A stretch of DNA of 64,000 nucleotides from Marasmius tenuissimus (lineage: Eukaryota; Basidiomycota; Agaricomycetes; Agaricales; Marasmiaceae). The stretch covers positions 3,736,626 to 3,800,625 of the forward strand of contig JAQOTA010000047.1 of the NCBI GenBank assembly GCA_029532415.1, read 5' to 3'. Below are positions 1-64,000 of the stretch, one piece after another; position 1 is the stretch's first letter; each line of letters starts with the position of its first letter. The notes under the pieces were generated by a model that made no database searches, was not told the DNA's origin, and saw nothing but the letters and a program-made list of their open reading frames with translations. The position numbers and the translations under genes are program-made.

Positions 1-584
1 TCCGGGGTGGAGTAGAGTCCTTGGCAATAACGTCAATCTGATGTCTATCGTCAAAGAAAAACGAGCTAGATACAAAATCAACATAAGTAGGACGAGTTTG
101 AAAATTATCAACATACAGTCGTGGTAGAACTTCCTGAATGATAGACCGGAAGTCTACATGGTCAAGATCATATCCAACTATAGACCTTATCCTGCGGAAT
201 GTGTCAAGTAGTTCAGATCAAATAATGAATCAACTATCAACACATGCACTGTGCAGACTTACCCAATGTTCTTGACACTGAAGGTCAATACACCTTGTGT
301 CTGACCATTTCTACCAATCATAGTTGTAGCAATAACTCCTGCAACTCCTGCATCTGGCCTTGTCTGTGCGATCACAACACTTGTTGGATCGTTTGGCGCC
401 CAGAACCAGGTAAAAGTGACAGTCTGGTCAAGAGTTAGTGTGTCTGGAACTCCTGTGACAGAGAAAGGATGAGTGGGCCCTGTAAGGAGACAGATGATTT
501 GTCTAGTGAGGGTATTAGATAAGGGATATCCTCACTCTTGGATAGAGACAAGTACATGTACAGAATGAACAGAAGGTTTCCCAT
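1..584 (-). CDS. DSGWR/PPxY-family surface protein, copy A (3' end outside window)
   Basis: Signal-peptide exon 584-536 (MGNLLFILYMYLSLSK), ectodomain exon 479-263, a 75-nt exon 191-117 containing I-V-G-Y-D-L-D, and an exon from 65 to the window edge containing S-F-F-F-D-D-R-H-Q-I-D-V. All three introns have GT..AG ends and all junctions are phase 1 or 2 and in frame. The ectodomain motifs F-S-V-T-G-V-P and F-T-W-F-W-A-P-N-D-P-T-S align with copies E, M, O and P. The family reading predicts a secreted ectodomain on a single-pass membrane protein; the stalk, membrane segment and tail lie beyond position 1. No break is visible in the part present, so it may be functional. Function unknown; it is assigned only by similarity to the other copies here. 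Confidence 0.7.
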
Positions 585-1150
585 TTTGGATAGCCATTGG
601 GATTTACAAGATCGGGGACAAGTATCAAGCTGGGAGAGAAGACCGAGGAAAACCTGGGAAGGACCGTAGCTTGTGTTGTCAATGTAATAAGAGGTGCACT
701 TAGAATACAGCATCAATAATTGTTGAACTCAAGATCAAGACGTAGGCAGAGACATTGATTCTGGTTGCAATCCATGAATGCTAAAGGTTTGATCTTGGAC
801 ACCTGCTTCTTTTGTTGTGGGGAATGGTCTCCTGATGGTTGCCTCAACAACCATCCCTCCATCAAATCTCCCTTCTACGTCTTCTACACCTTTTTCTTCC
901 TGGCTATATGCACCACCAATGCTTCCCCAACTTCTCAGGCACCTTTACATTGCTTTCCACCAAATGTTATTTGGCCCAGAGTCAGTTGACCTTTTGATCT
1001 GTTGTGGCCATTTTGCTGTTTCCTGTTGCCCCGCTTCTAAGTAACATACAGCACTGCCTTTGATTTGACTCCGCCTGATACTCATTTTCGGTTACTCTTG
1101 AGCACTTCCCAGTGAAAACTGCTTATGTGAATCACGGGAGCTTTTGCATT
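585..1150. other. intergenic stretch between copies A and B
   Basis: Only short overlapping open frames. A minus-strand stretch near 770-800 reads F-S-I-H-G-L, faintly like the family ectodomain, but stops surround it. I see no supportable gene. Confidence 0.4.
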
Positions 1151-1545
1151 GAGATCATTATATATCACCTAGTCTTCCTGACAGTGGTTACGCTTCCACC
1201 CTTGGATGGCTGAGAGTGATTCTCAAGTGTTAGTCTCCAACCCAACCATTGTTGGTATGATGAAATACTCCAGCTCTTGCTCTGTCTCTGTTGGCATTTC
1301 TCCGTGTTAGCACCATGTTTACGGTTGCCAGTGATTTCATTTTGGTTGGGTCCCTTTGTACTTCTGTGGGATATTTTTTCGGATGTATGCTGATATACCA
1401 TGCAACTGGAGATAGAAAGATAGATAGACTTACTTGGTGGTGATGTTGCTTCTCTGCTACACGAGAGTCTTGTTTGAATCCAACAGAACTCGAGGATCAA
1501 TGGGATAAACATGGTATTGCGGTATATGGGAAAAAATCCACTATT

Positions 1546-2194
1546 TGTTGTTCTTGAGTCCCTCAGACCGACAGAGATACGTATGGACCTGGATGCTTAA
1601 TGTTCAAAATCATTCGATTTTTCTTCAGTAGAACTCCTTGCTGGTGCTGAAGTACCAATACATGCTCGGAGCAGCATATGGGTAAAATCTAAATGCACAG
1701 TGAGATGAAACTAAAACCTCACATATTGACTATAAGAGAATTCTTGTGTTCTTGTAGATGCTTGCTAGAGGTCATAATCGAGTAGATTGTCCTAAAGCTT
1801 TGAGACACAAAGTCTCCAGCTTTTATACAAGAGTCCTTGTCTATCTACAAGTCATAGAACATAGGGTGAGAATATAGCATATGGTACATATTGCATATCA
1901 GTAAGCATAAGTGCTCAAAGAGCAGAGTGAGTAAGTAGGCATAGTCATACTAGCTTTCTATCTAAGTAATCTAGAGAGAAAGCTCAGTCAGCTTTGAACA
2001 CTATTGGGTGCAAAGCTGAACCTTGTTATAAACCATAGAGATAAGGTGTGAGTACTGACTAACTACAGAGTCCATCTGAGTAAGTACAGGATCTTTCATA
2101 CGAGTGTAAGTGTCATAGTGAAAGAGTCTATAAATAATAGATGCGTAAATCACATGTCAATAAAGTGTATCACATGGTAACCACATGTTCAACA
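1546..2194 (-). repeat. LTR of a copia-type element (3' LTR, minus strand)
   Basis: A 649-bp segment beginning TGTTG and ending CAACA. It directly follows, in minus-strand sense, a purine-rich tract (GTGAGGGGGAG, 2195-2205), as a 3' LTR follows its polypurine tract. A TATAAAA lies on the minus strand near 1823. The 5' end of the element is missing, so no second LTR or target duplication can be checked here. Confidence 0.6.
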
Positions 2195-2815
2195 CTCCCC
2201 CTCACTAAACTCTTATAAATATTTGAGTTAGTGATACTACCAAAGATCATTTAGTCTGATGGTAATATTGGGTAACACCATTTTGGTGCATTGTGAGCGT
2301 GAGGTCCAGAGTTCAATTCCCAGGAGTGCCCAAAGGTAAAAATAGAAGTATGATGTCATTAAGTTGCGCAAAAGTTGGAAATCTTCGCAGCCTAACTATG
2401 TCATAGTAGTGTGTGCAGGCCAAAAAATTCAGCCCACAAAAACGTCCTTTTGAGCATTTTTACTGAAAATGAAGGCCTAAAGCTTGTCTAAACTTCTCGA
2501 ATTTGACCTTGGCTAGGTTCTTTGTTAAAAGATCTGCAGGTTGGTCTGCAGTGGGTGCATAGTAGACGAGAATATCCTTCTCAGCAACTGCATTCCAAAT
2601 AAAATGAAATCTAATATCAATGTGTTTTGTGCGCTTCTCAGAGACTTTGTTACCACTGAGAAAAATAGCACCTTGATTGTCACTAACACAAGGTATTGAT
2701 TGCATTGGATAGCCAATTTCTTCGAGTAGAGATTTCATCCACTTAATCTGACATGTACAATCAGAGAGAGCCATGTATTCGGCTTCTGTGGATGATAGGG
2801 AAATAAAGAGAAAAA
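2195..2815 (-). mobile_element. Ty1/copia remnant: RNase H C-terminus and polypurine tract
   Basis: The minus strand encodes L-S-S-T-E-A-E-Y-M-A-L-S-D followed by about 95 residues ending at 2460. This is the standard C-terminal end of copia Pol: the E-A-E-Y motif of RNase H, a D-N-Q-G-A motif and the H-I-D-I-R-F-H motif. Upstream parts (integrase, reverse transcriptase) are absent, and coding similarity stops near 2815. Downstream come a short 3' untranslated stretch and the polypurine tract before the LTR. This is a truncated, dead element lying inside family copy B. Confidence 0.8.
2252..2320 (+). promoter_or_regulatory. tRNA-like A box and B box pair
   Basis: TAGTCTGATGG (2252-2262) resembles a Pol III A box and GTTCAATTCC (2311-2320) a B box, about 48 bases apart, opposite in strand to the copia remnant. 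The sequence does not fold into an obvious complete tRNA. It may be a decayed tRNA or SINE head, or chance. Confidence 0.25.
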
Positions 2816-3066
2816 CATGGGGGAAAAGTACCTGGGGACCAAGGGAAGGGAAAACAATAGGTGGATTCGTAACAGTTACACGTGGGAATGAGTTGGATTT
2901 TCTGTCTCAACAATGGCGGGGAGAGGAATTGGCATATGATAGGGATTGTCGGAAGGCACAGTCTGACTCTGAATGGCAGCTTGTCTAGAATTTCTATCCC
3001 AGACCGACAGCCAAGAGCAACCGCATAATCCCGGCATTGACTCTCGTCTGGCAGCATCTGTCATTG

Positions 3067-3798
3067 ATTTTAAAAATGTAGGTGCATCAGATCTACTACG
3101 TTAAGGGCTCCTTTTGCGAGACTCTAAGCTGCTTGGGGTCATATTTACTCGTCAAATTTCTATATCGCAAGATACCTAGTCAATCCATATTGTCGTCCCT
3201 GGCGGTGGTGAAGACGGTCAGATCTCATGGCGTGCTTGATTGTGCCAACGGCGGAGATGTACGCCCGAGCTACTTCGGGAGGTCCCCGAACGAAATGGTA
3301 CGTACTGGTGGGGTAAGATGACGTGAATGGCACCTTCGCGGTCAAAGAGATTTTCTTGAAATTACCGTAAGTCGACGAAAAACGCTCCGAGGCTTTTCAA
3401 CCAACTGTTAGGATCCCATGGCTGTTTTCGTCGCTGCTGACACACCAACATTGCGCAGTGGGATGTAAGTATATCCGCTGCAACAACTATGATCCAACCT
3501 TGATCTTGAAAGAAAAACGACCCGATCCAATTACTGTCTTTAATCGAGGCTCACCTCCTCTTACAACCACAAGCAGTCCATCCCCAGGAGGACAAGCTTC
3601 ATCAACGTTTGGCGCACGATCGCAATAAGTCGAGATTTTGAATCGTCGTAACTATTGCGAATGTCAAGCCCTAGCTCAAAGATAATCCTACGGTCACGTC
3701 AGCACCAATTACATTAGCGACTCCGACCATTTTTACCACTGCTAGTGGCAGCAGTGGGAAAACAGGGTCCGTATCCAGTCTGCCGTTCAAACTGATAG
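3067..3798 (+). pseudogene. upstream part of family copy C, not resolvable
   Basis: A stretch at about 3510-3630 reads P-D-P-I-T-V-F-N-R-G-S followed by a Ser/Thr/Pro-rich run, like the FF-x-x-x-I-T-V exon and stalk of other copies, then hits a stop. GTAAGT donors occur at about 3366 and 3469. No signal exon or intact ectodomain could be assembled. Confidence 0.3.
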
Positions 3799-4371
3799 AC
3801 TGACGAGCAACACACGACCTCATGCAGCCCTCACTCTCCATCGACCACCGATGCTGCCTTGAGTTCCCCCAAGTCCAGAGTAAATCCCGCCTGGATCACG
3901 GAAAGTATCATGGGAATCTTTAAGCTGCTTTTATTTGTCGGGTTAGCATGGTACTTTGTAGAAAGGAAAGAGCGGTTTGCCACTCATACTGAACCTTCCG
4001 ACAATTTATACCCGTTACCGTTCCCTCTTCCCCTTCACCTCAAGAGTGGGGAAACCCCACCTCACTCTCGGACAAAAAACAACCCTGTTGTTCAGGCAAC
4101 CGCCTCGAACAACATCCAAGAGCCCGAGCAGCGTAAGGAGCCTATAGATACACAGCAATATGAAATCATCTCAGTACTACCAGCTGCCGTGGATGGAAAT
4201 TCTGCCGTAGAGGAACGACCGAGGTTGGAAGTACCGAGAGTCGGGATCTTCCATCACGCGGATAGTGGGTGGAGACTGGCGCTCGAGGGACGCTCTCAGC
4301 CATCTGAGTCCGGAAGTAGAGTTTTGTTGGAAATGCCACCTACTTACTCAGAGGCGGGCCAAAGGATCTGA
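3799..4371 (+). CDS. DSGWR/PPxY-family copy C, membrane and tail exon
   Basis: An open exon of 191 codons follows an acceptor-like TAG. It has a Ser/Thr-rich stalk, one hydrophobic helix (about 3895-3957: I-M-G-I-F-K-L-L-L-F-V-G-L-A-W), a basic stop-transfer patch, S-D-N-L-Y-P-L-P, and the conserved end: H-H-A-D-S-G-W-R-L ... L-E-M-P-P-T-Y-S-E-A-G-Q-R-I. The cytosolic tail is intact and carries P-P-T-Y, the core WW-domain ligand. The ectodomain upstream could not be joined in frame, so the whole locus may be a pseudogene despite this clean last exon. The closest relative in the window is copy B. Confidence 0.5.
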   Translation, partial: TDEQHTTSCSPHSPSTTDAALSSPKSRVNPAWITESIMGIFKLLLFVGLAWYFVERKERFATHTEPSDNLYPLPFPLPLHLKSGETPPHSRTKNNPVVQATASNNIQEPEQRKEPIDTQQYEIISVLPAAVDGNSAVEERPRLEVPRVGIFHHADSGWRLALEGRSQPSESGSRVLLEMPPTYSEAGQRI

Positions 4372-5438
4372 GTAATTTCGAAGATAGGAATTGTATTTCA
4401 TATTCGATGTGAACGGGTTATCCTAGTAAGAGTGGGGCGATACGTGGCGCAGGTGCATAAGGAGAGCATTGGCGATGCTGATCGAGCCAACAGCAAACAA
4501 TGTGAGAGGTTTGGTGCGGAAGATTGCTGTGCACAACTGCTGTATAGTTCATCTCGGCTTGAGATGAGAAGATCCGCAGCACAATAGAGCATGACATACC
4601 TCAAGATCACGGACAACGAATGTTTCACCCCTCCGTAACTCCTTCTTCCCTAGCTCCAATAGATCTCAAATCGTAGCCTGTCGCGCCAAGCTAAAAGTAA
4701 GGGCTTGTAAGTGAAAAAGCGTTAGTGAGGGCGCGACGTTGTTCATATCTCCATCAAAGTGCCATTTGAACAGAGACAGATCACCTTCAAAACTCGGAAC
4801 TTCAGCCGCCTCCACCTGGCTGAGGCGACATTGAGAGTATTTTTGGCAAAATTGGCACGGAGCTCGCAAGCGAGTGGCGATGTTGATAGGCATCGAAGGT
4901 CCTTCACTGAGTTGATTCGAATGTGTTCAAGACCATGAGTTGGGAGAAGTTTTCTTCCAACATCGAGCGCTACCGCAAGGATCAGTCCGCAGTTGAGATC
5001 GAGATTGGAGGGGAATACGCACGCAAATTTTCCCCCCTCCAGATTGATAAGGCTATTTTTGCAAAGCTGCGGCGGAAAGATGGCTGTTGAGAGTGCAAAC
5101 ATCGACAACATGTCATAGGTCGTACTAATGTTGCCCTGATTCGACCGGGTTCCGCTTCCATGAGAGATATGAAGACCTCTGTCGACGTACTGAAGCTGTA
5201 TCGACATCGGCTCAGTGGGGGTTCGGAAAAAATATCTTGTTTGTTGGTGCTATCGTTTTTGACGTGTCTTCAGTTCCCACGGTCACCGACGCGAGATTCG
5301 GTTCAATAACCGCAAGCCGCACATTGGCGGGACAATGGTTGTGTATCCTGCTGCTCATCAAAATAAAGATGTGCAGCAGAGAACCGTTAAATTCCTCGCC
5401 CTCCACTACCTCTCTCTCTCCTGTCCTGCCTTTTTCCA
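4372..5438. other. spacer downstream of copy C; decayed duplicated minus-strand sequence
   Basis: A minus-strand open frame of 154 codons lies at 4743-5207. The DNA around 4640-4960 resembles 14880-15120, downstream of copy G, so these spacers were copied together with the family genes. The frame is not conserved between the two, so I do not call a gene. Confidence 0.35.
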
Positions 5439-6710
5439 ATGCTCCGAGTCGCCAGGTGTGTACAACTAGTTTGCGAAGTGTACACATTTTGCTCACCATA
5501 TTTAGGTTTCTTCTGTCAACACCTCAGATATTTGTTTGCTTCATGATCTCCTCTCAAGCTACAGTCACTGTTGGAGATATGAGCCGAATAATATCAGTTC
5601 AGGATCCACGAGCATACACCACTCGAATGGCCATCGAAGGTGCTGAATTGAGAAAGCCGTCCGGTTCGGTGGTTGTTACCGTGGCGGGGGGAAGGTGATA
5701 TTCCTCCGGCAACTCACCGACTCACACAATTTTAACGTTGCTCTCAGGTTAGATCATCCGGGAGGCTCGGCTGGTAAATGTGAAACTGGCGATGATGAAC
5801 CAAAGGGTAATGGGATACGGGGCTTTGAGCTTGAGTATGGCATAGATCTTTCAATCAGTGCAGGCCGACTTCTGAAGAAGTCATTTGGCCCATCCAGAGA
5901 CTCACCAGGTGGCTCAGGGTGCCCGAGAACAATTACGGAATCTCAGGACATCCGTGAGTACCCAAGTCAATAAGATTGTATCAACTGATGTGACCCCCAG
6001 CAGCGAAAAAGGCGAAATACCTGCGCCAACAAGCCGTGCAACGTCGAGCTTCCCAACCACGCAGCATACTCAGAAAGCGAGATTGGGGATAGTCATCGGA
6101 AGCATACTTGGAACACTCACGGTTCTGTGCCTTGTTGCAGTGCATGGAGATTCCACCGAAAGAAGAAAAGCCAGGTGCCAATGGGTACTGGGACACTGCC
6201 ATCGAACGTCAACGAAAATGCTCGGATAACGCCATATCCTATTCCTGGGGCGATCGAAGTGAGAGAGAAGCGAACTCGGCGATCTCATTTATCAGGATTC
6301 CCGACCTGGAGGAGACCTGCGAAACTTCTTCAGGTGGGATCGAGAACCGGGAGAATGCAACACTGTTGCGAAGGCATAATAATGACCGTTCGGTTCAAAT
6401 GTCTTCAAGAGTGCCTCCTCGCGCTCGGTCGCGGCACAGACCCACGGGTGCTGCCCGCTCAAGTATCATTCCAGCACAGACTGAACAGGGAAGAGATACC
6501 GCTACCGAGCGAATCACAGCTGGACCAGCAAACACGAGTCTCAATATTATCGTGGGTCGACACGAAATGGTAGATCCATCGAGAGGACCGATATTTCGAC
6601 ACACAGACAGTGGTTGGAGGCTAGCTATCGCGAGAGCTGCCTCTCAGCCATCTGAGGCTGGAAGCGGAAGTACATTAGAGATGCCGCCTACTTATTCGGA
6701 GGCTGGTTGA
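5439..6710 (+). pseudogene. DSGWR/PPxY-family copy D, frameshifted
   Basis: Exon 1 (5439-5455), a 50-base intron and exon 2 from 5506 give a plausible signal peptide (MLRVARFLLSTPQIFVC) and an ectodomain with T-V-T-V-G-D. A further exon follows to about 5955. The membrane helix (G-I-V-I-G-S-I-L-G-T-L-T-V-L-C-L-V-A-V, about 6089-6145) is in one frame, the juxtamembrane motif I-T-P-Y-P-I-P-G-A-I-E-V in a second, and the tail H-T-D-S-G-W-R-L ... L-E-M-P-P-T-Y-S-E-A-G in a third. No introns explain the changes, so two indels are inferred in the cytosolic part. The tail itself is perfectly kept, suggesting recent decay or gene conversion. Confidence 0.6.
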
Positions 6711-7775
6711 AGACTTTTAGTGACTATTGTTTGTAGTTTGGAGATAAAGCGAAAGTCGACAGAATACGCGACGTGGTGAGCAAGGATGGAGAAGTGAGGA
6801 GATACGGAGTTGACATCGAGAATGGTATGTAGACAAGTCGAGAGTTGAGAAAGACGAATGGTTGCTTTCGACTGACAGATCCAAAACATGCTCGCGGAGA
6901 AACAGCGCTTCTCCCTCCACGTCATTTATGGAAAAATGCTTGGGAGGATCGGCCGTTCTGCAGGCGAGGAATGAGGTCCCTAAACCTCGAACATCTTCCA
7001 GCGTCATCGTGCAAAGCTGTTGTTATCGGTTGTATAAAGATGACGGTACCAATGACGTATTTTCACCCTCACATTCGTCTATAACATGGTGCTGACAGCT
7101 ATTGATTCCAACCTCGAAGGTCAGATTAGGATGGAGATCAGAGACCAACTTATGGTACTCAGGCGGTCTACCACCAGACGAACAGAGGTTTCCTTGAGCT
7201 CCCTTGAGGTGTATGAATGGGCAGAACCGTTGGTCTAAAAAGAGGAAGAACACATTGAGGGCTGAAGCGCTGAACGTATGATTTGACCACCTTCGTACCC
7301 ACATGTGAGAAAGGTTCAGTACGGTATAAGTACAGGAGATATCCGTGTTCGCCTATGACTCTGATGCATATCAACATCTTGATTGATCTGATACTGATCC
7401 TGTGAACACAAAGGTTGGCTGCACTTTCCGTGATGGCCGTCTCTTTTTCGCTCATTTCAAAGTTTTTTTCATATCCAACCAGATGAATTGGGTGAGTGGC
7501 CACACGAGCGTAAAGCCCTTACAATTTAAAAGGCTCGTACAGTATTGCCGATGATTCTATGGGGATCAAACCCCGAACATTCAGTACCTGTATGTCGGGA
7601 TTCAAATCAGCATGTTCATCCACATCTTGATTCTCGTGCTCAACAGATGTCGATGGTCTATGGTGAACGCACCTTCCAATAAATTCCCGAGTCCGATTGA
7701 GCGGTACAGGGTCCTCTTTCGCCACCTCACCAATACACTCCTTTTCGACATTTTGGGTCCCAGTGGATCTCTATC
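6711..7775. other. spacer between copies D and E
   Basis: Short frames on both strands only, none with recognisable motifs or a consistent splice model. Nothing supportable seen. Confidence 0.4.
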
Positions 7776-9193
7776 ATGAGAGTCCGACAACCATTCGTTT
7801 TGTGAGTGAAGATCGTGCCAGAATCATAGAGCTACGATTAAGACCTTCAGCGGGGATTTTAGATTTCTCATCACAGAGCGCGTCCAAAGTTTCTCTGCTG
7901 CAGGCATTCCAGACCAAGTCTCTCAGGGGAAAACGGCTCCCTTGACATGGTTTTGGAGTCCTGATAAACCAACAAGTATCTACCTAGCGAGAACGGTCTC
8001 GGGAGAACCATTCGTTGGTATTATTGAGCCCTCCGTCGTGATAACAAAGCTAGTTCAAACACAAGGTATTTTGACTGTCTCCTTCGGTGACGCTGGCAAG
8101 TAGGTCCGCCCAGCTTCCTGTTTGACCCGTCATTTTACTTCATTTTCTTGCAGGATCATGCTTATTGTGGGATACGATCTGGACCGTGTTAGAATAAATC
8201 CGGTATTTGGGATTGCTCAGACACGACCGTGCGTTGTTTGTTTCCAACATTGATATTATACTTACCATCACCTAGCCCGACTTTTTTTGAAGATCAACAT
8301 TCAATTACCGTTGGTGCCACGGGTTCCTCACCCGGTGATGGTCTTCCAGCGCAAACTCCAACGGCCACACGACCGCAACAGTAAGCTTACGAGGTCGGAA
8401 TATTTCCCAATGTCTCAAAATGTAGCTTAGAGTTCAACCCCCACTTTCGACGGCATCAACCACAAGATCAGCGTCGACCGCGTTCGATACCCCCCACTGA
8501 TAGTCATAGTGGCAAAGAAACGTCGAGGCGGGTATCAGGTTTGTCTCCCAACTCCGAAACACTGATGATCGAGATGTGATTAGTGGCCGGCCTTTCACAC
8601 ACAGCGGATCTATACCACCCGATTCTCTGCTTAGATCAACAATTAAAACATCTACGGGTACCAAATCCGGTCCTCGGTCAGCAGAGTCTTCGACCGGTAC
8701 AGGAGAACCTACGAATTTGCCCAAGGAACGGCCAAACCCTGGGTTAATTGCAGGGATTATCATAGGGAGCCTCACATTCATCTTGCTTGTGATGGTTGTG
8801 TGGAAAATCTTGAAGAGGAAAAGACGCGTTGCCTGTCAACCTGTACTTTTCAACGAGACGAACTTGAACCGAGTCCTCCTTTCCAGCGCTGTGGAAGCTA
8901 CGGAGAAGCCGCCTCAACCTCGGACGATGGAAAGCCCAACTACTGATACCCGCTTGAACGACGTCCCAGAACTTGAGCAGCGAGGGGAACCTACAGATGC
9001 AGAGGAGAATATACCCCCTATTGCGAGTGGTATTGATACCACGGAGGGACAGAGGTTGGGAGTACCGAGCGTTGGAATTCTGCGCCACACAGATAGCGGG
9101 TGGAGACCTACGCTCCAGCGACATTTTCAGCCCTCCGGAACGGGAAGTGGGCGTTTATTAGAAATGCCACCCAGTTACTCGGAGGCTGCATGA
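7776..9193 (+). CDS. DSGWR/PPxY-family surface protein, copy E (intact)
   Basis: Five exons: 7776-7801, 7863-8099, 8154-8228, 8276-8380 and about 8539-9193. The sum is 1098 nt (365 aa), closing in frame. Order: signal peptide (MRVRQPFVLFLI), Ig/Kre9-like ectodomain (F-S-A-A-G-I-P ... T-W-F-W-S-P-D-K-P-T-S), the 75-nt exon with I-V-G-Y-D-L-D-R-V, P-T-F-F-E-D-Q-H-S-I-T-V, a Ser/Thr/Pro stalk, a helix near 8740-8805 (I-I-I-G-S-L-T-F-I-L-L-V-M-V-V-W), a K-R-K-R-R stop-transfer, and the tail H-T-D-S-G-W-R ... L-E-M-P-P-S-Y-S-E-A-A. The acceptor of the last exon is the least certain junction, because that intron would be about 158 nt. Predicted single-pass plasma-membrane protein with a cytosolic P-P-S-Y motif; the ligand is unknown. 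Confidence 0.8.
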
Positions 9194-10841
9194 ATAAATG
9201 TAATTCTCTCCTGATGTCATCTCGGAGATGATAACGTACTTTTGATTTGATGGAGGAAGCCTCTTGTGCAAACAAATTGCGGAGACCAGCTCGTTTATAC
9301 CGTACCTTTATCCACACTGATGAGTTGAACAACTTTGAATGCAGTAAAATAGTTTGACACTCATTGCAACGTATTTCGAACCACTCGTGTAACTCCCAAA
9401 TATCGATTCCGTCAGGACCCTTCTGGACCTTTTCCATTCAATCCCTGTTGCCAACTTCGTGAGAGGACTCGCTCGAGAAACTGAAAACTAAAACGGATGA
9501 AGATTCGGGTGTTAGATCTTGAGTCGACTCAGCACTAGGTGGGTCTTCGTTTTTGTGCTCAATTCGAGTGGTGAGCGCCTAACCAATATTCTTGTCTCAC
9601 TTGCAGATTTGTGGACTGTACAGGTCGGCGTATTTGATGTGCCTCTCGCGACCTCCTTGCTGACTTTGGTTATCCTGACAAAAAGTTTATCATTGCTGAA
9701 AGTGAAGTTTCATTGACAAGGGGTGTGAGCTCGAACGTATATGATCTCCAACTTGCCCACCAAATGCAAACTTGATTTCCTCTGCCATCCGGGGGTTTAG
9801 TTTGTGCAACTCCGCTCTGAATGCCCCCGTGAGTCAAGGTGAACTAGGAGTCAATCGTGCAATCATCGTCGTGTCGAGCCTGTCAGCCAAAGTTCATCAT
9901 CGGATGAGAACCAGGTCTCAAACAGCTGTTCCACAAGTAATTCTCACAGTCAGTATGTACTACAGCATGCTTTACGCGAGGCCGGGGGATTTATTGACAT
10001 CACTTGGTAGTGAGCGTGAGCTTACTGGCAAGATAAGAACACACATACCAATCAGGTGATTTTGTTCTACGTCCCTTACCCTCGAAAGCTTCAAGAACAC
10101 TCACAACTGTGTCCTGACAAGCCGTCGACCAGAGGCCTCTAACTGAAATAAGTGGCGGAGAGGTTTCAGTTTTGAGTCTCGACTTGTGGGTAGAGGCGTT
10201 ATATCATCTCTGATGAGTTGTGTTCCAACAGAGCATGTCCCACTTTTAGACAACGCAGCGACTCGGCATCTCTTACCTGCAGTGGGCTGAGGTGATGCCG
10301 TGAGTTCCAAGAAGTTAGTGAAGTGGCGGCATGGAACGCCGTACGCGAGTTGAGATGGAGTGGATAATTGATAAGGATCGAAAGTACTTGACTAAGCCCA
10401 CGCGAGTGTCAGAGGCATCAAGAATATTTCAGCGCTCACTGTTATGGATGTACAAATTCGTCGAGTTGATTGCAATATTAACCCGACCCTGAGGTGGAGC
10501 CGTTGACGGACCCAATCTTCTTCTCTCTTCAGGGGAGAAACCGAGTGGTCGGTTCGGTAATAGCCGTATCCTCCAGCTGGAAGGACTGAGTATGATCGTG
10601 GTGATTTGTGAACAATGAAGTCTGTTCCTACGGCAATTTATGATCCTTTACCGCCCCAAGAACAGCTTCAGCAGTATATTCGGTCTCAATATTCGACTCA
10701 ACATATCTTAGCAAAGAGATGGTTGTGTAGTAAAATGTTCATCACGAGTCAAGGAGCTGAACAATTAGCCTAAAAGCCCCCCTGAAACTCGTGCTAACCG
10801 AACGTTGCCCTGAATCCATCGTCTCTCTTCTGCGTCATTCG
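9194..10841. other. spacer between copies E and F
   Basis: About 9530-9800 resembles 18450-18640 at the DNA level (shared core around GTGTATTYGATGTGCCT), indicating copied spacer sequence. No gene could be modelled in either place. The rest shows only short frames. Confidence 0.4.
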
Positions 10842-12156
10842 ATGCTCGGAATTACACTGTGTGTATACTCAGTTTGTGAAGGACTTCGTGTTATACTCAC
10901 ACTGACTAGGTTGCTCATCTCTGTTGCTCAATCATGTATCTGCTTCAAGATATCTGCTCCCGCCAAAATCACCGTCGGCGTTGTTGCAAGCGCAGAATGG
11001 TCCCGCGATGGTGCAGATGGGGTGAAACACATAAAATTAGTGCAGGACTACCCGAGAGAAGGCAATCGAACCATTTTGGACTTCGATCTAAAACTCTTGA
11101 AGGTCAATGGATCGGTCAGCTTTACCGTTACAGATATTGGGTAAATGTTCTCTGCCCATTCTCTGACTGTTCACAGGCTCTTTTAACCTTGGAGTTCCCA
11201 GAACATATCGCTTGCAAGGTATCATGCCTTTGTATGAGCCAATACACCACTATCTCTGTAGGTAACCTGCTGATTGAGCAATTCTTAACATTAGAGATAT
11301 TATAAAAGGCAGTTCCAATGATATCTTGGTAGTCGCGGGAGATCCGTATGTGCACAAACCACCAGTCAAATCATCGACTGCCAAAAGCTGACTGATAAAC
11401 AACACTTTTGCCCCCATCCAGAACGTCAACTATAAGTGGAGGCAGCACGAGCTCATCAAACACCGAGCCGGAACGAAGGTATTTGTTTGTTTTTGTCTTT
11501 GAAAGAGGGAACTTGACGAGAAAATTCAACTTACAGTCTCCCGGGAACAAGAAGCCAGCCCACTCAAGGCACGTCCGATAAACTCGACTATTTGCCCAAG
11601 AGATTCTTAACTCCAAGCCAACAGAGCCTTCGGGCGCAACGAGCACACCCATGATTGGCAAAGGGGAAAGTCCTGGCGTCATCATAGGGGTTGTTCTCGT
11701 AGTCCTCATGATTATGAGCATCGTAGGAACGGGATGGAGGTTTTGGCAAATGTGGACGAGCCGCGCTCTCAAGAATCCCAAAGTGATACCACTCGACAAC
11801 GACAACAACAATCATGACGGTATCACACCTTATCCTCTTCCAGGAACAATTGAAGTCGAAGAGCAAAGAAGTCGACGCTGGATGAAACGAGGTTCGTTCA
11901 GTGTTGCCAACGATTATAGCATGCCGGTTATAAGACTTTCTCAGGTGCACACCGAGGCGGCGTCCAGAACGAAGAAAACAACAATCCTCCAACCCAAAGA
12001 TCAATAGGCAGGCTTCGAATGACGGACTCACGGACAGGAGCAAGATTTCGACAAACGGATAGCGGTTGGAGGTTGGCTTTTGGGAGTGCTACTTCCCAAC
12101 CATCTGAAGCTAGAAGTGCACTAGAGATGCCACCTACCTACTCAGAGGCTGTGTGA
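10842..12156 (+). pseudogene. DSGWR/PPxY-family copy F, damaged
   Basis: Exon 1 (10842-10858), a 51-base intron and exon 2 (10910-11140) encode a good signal peptide (MLGITLLLISVAQSCICF) and an ectodomain with I-T-V-G-V-V-A-S-A-E-W-S-R. The expected 75-nt exon is not found intact. The membrane helix (G-V-I-I-G-V-V-L-V-V-L-M-I-M-S-I-V, about 11675-11725) and I-T-P-Y-P-L-P-G-T-I-E-V are in one frame that stops at 12007. The tail R-Q-T-D-S-G-W-R-L ... L-E-M-P-P-T-Y-S-E-A-V is in the next frame, so an indel lies between about 11880 and 11960. An undetected intron is the alternative. Confidence 0.55.
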
Positions 12157-12824
12157 AGGGTCGCGCTTTGGAATGGAACAATATGTGATATGTCAAAAGT
12201 AGATCGCTAGAACGGAGTTGATGTGCCATATTGCTTGTGGAAAAGGCAACGAAACGAAACAGGGCGCACAATAAACGTGAGCAATGAGGCATATTGAGAG
12301 TAAATACGAGGCGGCAAACTTCCTGAGTTATAGTGCCTTCCGAAAATACTCGCATCAGTTGTTTACAGTGACTTGCAGGAACGTCGGCATTTACTGGTGT
12401 ATTATGTTCCTAAATTCTCGAAGATAGCTTCACATAGGGAATACAATACAGCCCATCAATGAGTACTCATCCCCTTCTCTCGACAACCCTGCTTGGCTCC
12501 GTGAGGTATTCCGCTGTGAGTTATGAGCAACAAGCAACTAGTGATAAGCGAGGCGTATGGCAAGAATAATTGTGGCTATGGCTGTGCGAGGGGGCACCGT
12601 GACCTCTTTGTAAAGCTCCCGTTCGAATAGAAATCCACACAGAGAGATATATATCATAACCGATGTATCGAAATGCCCTCCATCTGTGATGTAGGCGACG
12701 ATTGTCTGGCAATCAGGCTCGCGCATATTTTATCAAATTCCACCTAGAAAGAGAACGGTGTAAAGCCTCACAGGCAAATTTTGATGTAGATGATACTGGC
12801 TTGTACTGAGGTCAACAAAGAGAT
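12157..12824. other. spacer between copies F and G
   Basis: Short frames only. Nothing supportable seen. Confidence 0.4.
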
Positions 12825-14284
12825 TTGATGGACGTTGATGGTCCCGAGGTCTATTGCTCACTATGGAAGCCAATTGGACTGGTTGAAATATCATTCACTA
12901 GGATCTCTGGTGGAGCTGTCGACGCACCCGATTGGCATCTTCTTGACCCTCCGAACTTCGAAGTGAATAGTAATTTGATTATCGCGGTACTAACCGCCTC
13001 GTCTAGACCGAAAGCATCGCGTCGAAAATGCAGAATACACTGGGGCTGTTGGGAGTAGTCTGCAATCGCGATAGGGATCTTACCATTGCTATTCAAACTT
13101 AGCGGGCCTTGAGGCGACTGGGTCAAAGACTTTCAAAAGTTATCCGTCGAGAGATGGTAGTGGTGGTTAGAGTCAATGGAGAGTTGATTTGTCCTCATTT
13201 GCCATCTTATCCTTCTGTTCGCTTCCACGGAGACCGACCTTTCCTGCGCACATCATAGCCACATTTTCAACGCCGGTGGACTAAGCTGTACATGGAACAA
13301 TATGGCCCGAGTCCTTGAGCTCAGAGCTCATGGCAAAATACATAGTCAAGAAATAGAGTATTTCCCAGCGCCCTCGAACGTTTACATAGTAAACCTTGGG
13401 CTGATTATAGGAATCATAGTCGGGATCTCTGTAATTCTATGCCTCGTGGGAGTGGTTTGGACCCAAAATTCTGACCAGAAGAAGGAGGCCAAGGGGGCTG
13501 GATGAACATGGACATGGTACTATTGGGCGAAGACGTCCACGTAACGCCATATCCCCCTCTCGAGCGATTGAAGTCGCAGAAAAACACACACGGGTATTGT
13601 GGGCTGTTCTGCGTCCAGTTCTTGGCTATGTGTTTTGTTATGAGCTCTGAGCTCAAGGATATGTCCAGCTTAGTCTGCCGGTGTTGAAGGGATGCAGAGA
13701 AGGTCGGTCTCCGAGGAAACGAGCAAAAAAAAAGGATGGCAGATGAGGACAAATCAACTCTCTATAGACTCTAACCACCACTACCATCGTTCGACGGATC
13801 ACAACGAGATTCCTCCAACGGCAATTTTGATAACGGCTCTACAACTCCTAGAAAGCAATACTCCAGTATCTCGGCCAGGCTGCTAATCTACCGGAAGCCG
13901 AGAACATCACGGAACGGATACCCACGGCCCCAGCAGAAGCATTAATCCGACACACAGGATTGTTCTTACAGATGGGCTTCGGATAATATTTTTGAAGGCG
14001 TGGAATCCTCGGCTCACTCTCGAGTAAAAAACAGACTCCTATTTCAGGCCACTGGCTAGAATGCATAATCGAGAGCCTGAACAGCATAAGAAGCCCATGG
14101 ATGCACAGGGAAATGAACCGACATCTCCAGCCACTGCGGACAGAGATCCTGCAGTAGAACGGTAGAAGCTGAAAGTGTCGAGAGTCGGGATCTTTCATCA
14201 TACAGATAGCAGGTGGAGGCTGGCGTTCAAGAGATGCTCGCGGCAATCTGAGGTGGGGAGTTTTTCTCAGTGTTTTTCGAGGGT
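12825..14284 (+). pseudogene. DSGWR/PPxY-family copy G, heavily decayed
   Basis: Remnants in family order: an ectodomain-like stretch (D-A-P-D-W-H-L, 12825-13058), a clear membrane helix (L-G-L-I-I-G-I-I-V-G-I-S-V-I-L-C-L-V-G-V-V-W, about 13395-13465), the juxtamembrane motif V-H-V-T-P-Y-P-P in another frame (about 13540), and I-F-H-H-T-D-S-R-W-R-L-A-F near 14190-14230. The last motif has Gly changed to Arg, and P-P-x-Y is lost. A pair of inverted repeats (13140-13245 and 13694-13797) flanks the helix exon. Confidence 0.6.
13140..13797. repeat. inverted repeat pair around the membrane exon of copy G
   Basis: Left arm about 13140-13245 and right arm about 13694-13797, roughly 105 bp each and clearly similar in opposite orientation. 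The shared core is GAGGACAAATCAACTCTC followed by a (A/T)GACTCTAACCACC block. The loop of about 450 bp holds the helix exon of pseudogene G. No terminal target duplication is obvious. Confidence 0.65.
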
Positions 14285-15363
14285 AAACACTTCAGATTCA
14301 ATGTGAACAGTTACAGCCCTTGGCAAAATGGATGGCACAAGCTGGAAGATGAGGTATATAGACAAAAATGAATCAGGAAAGGTTGAGCGAGGGGAAGAGA
14401 TACGAGCAACAGTAAAATCGCCTCAACCTCCGGGTCTACCCCAAACATCTCCGAATCCACTCCAAACACCTCCGAACACACATCAAGCATCTTCAAGGCC
14501 ACATCAAACACCTCTAACCCCACCTACGACCGTTCCTCAAAACCCGCCTCAAACTCTCCCGTAAAATGTCCGAAACATCGATTGAATGGGCGGAGCCGCC
14601 GTCTACGTTCACCATTTTATTTTTCTATATCTATAACTTGCGAAATTTGTGCCAACTCTCTCGCAAAGGGCTGTAAAGTGAAGAATAGGTGACGAGGGTG
14701 CATAATGGGGGGAAATGACAATGAGGTATATTCACCAAGAGTATTCGGCGGCGAGGAACATGATAGGCGTGGGGCACAATGTTTCTCACTCGAGTTCCCA
14801 TAGTTCCAAATGAAAACAGCGATTACAACACGATGGTACATAACGTACCTTTCTATTGCATACACTGATTAGCCCGACCTCTCTGCTTCTCTGTCTCCCT
14901 AGCTCTAGTAGATCTCGTTGCGTCATGCTATGGCTGGTAAGTGAAAGGAGCGATATAAAAGTAACATCTATCCGCATCTAGCATAGGCGAGATTGTGAGT
15001 ACTCTCGGTTGATGGTGTGGCGAAAAACCAACCTGAAGTCTTGAAAGCGAATCGCGATGTTGATTGAATCTGTTCAATCCTATGTGTTTCGAGATGTTTC
15101 TCTCAATGCTGATGTCCATCGTATAGATTAGTTGGAAGACCCCGGCCGAAGGCAGGTCAGCTCGTCCACACACCTCAGTCCAAGTCTCCCTCCCGTACCA
15201 ACTGCCTCATTTGGATTGACACGACTATCATTATCCAAAGATACCTGATGGGGGCCAGAGCAACGGCAACCGGTTATGGGTCGTACCACGATTGCCCTGG
15301 TTTGACTGGTTTTACCTCATGAGAGGTTTGTAATCGCAGAGTAAACGTTTATCGATAAGATAA
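14285..15363. other. spacer downstream of copy G
   Basis: Contains a Pro/Thr/Gln-rich low-complexity run (14420-14565) and sequence resembling the spacer downstream of copy C (14880-15120 against 4640-4960). No gene called. Confidence 0.35.
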
Positions 15364-15890
15364 TAGGCAGTTTGCGTGACACGGTTGGCGTGCGAAAAGC
15401 ATTGCGTCATACGAACGGTCCGATATTTTTCGGGATTTTGCGTTGCGTGAGGCCACCACCACACGAAAATTTTACGTGCATCTCCCATAAGAAATTGAGC
15501 TGAACAAGCAGTGTATGGCTCAGAGAAACACACATAGCCTTCTTACCATGATATTCTCCTTTTGTTTCTTGCTAGCTTCACCATTAATGCTTGCTCAGCG
15601 CATGCTCGGCACAAACGATACTGGCTGATGCCATCACGGCAGCCAGCTAGTAATTTCTTGCCAGTCTACAGCCCCTCCTGGCCGGTTCAATGAGCATTTA
15701 TGATAAATCTGATGGCTGAGTGTCTCGAAACAACACTTTTAAAGACTTTCTTTCAAGAGGATTACTGCAGAATGAGAGGAATCATATGAGTTTCAAGGCT
15801 GCCTCACGCAACGCAAAATCCCGAAAAATATCGAACTGTTCGTATGACGCAATGCTTTTCGCACGCCAACCGTGTCACGCAAACTACCTA
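15364..15890. mobile_element. 523-bp TA-flanked MITE with 88-bp inverted repeats
   Basis: The element spans 15366-15888. Its arms 15366-15453 and 15801-15888 are near-perfect inverted copies starting GG(C/T)AGTTTGCGTGACACGG. It is flanked by TA at 15364-15365 and 15889-15890, as expected for Tc1/mariner-type insertion. The centre has no transposase frame, so it is non-autonomous. Known of the class: such MITEs are moved in trans by related full-length elements, none of which is in this window. Confidence 0.75.
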
Positions 15891-16245
15891 ATGGCTTCGA
15901 TAGTGGTTGTGGTTCGAGAAAAAGAGGCTTGTTTATTTGTGCTTGCCATCTTCCCATAGATGATAGGCGGTTGATTCCCACGATCAATTGTCAAGGCAAT
16001 ATCTTCACTCTTTAACGATCCCAACCCGCTAATTTGGCACCGTGTGTTTCAAAGATCAAAGGGCCACGTAGAAATAATAAAATAGTCGGTTCTGTATCCT
16101 AAAGTCATCATCTCGTCTTTCCTGCCTCCTACCAGATTCCGATGCTTCGACTTGTCCTGTGTGTATACTTAGTTTGTCAAGTATACATTGTGCTCACAAT
16201 ATCTAGGTTTTTCCTCTTTGCATCTCAGTTTTGTATCTGTTTCGA

Positions 16246-16911
16246 TACTGTACCATTTCAAGATGTTCGACACAGGGTGTGACCTGTGACGAAAAAATGC
16301 ACTTGAACTTTTCGACACTGGGCACGATCTGGTGTGACGGAGAGAAAAAATTTCGACAAAATTACCATATTTGGACAGTTTTTGACCTGATTTGAGGTCC
16401 CTCTGGTGACAACCACCTTGAGTTTTCGGCACATCAGCCTGGAACCTGTGACACCTGTGACATTTCAACAGAATTGGGCCTCCTGTGACCTGTGACGTGT
16501 CGAACATCTGTCATGAATTTCCCTCCTATCTTATCTTTTCTCCTTATCTTATCATTTTCCATCTTATCTATATCTTATCCCTCACATGACTCATATCTTA
16601 TCATATAGACACATGGTAGATACATGAAGGGACCTACATGCTGTAGACACATGTTGGTCCTGTTTCAGATACTGTTTCACAATGTCATACCTTGATGTCA
16701 TACCTCACCGTAGACACACGCCGTAGTCCTCTCAGTAGTATATAAGAAGTAGATACTCTGCATGTATTCCCCAGTCTTGAGCTGGTTTATTCCTCACCAG
16801 TATAGAGTTCTCTTATCTTTGCCTCATTCCCTCTTGTCTGAAAGCTTAGTGCGACGCTTCACCAGGTCAGATCTGGTGATGATTGCTGACAACATCTCGA
16901 ATGGTACAGTA
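16246..16911. mobile_element. TA-flanked MITE (about 280 bp) enlarged by a solo LTR
   Basis: The ends are TACTGTACCATT and AATGGTACAGTA. Removing the LTR and one target copy (16509-16896) restores inverted repeats of about 28 bp reaching G-ATGTTCGACAC. The host gene reads CGA-TA before and TA-TCAGC after, so TA is the likely target duplication. The interior is rich in CCTGTGAC-type repeats in both orientations. No coding capacity. Confidence 0.75.
16509..16891. repeat. 383-bp solo LTR with 5-bp target duplication ACATC
   Basis: Starts TGTCATGAA, ends GCTGACA. ACATC flanks it at 16504-16508 and 16892-16896. An internal TATATAAG lies near 16739. It is inserted inside the MITE, so it is younger than the MITE. 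The parent element was lost by LTR-LTR recombination. Confidence 0.8.
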
Positions 16912-17969
16912 TCAGCGCTCCCCCTACAGTCACTGTTGGTGTGGTTGTAACCGCAATATGGTCCCACTCAAACAGTCTCGATTTGGTGTTACGAATAGAC
17001 TTGATGGAGGATTCCAAATCAGCCTTCCGGGAGACAGTCTTGGAGGGTCCTGAACTACAAAAAATGTCTGGTATGGTCACTTTTGCTGTGCCGTAGGCCA
17101 GGTTAATTCTTTTCCTGTCGAACAATTTACTACACAAGCTCTAACGTTTGATTCCGCAGCAAATATGGTGTGGAAGGATCCTGGGATGAAAGTAGAACTG
17201 GATCAGGGACTGTTTTGAGTTTTAATTTGGATTATCTAGAGATGTAACGGCATTACAGAGAAGCTCGGACGTCATTCATGCAAACGCGAATCCCAAGTGC
17301 GTGCTCAATTCAAGATCTTTGCCTTCGCTCACACTTCATTACAGAGAAGGCCAGACGCCTCTGTCATCAGCTGAAACATCCGCGGGCTTACCGCCTACAA
17401 TATCCTTGACTATAGCCACAATACCGACAACACAAAACACCCAAAAATCAAAGATTGAGCTGATTGTTGGGAGCATACTGGGGTCACTCACATTTCTGGG
17501 CCTCACAGGAGTGATCTGGAGACTCTGGCGATGAAAGAAAAACCAGACTTCAATGGATATCGAGAGTAGATCAGCTAACAATGAGGACATGCATATAACC
17601 CTCTACCCTGCTTCTGGAGTGATTGAGGTCGAGGAGAAACAATTTCGTCTGTAGAGGAAAGGAGGCTCGTCTAACGGTGCCGCTAATATCAACTTGTCGG
17701 TTTTTGAGGAGCTCGGTACCAGTATTGAGAACAGGGGAAATGAAGAACCACCGGAGAATATCCCACAGATTGAGTAGTCAAGAGAAGCTACAGGTGCACA
17801 AGAGGACAGAAACATCACTAGGAATATAACAGAGCCATTGGAGGGAGCAATCTTCTGACATACAGATAGTGGTTGGAGGCTAGCTTTACAAATAGCTGCC
17901 TCTTGACCATCCGAAGCTGGAAGTAGAAGCGTGTTTGAGATGCCCCCGACATATTCGGAGGCTGGTTGA

Positions 17970-18803
17970 GGTTGAATCCTTGGGAAATGCTGTAGATCGG
18001 AAGCTTGGATGTGGTTTGGTTATTGTATTATAATGGATAGCGAAGCTGGGTAGGGCATACTACGAATCTGGATAAAGAACATACCACTGAGCAACATACA
18101 AGACGGGAAATAGTATCAGTCTTGGCGTTGAAACCCGTACAGGAAATTCCACTGGCCATGCTAGTTTACCCTGAGTATTTGCAACCAGCACAAGAAGTTT
18201 AGTGACATTTGAGTCTCTTAATAATGACAGTATTCACTGAGATGATTGCTCTTTAAGTTCCATGCGGTGTTTTAGCTGGCGATAGGGAAAGTATGCGTCC
18301 AGGATTGAAAGAGTAGAATACTCAGCGCACAATGTTTGAACCGCACCTTCAACCCCTCGAACTGATCGTCTCAGGACCTTCCTTAGTCTGGTCCCCTTAG
18401 CCCACACTAAATTTGTGAGAGTGCCCGATCAATAACCATCAGTCCTGTCTGACCTCTTAAGTATGGACAATCGATATGGGTCGGTGTATTCGATGTGCCT
18501 TCTCGTTACCCCATCGCTGACCCTGCTTACCTCAACCGGTAGTTTTGTCATTGCTTCATATATGCAATGTGTGCTTGTAGAAGGTTTTCAACTCGCCCAC
18601 CGCGCCTCCATACTGTCCAGAGTCGATAAGGAGGGCGGTTTTTCGTCCATCTGGAATCTGGTTGTACTCAAATTCAAGTCAGGTATTCTTGTCCCCAACT
18701 GAGCACCGGCGATCCGAATCCACAAAACAGCGTGGCTTGTCAGAATTGAATGAAACACCCACTCCAAGCTATTGGAAACTGCTGTCAGTCAGAACTCGGA
18801 AGT
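17970..18803. other. spacer downstream of copy H
   Basis: About 18450-18640 matches the spacer at 9530-9800. A 79-codon frame at 18463-18702 is not conserved there. Nothing else supportable. Confidence 0.35.
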
Positions 18804-18979
18804 TATGAGTGTCCAAATGGGAAAATATCATTTTTTCCCCCGCGATGTACTTTTCCCTTCCCCCCCCCCTGTTATCCCCCACAATATTATATGTTCCCAC
18901 GGGGGATTCTGGCATGTTGGCTAGGCGTCTAAATGTTTTCCACATATCTCCCAGCTCTCTGGTGCATCCCACAGGCCAG

Positions 18980-19463
18980 TGTCACGAAGTGCTGAGCGTC
19001 TATCGGAGACGGCGGAGGCAGAGAGCGGTGGTAGCAAGCTAGAAGAGGAGCAGCGGGCTTGACTCAGGCAGAGATAAGGCAGAACTGGTCCCAACGACAA
19101 GTTAGATCTATTGTAGAGAAGGAAAGAAAAGGAAACTGTACTACTCACCTGGTCCCAACGACAAGAGGTCAAGATGAGGGACCAGGTGAAGACTAGCTAG
19201 CTTATATACTTATCCTACAGTCAGAGCTGGAGTCGGAGTGGCTACCTATGAGTCGTGTATGAGTAAGTATGAGTCAAGGATGAATAAGGAATGAGTCAAT
19301 ATGAGATAATGGAATGGCTGCGCGATGTGGGTTAAAGCTGCGCGATGGTGGGTTAAGAAAGGGAATCGTGAGAAATAAGGATGTATAGTAAGTGACCGTG
19401 AGAAAAGAACATGTGATAATCATGTGAGCAAATGGTGGAGGGAAAAGTGGTGTCTTCATGACA
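18980..19463. repeat. 484-bp solo LTR with 5-bp target duplication GCCAG
   Basis: Starts TGTCACGAAG and ends CTTCATGACA, an almost perfect 10-bp inverted pair. GCCAG flanks it at 18975-18979 and 19464-19468. Excising it restores continuity with the right inverted repeat of the surrounding DNA transposon, which proves the insertion site. Confidence 0.9.
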
Positions 19464-19899
19464 GCCAGGCTCAGTAATCTAAGCTAAAGTAAGTATCATA
19501 CTACTCTTTCATACCTAATAGGACTGTGCTTGTTCAATATCTAATATTTCTAAGCTGTTCTGATTTCCCTGCACTCTAGTTTCTAATATAGGCACCCACA
19601 AGTGCTTAGGCATAGTGATCTAGGTATACTGAGTGTTCAAGAGATTGATTGGGACTATTCAAGTGGCATTTACAGATTTTCCAGCTTTTCTGTGTGATGT
19701 AACTCCCTTAATACCACCTTCACCACTACAGAAAGTATACATCACTGCAGATATTGACATGTTGAGGACCCGGGAGGATGCATAACTATTTACAGAAACA
19801 CAAATGACGTTGCATTCCAGGCCAAAACCCTCCAAAGTTGTAGCGGAAATGTGACTTACTCTCATGGCCGGCACATGTACATGTAGAGCACATAATCTC

Positions 19900-20748
19900 A
19901 GCTTCTTTGTTACCGACAACCACCATGGCAACACGACTTCGAACTTCAAGAACACTTCAAAAAGCACTGGAGCACCGATGAACAGATGGAAGCCAAGAAA
20001 TTTATCAAGGACTACGTACGGAGTCATCTCTACTATCGTATCCATCATTTTACTGATGGATATCTCTAGTTCAAGTCGCGTAATATGAAGATCAACCTCA
20101 GTGGAGTAACAAACAAAGCTCCTCACAAGAAGAGCACTAAGCCCAGTCGGTATACCTGCTTACCGGAAAGCGACTCGGAGGACGAGCTCAAGACGCAAAC
20201 CCTCGCTGGTGACGCAGGAGTCGAGCAATGGGAGGTTGAACTCAACTCTTACCTCAAGACGTCAACTGAGCGATTGGGTGAGCAGCAGGGCCTTGTCCAG
20301 TGGTGGGGTGTAAGTACCATTTCTAGTGATCTTTTTATTCACGTTCAGCCACCAATAATTCCTCCAGATATATGCAAGTTGTTTTGGCTCAACCTGGACT
20401 GCAATTGCAAGAGATTTACTTCCTGTAATGGTGTTGTCTGTGTCGAGCGAGAGGGCCTTCTCCAGCGCCGGCATTACCATCACCAAGCACTGGAATCAAC
20501 TACATGGCAATGTTGTCAAGGCTCTACAAGTGCTTAAGATTGCATTTTGGAGGGAAGAGGAGAACATCCTACATCAAATGATGCCGTCTTTGACCTTGGA
20601 AGAGGAGGAGGAGGAGCTTGAGTGTGCTGAAGCGACACAGATGGCGCAGGTTGACAAGCCGAAGGTAGATGATGGGTACAAGCTAGTATTTGACTTACAT
20701 TCAGACTGCGAGGAATCGGACACTGATATGGACAATGTACCATCGTAG
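19900..20748 (+). pseudogene. hAT-family transposase, C-terminal remnant
   Basis: Readable pieces: F-K-K-H-W-S-T-D-E-Q near 19955-19985, an exon 20085-20309 ending L-V-Q-W-W-G, an intron 20310-20369 (GTAAGT..CCAG), then G-S-T-W-T-A-I-A-R-D-L-L-P-V and the hAT C-terminal dimerisation motif S-S-E-R-A-F-S-S-A-G-I-T-I-T-K followed by an acidic tail. The catalytic N-terminal two thirds are missing or broken by stops. Family assignment rests on the W-W and S-S-E-R-x-F-S-x-A-G motifs. Confidence 0.75.
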
Positions 20749-21693
20749 TTGTAATCCAACTTTTCTTGCCCATACATGTTAATCACATGCAGCATGCCAT
20801 AGGCTTTGGCTCAGGCCTGAGCTCCGAGCCTCAGGCTCCAACCTCGAGCCCAGAGCCCGGGCTTGATGTTTCAGTAGGCTCAGGCTCTCTGAAGCCGAGC
20901 CAAGCTCAGAGCTTTGGGCCAAGCCCAGGCTCGCAAAACACTAATGGCTGTCGCATCGTGACTCATCTCTTGATTCATTTCTCTGACTCATGTACCTGAC
21001 TCTCTGTACTTATAGACTCATGGTTTTGAATCATACTATATACTTAAAACTCATATATACGTGTCTTGACTCTTCTGTGACTCCTCTAGCTTACAAAACT
21101 CTTACATATTCATGACTAGGACCCTGTAGTACTTGAGTATATAAAGGGATTGTCAACACTGTAAATTACTCTAACTTTCTCTCAATATATCTAGTTGAAA
21201 ACATTCTCTTACAGTGTGACCTCAAGACTGTGAACTTCATTAGTAGCGGTGTGATCCTTTGTCACAAATACGCTACAAAAGTCCACCATATTCGATCCAC
21301 AATGTTCAAGCATATTGTCATGGCATTGCCTAGTTGTTGTAGAAATTTGAGAACCTAAAAAATTAAATACAACTCAAACTCTGACACTCAAGATGGTAGA
21401 TGGGTAAATGTCACTGTAAGGGTGTCAGAACAGCTTGGAAATGTTAGATATTGGACATGCATAGTCCTATTAGGTACAAAAGAGTGATATGATACTTACT
21501 TTAGCTTAAATTACTGAGCCTGGCCTGTGGGACACACCTGAGCATTGGGAAATATGTGGAGAACATCTAGGCACCCAGCTAGCATGCCAGAATCCCCCGC
21601 GGAAACACATAAAATTGTCGGGAATAATGGGGGGAAGGGAAAAGTACTTCGCGGGGGGGGAAATATTTTCCCATTTGGACACTCATAGGAAGT

Positions 21694-23149
21694 TGCAATA
21701 TTGCGACGGGAATCTCATGCTGACAGGGGATGAACAAGGTTGTTCTGATGAATTATGGTTTCATTACTCTGATTCTCGGCGAGTGGAGGGCTAACTTAAC
21801 GGTAAGAGTATAATCACAATCACATTGACCAAAGATACAACTGAAAGAGATATCAGTCGATGCTGTGTTGCCCGTGAATCCGAGGAAGTATTCACGGAAA
21901 ATAAGGGCAAAGTAGAGGGCTCAAGGGGGTGGTAATTCCGTAATTTTTGTATGAGGGCGAATTTTTTTTCAAGCCGTGGTTGGACTCCCCCCTCCCCCGC
22001 TCCCCTACCATATATGACAATCTCATGTGCCTCATGTGTAAGATGACTATCATTTTTGCTCACCACCATCCTTCTCGCACATATTGGCTCTCGGAGGCCC
22101 CTGATGAGCTTTCCCAACACTGTTTTGGTTTCAGTGGCATACAACGACTAACTAACTATAATACATGTAGAGACCTGCTACATGCCTATGAATAGCACAA
22201 GAACCTCTTAAGAGTGCCTTCAGCACCCCTCGGAAGCTGAACATTTAGTGGGTACAAAAAAATTTAAGGGCCTTCAGCCTCTCCCAACCGTGAATTCCAT
22301 TCTTGCCACCTCCTTGAGAGGGCTCCTAAGAGGTCAGTCAGTGAATGGCAGAACAGAAAACACAAATGACCTTGCCATCACAATAGATGACTTTGGTGAG
22401 CTCTGTCTAGCCACCCGGGCTGTCTTTTTCAAGGTTGGTTAATGCAATCCCATTCAGAACTGGGTATGGCATCTCATGGTCTTTGATTCTTGGGATCATC
22501 TTCATTAAAAATGTTCCTGACCAAATGATTACCCCTCAGAATGGGCTCACTGGAAGCATCTCTATAGCAACTGGCCAATGTCAAAAATCACAATCATGGC
22601 CCAACTGATAAAAAGCAGATTATTCCCTCTCACAACGAAGCACTCTTTGTCAATGTTGAGAGCAGATGGAGGTCCCCCAACGATTGTAGCGTTAAGCATG
22701 ATGCCATCAAAAGAACAAACAGAAAGAACACATTCCATGTCAGCAAGCCACCAATGAAGGAAAATGTATGCAAGTATCCAGCATAGAGCAAAAGATGCTA
22801 AGAGAATACAGAGAAATGGCTTGTTGCCCCACCAGACAGCCCAAGAAGCATAGTGACTGAGGAGCAAATCTTTGTCTGACATTTATGTTGAGCCAGGAGT
22901 TTCATACTTTCTGAAAGGACTTACCAGCAAATGCTGACCCTGCACATTCTCTTTGTCAGACCATGGAGTAAGGAACAGCCAAAGGAGCGTGTCTCACAGG
23001 CAACAATTGCAACAAGAACCTGGCCCGAGTGCGGGTTTGTGATATCAAATACTTGATAGAAGACTGGACCATGTGAATGGATGATGGTCCATCACATAAT
23101 TGCCAATTTGAACATACGGTAGGTGCACAATAGGACTGCATCAAAAAAA
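21694..23149. other. gene-poor stretch; possible 7-TM fragment on the minus strand
   Basis: A minus-strand frame of 106 codons (22562-22882) has three hydrophobic segments and the motif N-N-L-L-F-I-S-W-A-M, resembling the middle of fungal DUF6533-type membrane proteins. No start exon or remaining helices could be joined, so it is at best a fragment. The rest shows nothing supportable. Confidence 0.3.
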
Positions 23150-23342
23150 CACTGGGGGCATTTTTCTGTCAAGTAGGACATGTTGTGGTGGTGTCAAGTG
23201 GGCCAGGTCCAAGCCAAGTCCAAACAATGGTTGTTGCACCTTGGGGGGACTTAGAGAATCTTTGTTTAATGGTCCATTTCAGGTTCAGACACACTTGACA
23301 CCAACACATCATGCCCTACTTGACAGGAAAATGCCCCCAGTG
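23150..23342. mobile_element. 193-bp CACTA-like MITE
   Basis: Begins CACTGGGGGCATTTT and ends with its reverse complement. Inverted repeats of about 50 bp with few mismatches cover much of the element. AAA on both sides may be the 3-bp target duplication typical of CACTA (CMC) transposons, although the left AAA lies in an A-run. No coding capacity. Confidence 0.65.
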
Positions 23343-24099
23343 AAAGGGACGTACAGTATCTGGAATGCCGAGATACAACGGTTTGTGCCATATATACTTG
23401 TTCTCAAGCGAGAAATGCACGTCAGAGGCATCTAAAGAACACTGGATGATGCAAGTTTGCTGTCTATGTAATTTGCTATAGATTTTTCTCCTATCATGCC
23501 TGCCCAAAGTCTTGTACACCACTGTCTAATTCTTTTCTGTCTTTGTTGCAAATTCACCACCGGTATCTCCTCAAAGATTGAGTAAAGGGTGACTGTAGGA
23601 GGTGTATGACTCTGATAGCGCTTTCCTCATGAAGATGGCACTGGTGACCAGTTTTATGGAGGCATGCCATACCAGTAGTCCTTAGACCAACAATCAAGGC
23701 AAGGTTGGGACCATCAGCCTGGACTCCCCTAGGTATCAACAATGTCCAGCAGCCCAAGGGTTGACCTACCTTGTAACATAAATTACAGACAGGGATGCTA
23801 GATACTGTTGCAAGTAGGCTACTCAACAAGGCGGGAGTCAGAATTTGCCAATAGGCAACATTCCGTTCCGATCAGAAGCTCAGATTCGTGATCTCCAGAC
23901 CGATAGACAGGAAATCTCTATTCTGTGCCCATTCTCAAGAAAGAAAGAGAAGATATGGGCTGAGCTGGGAACGAATCATGGCTGGAATACGGGCTGGCAC
24001 AGAGATGAAATTGAAGCCACAGCAGTAATTTGAGGAGAAAGGTTCAATAACGTACATGAATGGGACTAAGTAGTATGGGTTGACTTGGGTATCAGGTCT
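23343..24099. other. spacer upstream of the Ty3 element
   Basis: Short frames only. The sequence continues after the element at 36484. Nothing supportable seen. Confidence 0.4.
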
Positions 24100-24104
24100 G
24101 TACT

Positions 24105-24998
24105 TGTTACGGATCGTGACTCTCATCATCCGTACACCCGAGTCCAAGTCCAATTTCCGAAGCATGTCATGATAAGATCTCAAGAAGTGATCATCTCAGT
24201 TGGGACCCAGTAGACCATTGCAAAGCGCCGACAAACACCCGCCTAGACCACACGTTGAGGTCACACGACCGTGGACAATGGTTTCCTGACTGACCAGTGC
24301 TCCTGGGGTCCCCAAATTACTCCAATACCAAGTGTATTCCCCCAGGGACCCATTAATTTCCGCATTTTCTCTCTTTCTGGCAATATTCATCCCTTGGGAC
24401 CCCAACTGCATCTTCATTTCCCATCCCCAAACACTCTTCAAGCAGTGCGCAGGCTATGAAGGAATGCTATTCAATTGAACAGCATTCCCGGGAAAGCAGA
24501 ACCCGAGACCCGGTAAGTCCAGGGATTCTCCACAATCCCTAGGACTTGCACGTAGGCTGTATATATATTGTAGGCAGTGCTAGTAGGTAGTAAAATAGTA
24601 TAAAAGGCCTGAGGTTTCTACCAAAACCTCAGCCTAGATATTCTTGTTGTTTCCCCTTAGCTTTTGTGTGTTTTAAGTCTCTGGAGTTGAGCCCTAGCTC
24701 CTCTTTCTCTCTCTCTGTGTTTTGCGAGTGTTTTAGTGTTTTCCCGAGCTCCCCGAAGCCTTAGTTTCGAGTCCCGAAGGACTCATTTGGATTTCCACAA
24801 GTTCTAGTAAGTGTTCTTTGAGTTACGTTATATTACTAGTTACTTTTACAGTAGCTACTAGTATCTACAGTGGTCTTGTAGTAAACATTTGCTGCCTCAG
24901 TCCCATTCCAGAGTTGTTGTGTTAGTTTTGTGTATCGCCGCGTAGGTCTTAAAATCGTACCTGTTACGTGCAGCGGTCTGCGTATACGGTCCGTAACA
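24105..24998 (+). repeat. 5' LTR of the chromovirus
   Basis: 894 bp, starting TGTTACGG and ending CCGTAACA. TATAAAA is at 24599-24605, so transcription is expected to start near 24630. It differs from the 3' LTR by one T in a run (near 24890). Confidence 0.95.
24599..24642 (+). promoter_or_regulatory. LTR promoter: TATA box and predicted transcript 5' end
   Basis: TATAAAA at 24599-24605. CAGCCTAGATATT at 24630-24642 lies 31 bases downstream, the usual spacing to a start site, and is exactly complementary to 25000-25012. The same box is at 36078-36084 in the 3' LTR. Confidence 0.7.
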
Positions 24999-24999
24999 T

Positions 25000-25012
25000 A
25001 ATATCTAGGCTG
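25000..25012 (+). other. primer-binding site of self-priming type
   Basis: AATATCTAGGCTG starts two bases after the 5' LTR. It is a perfect 13-nt complement of 24630-24642, the predicted first bases of the element's own RNA. There is no TGG-type match to a tRNA 3' end. This is the arrangement known for Tf1, where the RNA's 5' end folds back to prime reverse transcription. Confidence 0.75.
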
Positions 25013-25026
25013 TTGATTGAGCCATT

Positions 25027-28000
25027 ATGTCTGCTACGAGAACAAGAACACATACCAGTTCTTCTCGTGTCGAAAGAGAACATTCCCGTTCTCCGTCTCC
25101 TGAACGTTCAGCGTTTAGAAGTCCTTCATCTCGGAGGACTCAAAGTCCTAGTAACCACCCAGGTTTTAGAACACCTGGACGAAGGTTAGTAGATGATACC
25201 GAAGGAGAAAGGTTACCCGCACCATTCCCGGTGAATTCTTTTCGTCCTTCGGATCCCCGTGACCCACGGTCACCTCGTAGTTCCCCCCGCCCAACTCTCT
25301 CCTTTGGCCTCCCCGGATCTCCGCCATCATCACGTATCCCCTCAAGCCCGCCACTCCAAGATATCTTGAACCGACCTGAGACTCCCCCTCTAGTCTCAAG
25401 ATCAGAAGGTGAAGGTCAAGGATCACCGCCTGATGAAGTTCAAGAAGGTCAACAGCGAGTTATTCGAGTTCAGACTGAACCCGAAGAAACTTACCCGTCA
25501 CCTTCAACGACGGACACATTCACTTCGACTACTTCTGGGTCATCGTCACGCCAATCTAGACGAGAAAATATTGAGGAACCGCCAGTTGTATTACCTTCAA
25601 CTCCGACCCGACCTGGAGAAAGAATTACCCCGTTGTCCCCAACATCGGTTCAAGCAATGTCAGGCGGTTCTCGTAGAACTCTTGATAGGGAGAACGTACC
25701 TATCTCCCCCAGAACGGCTCCCTATCCAGAAGTTGGAGTTTACTTTCCTAGTCCAACTAGACCTAGAAGAAGAGATACACCGACAGTTAGTTCAAGAGTA
25801 CGCGAAGAGGGAGTGCTTGATGATTTGGAAAGACGTGTCGTCATGCTACTCGAAAGAATGAATTGTCCTCTACGAGGTTATTCGCTGAGAGCTTATCTCG
25901 ATATGTTTCAGCGATTTGTTGAGTCTGAAGTTAGGTTTTTACCGCCGTACGTCCGGGAATTCTTCGTAGCGAATCCTCGCAACTACGCAGACTTAGATAA
26001 TGCTGTCAGGTATGCTGGACACCCCATGGTACAGCGAGAGCTCAGACGACTTACCGGCACAGAGCCTCTGCAGGGTTTCAAAATTACAGTGGATTTGCCA
26101 CCACGAATTCGCTCTTTCAGCAGAGGTGCGAACGGAAGGTTAGAATATACTCTGTATCCACAGGGACAAGGAACGCACGAGCAGGTTATAGACACTATCG
26201 AAGAACGAGTGGAAGATTTCATGTTAGCTATGAATTGTCCCGTTAGAAGACAGGCTATGAATACCTACCTTGCCTTATTCCAATCGTTCTTGGATCTCCC
26301 AAATGATCATTTGCCGACGTATGCCCTCGAATACCTATCAAATAGTGCAAATAGAGTTGATCTCAATTTCTTCATTCACTATACACACAGACCCGAGATC
26401 AGGGATATATTGAGAGACTTACCGGCCTACGACGAAATTCAGGCAGCCGATGATAGCATATATAATATGCGCTCAAGATCACCGACCCCTGAACCAGTGG
26501 GTAATGCCGGAAATACTTGGGATGCCCACTACGACCGGATTCGTAGACGATATCTGTTAGGTCAAATTAACCGTTCAGAATATCTGGAAGAAATGAGAAA
26601 TTCAGCTATTAACTTCGATGACAGAACGGCATCCGAAAGGATCCGCTTACCCTTCCCCGAAGCTGAAGAGTTAGCAAACGGTGAGCATATACCTACTCGC
26701 CCCAATAACCCTGTCCTTCGCTCAACAACAACCGACTCGGAACCTAGCCCTGGCATCTTTGAGGGGAGTCCCCAACACTCGGAGTCAGTTCGACCGCCAA
26801 GCTCAGTGAGTGAAAGGCGCCGTTCAATTATTGAACGGCACAGAAACCCAAATTTACTGGGTTCCTATCAACAAGGGCCGAGTTTATCAAGCCCTCGCCG
26901 CTTTCGACCCTCTTCCCAATACCCTAATCCTATCGACTTGTCCGATTTCGATTCCAGCGATGAAGAATTCCCGATTAGGTCGACACCCCGGTCTGTTGCG
27001 AGAAACCGAGGTGTGAGGTTTGCAGCCACTCCCGAATACCACGAGGTAACGCCAGCCGCCAGTTCATCACGGCGAGCTGGTGAGGTACGAGCTGCAGGGT
27101 ACCGACATACCCCGTTCAGAAGGGATGATCCCTCATCATCATCGGAGGATGAAGGTGAAGTAGAACGTAAGAAAAAGGGTAAAGAAAGAGATAAAAACCA
27201 CGCACCTAATACCCTGAAGACCCCTCCTAACGATCATTCTCCTAGAACAGGTCGTATCGAATTTGTTGAAGGAGATAGCGAGGGAGAGGTACGCACGATA
27301 TTGGCAGTTGATGATGAGGGTGAGAGAGGAAGCCCATCGGCCGAAGTTGCTCAGAAGCCGAGGTCAAAGCGTGAGAGTGAGTTGCCTGCGCTGGAATCTA
27401 ACTTAGGCGCTCCGGATATCCCGCCCCGCCAAAGCGCACAGCCACCTGGGCCCTCTTCTTCCGCAACCACCACCATCCCTGGACCTCTCTCTCTACATTG
27501 TGACCCTCCTCCCCATCTACCCTCTGAACCTTCAACTTCAAGGCAAAATACTCAAGATTCTCGGAGGATCAGAGGCGATGACGGTGACGAGAGTGAAGAA
27601 AGAATGGGAAAGTGGGAAGAGAAGGGAAAATGGAAGGCAGGTACGCCCTCAACACCTCCCTCCTCTACACCACTTACAGAATCGAGCTGGAGGGACCGCT
27701 CTCACAGTTCAGCTCGAGGTGGCGCCCCTCAAAGGGCATTTCTCCAAGCTCGAAACTTTAGACAGGCCATGGAGGCGGCTAACGAATCGGTTACCCAGGC
27801 AGAACCAATCCCCCCAGCTTCATTCTTTCCTCCAACCCCTGCATCGTCAATGTCGAGAGAAGATCCCAGCAATGACAATGCTGCAAGCCAAGGGGAAACG
27901 ACTCGAAGAATAGGCCGTCGAAGATCAGGCCATTCCCTCTCTTCTCGGGCTACTGGTTCATGCCACGGGGATCCGAATCGTTTGAGAAACGAAGTGACGA

Positions 28001-29745
28001 ACGGCCCATCGTTTACAGGAAATGAAATGGCGAACGGCCTTTCAAACCCAAATGAAGGTGTGGCGAACGGCCCACCTGAATCCTCGCCGCCAGGATCGTC
28101 CCCACCAGCATCTTCAAGAGACGATGATGGTTCACCGAACGAACAAGATCGCCAAGGAGTGGTAGTGCAGCGAAATGGTGGGTTATCTCCCTCCAGTTCG
28201 TCGGGAGATTCTATTATAGGCAAGTCTGACACAAATTCAACCAGTCCGGACTCGATTATGGACACCTCAAGTTCGAATTCAACATCATATTATTCGTTTT
28301 CGTCGTCTAACGGTGACGAACACCGGCCTTCAAATTTTTCGAACGCGCAACCTCCCGACAACTCCTCAAATACGCGTTATCTCGCTATAGAACCTCCCCC
28401 GCCTCCTCCTCCGCCTCCTCCACCTAACTGGTCAAGCGGTTACGGTTATGGCTATGGTATGGGACCGCCGCCGCCTCCTCCTCCTCCTCCCCCACCAAAT
28501 CATTTTGGTTATGGTTTTCCTCCCCCTCCCCCGATTCCTCCTTTCAGATACGGACCTCCCGGACCACCAGGACCGCCAGGACCACCAGGCCCTCAGGGAC
28601 CTACTGGACCCTCAGGTAGAGGTTCGTCACCGACTACGTTTAATCGAGAGGAGAACTCACGTTTGGTTAGGGAAGCGGTAAACCGTGAATCCAAGTTGGA
28701 GATCAAGAAACCACGAGAATTCGACGGCTCTAAACGAGAAGAGTTCCGCGGATTCATTAGTGAGTGTATTCGTATGTTCATTGCGAAACCTCACATTTAC
28801 GTTTCTGATCAGGATCGTGTTCAATTCGCATCGTCATATCTGTCGGGTGCAGCTGGACGGACGTTCCAGAATTGGGCCGAACGAGAGTTGAATGAAGGAG
28901 AAATTCATGCGGCGTTACATACCTGGCGAGACTTCGTAGATGAAATGAGACGTTTGTTCGGCGTTTACGACGAACAACTTCATGCCCAGGCATCGCTGGA
29001 TAAGGTTCTCCAACGATTTGGAGAAACTTTCGCTGAGTTTTTGGTCAGGTTTGAAGATGCTGCGCTTCTGACGCGGTACAATGAGTACGCGCTGAAGTGG
29101 CGTTTGATCGCCCAGATTAGACGTGATTTGCGAGATCGCATCACGTATGTGGGAGGTATTCCTGAGCACTACCGAGAAGTAGTCGAAAAACTCCTCGAAA
29201 TCGACGGGGCTCGACAAGCTTTTATGGACATCGGTCTGACGAACAGACCTCAGGGTTCGTATCCGTTAAGTTCTCAGAACCGGATAGCATCTACTTCAGC
29301 TAACCCGGACACTACAGCGCTGGTGCCAGCCCGAGGAAATCGTTCGGGACCACGCGTGAGTAAACCACCGATACCAGCTCAGGCCAGAGCAGCTCAAGAA
29401 TCGCCACCAGAGCGGCCTATAATGCGCATCTCTCGACAAGAACGAGAGAGACGAATGGCCAACGGCCTGTGCTTCAGGTGCGGTGAGCGGGGACACTACG
29501 GAAGAAATTGTACTAACGATCCCGTAGATAGTGTCCCGACGACAACTGCTTCGGGACGCGTAGGCTTTGCCTATGAGGACCTACCCACGGAGGCCGATGT
29601 CCTGACATACGAATTCGACGAACAAGGAGATGCTCATCTAGTCGAAAGCTATAACGGGTCCGAGTCGGGAAACGAAGATGCAGATGTGGACTACGTGTCG
29701 GGAAACGAGCAGGGGACTCAGAACCTCGAGAAGGGAGAGAAATGA
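25027..29745 (+). CDS. gag: Gag polyprotein with a very long N-terminal extension
   Basis: 1572 residues, several times the usual length for a Ty3 Gag. Residues 1-260 are Ser/Pro/Arg-rich and probably disordered. Two related blocks follow (about 267-345 and 393-466), each starting near M-N-C-P with F-Q-x-F about 15 residues on, so an internal duplication is visible. A second disordered stretch leads to poly-Pro runs (about 1123-1175) and a G-P-P collagen-like run (about 1176-1197). The capsid domain (about 1205-1400) contains the F-x-G and W-x-x-F motifs of retrotransposon Gag. A CCHC zinc knuckle (C1482, C1485, H1490, C1495) follows. The stop overlaps the pol start. The ATG at 25027 lies 28 bases after the LTR and is the first in frame. 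Confidence 0.93.
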   Translation: MSATRTRTHTSSSRVEREHSRSPSPERSAFRSPSSRRTQSPSNHPGFRTPGRRLVDDTEGERLPAPFPVNSFRPSDPRDPRSPRSSPRPTLSFGLPGSPPSSRIPSSPPLQDILNRPETPPLVSRSEGEGQGSPPDEVQEGQQRVIRVQTEPEETYPSPSTTDTFTSTTSGSSSRQSRRENIEEPPVVLPSTPTRPGERITPLSPTSVQAMSGGSRRTLDRENVPISPRTAPYPEVGVYFPSPTRPRRRDTPTVSSRVREEGVLDDLERRVVMLLERMNCPLRGYSLRAYLDMFQRFVESEVRFLPPYVREFFVANPRNYADLDNAVRYAGHPMVQRELRRLTGTEPLQGFKITVDLPPRIRSFSRGANGRLEYTLYPQGQGTHEQVIDTIEERVEDFMLAMNCPVRRQAMNTYLALFQSFLDLPNDHLPTYALEYLSNSANRVDLNFFIHYTHRPEIRDILRDLPAYDEIQAADDSIYNMRSRSPTPEPVGNAGNTWDAHYDRIRRRYLLGQINRSEYLEEMRNSAINFDDRTASERIRLPFPEAEELANGEHIPTRPNNPVLRSTTTDSEPSPGIFEGSPQHSESVRPPSSVSERRRSIIERHRNPNLLGSYQQGPSLSSPRRFRPSSQYPNPIDLSDFDSSDEEFPIRSTPRSVARNRGVRFAATPEYHEVTPAASSSRRAGEVRAAGYRHTPFRRDDPSSSSEDEGEVERKKKGKERDKNHAPNTLKTPPNDHSPRTGRIEFVEGDSEGEVRTILAVDDEGERGSPSAEVAQKPRSKRESELPALESNLGAPDIPPRQSAQPPGPSSSATTTIPGPLSLHCDPPPHLPSEPSTSRQNTQDSRRIRGDDGDESEERMGKWEEKGKWKAGTPSTPPSSTPLTESSWRDRSHSSARGGAPQRAFLQARNFRQAMEAANESVTQAEPIPPASFFPPTPASSMSREDPSNDNAASQGETTRRIGRRRSGHSLSSRATGSCHGDPNRLRNEVTNGPSFTGNEMANGLSNPNEGVANGPPESSPPGSSPPASSRDDDGSPNEQDRQGVVVQRNGGLSPSSSSGDSIIGKSDTNSTSPDSIMDTSSSNSTSYYSFSSSNGDEHRPSNFSNAQPPDNSSNTRYLAIEPPPPPPPPPPPNWSSGYGYGYGMGPPPPPPPPPPPNHFGYGFPPPPPIPPFRYGPPGPPGPPGPPGPQGPTGPSGRGSSPTTFNREENSRLVREAVNRESKLEIKKPREFDGSKREEFRGFISECIRMFIAKPHIYVSDQDRVQFASSYLSGAAGRTFQNWAERELNEGEIHAALHTWRDFVDEMRRLFGVYDEQLHAQASLDKVLQRFGETFAEFLVRFEDAALLTRYNEYALKWRLIAQIRRDLRDRITYVGGIPEHYREVVEKLLEIDGARQAFMDIGLTNRPQGSYPLSSQNRIASTSANPDTTALVPARGNRSGPRVSKPPIPAQARAAQESPPERPIMRISRQERERRMANGLCFRCGERGHYGRNCTNDPVDSVPTTTASGRVGFAYEDLPTEADVLTYEFDEQGDAHLVESYNGSESGNEDADVDYVSGNEQGTQNLEKGEK

Positions 29746-32700
29746 GTCCCCAAAATCGTCCACCCCCCTCAAATTCCTCAAATTCTAAAACGAAAACCGG
29801 TGCTGAACGGGTATCTTTACGCTCAGTGCTCGTTTCAGATCCTCATAGCCCAACAGAAGGCTACGATCGAGTATCCATTACGTCGAACTCGAACGAAGCT
29901 TTCATTATCCAATCTCATCTCTTTTCCCTCGACAATTCTCCCCTCCCCTCGCTCATCGACTGTGGTGCTTCAAGACTCTTCATCGACAATGGCGAAGCAT
30001 CCCGGTACCCAAGTTTTATCAAAAAGCTTGCAAGACCAGTCGTACTCACTCTTTTTGACGGACAAGATACCTCCGGAGGGCTGATCACACACGCATTGGG
30101 TGCAGATCTTGTATTCGCTGACGGTACTGTTCACAAAAATGAACAGTTATTGATCACAAAGCTACACCCTTCGGCGAAGATTGTTCTGGGTCTCCCTTGG
30201 CTTCGCAAGCACAACCCTCCAATCGACTGGACGGAACTCACAGTATCCCTCAATGGAAAGGAACGTCTTGCAGCAACTCTGAGTCGAAACATTACCTTCT
30301 CTATACCTGCAGAATCACTCGCACGAGCTCCTATAGTTCCGGAGATTCAGTTTGTAGGCGCCAGAAGCTTTCTGGGTCTTATAGACGAGGGCTACGAGGT
30401 ATTCTTACTGGGAGTAAGACCCTATTCGGAGGGACCAAATGTGGTGGTTTTAGCTGCATCGGATATCGGCGCTACCGAGATACTAAACCCCTTAATGGAT
30501 CCCGAGGAACGATCTAAGTTCGAGAGAATCGTTCCGTCACCTTATCATTCTTTCGAGAAGGTGTTTTCTTCGCAAGAGGCAAAGACTCTTCCACCACACC
30601 GGTCTTCGGACATGTGTATTGACACGATCAATGATGAATATCCCCCGATTGGTAGGGTTTACAACATGTCTGAACGAGAGCTTCAAGCATTGAAGACACA
30701 CATAGACGACCTTCTCGAGAAAGGTTTCATTCGTCCCTCGAACTCACCAATCGGAGCGCCCGTCCTGTTTGCAAAAAAGAAGGATGGTACGTTAAGGTTA
30801 TGTATCGATTACCGTGCGCTAAATCGACTAACCAAGCGTAATAATTACCCCATCCCCTTGATAGGTAACCTTATAGATCGATTACGCAAATCCACGATCT
30901 ACACTAAGCTCGATCTTCGAGCAGGCTACCATAACATTCGTGTTGCTGACGGACACGAATGGAAGACGGCGTTCAGGACGAGGTATGGCGCTTTTGAGTA
31001 TTTGGTTATGCCGTTTGGACTCACCAATGCGCCGTCGGTATTCCAACAGTTCATGAATGAAATATTCCATGACATGGCGGATCTTAACGTGATAGTATAC
31101 TTGGACGATATATTGATCTATTCAGAATCTGAGGATCAACACATCGAACATGTACGTGAGGTCCTTCAGCGTTTGGAGAAGTTTGACTTACACCTTAAGC
31201 CAGAGAAGTGCGAGTTCCACACGACGTCTGTTGAATATCTCGGAGTGATTATCTCACCATCTGGGATCAAGATGGACCCACAAAAGGTTCAAGTTATCCA
31301 AGAGTGGCCGGTGCCTACCAACGTTAAGGAGGTACAATCATTTTTGGGTTTTGCAAACTTCTATCGACGCTTTATTGACAACTACTCAGGTATAGTCAAA
31401 CCTTTGACATCATTAACGTCGAAGAAGAAGACTTGGGAGTGGTCGTCTGAGTGTCAGAGCGTCTTTGAGCTGTTGAAACAGGCCTTTGTTGAAGCACCAA
31501 TTCTCCGGCATTTCAACCCATCTCTCCCAATAGTCGTTGAGACCGACTCTTCCGACTACGCAATTGCTTCGATAATTTCTCAGCCACATCCGGACTCTCA
31601 AGATCTCCACCCCGTGGCATTCTATGCACGTAGTATGGTTCCCGCTGAACTAAACTACGACATCTATGATAAAGAGCTCTTGGCTATAGTAGAGTCCTTT
31701 AAACAATGGCGTGCGTATTTGGAAGGGTCCCGATTTCCTGTACAAGTTTTTACTGACCATAACAATTTACAGTTCTTTACGACGACTAAGCAATTAAGTC
31801 GTCGTCAAGCTAGGTGGTCTGAATTCTTATCAGGATTCGACTTTTCTATAAACTATCGCCCGGGGCGACTAGGACTCAAGCCAGACGCTTTAACTAGAAG
31901 ACCAGATGTCTACCCCAGAAAAACTCTTCGGGATGCGACGAATGTGATCAACAACAAGATTTTGATCAAGCCAGAACAGTTAGTAGCCGTACTTGCTGCG
32001 AACTTCATCTTGAACGAAGATCTGTTGATTAGGACAATCCGTGAAGCCCCCGAGGACGGCCACTGGAGACACGCGAGAAGTTGGATGCAAGATCACTCTG
32101 ATGGCCCATATGTCTTCGAGAATGGATTACTTCTACGTAACGGGGTTGTCTACGTACCGGACTACAAGGACCTCCGACTTGAGGTCATGAAAACTCATCA
32201 TGATCACAAGTTGAGAGGTCATCCAGGAGTTCACTCAACTGTGAACCTGATCCTTCGAGGATATTACTGGCCACGAATACGGAAGGATGTGAAAGGGTAC
32301 GTTCTGTCTTGTCAGTCATGCCAACGAGCTAAGTCTGCTCGACGCAGACCTTACGGACTACTTAAACCCCTCCCGATCGCCAAACGCCCGTGGATCTCCA
32401 TATCCGTTGATCACATAGTTCAACTTCCGGACTCTGAAGGATTTGATGCGATCATGGTGGTTGTGTGTAGGTTGACAAAACAAGCTATATTCGTTGCTTG
32501 TAACACAACTGACATGGCTGCAGATCTAGCGCAACAATTTGTTCGCCATGTGTTTGCAAAGCATGGACTCCCAGCAGACATCGTATCAGACAGAGGTACG
32601 ACGTTTGTTTCAAATTTCTGGCAGTCACTTTGTGACATTTTGGAAGTTAGAACGAATCTCTCGACTGCTTATCATCCCCAGAGTGACGGACAAACTGAGA

Positions 32701-33719
32701 GGACTAACCAGTCCCTTGAACAGTATTTACGATTATTCGTGAGTTACGATCAAGACGACTGGGAACAATATCTGCCGCTAGCTGAGTTCACGTATAATAA
32801 TACGACACACAGCGCGATAGGTATGTCCCCATTCTTTGCAAACAAGGGTTACCATCCCCGATTGACTCTGTCTTTCAAGGACGTCCCGAGTCATGCAGCC
32901 TTACAAGTCGCCGAGAACTTAGAGGATATGCATCAGTACTTGAAGGAACAGATTGAATTAGCGAATAAAAAGGCTCAGACCTACGCTAACAATCGTCGGG
33001 AACGAATCCCCGACGAGTTTCAAGTGGGTTCAAAAGTGTGGCTAAACACATTGAACCTCAAAACTCGCCGGCCGACAAAGAAGTTAGATTCCAAGAAAGT
33101 TGGTCCCTATGAAATTTTACAGAAAGTATCCACTCACGCTTATCGATTAAAGCTCCCAGGAACTCTCCAAGGAATTCACGACGTCTTTCACGCAAGTCTA
33201 CTGTCCCGAAGCCATCCTGATCCCTTCCCTCAACGAAAGCAACCCCCTCCGCCTCCGATTGAAATTGAAGAAGGGATTGAAGAATACGAAGTTGAAGCCG
33301 TATTAAATTCGAAGGGACGAGGGTCGCATATCCGATATCATATTCGGTGGAAGGATTATGACCCCGACGACGATACCTGGGAGCCCCTCGAAAATCTGGA
33401 AGGAGCAATTCATATGGTACGGGCTTTTCATAAACGTCATCCTCGAAAACCCGCACCGACCAAGGAAGAACTAGATTCTTTAGAATTCAGACGTGAGAAG
33501 ATTCTCCAGGAACGCGGAGAACGTCCCGAAGATCTCAGGGAACCCGATAGTAAAACTCCGGGATCATCTGATGATACGACAAGTCATACCAAGACGTACT
33601 CCCCGGTTACTATACCTTCTCCGAGACAAACAACTTCGTCCGAATATCGACAGAATGTGAATCTTGAAACTCAAGTGGAACCGTCTCAGCTACGGCGATC
33701 CCGCCGTCTACAAAATTAA
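29742..33719 (+). CDS. pol: Pol polyprotein with chromodomain
   Basis: 1325 residues. Protease active site D-C-G-A at D73 (Asp-Cys-Gly in place of the common Asp-Ser/Thr-Gly). Reverse transcriptase with L-C-I-D-Y-R, V-M-P-F-G-L and Y-L-D-D (453-456). RNase H with E-T-D-S-S (near 600) and F-T-D-H-N-N. Integrase HHCC finger (about 822-860) and D890, D950, E986 with the exact D-D-35-E spacing. A G-P-Y-E-I-L module follows, then a C-terminal chromodomain (about 1180-1235) with Y-x-V-E-A and W-K-D-Y-D-P-D-D-D-T-W-E-P. All catalytic residues are present. Known of the family: the chromodomain directs integration to modified histones. The start ATG overlaps the gag stop (ATGA), 1 base back in frame. 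Confidence 0.95.
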   Translation: MSPQNRPPPSNSSNSKTKTGAERVSLRSVLVSDPHSPTEGYDRVSITSNSNEAFIIQSHLFSLDNSPLPSLIDCGASRLFIDNGEASRYPSFIKKLARPVVLTLFDGQDTSGGLITHALGADLVFADGTVHKNEQLLITKLHPSAKIVLGLPWLRKHNPPIDWTELTVSLNGKERLAATLSRNITFSIPAESLARAPIVPEIQFVGARSFLGLIDEGYEVFLLGVRPYSEGPNVVVLAASDIGATEILNPLMDPEERSKFERIVPSPYHSFEKVFSSQEAKTLPPHRSSDMCIDTINDEYPPIGRVYNMSERELQALKTHIDDLLEKGFIRPSNSPIGAPVLFAKKKDGTLRLCIDYRALNRLTKRNNYPIPLIGNLIDRLRKSTIYTKLDLRAGYHNIRVADGHEWKTAFRTRYGAFEYLVMPFGLTNAPSVFQQFMNEIFHDMADLNVIVYLDDILIYSESEDQHIEHVREVLQRLEKFDLHLKPEKCEFHTTSVEYLGVIISPSGIKMDPQKVQVIQEWPVPTNVKEVQSFLGFANFYRRFIDNYSGIVKPLTSLTSKKKTWEWSSECQSVFELLKQAFVEAPILRHFNPSLPIVVETDSSDYAIASIISQPHPDSQDLHPVAFYARSMVPAELNYDIYDKELLAIVESFKQWRAYLEGSRFPVQVFTDHNNLQFFTTTKQLSRRQARWSEFLSGFDFSINYRPGRLGLKPDALTRRPDVYPRKTLRDATNVINNKILIKPEQLVAVLAANFILNEDLLIRTIREAPEDGHWRHARSWMQDHSDGPYVFENGLLLRNGVVYVPDYKDLRLEVMKTHHDHKLRGHPGVHSTVNLILRGYYWPRIRKDVKGYVLSCQSCQRAKSARRRPYGLLKPLPIAKRPWISISVDHIVQLPDSEGFDAIMVVVCRLTKQAIFVACNTTDMAADLAQQFVRHVFAKHGLPADIVSDRGTTFVSNFWQSLCDILEVRTNLSTAYHPQSDGQTERTNQSLEQYLRLFVSYDQDDWEQYLPLAEFTYNNTTHSAIGMSPFFANKGYHPRLTLSFKDVPSHAALQVAENLEDMHQYLKEQIELANKKAQTYANNRRERIPDEFQVGSKVWLNTLNLKTRRPTKKLDSKKVGPYEILQKVSTHAYRLKLPGTLQGIHDVFHASLLSRSHPDPFPQRKQPPPPPIEIEEGIEEYEVEAVLNSKGRGSHIRYHIRWKDYDPDDDTWEPLENLEGAIHMVRAFHKRHPRKPAPTKEELDSLEFRREKILQERGERPEDLREPDSKTPGSSDDTTSHTKTYSPVTIPSPRQTTSSEYRQNVNLETQVEPSQLRRSRRLQN

Positions 33720-33871
33720 TAAGAGGTACACAAAGTTCAATTCACATAAGAGTCTTCCGAAATACAAATACAAATTCGTTGTTTTGAAACTATTTAGGTG
33801 GTTTCAAGGCGAAAATCTAGGAGCAAGTAATCAGTAACAGAAAGGATTCGTGGAAATAGCGAGTGACTTAC

Positions 33872-35166
33872 CTAGTCATCTGAAGGGGACACTTGGGACC
33901 ACTCGGCAGAGCCGTTGGTGGCAGAAGTCGAAGCAGAGGATGAGGGACGGGCCAAGAGGGATTTGACGGGAGCTACGTTCACGCGGAATGGGCGACGATC
34001 AGTACGAGGAGAGGTAAAGCGTCTGGACAAACGGTCAGTAGAATAAAATTGATTGTATAAAGATGTGCTTACTTCAAAAGCCCCAGCACATCTACGATGT
34101 AACGAGGACGGCTGCCCTCTGCAGCCTTGGCAATCTCTCGTTCAATGGTATTCTCATCCATTGGACCAGTAATTTCCAAGCTCGTAATCTCAACCCTGTC
34201 AACGAAAGTAACGACCTCTTCGATGATTTTGACGACTCGCTGAACGCATCCAACAACCTCGTCATATTGGGATTGAGCGCTAAGGCCAGATACGTCGGGA
34301 ATACCAGAAATTCCGTTGAGACGGGAAAGCATGATGGAGAGTTCCCAGTGCATGCGACGATGCTTACTCTGGAGCTCGGGGAAGGCGTGAATGGCATTTC
34401 CTCGCCGATATTTGAAACCCTCACGAGCACAGAAAACAAGGCGTTTCTTTGTCGTAGTAAGGACTTTCTCCATCTCGGCTAGTGCGAAATGCTTATGAGG
34501 AAAAGGATTGATAAGAAAATATATTAGACGACACACCTCTGTCACCGTCAACTCTCTCGAACTCGCTTCGGGCAGAGGCCAGCTCTTCTCTGACACCCAC
34601 CAACTCCGTTTGAAGTCTCTGGAGCATCTCTTGAAGAGAACCGACCTGCGCTTTGAGAGCACCGGCCTCCTTCTTGTAATATTCCTGAAGGCTACGGAGC
34701 AGAATAAGCAAAACACTAATGAAAACAGAGAAGGATTTATTCTTACCGACTCAAGACAGTGTTGCGGGCAAGAGAATGACGGAGAGTAGTTGTGGCGATC
34801 TCATGGGTACGTTCCAATTCTTGGAGACGACTAGTAACAAAAGAAATTATCAAGGCTGAGCAAGTCAAGGAAAGGGATGTACGTACCCGTTGCGAGTACG
34901 AAGACTAGCTTGGAGGGTGTCAATAACCGATGTCAGAGACGAGAGGAATCCGTCGAACGACAAGTGTTGTCCGAACTGTGCACGAAGGATCTTGATGGCG
35001 TGTTCCCGAACACTAGATAAGTACATCAGACATGGTTACGAGTGAACAAAAAATATATTGTTGCTCACTGTGCACTGGCGTTAGGGTCTTCAACGTCAAA
35101 GTCGGGATTGGTGGCGACGGGGGTCAAGGTGACGATCGGGATAGCGGGAGATTCGTTCAAGGACAT
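33872..35166 (-). CDS. antisense six-exon gene inside the retrotransposon (339 aa, coiled coil)
   Basis: Exons on the minus strand: 35166-35069, 35012-34887, 34830-34747, 34691-34537, 34478-34073 and 34022-33872. The introns are 50-58 bases, all GT..AG. The sum is 1020 nt, exactly 340 codons including TAG. The N-terminus is MSLNESPAIPIV. Exons 2-4 encode a long heptad-like helix rich in L, E, Q and R (about residues 75-165), probably a coiled coil. A conserved-looking helical part with K-K-R-L-V-F-C-A-R-E-G-F follows, and the C-terminus is Ser-rich, ending V-S-P-S-D-D. No signal peptide or membrane helix, so it is not envelope-like. I recognise no domain. The gene is convergent with pol (153 bp between stops) and has its own TATA box. 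Its introns are antisense to the genomic RNA and would therefore survive retrotransposition. Confidence 0.85.
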
Positions 35167-35261
35167 CTCGAAGGAAGGAAAAAGCAATGGAGAAGCAGCG
35201 AAGGGCAGATAGCAAAGCAGAGGACTGCTGATAGCGAAATATAGGTCAAAAGTGGGCATGC

Positions 35262-35268
35262 TTTTATA
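35262..35268 (-). promoter_or_regulatory. TATA box of the antisense gene
   Basis: TATAAAA on the minus strand, 96 bases upstream of the ATG at 35166. A start site near 35235 would give a 5' leader of about 70 bases. The region 35270-35570 between this box and the polypurine tract shows no frame. Confidence 0.55.
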
Positions 35269-35570
35269 CAAAAAGACAGCCCAACTCGCTATCAGTCTCG
35301 ACAAATAATTCTGCTAATAAAAAATATTGTTTTCTGCACCTTTGAAGCGATTCTGGACGAGTGTCGATGGTCTTTCGAGCCACAACCAGGTGGCGGATAA
35401 ACTCCACATGAAGTTATGTGTGAGAATAGAAGCAAGTGTGACAATTTGACCTACTGATAGACGGAGATCTACCTTTTATGACTATCAGGACATTAAATTG
35501 GTACACCTAATCCTTATTCAAACTGACAGAGAAGCTTCTCACATACATTCACGGGAGGAGTTTGCGCCTC

Positions 35571-35583
35571 GAGGAGGGAGTGA
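35571..35583 (+). other. polypurine tract of the chromovirus
   Basis: GAGGAGGGAGTGA lies directly before the 3' LTR, where the plus-strand primer forms in Ty3-type elements. Confidence 0.75.
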
Positions 35584-36478
35584 TGTTACGGATCGTGACT
35601 CTCATCATCCGTACACCCGAGTCCAAGTCCAATTTCCGAAGCATGTCATGATAAGATCTCAAGAAGTGATCATCTCAGTTGGGACCCAGTAGACCATTGC
35701 AAAGCGCCGACAAACACCCGCCTAGACCACACGTTGAGGTCACACGACCGTGGACAATGGTTTCCTGACTGACCAGTGCTCCTGGGGTCCCCAAATTACT
35801 CCAATACCAAGTGTATTCCCCCAGGGACCCATTAATTTCCGCATTTTCTCTCTTTCTGGCAATATTCATCCCTTGGGACCCCAACTGCATCTTCATTTCC
35901 CATCCCCAAACACTCTTCAAGCAGTGCGCAGGCTATGAAGGAATGCTATTCAATTGAACAGCATTCCCGGGAAAGCAGAACCCGAGACCCGGTAAGTCCA
36001 GGGATTCTCCACAATCCCTAGGACTTGCACGTAGGCTGTATATATATTGTAGGCAGTGCTAGTAGGTAGTAAAATAGTATAAAAGGCCTGAGGTTTCTAC
36101 CAAAACCTCAGCCTAGATATTCTTGTTGTTTCCCCTTAGCTTTTGTGTGTTTTAAGTCTCTGGAGTTGAGCCCTAGCTCCTCTTTCTCTCTCTCTGTGTT
36201 TTGCGAGTGTTTTAGTGTTTTCCCGAGCTCCCCGAAGCCTTAGTTTCGAGTCCCGAAGGACTCATTTGGATTTCCACAAGTTCTAGTAAGTGTTCTTTGA
36301 GTTACGTTATATTACTAGTTACTTTTACAGTAGCTACTAGTATCTACAGTGGTCTTGTAGTAAACATTTTGCTGCCTCAGTCCCATTCCAGAGTTGTTGT
36401 GTTAGTTTTGTGTATCGCCGCGTAGGTCTTAAAATCGTACCTGTTACGTGCAGCGGTCTGCGTATACGGTCCGTAACA
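35584..36478 (+). repeat. 3' LTR of the chromovirus
   Basis: 895 bp, identical to the 5' LTR apart from one added T (near 36370). It is followed by the target copy GTACT at 36479-36483. Confidence 0.95.
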
Positions 36479-36580
36479 GTACTCTTTCTCTTGTCCAATG
36501 GGTAGATTGGGAGGCAGCACATCTCACTGACTACTGGAATATCTATTGTGTTGAGATTTAGACACTATACATACAGAGAT

Positions 36581-37460
36581 TCAACATGCCTCAGAATACG
36601 TTGGTGGTAACTCTAAAATTGTTCTCTCAAGTCCTCCAGTAGATACTTGCTCAGCAGGTCTCCAACCACTACCCGCATGGCAGAGAATACTGGCATTGCT
36701 GCTTGAGCCCACTGAAACCTGCTGTGATGCTTGAGTCTGAATGTCTGCATCAAACTCCCTCACACTCTCTCATATGATTTCCTGGGGTTTGGATTCAGGT
36801 CTCTCCATCTGGGTTGTCTCCAAGGTTGCTTGTCCACAACAGCAATCATACTGGGAAGTGGATATAGTGATATCACAACATCCTGTCCATCAAAGGCCTT
36901 TGAATTGGTTGACTTTTGTTGTCTCCAGATCAACCATCCTAGTAGTAGAGCCATTAAGCCAAGGATGAATCCCACAGTGATGCCTATCACACTTCTGGCT
37001 TTGTCATGGCTGGAGCAATACATGGGCAATCAAGGGTCTGCTTGATGTCTAAGAAATGGAGAACATACCCACTTTGGTTTTGACTCATAGCAATTGAGCA
37101 AGGACTCGGTGTTAGACTCGAGGTTGAAGACATTGTAGGTCTGACCAGTGTAGTACCAGAGTACTTATTCACGGTGAAAGGGTCTAAATCAAAATTGAGG
37201 AAGGCTTCTTGGAGCTGAGATAAGCAATTGAAGTATTTGTCTTTGGGGAAATTACTAGTTATCCGGTCAGCTATTAAATCAGTAAAAATAAGAAAGGTGT
37301 CCTACTCATACACACAAAAGCAATATGACTTAGCCGTGATATTGACATTTAGAATCAGCTCCTAAACTCAGGAAAATAGAATTACTCAATGTTCTCAATG
37401 TCAACAATGAAATGTCCCGAGAATTCTCCAGTGCTGCTCAGGCCATGGTTGATATGGTAG
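36581..37460 (-). pseudogene. DSGWR/PPxY-family copy I, frame break in the tail
   Basis: Minus strand, read from about 37450 down: the end of an ectodomain exon (G-E-F-S-G-H-F-I-V-D-I-E-N-I-E), an exon with F-D-L-D-P-F-T-V-N-K-Y and a Ser/Thr stalk (about 37055-37210), an intron (GTATGT..CCAG) and the membrane exon (V-I-G-I-T-V-G-F-I-L-G-L-M-A-L-L-L-G-W-L-I-W) with I-S-L-Y-P-L-P-S-M-I-A-V. After N-P-R-K-S-Y-E-R-V the frame stops. The tail H-A-G-S-G-W-R-P ... L-E-L-P-P-T-Y-S-E-A-C continues in another frame. The break lies in a GAGAGAGTGTGAG run, a typical slippage site. The signal exon is missing; a putative solo LTR lies directly upstream. Confidence 0.6.
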
Positions 37461-38030
37461 GGCACGGCGAGTGTCCTCTCAAGTCACTCCTTTTAAGCGA
37501 GGGCGAGGTTCAAAGGTCGAGAATCAAGGGTCAAAGGCCGAGGGTCGAAGGTCAAGTGTCGAGGGTCAAAGGTCAAGTGTCGAAGGTCGAGTGCTGAAGG
37601 TCAAGTGTCGAAGGTCGAGGGTCAAGGTGGGCTTTCACTGGTGTATTAACCAAGTTGTTAAGCTAAGGAAAGGTTGTATGTACATTGGGCTTATATACTG
37701 GAATCTGTCTAGGTCCGGAGTCGCTCTGAGTCGTGCTGAGTTGCAGGCGTGTGAGTTGCTTGTAGTTGGACTGAGTCGTCGTGGGAGTGGCTGTGAATGT
37801 CGTGTGAGTTGTTGCGGCTGTTCGTATATCATGACTCGGGGTGGCATGTGGAGATGTCTGCTGGGTATGGTCTGGAGCTGTGGTCTGGATGCATGGCTCC
37901 ACTTACTCCGCGGAGTCGTCTATAGAGATGTTTTGAATGAGTGGGAAAGGTGGTAAGGGAGAGGTGAGTTGGGTAAGGAGAGGCGTCTGTATGGGCGCTT
38001 GTTGATGAGAATAGAGGTGAATCGTAACAA
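37450..38030. repeat. possible solo LTR (581 bp) containing a minisatellite
   Basis: TG..CA ends flanked by ATGGT at 37445-37449 and 38031-38035. An internal CTTATATA is near 37690. The composition is like the LTR at 18980-19463. Terminal inversion is weak (TGAT against TGTT), so confidence is modest. Confidence 0.4.
37500..37632. repeat. GGTC(A/G)AGnGTCGA minisatellite
   Basis: About a dozen imperfect copies of a 9-10 base unit (GGTCGAGGGTCAA and AAGGTCAAGTGTCG variants) in tandem. Confidence 0.8.
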
Positions 38031-38061
38031 TGGTTGGGTGAGACTGCCCACTTCACATCCT

Positions 38062-38229
38062 TGTCTTCTCTAAAACCATCAGCTCTCCCCGGGCATTGCA
38101 AATCAGCTGGTCTCAGAGTGCCTCCGAGAAGATTGGAACCGGTTTCATTGAACTCACCGGCAACTCCAGTCCAGGATATGTGGAGTCTTCATCCAAAAAA
38201 CTTGCAGCTGGAAGTGTGACATTCAACCC
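38062..38229 (+). pseudogene. ectodomain fragment of the surface-protein family
   Basis: An open stretch reads V-F-S-K-T-I-S-S-P, then Q-I-S-W-S-Q-S-A-S and G-S-V-T-F-N-P. These positions match the start, the Trp and the end of the family ectodomain exon. No signal exon, helix or tail accompanies it on this strand. Confidence 0.35.
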
Positions 38230-38299
38230 TATGCAGAAAACAACTGATGCAAGGAGTGTAGTCCTATATGATTTTAAGATTTATTTGAACTGGAAATAC

Positions 38300-39641
38300 T
38301 AGAAGAAGAAGCAGTAATAGCTCACAGTAAAATAGACACCATGTAAACCTGCTGGCACGGTGCATAGGATGAAGAGGTATGCACAGCAGGGTAGCCTGAA
38401 TAAATATATATATAGGTGATACAAATACAGCAAGATACCAACAGATTGATAGCATACAGATTGAATTGTAATCCAAAAGATCAAAGCACAGGTGGGAATG
38501 TCGGAATCAACAGGTGCTGCGATTGATCAAAAAACCCGCCATCCTCATTGAAAATGAATTGCTGAAATTTCAATTTCTCTCCCGGATTGAGGATAACATC
38601 GACAACGGCTTCCAATGGTACATCATAAACTTCTTCAAAAGTCTTCCATCGCCTTGGCATCCTCCTCAAATAGGAGACTGCTTGCGCAAACACCCCAGGA
38701 AGATGCGCGTTTTGCCGGAAGCCGTTCCGGCTGTTTAGCCAATCTCGCATTCTCACACACTGACTGACCCCATAAAGCGACGAGCTGGAACTTTGCACTA
38801 CTGCTGAGCAATTAGGAAAACAACTCAAAATGCTCGGGTAATGCATAACGGCTACCATGGGCACAGCAGTTGGTTGAAACAAACAGAGGGATCCTCTTAT
38901 CTTGTGCCAAAAGATCCAGCCTGTGGGAATTCTGACATAACCTGCCAGGGCAGTGCCGGTTGGCCTGTACAGGCCGAGAACGGCTGCGAACGGTTATTTT
39001 GCATGATTAACGTTCCGCTCCCAGCCCCACAAGCCGAGGAAAGCGAGGTTTTATCTCGTTTTATTTTGTTTCTATGGTCTATGAGTAGGGCTCGTAATCC
39101 ACGCAAGAGCTTGATTGTATGATTATATCCCGGAGGTACAGGCGCTCATCATAAACAGCGTCGGTATCTGGAGCCCATTCTCGAGGACCTTCACCTTACG
39201 GCATGCCTTAATTCAACCACCACAAGCGCCTATTCTACCTGTCGGTCCTACATGACCAGGGATAAGTGTTACCCGTCCTTTTCTCAGCCGAGAACTGTGC
39301 CTGATATGTTTTGAATTCGATTTAAGTTTAAGTACGTGGGCCAACTCGTTCTGGCAGCCGGTACCAATCGGCTTGGAGGGCCTGAACATCCAACACTTAC
39401 TTTCTCACCGTACACTAGGCTTCAACTCCACAGCACTTCTCCCTTACAGGCGGAGGGTCGTCTTTTTAGAATGTTTCTGGAGTCCAATGGGTACAAAGAG
39501 ATGGTGACTGGTCACTGTACGAATTGCCTTTGTCAATCGAGCGCATCAAGTCACCCGGGTGAATAGTATTTTCTGATGTACGTTTCAATGACTACGACTC
39601 ATTCTCATTCTTATTATAAAAGCGAGCAATATTGACGCTAG
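38300..39641. other. spacer; one unassigned minus-strand frame
   Basis: A minus-strand frame of 133 codons (38481-38882) has a plausible amino-acid composition but no recognisable motif or supporting splice sites. Nothing else supportable. Confidence 0.3.
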
Positions 39642-40756
39642 TCAACTCCAAGTGGATGTGGGGTGTTTTGAGGTTGCCAATGGCGGATATCGACGCCTCC
39701 AGCGTCTCATTACCTCCTCTTCATCAGGTAGGTGTCCCAAGTCAATTGTAACTGGGCGTGAGTTTCCAGAGCGCAAGGAGCCAGGATATTCCCCCAAAAG
39801 ATCCCGATTCCATGTCAACCAACTCGTTACTGCGGTATCTCCCACCGTCGTCATCTCGTGTAGTATGGCCGAATTTGGTACACACTCCGTCAGGCTATTC
39901 TCCGTATTCTCTGCACGGCTTGTGATCAACCTCGAAATCACCACCGGAATGTTGCACACGATCAGCCCGGCGCATACCTCCACGTACGCAGCGATGATTT
40001 CTTCCATACCCATTCCTACCAGTATAAACGTGGCGTGAGGGATTGATACAGCTGTCGTAATGAAACCCGTCGAGAAAATCCAAGCCAGTCGACGACGAAG
40101 AGAATGAGATGAGATAGTTTGGATCAACCGGATAGGAATAAAGACGAGAACTGAGTCGGAAACGGAGTCGGCTAGGAACGTGATTTGGTGAGGACGGATT
40201 CGAATCCAGGACCCACAGTGCATGACGTACCAGCAACCTGTAAAATCGCCACCTGCTTCGTCAAATTGCACTTCGGGTTTTCCATCTCCTTCCATCTAGT
40301 TGTAGCGTTCCCAGGCTCGCAGACCCAGAAGAGCTGGCAAACAAGGAGCATTGGAGTTACGATGAAGACTCCGGAGATAATGTATAAAGCCTTCCTCGTA
40401 CCGAGCCTGAAACCGAATTCAAACCCATACTCGGGATGCACTCGAATGATAGAAAACAACATGCTCAGTCTCGCGAGCCATAAAGCGCTATAAAAGAAGG
40501 AGGCAGCCAGGTAGTAAGCCGCCACCTTTCTCACGTGAATGACACCGGAGATGTTGGAGCTGAATAAAATTTGGGCGAGTGTGCTGGCGACCATGAGGAG
40601 GAGGGACAAGGCAGAGAGGAAGGCAAGGAGATCGTCCGTCCAGTATCGAGATCGCCGAATGTAAAGACGATATACCGCTGTGAGGAGTGCGGGGATGGTA
40701 CAGATGACTATGGCTATGCCAATAGCGAGGTAAGAGTCCTGTACGCTGGGAGGCAT
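39642..40756 (-). CDS. rhodopsin/Pth11-like seven-helix membrane protein
   Basis: Two exons, 40756-40231 and 40171-39642, joined across a 59-base intron (GTACGT..CTAG). The sum is 1056 nt (351 aa). The N-terminus is MPPSVQDSYLAIGIAIVICT. There are about seven hydrophobic helices, W-T-D-D-L after the second helix region, and W-V-C-E-P-G-N-A-T-T-R-W before a C-N-L-T loop. Then come I-P-I-R-L-I-Q-T and a long hydrophilic cytosolic tail with R-R-W-R-R-R-Y. This layout is that of the fungal rhodopsin-domain family (extracellular CFEM absent), often annotated as integral membrane proteins of unknown ligand. The start is the first ATG of the open frame. A decayed paralogue lies 2 kb away on the same strand. 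Confidence 0.8.
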
Positions 40757-42450
40757 AGTTTACTAGACCCAGGAGTGACCCGAGTGGTGATATATGGGGA
40801 CGGTTTTCGATCCCATATTGTTTTTATTGGGCACAGAAGCCTGCAGGCAGAGAGGAGACTCATCCGCTTTAATCGTGTCCTAAGACGCATAGAAGTGGTG
40901 AATACTCAGGGAATACATCCGAACTTGACGTTTAACTTTTCCATGTTCATTGTGTCCCTCGGCCTGTCAGTCCTCAATTGACGAGCGGTGGTCTTGTCAC
41001 CGACGCCAGGCATATGCATGAATGATCTTAACCGTTTTGGTTATGTATCTCGACCCTTGGAAGAGAAATGCACATATGCTATCGTCGATGAAATACAGCC
41101 TCCTATCATTGTCAGCGAGCCTAATTCTCAATGAGATGTGGAATACCGCCAGTGCATTAAAATAGAACTCTTGGCTTGTTCAGCCTGGTAGGCTAGTTCC
41201 TTGAGAGACATTGGTCTCGCGCCTCTCTAAGTGCCCTGAAAAGCTTCAAGCTCGCCCACATTAGCATACATGGTTACTCAAGGGCGGTAAAAGGACATCA
41301 GCAGAAATATTTATAGGGTGTCGATTGCCCCGAGGCGGGCAGTGTTCATGTCTCGTATTAGCAATAGAGTCAGGTACCTACCGAAACGGATGGTTTAGAG
41401 ACATAACGGTCCGGAGTCTTGGTACCAAAAGTCCGAAGGAAACTTCGTCTCTTTTTGTTAGCATCCATCTTTATTCCCTTGACCATTACCTCATAGTTAC
41501 CCTTCAGGAAAAGTGAGTGCCATTGATATATACTCGTCTTTATTCACTCGGTTGCTGACTGCGAGGTTGCAGGCGTTCTTACTTTTGGTCCAATGGCCCT
41601 CAAGACGAGGGAGGTCCTCAAGCTTTGATTGTCAGGTCGAGCGAGCAAACTTGACGCTTGCTGTGGCTAACTGGGGCCTCAGCAAGTGTAGGTACCGGCA
41701 TTGGTTCATGAGGTTCGATTCCTCGTGTCTCGTGTCTCGTGTCTCGGGTTATGCTTCAGCTAATTTCAACCCCTTTGACTGTCCCATTCGGACCCAATCG
41801 CATGGTGCACTTCTATCCTCCATTCTCCCCTTATTCATGTTTTCAATCATATGTTTAGTCACTGTTCAAAGGAGCTGGAACGAGGATGATAGAACATTCC
41901 GGGGTCTCGGTCGCGTCATGCCCCCCAATTTTGAGTATCCACTGGTCATCGCCGGTGCGAGAAGCTGAGGATCATTTCACAGTACGCGCAGTGACCCTCT
42001 TTTCTGTGCGGAGACACCCGACGTCAATCTCAAACTTGGCCATCGTGCGCACACCGTCTCTTGGAGGTATTCCCGAATACATACACTGGTCAACTAATTT
42101 GCCATGGCTAGTTGAATCCGCCGGCGGAAGTTGTAGCTTTGATGTAAAGGTGCCGCCGCCTCTTCGGTTCATTTGGATATTGCATTGGAGAAGCCGAGAG
42201 TGTCATCTGTGAGGACTCAATAGAAAAGACGATGCGATCGTGATATTGTATGCGAGGTTATGAAGTATATTTGCCACTGCCATTTTTACGATCCTCGGAC
42301 TTTTACAAGTTCATGCTGTTGGTGCCAAGGAGAATTGTTGCTTTTATATTGGCAGCGTCGGAGGGCTCTAAGATTGCTTTGGAATCGGAAATGGAACCGA
42401 TGCGATTTCCCAAATTCACTGGGCACGAGCCGAGACATCAGAAGTTGGGA
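40757..42450. other. intergenic; possible ectodomain fragment near 42 kb
   Basis: On the plus strand at about 41985-42175 a frame reads H-P-T-S-I-S-N-L-A-I-V-R-T-P-S and S-C-S-F-D-V, matching the D-P-T-S-F-x-L-A-x-T pattern of the family ectodomain, without other exons. CTCGTGT is repeated three times near 41730. Otherwise nothing supportable. Confidence 0.3.
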
Positions 42451-42469
42451 CAAGCTCATCAGCACATGA

Positions 42470-43630
42470 ATCGTGAACTCAAAGGCGGGATCTACTATAC
42501 TTATCTCCAAGTAACTGTCGGCCTTCTTCAGGGCGAGAGTGTCGGTTTTCACTACGCGAATTCAGTCCTTCGTCGTCAGGAAGATGCCCGGGCCTATCGC
42601 AACTGGGCGTTGCATCGTCTGAAATTGTCAAGAGCTGGACTCTTCGTCTGCGAGATCTGCCTTCCATATCAAGAAACTTCTTGTAAGAATAATCGTCGTC
42701 GTATTCAAGCGCGACAGGTTTGCATTTGGTATTCCGCTTCTCGCACCGTTCTTTGTATCCTCCGCGCCCTGGTCGCGACACCACGACAGACTTCAACTTG
42801 GTCGACGTCATCACTAAGTGATGATCTCCGAACGGTCGTCTTCGGGTCTCCCGAAGCCGTGATCAACCTCATAACAACCACTGAATTGTAGCACACTACT
42901 AATCCAATACATATACCTCGACGTATGCAACGACGACTTCCTCTCCGCCCATTCCTGTGGCGGCGTTAGGGGTGGATTCGGTCGTTGTGATAATTGAGGC
43001 CAATCGATGACAAAGAGATTGGGATGACAGGATTTGTATAAGGCGGATGGGAGCGGAGAAGACGACCCAATTTACCAATCCATGAACAAGTCAGCTGAGG
43101 GCAAAGTGTTGAGTTAGCATGTGCTATACACTCATGATAAGTATGGCAATGAACGGATCCAAACGTACCAATGACCTCACAAACTATTGTTCGTCCAAGG
43201 TTCGTCAAAGGACACTGCGGTCTCTCGATCTCCTTCCATCCCGTTGTGGCGTTCTCAGGCTCGCACAATCAGAAGAGCTAAAAGACGAGGAGTACTAAAC
43301 TGGCGGGAAATATCCCAGAGACGAGGTATAACACTTTTTTTGTATCACACTTAAAGCCAAAGCCAAATCCAGATTCATATTCTGGATGGGTTTTGATGAT
43401 GGAAAGGAACAATCCCGCGAACCACAGAACACTATAGAACGATGCGGTCATGAGGTAATATGCCGCTATCGTAATCTCTACCTTTACACCTGCAGGTGCC
43501 TGGTTGAATCAAATGTGGAGAAAGGCTCTTGAGAGAAGTGCAGGGACGGTAGAAATTACTGAAGTTGGACCAATGGCAGCGAGAGAGTCTTTTGGGCTGA
43601 GAGGCATGGATCCAGAGGCCCTCAACTAGC
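42470..43630 (-). pseudogene. decayed paralogue of the rhodopsin-like gene
   Basis: From 43610 down the minus strand reads M-P-L-S-P-K-D-S, then after a deletion A-A-Y-Y-L-M-T-A-S-F-Y-S-V-L-W-F-A-G-L, H-P-E-Y-E-S-G-F-G-F-G-F and C-E-P-E-N-A-T-T-G-W-K-E-I-E-R-P-Q-C-P-L-T. These match the gene at 39642-40756 position by position. Helices 2-3 are deleted, stops interrupt V-F-*-L-F and other places, and the tail is split between frames (42479-42896). Confidence 0.8.
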
Positions 43631-43639
43631 TTCTGGAGC

Positions 43640-45777
43640 AACCTTTCTTTTTTTTTCTTCGGGGGTCATGAATCAAGGAGGGGAACAGAGCATCTTCATG
43701 GTGTCTTGAACCGGGTCGGGGAGAGGTAAACTCTCAGGGTGAAGTATATATATACTACTCAACTAACGTTGTGAGACTGAGTTTTTGACCACACGATTGC
43801 AGTGATAACTTGTCCGTCACTGTTCAATCGCCAACTGACCAGCGGAATTTCTTCAAGATGAATGTTGAAGAAATGTTCTTAGCGCCTTTGGGTACTTACC
43901 ATTCTTAAGAGCTCGAATCCGGAGTCTGCCGGGAAAAAGACTTACCCTCAGCCCGAACTTTCCAGCTCCCTCGGAAAGGTCCGAAACTTCATTCCCATCT
44001 GCCTACCTAGAGCAATTTGCGTTCAGCCGATCACGCAGCTAACGGCTTCAAAGATCCGAAGGATCTTGACCTGCCCCTCGCTCTCGCTCTTATATTACTC
44101 CGCTATTTTTGTTGCTGTTCTAGCACGGATTGCTTCGAGTCATATATGCACATCTACCCTGTCCTTTCCGAACTCCCTAACCTTCCACCATTTAGCTTCC
44201 TCGAGGTAACTGAGGTGTCTTATTCAGCGTTTTGCGCTCGCAGTGCAGAGTTTCTCAAAGTGTTTGCCACTGTTCCATTTGCTCTGTGGCTCTCCCCCTT
44301 AGCTTAGAACTTGGGCATGTCCTCAACATTTTCCCGCCATTCTAATATCATTGTTTTCTACCGCTCAGTGCCATGCCCTGTGTCCTGACACATATGATGA
44401 TCCAGTTCTCCATTTGCTGATTTGAGTGCTCCGCCTCCCAGCCTCTTTACAACATTCAGATACATATTAAGACCTTGACGTTTCTGCTTCTACAGACCAG
44501 TCGGTCAGCCAAGAGATCGAAGGTTGCCAGTTACGAATGGCAATTGCCAAATATTGTTGTGGTACCTCTACCCTGTCAACTGATCAAGGGATTACCGACC
44601 GTAAAAGTAGGGGACGGATACTCGCTTCCAGAGAAGGAATGGACTTGACCAACCTGGGGCTCGTGTCGGATCCGGATTACAGGAGCGTGCCAATTATTGT
44701 TTCTGTATAGGAGGGCGGGTGCATTGAGTATTACTCCATCTAGACCTCACAATGCATATCCCGCTCTCGGTTTCGGTCATCCAATGCTCTATGCTACTTA
44801 CCGGGGATTGGCATTGAATGGTGAGTGTCGAGAAATAATTTACCTTTGACACGATTTCATATAAGTCATTGACTCAGGGTCGGCGATTGACGTAGCTCAT
44901 TCCGAAGATAGTACTACTGGTCTTTCTGTGTTCAGTAGATATGTCAGTCAGATATATATCTCTTTGCAAGGGCTCATTTCAATCTTATGATAGGAGATGA
45001 CGTTCAATAGGGACGTTGCATATCAAGGTATATAATCTTAAGGACTCGATTGATTCCGCTTCTTACTTTGATCGGCGAAGGGGCCGATTGGGTTGAGACT
45101 CACGGGATTAATACGTAGGATTTAGTCGCCATTCACCATCATCAATGGACCCATGAACGAGAAACTCTGAAGGACCTAACTGCAGAGCAACATCATGGGA
45201 AATGTTGTGCATTGCAATGGTTCTTCGATATTTGATGTATAAACGTAACGAGCGAGATGGTAATCAGCACGAAACTATTTGTCAAGCAAAAGCCGTTGCA
45301 GATGCCCAGACAACCAGCTTCACAGCCATCGGGGCTTCCGTTCCACTTTACTGCTTCAAGCAACATGCTGACTACACCAGAGCCACGAGCGTCAGAAGAA
45401 CGGCATCAACAAGTCACGATGATACAGCTCGAACAACTGACAACCCTGATGGGTGTTGCTTTGAGAACAGAAGGTCTACAAGAAGGAACCTGCGCCTTGG
45501 ATCGCCACCGGTAAAACTCACAATCAGATACTTTCCGAGATCTAGGGCCTTACGAGTCACGGTATATTATGCCCTTGAGAATCGTCCAGCCATTGGAACA
45601 TGTTATACTTAGCTATGCGTTGTGAACAAGACATAATCACAATTCTATGGTCCCAGTGATTCGGGATTGGTGGTATTTACTAAGAAAAGTTATTTGAAGG
45701 CAGGGGGACGGGCGGCCTCTTTTTTTCAACCTTTGCCCTCACTCTCGCTACTCGCTTTTAAAATTCCGCCTGAATTC
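43640..45777. other. gene-poor stretch
   Basis: Short plus-strand frames (44017-44307, 45202-45612) carry no recognisable motif. Nothing supportable seen. Confidence 0.35.
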
Positions 45778-47046
45778 ATGGCAAGATTTTATTGTCCGCT
45801 TGCGGTGTGCGTTCTATTTATCGAATGGCATGTTCTCGCCACAAGTAACTCGTGAGGCGATAGGTCACTGTCCTTTTTAGCTATGAAGGGCACCCAATGT
45901 TTCTCAATTCAAGGAATTCCCAACGAAGTAACCGAGCGACAGCAGGTCACCTTTACATGGTTTCGCGACATGAACGATCCGACAAGCTTTGGCGTTGCGA
46001 AGACTAAGACGAGAGCGGAGGCCAGTCTGGTCACTGACGTTGGAGTAACGAGGGATCAGACCGAAGGCACTATGATTGCTACTTTTATGAACGCCGGACA
46101 GTAGGTCTTCACGTTTCTGTTCTGGTTGATCCCTTGGCTCAATATTTCCAGAACGCTTTCTATCGTCGGATATGACCTTCTCCGGGTAGATAAATTTGCA
46201 TTACTTGACTCGTCTCAACCCCGACCGTGAGCTATATGTCACGCACATATATCCGATTTACCGATACAGTTAACAGTTCACCTTTCTTCATTGATAATGG
46301 ACCCATTACCATCGTAACCAAAGGTCCTCATTCCACTACCTCTCCAAGCTCTCCTGGAGCGAGTTCCTCAGAGGCAGCCTCAGAGACTGGCACGCAATCT
46401 GCCACAATATCGTCTGATAATGCAGTCGGGGCTAGTATCACAACTTCCTCAGAGAAAGTAACAGATAGTGGGTGCGTATTACTCTTTATCACTGCGAGCA
46501 TTTTAAAAGAAAAACCAGATACTTTTTTTTTCCAGATCCCAACCGACGTTCAGTTCCACTGCTCCACAAACTCAAAAGGGAGCAATGAACCCTGGAGCAA
46601 TTGCGGGAGTCGCCCTCGGGATCATCACACTCCTTTCATTCATAATCACTATAGGATGGATTTTTATGAAGAGGGGAAAGAGGGAGCAAGTCATCAGTCG
46701 GACAGAATCCTCCGATAACGTGTATCCGACGCCACTCAATCTCTCCAGCACTATCGAAGTTACGAGAAGACATCATGAAGATACTGACAAAGCCAATGAT
46801 ATCCTACCCATCCACCATCGCACAGAATGTAGAGAGTACCGGGAATACGGAAGTATTATTGTATCTCAAAATTTAGGGACATTAAGGCCTCCAGATAATC
46901 TTATCGTAGAGGCGCACCAGATGTCTGAATCGCGGGGGATACTGTCTTACGCAGGTACTGATCAGGGATCCTCCCAGCAATTGGATACTGGAAACAGAAG
47001 CGCTTTTGAAATACTACCTAGCTACTCAGAAGCCGTTAGAGACTAA
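45778..47046 (+). CDS. surface-protein family copy M (intact, degenerate tail)
   Basis: Exons 45778-45844, 45881-46100, 46152-46226 (75 nt), 46277-46471 and 46536-47046 sum to 1068 nt (355 aa). Signal peptide MARFYCPLAVCVLFI; ectodomain F-S-I-Q-G-I-P ... F-T-W-F-R-D-M-N-D-P-T-S-F-G-V-A-K-T; I-V-G-Y-D-L-L; S-P-F-F-I-D-N-G-P-I-T-I-V; a long Ser/Thr stalk; a helix about 46600-46660 (G-A-I-A-G-V-A-L-G-I-I-T-L-L-S-F-I-I); then K-R-G-K-R. The tail is drifted: I-L-S-Y-A-G-T-D replaces the H-T-D-S-G-W-R block, and I-L-P-S-Y-S-E-A-V-R-D ends it, so the P-P-x-Y has lost one Pro. The first intron (36 nt) is unusually short. Confidence 0.85.
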
Positions 47047-48126
47047 TATGTAGCTGAGATATTTATCCGAGTACCGTACCCAATGATGAGTACAACGGCA
47101 CGGGCGGCAGTCTTCCTCTGCGTGACTCACTTGCACTTTGTAGCTTTCACTTCACGCAAGATTTCTGCCTCGTTTCACAGAAGTTAATCTGTTGAGACGC
47201 CAAATATTTGCACGTGCGAATAACCCAAAATTGGAATATTATTTTCCTTTTTCCGCCTCAAAACCACCCGTAACTCTTCGAATCGACTCTTGTTTAGCTA
47301 CTATGGTCTACTACAATCAGTAGGATCTTCATTTGATCAATTCCCTCCGCCTCAAAGTGGGTACGAGCAAAGCACACCTTCACAGAAAATACCAATGGGG
47401 TTATCCGCAAGTGATCGTGTTTGGCATGTCAACAGATCAAATTCCTGGAGTTGTGCGAAAATATGCTAGGGATTCTTAAATAGCTGGTAAGTATCATCAA
47501 AGTATCCTTCCCAGAGGTACATGTACAAGCACTCAGCGCCGGTACCTGGGGCCCATTCTGGACTTCTCCTCTACGGCACACTCACTGTAACCACCATGAT
47601 TGACCCCCAATACAGCCTTACACTCCTCAAATATTCAACGTTCTTAATCAGAGCCGAGGCCCGAGACCAATATCCTAACCTTTGATATGCCGAGCACGCC
47701 CGAGCACGCTAAGTAGATGATCACAGGGTCGACAGAATCGCTGGAGGCTTGTTCAGGTTCGCGTTCGAGTGAGTATCTGTCTTACTGTTTCTTCAACAAG
47801 AACTGACCTTGAGACCCGCGAGAGCCTAAATCCTTGAATGCCAACGAGCGGCTACGGTATAAATGAGGTGATCCGTTCTACATTACTCCTGATGCCATCT
47901 GTCAAATTTATATAGGTGTGTCGGTCCGAGAGCGCTGTTTTCTGCTGTCCATTCAAACGTTCTCACTCCCAGGGTGACAAAGGTCCATCGTGTTTTGAGA
48001 ATTAGATTGGCCTTTCTTCCTCTCACCCACTACGACGTTGTACGCAGATCGACTAATAGTCAAATCTTGGCTTAAAAAATCGTCATAGGATTGCCGTGGA
48101 TCCTCCGCAGGACAGGAAAAGACGAG
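47047..48126. other. intergenic
   Basis: No frame with motifs or splice support. It probably holds the terminator of copy M and the promoter of the next gene. Confidence 0.4.
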
Positions 48127-50339
48127 ATGAGTGACCTCGGGCACATGATCACAGATTTTGTAGATCCTATCTTCTACGGTGCGTTGCAACCCGCCTGAAG
48201 GGAGGTTTGAAGCTAATATCTTGGATTTTCAGGAGGCCTGATTGCCATATGGTTAGTACGACGCTTTGTTGAACGGCTCTCGTTGACGGTGTATACATAA
48301 AGCCTTTTCGGAATATGCATCCTGCAAACATACACCTATGCCATATCCAACGACGACCGCTGGCCCCTTCGAATATTCGTGAGCTCCATGCTATTAGGGT
48401 GCTGATTTGAAGTGAAGGATGTTCTTGATTTATCTAGGTCACACTTCTTTTGTGCGTCAAGCTCTCGTAGGCACTCAAAACCGTCATTCTTATCTGTTAT
48501 CCTATCCAGCTTATTTGTGCTTGCATGCACCCTACTCGACGCACTCGTCCTTCACCACTATTTTGTATGTTTCGTCGGCAATGCTCTCACTCCTCCACCT
48601 TATCTGACATGAATATGCAGGTAATCAGCTTTGGAAACATTCTGGAATTGACTCGGGTCACACCGTTTGTCTCATGGCTCCTTTGTAATATCTGCCGGGA
48701 GCTCAGTAGATTGGCTTTAGGGAAATCACCATCTTCACTTTGGTCAACATAATTATCGTTGTTGCGTGAGTATCCTGGACTCCACTCGACATAGCACTTT
48801 CGTGACATATTTACCCAGGTGCGACATCTGCTTTGCAACCCGGGTTTGGAGATGTAGGTGCTGCTCCCAGGGCGCGGTGAGCACCAAAGGTTAACTTTGA
48901 GAATGATCTAGTGCGACGAGTTCATTGGGCCATTACAGCCGCCATTGTGAGTACACACTCACTCACGATTTTCGATGTCTGAACGTGCAAATTCCCCTTG
49001 ATAGATCTTTACCGCGATCGGTTCCGCAAGTTGGTTTCGGGCTGATTTACCGCGCATATACATAGCTGACTCGCTTGATCGCAATAGTTCCGGGGATGAG
49101 TAGGTCGAGCTTTTGAGTGTCGTTGTCGTCATCTCTGACTGTCTCAAGCTCTCGTGCATGCGCTTTTCAAGAGTCCCTCAATCACAGCGTTGGATACCCT
49201 TGAGCGAAAGGTAATATTCATTGTCAGCCGCTATTGGCGAAAGCATTAATCGATTCTCTCTTAGCTCGAAATATGCTTCATCAATATTTTAGCGGCCATA
49301 TCGCAATGCATGTCAACCGTCGCTCTGTGGTACTCCTTTCGTGTTCATATGGACGAGGCTTCAAGGTACACGATATCATGTTCACCTCAAATTAATTGAA
49401 GACTTACTATCGCCTTTACAGTAATCCTCAGAGCGTTCTGAAGAGACTGAGCAACGTCATCATCAATCGAGGGGCGTTGCTAACGGTCGACCAGTTGATG
49501 CTGGCTTTCATGTTTCTTTACCAGCCTCAGAGGCTATTTTGGTGAGTTCGTGCCTATCATTTGAACGATATCATGCTCACCGGACCGTCAACAAACAGGG
49601 CTCCGTTTCACCAATGTATAGCGCCTCTGTACTACATGACCATGCGTGAGTACCACCATACGTTTCTTAACCGACAATTGAGCCTGATCTGTTCGGATTC
49701 GTCCTTGAGTCGCCACGTACGTTCAGAATTCCCCCGAGTCAATGTTCTCCATCTCATGCATACCTATCTAGTCTGAACGCAAGACGGCCTCAGCGATCCC
49801 AAACATGGGAGATTAATAACGACTATCCGCTCTCTCCAGCTCTTCTTACACCCGGTGCTCTCGAAAACGGATTCAACAACCGGGAGGAAGGCATGCGTAT
49901 GAGAGGTAGCACGTTGAGGGTGACCCCGTTCCCCTTGAACACGGATTTGAAGCCAGGAGGGATGACTGGACCACCAAAACGACGTTCTATACCGAGCAAA
50001 GCAGTTGCGGCTCTGCAAAATACTATGCATCGGAGGAGGCCCCGATCAAGAAAGAGCCAGCAGAAAGATAGTATTGTTGATACGCCGTCACCCTTCTCAA
50101 AGGAATTCGCTCGAGAGCACGGGAATAGCGAGATCTCTTTGGAACCGTTGGGCAAAATGGAGGATAAAGAACGAACAGGATCGCCCGAAATCGGTCAAGA
50201 ACACATTGTGGGAGATTCGGTTCAGGTACGTGGGCTTGGGGAGTATATTATGTTCGTAGACTGATATCGTTATCTTTGTTAGCCGAGAAGGCTACCCCCA
50301 ATACCGCCGGAGAGGCAGGAGAGTAGGCTGCAGTCGTGA
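48127..50339 (+). CDS. DUF6534-like multi-pass membrane protein, 17 exons
   Basis: Exons start 48127, 48233, 48303, 48438, 48510, 48621, 48721, 48819, 48912, 49005, 49088, 49149, 49265, 49422, 49599, 49772 and 50283. The sum is 1257 nt (418 aa) with every junction in frame. Two are microexons: 14 nt (48438-48451) and 12 nt (49088-49099, giving I-P-G-M with its neighbours). Motifs: D-F-V-D-P-I-F-Y-G; Q-T-Y-T-Y-A-I-S-N-D-D-R-W-P-L-R; L-D-A-L-V-L-H-H-Y-F; C-F-A-T-R-V-W-R; L-E-R-K-L-E; N-V-I-I-N-R-G-A-L-L-T-V-D-Q-L-M; L-Y-Y-M-T-M-R-D-L-N-A-R-R-P. A long basic, Ser/Pro-rich cytosolic tail follows. This order and the L-N-A-R-R end of the last helix fit basidiomycete DUF6534 proteins. Function unknown. 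Confidence 0.85.
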
Positions 50340-50816
50340 TTCCGTTGCTCGTACATATGTGTAACCAATACTGGGGTTATGTTATGGAGTACCTACACAT
50401 GCTCAGGTAGCTATATATCCTCTCGGGTACTGGATCGGGTGTGATCGCGGGAGTCACAGTGATTGTCTCATTCACTCCTCGTTCATTGGCTTGTGATATA
50501 TGGTCTGGCGACATCAAGAGCGATGAGCTTGAGGCATACTAACCGCGTCGGGCCTTTTGTATTACATAAGGAGTACGGGATACTGAACAGTGGTTCAGCT
50601 TTGAGTGTGCATATGATGACTCAACATGGGAAAAAACGTACCGTGGAGATGACGAATGGTCACGTTTCAGTGGAGATTGTCGATTCCGACTAATAGTCCC
50701 CCATTTTTGCTCGAACCGTATGCACGCCCCGAACGATATCCTCCTCTCGGGGCACTTCTCCTCCAAGCCTCCTGTTTAACTCTATGGTTCTGACTACCTG
50801 CTCCCGGGTAACTCCT
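50340..50816. other. intergenic, convergent gene ends
   Basis: Lies between the ends of two convergent genes. Short frames only. Confidence 0.4.
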
Positions 50817-51780
50817 CTATGTCGTCCTTTTTTCGGCTACAACACCGCGGCCACTCGCACCAAGCCCCGACAAAGCGGATTCTGTCATGGTATTCGGCCA
50901 TTGTCGTCCTTTGCCACTCAAAATTCTGGGAGATTTCGGCAGATAGCTTGGATGGGGGAAAGGTGAAACTCCGGGGTGGATATTCCGCATGTCAACCGGT
51001 AGGCTATCCGTCGAACGGGATGACTGAGAAGGTGAGTCGGGAGGCAACCTAATGACGCGATATTTCTTCATTTTGAATAGGATGAACCAAACGACTAGGA
51101 GTACGAGGACGATGCCGCTGATAGAGCCGCCGATCACTGGTCCAGCAATGCTCTTCCGAGTGGTAGTTCCCAAGCTTTGTGGCGACGATGTAGACGAGCT
51201 GGTTGGACTAACCGTTACGGTCATTGCTAGAACGACACTAGTGAACGGTTTGGACTTTGAGATATTGCTTATAACATTGTTGACTGGGGATGCCGACCCA
51301 GGTCTGAAGGAAGAAGGGGAACAATCGGTGACGAAGGTTTAGAGATGACTGGAGACCAAACAGACGTACTGATCATGGTACGTAAAGGCACAAACCTGAA
51401 AAGTACTACATAAATCTCAACCATCAGCGGTAGGTCGATCAGTGACGCGAGGAAGAACGTACCCTGGATGATCAACGTGAACACCTACTGATCCTGCCCC
51501 ATTCTCCAGATTCAACACGACCAGGGATCCTTCCCTTTTCGACGTATCGATTGGGCAATCCGGGGCTTTGGACACGTCGTTCAAGACAAGAACAATAAAT
51601 TTTGACTCGCTTGTTAGCCGAGACCAGTTTAAGAGAAACTGTTCATCGACATATACACTATCGGGTGCGGTCACTGTGAAAGCGGAAGTTGTGAAAGCAA
51701 AGAGCAATAAAGTCCTGAATACTCCATGTCAGCCCTCCATTGACGCGCAACATCGTTTGAGCTGACCACAGAATGACCAT
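50817..51780 (-). CDS. divergent surface-protein family member N without the DSGWR tail
   Basis: Exon 1 (51780-51770) and, after a 55-base intron, exon 2 from 51714 give the signal peptide MVILTLLLFAFTTSAF. The ectodomain follows: F-T-V-T-A-P-D-S-V-Y-V-D-E-Q-F-L-L-N-W-S-R. Later exons are less certain. From about 51305 an open frame runs through a Ser/Thr stalk (V-S-P-T-S-S-S-T-S-S), a helix (G-P-V-I-G-G-S-I-S-G-I-V-L-V-L-L-V-V-W-F-I-L-F), K-M-K-K-Y-R and a Ser/Pro-rich tail to 50817. The tail has neither D-S-G-W-R nor P-P-x-Y. The domain order links it to the family, but its cytosolic output must differ. Confidence 0.65.
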
Positions 51781-53251
51781 GATCGGAATGACCGGGAAAG
51801 GGAGAAGACAGATAGCTCATTGTTACCGCGCAGACGAAAAGGGATTTTTATACTCAAAACACTAGATCTACATATGATCGCGCCCAGTGTTGTCAAGTTA
51901 CTAATGTCTAAATGCTCAGGAGAATCAGGGTGGAGTAGATGCATAGCTCTCGAGATTGGCGCTTAGCTCTCAGTTCGCTCAATCAGTTCATCTATGCCGA
52001 TTATCTCGATGTTTCCGAAAGTACTGACCTTATTTCGTTTATATGTCTTGCGCTCACCTTCCCGAGCCTGTAAGTATGCGAAATGATATCTTCACGCAGA
52101 CTGGCATGTACTCTAGGGCGAGCTTATTGTAAAAATTAATTGTCGGGAGTAAAAGAATACCGGTCACCTTCCGAGCCTGCCTGCATACCCCTCTACTCCG
52201 AAATACGGCGCCCATGGGGATGTGAGCATCGGTTAACGGTGATTTTGAATATGGTGAATGGTAAACCTCGAATGACCAACGGAACGAAAATAAGTCCCGA
52301 GCCATAAGAAGTGTAACCACCGAGATCCATTTTCCCGTTCAAGATACACTGGATACGCTATCGTGAACAGTGAAACGATGGTGTCGCCTCTGCTATCTCC
52401 GATGTCCAGAATGCGAACGCCACCAGCGCTCCCGTTTCAGCCTTCAGGTCCGTGATTTGTAGGGTTCGAAAACGTGCGTAGCACGTTTCTCAACAGTTTG
52501 GATAGGGACTGAGTCGATGCGGGTGATATGTCTCCTACCAGGTAGTGGCTAACCTGGATTTTGAAACCCTCGAAGCTTTTATATGGCGCCGACATCGCTC
52601 GGATCAGAGAAGTAGCGAAAAAGAGTACAAGGAATCCCTTTACAGTCCACCGACGATTAGTTTTGACAATGGAGTCGCATGACCAGTTTCCCGACCTGAT
52701 ATATTATTGAATATGAAGTGAAACGAGGTAGGATATTAAGAAAGGGAAAGCCTCAGGTACTATAGATGGTGGCGGTTCTAGGTCAAGCGGAGGACAAACC
52801 ATATCTGGTGCTTGTTGTATTCTAAAGAGAGCAAAGAATTACGGGCCGGCCACGGTCAAGGTTTGGTGTTATGTATGAGGCCTTTCATCAACTTGTAGTC
52901 GGAGGGCTTACGCCGAGAAAACTCTCCAATGCAGAATGGGAAACTCACCGTCTCATTGAGCATTGACATACACCGAAGCCATGGCATTGTCCCCGGTGAT
53001 CGGTGATCGGTGATCGATGATCGGCGGTTCGGAACAATGTCTTGGCCTGCGCGCCTATGATGTCACTCGACGATCTCATGATCAAGCTTATTCGACGTTC
53101 GTACAATGGCAAGAAACTGTACTATCTGCCTTAATGACAGCAGCGTAGAGGTAGCCGTAGTCAGAGTGAGCTGTATATTTTGACGAGTTTTGGCAATCTG
53201 ATTGTGTCGTGGGTGGACCATACGTATACATAAGTTTTACCGATTGAAAAG
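51781..53251. other. intergenic with short simple repeats
   Basis: GGTGATC repeats at about 52995-53024. A partial repeat of TCACCTTCC(C)GAGCCTG occurs near 52060 and 52170. No supportable gene. Confidence 0.4.
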
Positions 53252-53337
53252 TCCCTCTTAGCTCAGTGGTAGAGCGCTTCACTAGTATCTTTGGATTGCG
53301 TCATGAAGAGGTCAGTCGTTCAAGTCGGCTAGAGGGA
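53252..53337 (+). tRNA. tRNA-Thr (anticodon AGT) with a 15-nt intron
   Basis: The acceptor stem TCCCTCT pairs perfectly with AGAGGGA. D arm GCTC..GAGC. The anticodon stem CTTCA/TGAAG frames the loop CTAGTA, so the anticodon AGT is at 53284-53286. The intron starts after position 37 (53288-53302). T arm AGTCG-TTCAAGT-CGGCT. A T6 run at about 53372 can end Pol III transcription. Confidence 0.9.
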
Positions 53338-54479
53338 AGGGTTTGTTAACGTCGAAATGACGCCAATTTTTTGGTGACTATCATTTACGAACCCTTTTAT
53401 CCGCAAGTGCAGAGCACGGCCCGCCGTTCCAGGGAAGAAAGCTCCTCGATGTCTGCTGTCCCGTTCGATGTTCATTTTGGCCTGGGATCCTGGGCCTCTT
53501 CTCACATTTGAAATGGTATTATTGAGCCTCAGGACACAAAGGTATCAATATTTCTATTCTCCTTGGTGTTGATGGTTCGAGGTCGAGCTGAGTTAACAGC
53601 GGGTCGACGACCAGTTCTCATGTCGACTAGCTCCGACCGGCAGAGGTAGAACCCAGCAAGTTGATACCCATTGCGAATGAATGTGCTCCGAAGGCATTAG
53701 GCCATATCACATGCCATGAGCATAGAAGTGGGCATCGTTCTCCATTCACAAAAATACCTTCCTGATGTCGTGTTGACGAAAGATTGAAGAAAGGCACATG
53801 AAACCTTAGGTTAGGGTGTAGGTGAGGGACGGCGATCAATCAGCTCTCGCCTTGAGTATTCTGGTGGCGAAAAAGAAAATTGATACGGAAGAATTGAAGG
53901 CACACCTCAAGGCCGAGTATGCATGAAGTACTTGTTCTGATAGTCAGAAAAGGGATGGTGTGAGTATCCTCACGACCATCGCGAGATTGTCATTTGAGGT
54001 GTCGCCGTCTTAATTCAGTACCAACACTCTGAAGTAAAAGCTAGACATCTTGCTTGTAGTTTGAAAACAACTGATGACTCACATTCCATTCCGACTGATC
54101 CCAACAAAACCCCGGAAGAATGCATTTACTCGGCACCAAGCCAGAGAGATCGTAAAAGGGCTATAGACTCGGTTTGAGGAGGAACAAGATAGTACGAGGA
54201 GCTCGCGTGTTCATTTTTGTTGATTACACGAAAGCTAACCGTTAGCCTCCTCAGAAAGATTTGAATTTGAGCGAACTGATGGTAATCGTCGTGCCTCAGG
54301 TAAAAGGTGACATTGTGTATTGAGCCGATCAGATGAGGCCAGTTCGCAGCAACCCCATCAATCAGAAGAGAAAAGAGCTTGACGATCGAATGATCCTAGC
54401 CTACCTCTGCACCTTTTATATAGGGGTAGACTCGGAGGCTGAGGATACCTTCTCTCTTCATCTTGTTGTGGGCGGGGCC
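53338..54479. other. intergenic upstream of copy O
   Basis: Sequence near 53940-54130 resembles that near 56160-56340 upstream of copy P (shared minus-strand reading D-L-A-(M/I)-V-V), so the tandem duplication covers more than the genes. No intact frame. Confidence 0.4.
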
Positions 54480-55741
54480 ATGATGAGACCCATTCTTCCT
54501 TTCGTGTGGGTTCAGGTTGACTGGAAAGCTCTCGGACTAGACTAAACACCGTTCATAGAGCTTTTGGCGTCTTCGCCAGCTTCAGGGCGTCTGCATTTAC
54601 CATTTTAGGCCTGCCGGACCAGGTCACAACAAGTCAGACTGCTACAATTACCTGGTCTCGTAACATAAGCGACCCGACTAGTTTTGCTCTTGGAAAGACT
54701 GCTGGTGGACAAGTAAGCTTGATAGGAATGGCGAGTGCCTCAGACACCGAGACGCGTGGTACCATGGTAGTTGCCTTCCAGGCTCAACAGTACGTTACCG
54801 CTAGCATCTGAAAGCCCTCAAGTAGATTCAAATCCCACGTTGTAGCCCAATATCCATCGTTGCGTACGATCTCGACCAGGTCCCATTCGGTATCATTCAA
54901 GGAAACCCGAGATTCAGATTGTGCGCATATTAGTTTGCTTCTATTCTATAATTCAGTTTAATCACGCCTCGGAAAGTACGCCTTTCTTTGACGATAAACA
55001 CCCGATACCTCCGGCATTTGACTCGAGGATGATGGGGACTGCACTGCCGTAAGCCGAGTCTTTCGCTTGACTATCCCTTCTTCAACTCATTCACGCAAGG
55101 CCCTCGACCATACCGACGCCAGGCTCCAGCACAGGCTCAGTGATACCAACTGCGACGACCGTCGTCGAGCCGTAGGTCTTATCTTGAGATCACAACCAGT
55201 CGAAAAACTAAAGTTATCGCTCGCCTTGCTTCATTTCAGTGAGGTTGGACCTTCTGCTGGCAAACGTTTAAACTCGGGATCAATTGCAGCAATTGTTTTG
55301 GGCGGCCTTCTTGCTATTTCTCTTTTCCTCGTGGGATTCTGGTTCTGGAAGATAAAACGCAAGGGGATGAGTACTCCCAAGACAAAGTCATCGAGAGAGT
55401 TTGCGGACGAAGCTCAACTTTCCTCTCCAGACATTAATACACCTCGGCAGGGAACGGAACAAAGAATGGGAAGTCCGGAGCTCGAGAATTTTGAGGGTGT
55501 TACACATATTCATTCACTAGGCGCTCCCATGCAAGTGATTTCCTCTCCAGCGGCTGTCAAGCAGTATTCGGGCACCGTCACGAACCTCAGCTCAATCTCA
55601 CGTGGATCACCGGGGGACAGAGTATTTCACCATACGGATAGCGGGTGGCGACTCAGGGTCGACAACGTACTCGGAAGCAGGAGTCTAGTGGAGGTCCCTC
55701 CCACATACTCTGAGGCGGAACACAGACGAGAGAGTACGTGA
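54480..55741 (+). CDS. DSGWR/PPxY-family surface protein, copy O (intact)
   Basis: Exons 54480-54505, 54559-54789, 54846-54920 (75), 54977-55048 (72), 55100-55171 (72) and 55240-55741 sum to 978 nt (325 aa). Signal peptide MMRPILPFVAFGVFASF; ectodomain F-T-I-L-G-L-P ... I-T-W-S-R-N-I-S-D-P-T-S-F-A-L-G-K-T; I-S-I-V-A-Y-D-L-D-Q-V; T-P-F-F-D-D-K-H-P-I; stalk T-P-G-S-S-T-G-S; helix S-I-A-A-I-V-L-G-G-L-L-A-I-S-L-F-L-V-G-F; K-I-K-R-K; tail V-F-H-H-T-D-S-G-W-R-L ... V-E-V-P-P-T-Y-S-E-A followed by a short charged end. Every intron lies in phase 2. It forms a tandem pair with copy P. Confidence 0.88.
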
Positions 55742-56740
55742 ATAAGTGGGTGGTGTGCTTATTAGGTACAGATGAAGATTAAGACAATGGACTTATTATG
55801 TCGACGGGAATCAAGACGACGGTGTGGAAGAGATCCATCCGTGGCATCGAAACGACGGATGAACATGCTCTGGTGTCGTAAGGCTACATCAGTTGTCATG
55901 AGCAATGTCGTGCATCGAAGAAGGTGAGAATTGATGATGCAGGGTACTACAAAACATGCCACATGATGTACTTAGCGTCCATAATGAATAGCCCATACCG
56001 CTTCGGATCACTAGTATTGGCTAGTGAGGAAAGGAAAACCTTCAGGCGTGGATTTCACTCGGGTATAGAAGACCCGGTGCTATATGACACTCTTTGTTGG
56101 GGATGAGTCAGAAGGTATCACGGGCGTGAGCCACAGGCGCACCTGGAGACCGAATATTTCGCCGACGGGAAGGGATGATGTGGGTATCTTCACAACTATC
56201 GCAAGATCATCGATCAAATTCTCAACATTCTATATTGTCGCTAAGCCTTTGAGATCGAGGCTGGACATCCTTAGACACCCCACCCGTAGTTTTGCGACGA
56301 TCACTAATCCATAATGCATTCCAACCAATCCCGACAACGCCGTGAGAGCAAAAGTGATCTTGTGCAGCGACCACAGCCTTGAGAGCTGGGATATGAGAAT
56401 ATAGGGGTACGAGGCTTTTGCATGACTATGCTTGTTGGCCACACAAGTTGCCAAACGATAATCTCCTGAGCAAGATCCCGGCTTGGCTATATCAACGGAA
56501 ACCATCAGTTCATTATGAACAAGTACGGCACAGTCAGATTGTGGTGACTTACTGGACTGCGCTGGTGGATGAGGCAACCTCGTCGATACGCAACATGTGG
56601 TCCCCATCGTGTTCTGAGTGTCCATGCCTACGAAGCTCAGCTACAGGATCACTGAAAGAACTCCGAGTGCCTGGCGGCCCTTTATAGCGGGTGTCTCCTT
56701 GCAATTCGAGGACGTCTCTCTCCACCTTCTTGCGCGGTCC
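55742..56740. other. spacer between tandem copies O and P
   Basis: A minus-strand frame (56230-56625) has one hydrophobic stretch; its decayed relative lies upstream of copy O. Not called as a gene. Confidence 0.35.
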
Positions 56741-57990
56741 ATGATGAGAGTGTTTCAACCTTTCATTATGTGGGTCCGAGTTCAGTAGAATGTGCCCGGT
56801 CTATACTGAATATCACTTATAGAGCTTTTACCATTTGTGCCGGCTCCAAGACCTATGCATTCGCTATCGAAGGCGTGCCAACTCGCGTCACAACAAATCA
56901 AAAAGCCACAATTACCTGGTCTCGAAGACTGAGCGACCCAACTAGTTTTGCTCTCGCAAAAACCGCTTCCGCGACACAGGTTGGCGTGATAGATACAGCG
57001 TCTGTTGACGATTTCGAAAGTACTGGCACTATGGTGGCCATCTTCCAGGCTGAGCAGTATGATGATCCTCAACCCGAAAGCGCTGTAGTGCTCAACTCCC
57101 AGTTCAAAGCCCAGTATCAATTGTTGCGTACGATCTTGATCAGGTTCCATATACTGTTCTCCGTGATAAAACGAAGACCAAACCGTGAGTATGTTGGTCT
57201 ATTTTATCAACTGGATATACTTATGTCACCGACAGTGTGCCGTTCTTCGATGATGAACAACCAATTCGCCCTGCAGTATATACCCAATCATCACTCACCA
57301 CTTCGTCGCGGTAAGCTGGGCTCTCCGACTGAGAAACCGCGTCCACTGAAATCAAGTAGTGCCTCAGACACGCCCGTTTCAATATCTAGTACAGCTCCAA
57401 CAATGAGGGCCAGTGAAACCAACATTCGGTGACTATTAATCGTAACGCCAACTCGATTGATGAATTTTTACCGTATCTCTTTATCTAGGGAGACTGAATC
57501 TAGTGCGACTTTTATTCCCACCTCTAAAGCCTCTCCAATCACAACGGCAAAAAAATTGAGCTCGGGCTCAATTGCAGCAATAGTTTTGGGAAGTTTTCTT
57601 GCCATCGCCCTACTTGTTGCGGGATTTACAATCCAGAGACTAAGGCGGAGAAAAGCGTTCAGTTGTACTGGGCCAGAACCTAAGGAAAGCCTCGCCACGA
57701 ATCCTCGATTGTCCACAGCTAGGCATGCAACGGAACAAGGGGTGGTAAGTTTTTGGAGCCAGATACCGAGGAGGGCCCACACGGTCGTCCCTGAACGTAT
57801 AGTCTCTCGATCAGAAATTGCCAGCAGGCATCACAGCATCATTGGCAACCTGGAGGCGCCAAGGGACGGGGCATTTCACCTGACGGATAGTGAATGGATG
57901 TTCAGGGCCAATAGTATATCTGAAGGCAGGAACCTATCCGAGGTCCCTCCCGCATACTCTGAGGCGGGACAAAAACAAGAGACGATGTGA
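56741..57990 (+). CDS. DSGWR/PPxY-family surface protein, copy P (intact)
   Basis: Exons 56741-56769, 56823-57056, 57110-57184 (75), 57236-57310 (75), 57357-57428 (72) and 57489-57990 (502, the same length as in copy O) sum to 987 nt (328 aa). Signal peptide MMRVFQPFIIAFTIC; ectodomain F-A-I-E-G-V-P ... I-T-W-S-R-R-L-S-D-P-T-S-F-A-L-A-K-T; V-S-I-V-A-Y-D-L-D-Q-V; V-P-F-F-D-D-E-Q-P-I; Ser/Thr stalk; helix S-I-A-A-I-V-L-G-S-F-L-A-I-A-L-L-V-A-G-F; R-L-R-R-R-K; tail F-H-L-T-D-S-E-W-M ... S-E-V-P-P-A-Y-S-E-A. The G-W-R core has changed to E-W-M while P-P-A-Y is kept. Confidence 0.88.
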
Positions 57991-58984
57991 GTTGCTCGGG
58001 TTGCCGACGGACTCTGTAGATCTTATTCGAAAAATCATGATTTGAATTTTGTACTCCTAGGTCGATTCTATGTACTCCTGCAAACATATTGGAACGGTAT
58101 CTCACATAAAGACGCTAAGGATTGGAGGCTTTTGGGTATGATTTCGATTTCGGTCCTCAACAATGAGTATAAGTACTCAAAAGTGCCCGAAGCGCCCGTG
58201 TATCAGGCGGTGCCACTGCCCTTTACGGCATTGCCCGAATCAATATTTCACCTTGACCACGATCAACGCGCACAGCCAAAGCTCAAAAAGACAAAGAAAA
58301 TCGGGATCGAGACCTCCAAAAAAGCTGAGGGACCTCTTCAAACACTATTCCCGGGCCGGGCTAAGTCGTTCCCTTGTCAAGGTAGGTACATCACACTGCA
58401 CAGGACTGCGAAATCTACAGGCAGTGCAGCTGATACCGAGCCCAACGGCGCTGAGGCGACAAAGTAAATCTATAGATTTTGATCGCCACCCGCAATGGAG
58501 CGGTTCCTGTCAGGGTGCGCTGGCTTCTCCCGATGATGACCTGGCACCAGCGAGTATCCTGCGAATGGGTTTTCACAGACAATGAGTATACTATCAGCCC
58601 GGGCAACTTCTGGTCACTCTCACCTGTAATGAGCTGAGCATATTCTGAGCTGCTCGAGTAACAAATCACGCATCCTTGCCGAGGATCATATACGCTGTAT
58701 ACGAGGAGATCAGATCCAGGTTGATGAAACCGTGCGCACAACTGATGCCATCTGTCGCATGCAACGTTTCCCACAGTTATGTTTAATCGCAGGCGCTCGT
58801 CGTTTGCTGCATATTCTTGAAACGTTCTCAGGTGATAAAGCACCAGCTTGGCCAGAATCAGGATGACTTCCTTTCCCTTCGACGATCACAACCTAAACGC
58901 AGAAACTAACGATATCCAAATTGTGGCCAAGAGGATCGTTGCAATCGTTCAGGTGATTCTTCTGTGGGGACATTGGGGTAGAGA
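57991..58984. other. spacer; one Lys-rich frame
   Basis: A plus-strand frame of 141 codons (58042-58467) is Lys/Thr-rich with no known motif. An overlapping minus-strand frame is as long. Neither is called. Confidence 0.3.
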
Positions 58985-61278
58985 ATGTCAAAAGTTGAGA
59001 TGTTGGGTCTTGAGAGCATAACAGACTTTGTTGATCCTATCTTCTATGGTACGTCACAGTGCCTAACAGAAGAGCTTCAAAACTGATTGCTCAGACTCCA
59101 GGAGGACTTATTTCAATATGGTTAGCTTGAATTTCTATTGAGGAGCTGAAGTTGACCACGTTTGAATGAAGTCTGTTCGGAATCTGTATCTTACAGACAT
59201 GGACCTATGCCGTCTCTAACGATGACCGCTGGCCTCTTCGAACATTTGTGGGTTCTTTCTATCCCCATTAGCCCCACATCATCACGAACATTCCATATTC
59301 CTTCTAGGTCACCTTTCTCTTGTACGTCAATCCCTCGGGTACCTTTGAAACCGTCCCTTAGTTTTCGTCTAGCCTCGTTGTATTCGGATGCACGCTACTC
59401 GACACATTAGTTCTTCATCACTACTTTGTACGCCGCATTTTCGGTCTTATTCTAACGAGCCCTGCACTCATTCGAACACACAGGTCTTTAACTTCGGGAA
59501 CTTTTTGGAATTGACCCGGATCATACCGTACGTCGTCCAGCTCCTCAACATGCCTTTCATCGCAAATTTCGAACGATTGGCTCAAGGGAAATGACCACCT
59601 TTGTGCTATTCAACCTGATCGTAATTGTAGCGTGAGCACTCGCAATTTTGAAAATCTGAGACCCAGTCCTGACTTGTCTTTAGATGCGATCTATGTTTTG
59701 CCACCCGGGTTTGGAGATGTAAGCGTCTTTCTTCCTGTGCGTGTGTTATGTCGATAGTTGACGTCGTCAAATTTGACTCAGTACGCCGTGCGCATTGGGC
59801 CATCACTGTTGCAATCGTGAGTACGAGTACGGATGACATATCCTCAATGAATAGAACTATATCCTGTTGATAGGTCCTCACCGCCATTGGGTCGGCGAGT
59901 TCGTATCAATTCCTCCTAATACGCCTCACCGTTGCTAATGCGTTTTTGTTTGACAGTCCCAGGGCTAAGTAAGTCGAGCTTCGACGTACGGTGGCTATTC
60001 TTCCTGAACAAACCTTTTGCGCGAAGCCCTTGTACATGCACTTTTCAAGAACCCCACGTTCGAGATCATGGACACTACCGAGCGGAAGGTAAGGTTTGAT
60101 ATCAATCTTTAATCTATCTTTCTCATTATATGTCTATTTAGCTCGAAGTGTGTTTTATCAACATCTTGGCTGCAATATCGCAAAGCATATCGACAGTTGC
60201 CCTGTGGTACTCGCTGCGTGCTCATATAGAGGAGTCTCCGAGGTCTGACATAACTTGCCTCTGTTCGAGAATTGTTAATAAGACGTCGTGGTTACAGTAA
60301 CCCTCAGGCAGTTTTGAAGAGGCTTACAAACGTGATTATCAACCGGGGGGCGTTGCTGACTGTCGACCAGCTGATGGTAGCTTTCATGTTTATATATAAA
60401 CCTCAGAAATATATTGGTAAGCCTACACATTGCTTTGCACTACATGATACTTATCTAGAACCACAATCAGGGCTCCTTTTCATCAGTGTTTGGCACCTTT
60501 GTATTACATGACTATGCGTGAGTACCTTACAGTCTTTTCTCGACGACAACTTAAATTTCATCTCTTCGTGAATGTCCTCATTTTGTGAAGTCGCCACGTA
60601 CGCGCAATGCTCCTCTAAATACTCTGAATCTGGAGTGTCTCACATTCATCTAGATTAAATGCTAGACGGCCGCAACAATCGAGGACATGGGAGATCACAA
60701 GTGATTATCCGATGTCTCCAGCCCTTCTTTCACCCGGTGCCCTCGAGCACGGTTTTGACCACGAGCGACACCGACACGGAAGCAGCATGCGCATGAGAAG
60801 TAGTGCGCTGAAGATAACACCTTTCCCCTTCACGATGGATCTCAACATCCGACGCGCGAGCGCACACCCAGGGACTCCGTTGAAGTCACCTGGGACGCCC
60901 GCAACTCCGAAACGAAGGTCTATACCCAGCAAGGCCTTTGCAGCACTAAACAATTCCATGTATCGAAGAAAGGCCCGGTCAAGGAAGAGTCAACAGAAAG
61001 ATAAGATCATCGATAGCCCACCGCCTTTCTCTAAAGACCCGGAGCACGGAAATGGTGATATCTCTCTAGAACTCTTGAATAAAAAGAGTAGCAGTGGCCC
61101 AATAGAGTCGCCTGAGATTAGAGAGGAGCCAATTTCCAGCGATTCGACCCAGGTACGTTAACCCCGGTCATGTTGTGGGTGACAATTCTGACACCGATGT
61201 TCTTATCAGCCAAGGAGACTACCTCCAATTCCAATACCACCGGAAAAGAGGGATAGGATAGTCGGTATCTTGCAATGA
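58985..61278 (+). pseudogene. second DUF6534-like gene, one base missing in exon 14
   Basis: Same 17-exon plan as 48127-50339: starts 58985, 59102, 59172, 59308, 59373, 59484, 59587, 59684, 59782, 59874, 59957, 60027, 60142, 60298, 60471, 60654 and 61210. Exons 2-13 and 15 match the first gene base for base in length, including the 14- and 12-nt microexons. Exon 14 is 119 nt instead of 120, so the total is 1325 nt and the frame is lost just before A-P-F-H-Q-C-L-A-P-L-Y-Y-M-T-M. Downstream, 440 bases of cytosolic tail (M-R-S-S-A-L-K-I-T-P-F-P ...) remain fully open in the expected frame. Either a very recent null allele or an assembly/base-call error; otherwise it would encode about 441 aa. 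Confidence 0.75.
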
Positions 61279-62299
61279 CATCGTTCGTATATCTATGTTG
61301 TACTAGGGAGTGCCTCCATGCGCACTCCAACAGTAATCTATTCTCTCGCTTCTGGTCGTTGGACCTTTCCAGTCTAGAGCCGGGGTTCGTCATTGCGGCC
61401 ATCTGCCTTCTCTGCATCTGCCGACGGTTTGATAGTAACAAGTGGTCAGAATGACCGAATCATGTACGCTACTCTGCCCGGAATTACTCCAATACCTCGT
61501 ACCGGATCAAGTGGCGCAAGGTCTTCTGAATTGACTCGTGTGGCTACAGGACGTTTTCTTGTGATGCACACTCAACTAATCGAGGAGCCTTGCCTGATCA
61601 TCTCCTACATCTCAGCTTCAACTCCCGACAGCGTGTCATGGTATGAGTGTATAAAAACAGGTCCATAATTTGTATAGTTCACTAACATACGACTTGGCCA
61701 CCTCTAAAGTCCCCGGATGACCAACGAACATAGTATCGGTGCAGCCAAAAGGTTGTTATCCGAGAGCACGGATCACTCAGGTATGTCTTCGACTGGTTGG
61801 ATCAGTAAACTATGCTCACTAGATCGGCTCTCGTGTTCTGGCAGCTCCCGCTCGAGTAGCAAATTTACACGAGAGCCAGCGTCAACACAGTGAGCGTGTC
61901 ATTGTCGTTCTCGGCGGCTCAACCTGTTCTCGAACCCATACGCCCTCAGGGTCAGCCGCCGGAGCAACATCGGGTGGAGGTGTACAAGAGCTTGACATAT
62001 CCCGACGCGGAGAGGCGAAGGCACGTTTTCTTTCTGAAACTCGTATCCTGTCAACCCGTGGCTTGAACTGATGACCATTTTGTTATCTAGCATCATTGCC
62101 GGCGGCAGATAGAGAATGAGCCGAGAGCGCTCGGAACGGAAAGGGAGATCGATGGGTGAAGATAGTGAGAAGCGCGACTATCTGATTATAAACAGTTTTA
62201 TACCGTGTGCTTGATGTATCGGAATTCTCAGGGCCAGCATGTGGCGAGCGACAAAGCAAGTACGCGTACACGGTAAACCGATCACAGTGCGCCTCTCTT
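61279..62299. other. intergenic; weak ectodomain-like frame
   Basis: A plus-strand frame at 61393-61668 reads A-F-S-A-S-A-D-G-L-I-V-T-S-G-Q, loosely like the start of the family ectodomain, without a signal exon or helix. Nothing else supportable. Confidence 0.25.
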
Positions 62300-63060
62300 G
62301 GCTATCACACTGAAATGACCGTGAACTATAGCACAGGTGACCAATCGATGAGATTCGTGCGATAGTCATCGAAAAACGTACAGGATTCGCTGACCAAGAC
62401 AAACTAATTCGGTATCGAGGAAAACCCCGATTCTCATCGTGTCGACCAAAACCACACCAATGGCCACGCTTCTCCGCTCCGCTATCCATGCACCGGGGTG
62501 GCCAAGTTTCCGGATAACCTACTTATCTCAATTAGCTTCGAAGGCAATCTTATATCCCAGCGGGAAGAGCAGAGTAAGGAACGTGCTCACAACGACATCA
62601 TCACATACATCACAAGGAGCGTTTCTCTGAGAAAAGGTGTGGAGATGGTGTAGGGACTGGGTGTTCCGCTGAGATCGTAGGTCGCGTCACTTCCAGGGGT
62701 GAGTCGGAAGTTTAAGACGTTCAGAATGGGACGAGAGCGACAGTTGCCCACCATGTCTGCCCGGGTTTGTCGCACAGAGGGCGGTGAGTAAGCATCCAGT
62801 ATTAACCAGGCAGCTGTGATCATACCCAGGTGACCATGGAATATTGAGGAATGACTGTAGATACATATGAGCACCTAAACGCCAGAATGGGATCGAGATA
62901 CTGGTAGTGGGCAACTCCAACAACGGAAATTGCAGGACGATCGGACAACTGATCCCCTGGGAACTAGATATTAAGTCAACAGCCATCAAGTTCAGAGACC
63001 AAATTGTCCGAGGACAGACTCGTTTTGTGATAATTTGAGGGCAAAATACGAACAGTCGGC
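62300..63060 (-). pseudogene. decayed copy of the neighbouring F-box/LRR-type gene
   Basis: The minus strand reads N-F-R-L-T-P-G-S-D, T-F-L-T-L-L-F-P-L-G-Y-K-I-A-F-E-A-N and V-V-L-V-D-T-M. These match L-A-L-R-L-T-P-T-I-D, T-M-F-F-G-L-F-F-P-P-D-C-K-I-L-F-E-T-N and L-V-L-V-E-A-M of the gene at 63208-64000. Stops and frame changes separate the pieces. Confidence 0.65.
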
Positions 63061-63207
63061 TCATCGATCGATGTTTCTGCTCTATCATACTAATCAAAGG
63101 CGCCATTTGTCTCATGTACCAGCAATGCTACAGTTCATCAAGCAGTCAGTGACGTTGAACCAATCCATCAAGACAAAGCAAAACGTACCGGAAGCGAAAG
63201 ACACAAG

Positions 63208-64000
63208 CTACTTCTCCTTCTTCATGACCGACGCAGCCTCTGCATTCTTCCACTTGAACCTATCCTTCATTGCCTCAACCAAGACCAAACCCTTCTTCAC
63301 ATCTCTCCATTTTGTTGCCCACTCCTCCGGAACCGTTGGCTTTCCGGGTGTCCCACCCCAATTAGTTTCGAACAAGATCTTGCAATCCGGCGGAAAGAAG
63401 AGACCGAAGAACATGGTCACAGCAACATCGTTTAACGCATCACATGGAACGTTACCTGGAGAGAATGTATGAAGATGGCGGAGAGGCTGGTCGGGCTCTC
63501 CGTATACATCAAAGCCGACGTCGATTGTGGGGGTAAGTCGAAGGGCCAAGGCCTCCAGGTTGGGACAAGAGCGGGAGAAAGGGAGGATACCGGTCAGGTT
63601 GGGGCATTTGAGCATGATGTTGCTTGGTAAGCCCCGTTGTGGATCGTCGCACAGACGCAGGTGGGTGAGGTTCGGCCAAGCGACCGCCAGTTTATTTAGA
63701 TCGTCTTGTTCGATAGCGAGGGGATAGCTGTGGGTCAATGTGAGCCTTGAAATATCGGAGCAGCGTAGGACGGGTTCGATGTGCTGAAAGTGAACGACAT
63801 CGACAATGGAGAGTGCAGAGGGCTCGGATAGCTGATTTGGAGGGAAGGATTTATCGATTTCGACACTTAGCCTACGAAGAGTTTTCTCGAATCGGGAAGC
63901 CACGACCTCGAGGAGATCCTTGATTCCAGCGGGGGTCTCTCCTTCACGGGAAGTCGATGTGACTTGGAGATCGGAAAGGCGTGGCGCGCTCGTTGATTCC
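63208..64000 (-). CDS. F-box/LRR-type protein, C-terminal part (5' end outside window)
   Basis: An open frame of 264 residues enters from the right edge and ends at 63208. It contains irregular leucine-rich segments (L-T-H-L-R-L-C-D-D, L-E-A-L-A-L-R-L, L-R-H-L-H-T-F) typical of the C-terminal half of basidiomycete F-box proteins. A conserved end follows with C-K-I-L-F-E-T-N-W-G-G and a Lys-rich C-terminus. The F-box itself would lie beyond 64000, so the assignment is by style of repeat only. If correct, it is a substrate adaptor of SCF ubiquitin ligases. Confidence 0.55.
   Translation of the reverse strand, partial: ESTSAPRLSDLQVTSTSREGETPAGIKDLLEVVASRFEKTLRRLSVEIDKSFPPNQLSEPSALSIVDVVHFQHIEPVLRCSDISRLTLTHSYPLAIEQDDLNKLAVAWPNLTHLRLCDDPQRGLPSNIMLKCPNLTGILPFSRSCPNLEALALRLTPTIDVGFDVYGEPDQPLRHLHTFSPGNVPCDALNDVAVTMFFGLFFPPDCKILFETNWGGTPGKPTVPEEWATKWRDVKKGLVLVEAMKDRFKWKNAEAASVMKKEK

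What the first reader, a model, noticed from the sequence alone, without database searches (positions are those of the whole stretch)
33872..35268. Spliced cellular-type gene carried antisense inside an intact Ty3 chromovirus
Six exons joined at GT..AG introns of 50-58 nt give exactly 340 codons, with a TATA box 96 bases upstream, between pol and the 3' LTR on the opposite strand. Because the introns are antisense to the genomic RNA, they cannot be spliced from it, so an intron-bearing gene can ride through retrotransposition. Antisense extra genes in this position are known in some plant Ty3 elements (for example Grande). I know of none described in a basidiomycete with a multi-intron coiled-coil product (this is from memory, not a search).
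Basis: partly seen in the sequence, partly recalled or inferred. Interest (0 to 1): 0.92.

Follow-up and report, generated by a model that had tools for sequence, protein, structure and literature searches.

The report
Intron-bearing antisense gene in retrotransposon
A retrotransposon of the mushroom-forming fungus Marasmius carries, on its opposite strand, a gene with five predicted introns that three diverged copies of the element keep, likely because backward-facing introns would escape splicing when the element copies itself through RNA.

Summary
In Marasmius tenuissimus the window has a complete Ty3-type chromovirus (LTRs one indel apart, TSD GTACT, open gag and pol). Its minus strand, between pol and 3' LTR, encodes a predicted six-exon, 339-aa protein behind a TATA box. 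No RNA evidence was available. Comparison makes the gene credible. A second complete element (C7) has the same gene with the same five introns: exons 64-83% identical, introns 40-51%, dN/dS 0.10, no exon indel. A third (C43; pol 71% identical to the window's, this protein about 29%) has counterparts of all five introns by order and phase, plus one more. Two genome searches found seven loci of the gene, each beside sequence of such elements. The only protein relatives found are from Marasmius. So 'cellular-type' fits only the architecture: this is an old accessory gene of the element lineage. Antisense extra genes in this position are known in plant elements and Botrytis Boty; a multi-intron one kept across diverged LTR elements was not among the papers my searches listed. 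The protein's job is unknown; an accessory role in the element's own cycle is inferred.

The parts
24100..24104 (.). target-site duplication GTACT, left copy
24105..24998 (+). 5' LTR, 894 nt
   Evidence: one 1-nt indel against the 3' LTR
25000..25012 (+). primer-binding stretch complementary to 13 nt of the LTR (24630-24642), self-priming signal
25027..29745 (+). gag, 1572 aa, with long N-terminal part and CCHC knuckle
29742..33719 (+). pol, 1325 aa: RT, RNase H, integrase, chromodomain
33872..34022 (-). antisense gene exon 6 (151 nt incl. stop)
34023..34072 (-). intron 5 (50 nt, GTAAGC..CAG, phase 2)
34073..34478 (-). exon 5 (406 nt), the part that finds the most distant relatives
34479..34536 (-). 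intron 4 (58 nt, phase 1)
34537..34691 (-). exon 4 (155 nt; in C43 split 42 + 113 by an extra intron)
34692..34746 (-). intron 3 (55 nt, phase 2)
34747..34830 (-). exon 3 (84 nt)
34831..34886 (-). intron 2 (56 nt, phase 2)
34887..35012 (-). exon 2 (126 nt in window, C7 and C43)
35013..35068 (-). intron 1 (56 nt, phase 2)
35069..35166 (-). exon 1 (98 nt), ATG at 35166
35261..35268 (-). TATAAAAG of the predicted antisense promoter; also 100 nt before the ATG in C7 and 73 nt before it in C43
35571..35583 (+). purine-rich tract (GAGGAGGGAGTGA) before the 3' LTR
   Evidence: sequence
35584..36478 (+). 3' LTR, 895 nt
36479..36483 (.). target-site duplication GTACT, right copy

Best explanation
The window holds a Ty3-type chromovirus whose opposite strand carries, between pol and the 3' LTR, a protein gene with five predicted introns that would be transcribed from its own TATA promoter and spliced, while the sense genomic RNA would keep those introns because they read backwards there. 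Shown by sequence: the complete element, the gene model, matching introns in three diverged elements, purifying selection on the encoded protein between two of them, and no copy found away from such elements. Inferred: that the antisense mRNA is made and spliced in the cell; that each round of reverse transcription passes the introns on; and that the helical, coiled-coil-like product works as an accessory protein of the element itself, most likely by binding an element or host protein to control its replication, as proposed for the antisense proteins of plant elements and reported for HTLV HBZ, rather than as a host gene hitch-hiking.
For: Element complete. Gene model and chance test. C7: 339 codons with five introns at the same places, no exon indel, codon-position differences 67/40/178, dN 0.17, dS 1.68, ratio 0.10, introns 40-51% versus exons 64-83% identical; 257 identical positions (stop codon counted) against at most 194 in 2000 random placements of the same changes. 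C43: homologous protein (53 bits against a best of 7.9 in 1000 shuffled sequences), five introns matching in order and phase, three of them in identical alignment columns, exon 2 of 126 nt in all three elements, exon 4 of 155 nt = 42 + 113. TATAAAAG in 3 of 3 complete elements. 7 of 7 genomic loci beside element sequence.
Against: No RNA or protein data; deposited models of AFHP31 were made with ab initio predictors and protein evidence, and the term RNA-seq does not occur in that paper (PMC11053350, passages). A branch-point-like YTRAY motif near the 3' splice site was found in three of five introns (1, 2 and 5). Against C43, intron 1 lies 10 alignment columns off and intron 5 three columns off, though phases and the length of exon 2 agree. 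The C43 comparison rests on homology, not on a rate test; its gene model was built by hand with the window gene as guide. Only 3 complete elements were compared; a genome-wide pol survey did not complete, so intact sister elements without the gene may exist. No domain above a curated cut-off was listed (25 of 30 rows shown); the fold models were poor, so the protein's role is a guess.
Confidence: 0.74

Rival explanations
1. The antisense strand is a regulatory transcript (double-stranded RNA or transcriptional interference), and the reading frame is incidental.
For: Antisense non-coding transcripts are known in other elements (PMC7264820, passages).
Against: Third-position changes dominate, dN/dS is 0.10, exons have no indels while introns diverge freely; C43 keeps a homologous protein and matching introns. 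A regulatory role of the RNA besides the protein is not excluded.
Confidence: 0.08
2. A host gene was captured by an element (transduction), antisense, with its introns, and is cellular in origin.
For: The gene has an ordinary fungal gene structure: short GT-AG introns and a TATA box.
Against: A recent capture is excluded by its presence at the same place in three elements whose pol proteins are 69-80% identical; no free-standing copy was found in the genome and no relative in other taxa in the database. Capture in the deep past from a gene since lost or diverged remains possible.
Confidence: 0.1
3. The protein is made but serves the host (co-opted), the elements being mere carriers.
For: Strong purifying selection.
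Against: The unbroken copies seen in this genome are in elements with open gag and pol; the copies in rearranged elements or remnants (C10, C63, C69) carry stops or insertions, which is what loss of use outside the element predicts.
Confidence: 0.05
4. It is an env-like gene on the wrong strand.
For: Position between pol and 3' LTR.
Against: Antisense orientation; no hydrophobic stretch of transmembrane strength (largest 19-residue hydropathy mean 1.47 in the window copy, 1.04-1.45 in three relatives).
Confidence: 0.02

Closest known systems
Antisense additional ORFs (aORF-3R) of plant LTR elements: Grande gene23, RIRE2, Retand, PvRetro13 (PMC7264820 and PMC11963269, passages seen)
   Same: Antisense gene between pol and 3' LTR; own promoter upstream of gene23 in Grande; no clear relatives among known proteins; presumed regulatory.
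   Different: The term 'intron' occurs 0 times in both papers; Retand is described as a non-chromovirus lineage, and its TRP28 domain was not found here.
brtn of Boty-like elements, Botrytis cinerea (Zhao et al. 2011, cited in PMC7264820, PMC8365987, PMC4227169; the paper itself is not held)
   Same: Antisense extra gene in a fungal gag-pol element with a chromodomain (PMC4227169, passage).
   Different: Botrytis is an ascomycete (recalled); whether brtn has introns or is homologous could not be tested here.
HBZ / APH-2 of HTLV (PMC3185765, passages; abstracts)
   Same: Protein gene on the antisense strand of a reverse-transcribed genome, expressed from a spliced antisense transcript; HBZ has a leucine zipper and acts on transcription factors.
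   Different: Starts inside the 3' LTR; here the TATA box lies 316 nt outside the LTR, and five introns are predicted. No sequence relation tested or claimed.
Penelope elements of bdelloid rotifers moving intron-bearing genes (PMC3846280, passages)
   Same: Retroelement-moved genes that keep introns; the authors note that an antisense template would be compatible with intron retention.
   Different: Not LTR elements; a host gene moved between terminal repeats, not a conserved gene of the element. The authors wrote that Penelope is unlike all other retrotransposon types in dispersing intron-containing genes; the present element would be a counter-example if splicing is confirmed.
Nuclear group I introns with sense and antisense homing endonuclease genes interrupted by spliceosomal introns (PMC9548176, title and start of abstract seen)
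   Same: A mobile element whose own gene, antisense in some, has spliceosomal introns.
   Different: A mobile ribosomal-DNA intron that homes through DNA breaks, not an LTR retrotransposon copied from a full-length RNA.

Membership tests
Ty3/gypsy chromovirus | gag, then pol in the order PR-RT-RNaseH-IN with a C-terminal chromodomain | tested here: met
   RVT_1, RNase H, Integrase_H2C2 and Chromo above cut-off in order in 29742-33716; rve 32.1 against 32.6; no protease family listed
Ty3/gypsy chromovirus | LTRs with TG..CA ends and 5-bp target duplication | tested here: met
   TGTTACGG..CCGTAACA; GTACT both sides
Antisense additional ORF (aORF-3R) element | protein-coding frame antisense to gag-pol between pol and 3' LTR, kept in related copies | tested here: met
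   window, C7 and C43
Antisense additional ORF (aORF-3R) element | transcription from an own promoter | not testable with these tools
   TATAAAAG in 3 of 3 complete elements, no RNA data
Retand TRP28 (PF04195) antisense protein | Transposase_28 domain | tested here: not met
   absent from the Pfam lists (E up to 0.1) of C43, P0004 and P0002
HTLV HBZ-type antisense gene | spliced antisense transcript starting in the 3' LTR, bZIP domain in HBZ | tested here: not met
   the TATA box lies outside the LTR; no bZIP family (25 of 30 rows shown), which lists a weak homeobox-associated leucine zipper match for C43 (19.3 bits against a cut-off of 28.1)
Boty brtn | sequence homology to brtn | not tested
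   brtn sequence not at hand; two searches returned no Botrytis protein
Env-like aORF | sense orientation and transmembrane segment | tested here: not met
   antisense; hydropathy maximum 1.47
Captured host gene | a homologous stand-alone chromosomal gene | tested here: not met
   7 of 7 loci beside element sequence; 5 of 5 database relatives are Marasmius, of which the 3 from AFHP31 could not be placed inside or outside elements

The most novel reading that the evidence does not exclude
An LTR retrotransposon lineage has carried a multi-intron protein gene as a permanent part of its genome for long enough that the protein has drifted to under 30% identity while its introns stayed in place: the antisense strand works as a shelter in which a retroelement can own spliceosomal introns, and even gain or lose one in transit.
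Probability: 0.62. Interest if true: 0.85.

Novelty: new variant of a known kind. Interest (0 to 1): 0.74.

Why it matters
Reverse transcription of spliced RNA is the textbook reason why retro-copied genes lack introns. Here the introns of a gene appear to be inherited with an LTR element across deep divergence, so the element would have a spliced gene of its own. That makes the rule 'retrotransposed means intronless' testable on a defined case, adds a basidiomycete to the hosts of antisense accessory genes, and offers an intron difference (the extra C43 intron) that arose inside a retroelement lineage.

Tried and rejected
Rejected: host gene interrupted by the element (LTRs, TSD, gag and pol enclose it); recent capture (three diverged elements share it); a sense-strand gene in the same gap: the 139-aa sense ORF at 34063-34482 meets a stop within the aligned stretch of C7 (41.8% over 134 aa) and the gap's best spliced sense ORF is 139 aa. 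Led nowhere: viral contigs (30 pattern matches, none confirmed); structure prediction (mean pLDDT 56.4 and 52.5), so no fold search was run; PDB profile search (one row, a Rho-associated kinase 1 chain, E 0.057); Pfam (no listed match above its curated cut-off for the antisense proteins; one search showed 25 of 30 rows, all). Linkage of the three AFHP31 proteins to pol could not be tested: the pol search (4389 hits, best 120 listed, many without a name) showed no row named Marasmius. Papers: eight answered searches; no listed paper described a multi-intron antisense gene in an LTR element, judged from titles and abstract starts of the rows shown (not all matching papers were listed) and from the passages read.

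Full report
What was checked. On the minus strand, six exons from 35166 to 33872 join into 339 codons and a stop; the five introns are 50-58 nt and GT-AG. A TATAAAAG starts at 35268. The surrounding element is complete: LTRs 24105-24998 and 35584-36478 that differ by a single 1-nt indel, TSD GTACT, gag 25027-29745 and pol 29742-33719 open, RT, RNase H, integrase zinc-binding and chromodomain above the Pfam cut-offs, integrase core just below (32.1 against 32.6). A spliced-ORF search of the 1864-nt gap between pol and the LTR gave 387 aa on the antisense strand and 139 on the sense strand; 0 of 100 dinucleotide shuffles reached 339, the maximum being 199. The 387-aa optimum means that gene finding alone does not fix the model; comparison does.

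Organism. A database protein that contains the window product at 100% identity is PM082_015008 of Marasmius tenuissimus. The genome held has 71,056,785 bases, close to the 71,059,514 bp that a paper gives for isolate GHA37, called there Marasmius sp. 1 (PMC11053350, passages); that the two are the same isolate is my inference.

Second element (C7). A DNA search of the genome with the gene found one other copy, 70% identical, at C7. It lies antisense between pol and 3' LTR of another complete element: LTRs identical over 890 nt, gag and pol open over 4851 and 3990 nt. The deposited protein of this copy (P0004, 339 aa) is reproduced by exactly one set of exons in my search, with five introns of 56, 63, 55, 65 and 53 nt, and exon lengths equal the window's in 6 of 6 exons. 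Exons are 64-83% identical with no gaps; introns 40-51% with gaps. Differences by codon position are 67/40/178; dN 0.170, dS 1.678, ratio 0.10 (Nei-Gojobori). For gag the ratio is 0.20; for pol dS is saturated, so no ratio can be given. Random placement of the same changes keeps at most 194 identical positions in 2000 trials against 257 observed (the stop codon is counted). TATAAAAG stands 100 nt before the ATG.

Third element (C43). A protein search of the genome with the AFHP31 relative P0002 gave 18 rows, among them a weak one at C43, on the strand opposite to an open pol and gag. This element too is complete: LTRs 99.2% identical with 3 mismatches and 3 gaps, flanked by AGCAG on both sides, gag frame of 1603 residues from its first ATG, pol frame open. 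I built its antisense gene by hand from the three-frame translation: seven exons, 406 aa, six GT-AG introns, TATAAAAG 73 nt before the ATG. A profile of four Marasmius proteins scores it at 53 bits; the best of 1000 shuffles of it scored 7.9. Intron phases run 2,2,2,1,2 in the window and 2,2,2,2,1,2 in C43. Introns 2, 3 and 4 of the window fall in the same alignment columns as the second, third and fifth of C43; intron 1 is 10 columns off in a poorly aligned stretch and intron 5 is 3 columns off. Exon 2 is 126 nt in all three elements, which supports intron 1 as well. The window's exon 4, 155 nt, equals 42 + 113 nt in C43, split by the fourth C43 intron, which is the extra one. So five of five window introns have a counterpart in order and phase. 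Pol identity is 1055/1318 (window-C7), 912/1277 (window-C43) and 890/1283 (C7-C43); the antisense protein's is 256/339, 88/304 and 87/321 (83/325 for window-C43 in the five-way alignment). The accessory protein thus changes much faster than pol on the longer branch.

Where else. Searches with P0002 (18 rows) and with the C43 protein (21 rows) together hit seven loci: window, C7, C43, C10 (two pieces, counted once), C63 and two in C69. C10 holds a rearranged element: broken gag, a pol cut at residue 722, and two pieces of the antisense gene, one after pol and one inside gag. C63 is a remnant of an LTR plus a broken antisense gene. The two C69 copies are interrupted by about 2.1 kb of other sequence and have a C43-type LTR 2.3 and 1.8 kb from their first exon, on the expected side and strand; no pol was seen in the flanks held, one side of one copy being read 5 kb further. 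I found no copy clear of element sequence. Of the seven, the three in complete elements have open frames throughout. Counts are lower bounds, as the tool says, and the pol survey that would list sister elements without the gene did not complete.

Beyond this genome. In the protein database the spliced product has 5 relatives at E <= 0.001 among 6090 candidates and the same 5 with a profile at E <= 1 (only the 7997 candidates sharing most words were scored): two of this genome and three of Marasmius sp. AFHP31, a strain that PMC11053350 names M. infestans. The three AFHP31 proteins are 79-85% identical to the window's over what they cover. Whether they lie in elements is unknown. Viral contigs gave nothing.

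The product. No Pfam family listed passes its curated cut-off; many of the weak matches are coiled-coil families. Models are helical but poor (pLDDT 56.4 and 52.5). There is no transmembrane-strength stretch; by a simple count the run of residues 112-153 has the most hydrophobic heptad positions in window, C7 and P0002, while in C43 the best run is elsewhere, at 212. A short basic patch at residue 299 is in those three proteins; it is no proof of nuclear location.

How it likely works. Antisense introns read CT..AC in the genomic RNA, which the spliceosome would not be expected to use (established knowledge of splice sites). The genomic RNA would therefore carry them into cDNA, and each new copy would again express a spliced mRNA from the internal TATA promoter. 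The pattern fits: exon sequence under selection, intron sequence free, intron positions kept. That the protein serves the element is inferred from its bond to elements with open gag-pol and its decay in remnants. Signals for copying are themselves kept: 13, 13 and 12 nt behind the 5' LTRs of window, C7 and C43 are complementary to a stretch of the LTR 31-33 nt below its TATA box, with changes matched on both sides, as in the self-priming of Tf1 (recalled).

Comparison. Antisense extra genes between pol and the 3' LTR are known in Grande, RIRE2, Retand and PvRetro13 and in Boty of Botrytis (PMC7264820; PMC11963269). The original papers on Grande gene23 and brtn are not held, so I cannot say whether those genes have introns. 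HTLV's HBZ is a spliced antisense gene (PMC3185765). Penelope elements were said to differ from all other retrotransposon types in dispersing intron-containing genes (PMC3846280). A title and abstract start tell of nuclear group I introns with antisense endonuclease genes that have spliceosomal introns (PMC9548176). Eight answered paper searches listed no multi-intron antisense gene in an LTR element; most subscription papers are outside that library. I file this as a new variant of the antisense-accessory-gene kind.

Weak points. No RNA; three complete elements only; one hand-built model; function guessed.

Noticed in passing
window 25000-25012 and 24630-24642; same in C7 and C43: 12-13 nt after the 5' LTR are complementary to the LTR just below its TATA box, and the changes between elements are matched on both sides: a self-priming signal like that recalled for Tf1.
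   Followed up: yes
window 29730-29750; C7 near 1064108; C43 near 417662: Gag and pol overlap in the -1 frame; the window has ATGA there but C7 and C43 have CTGA, so pol of those two has no ATG at this place: frameshift or non-ATG start.
   Followed up: partly
window 25027-28600: Gag has an N-terminal part of about 1200 residues with polyproline and GPPGPP runs before the Gag domain; it is kept but faster evolving against C7 (dN/dS 0.28 against 0.05 for the C-terminal part).
   Followed up: partly
C43:412614-412666: An extra intron splits a 155-nt exon into 42 + 113 nt; continuous DNA similarity of the C63 remnant over this place suggests it has it too. Gain or loss not settled.
   Followed up: partly
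C10:5487658-5496528: A rearranged element with a piece of antisense gene, and a weakly matching piece of pol end, lying within gag.
   Followed up: partly
C69:1095457-1098668 and C69:1211302-1214462: Two similar remnants of the antisense gene 116 kb apart with an interruption of about 2.1 kb each, likely a segmental duplication.
   Followed up: no
C69:537470, C31:413753, C6:181365, C3:4369893, C19:2002517: LTR relatives of the window element with no gag or pol found in the stretches held: likely solo LTRs.
   Followed up: partly
C7:1058344-1070855: The C7 element's flanks read TGTAG on both sides if its LTR ends in CCGTAAAA instead of the window's CCGTAACA.
   Followed up: partly
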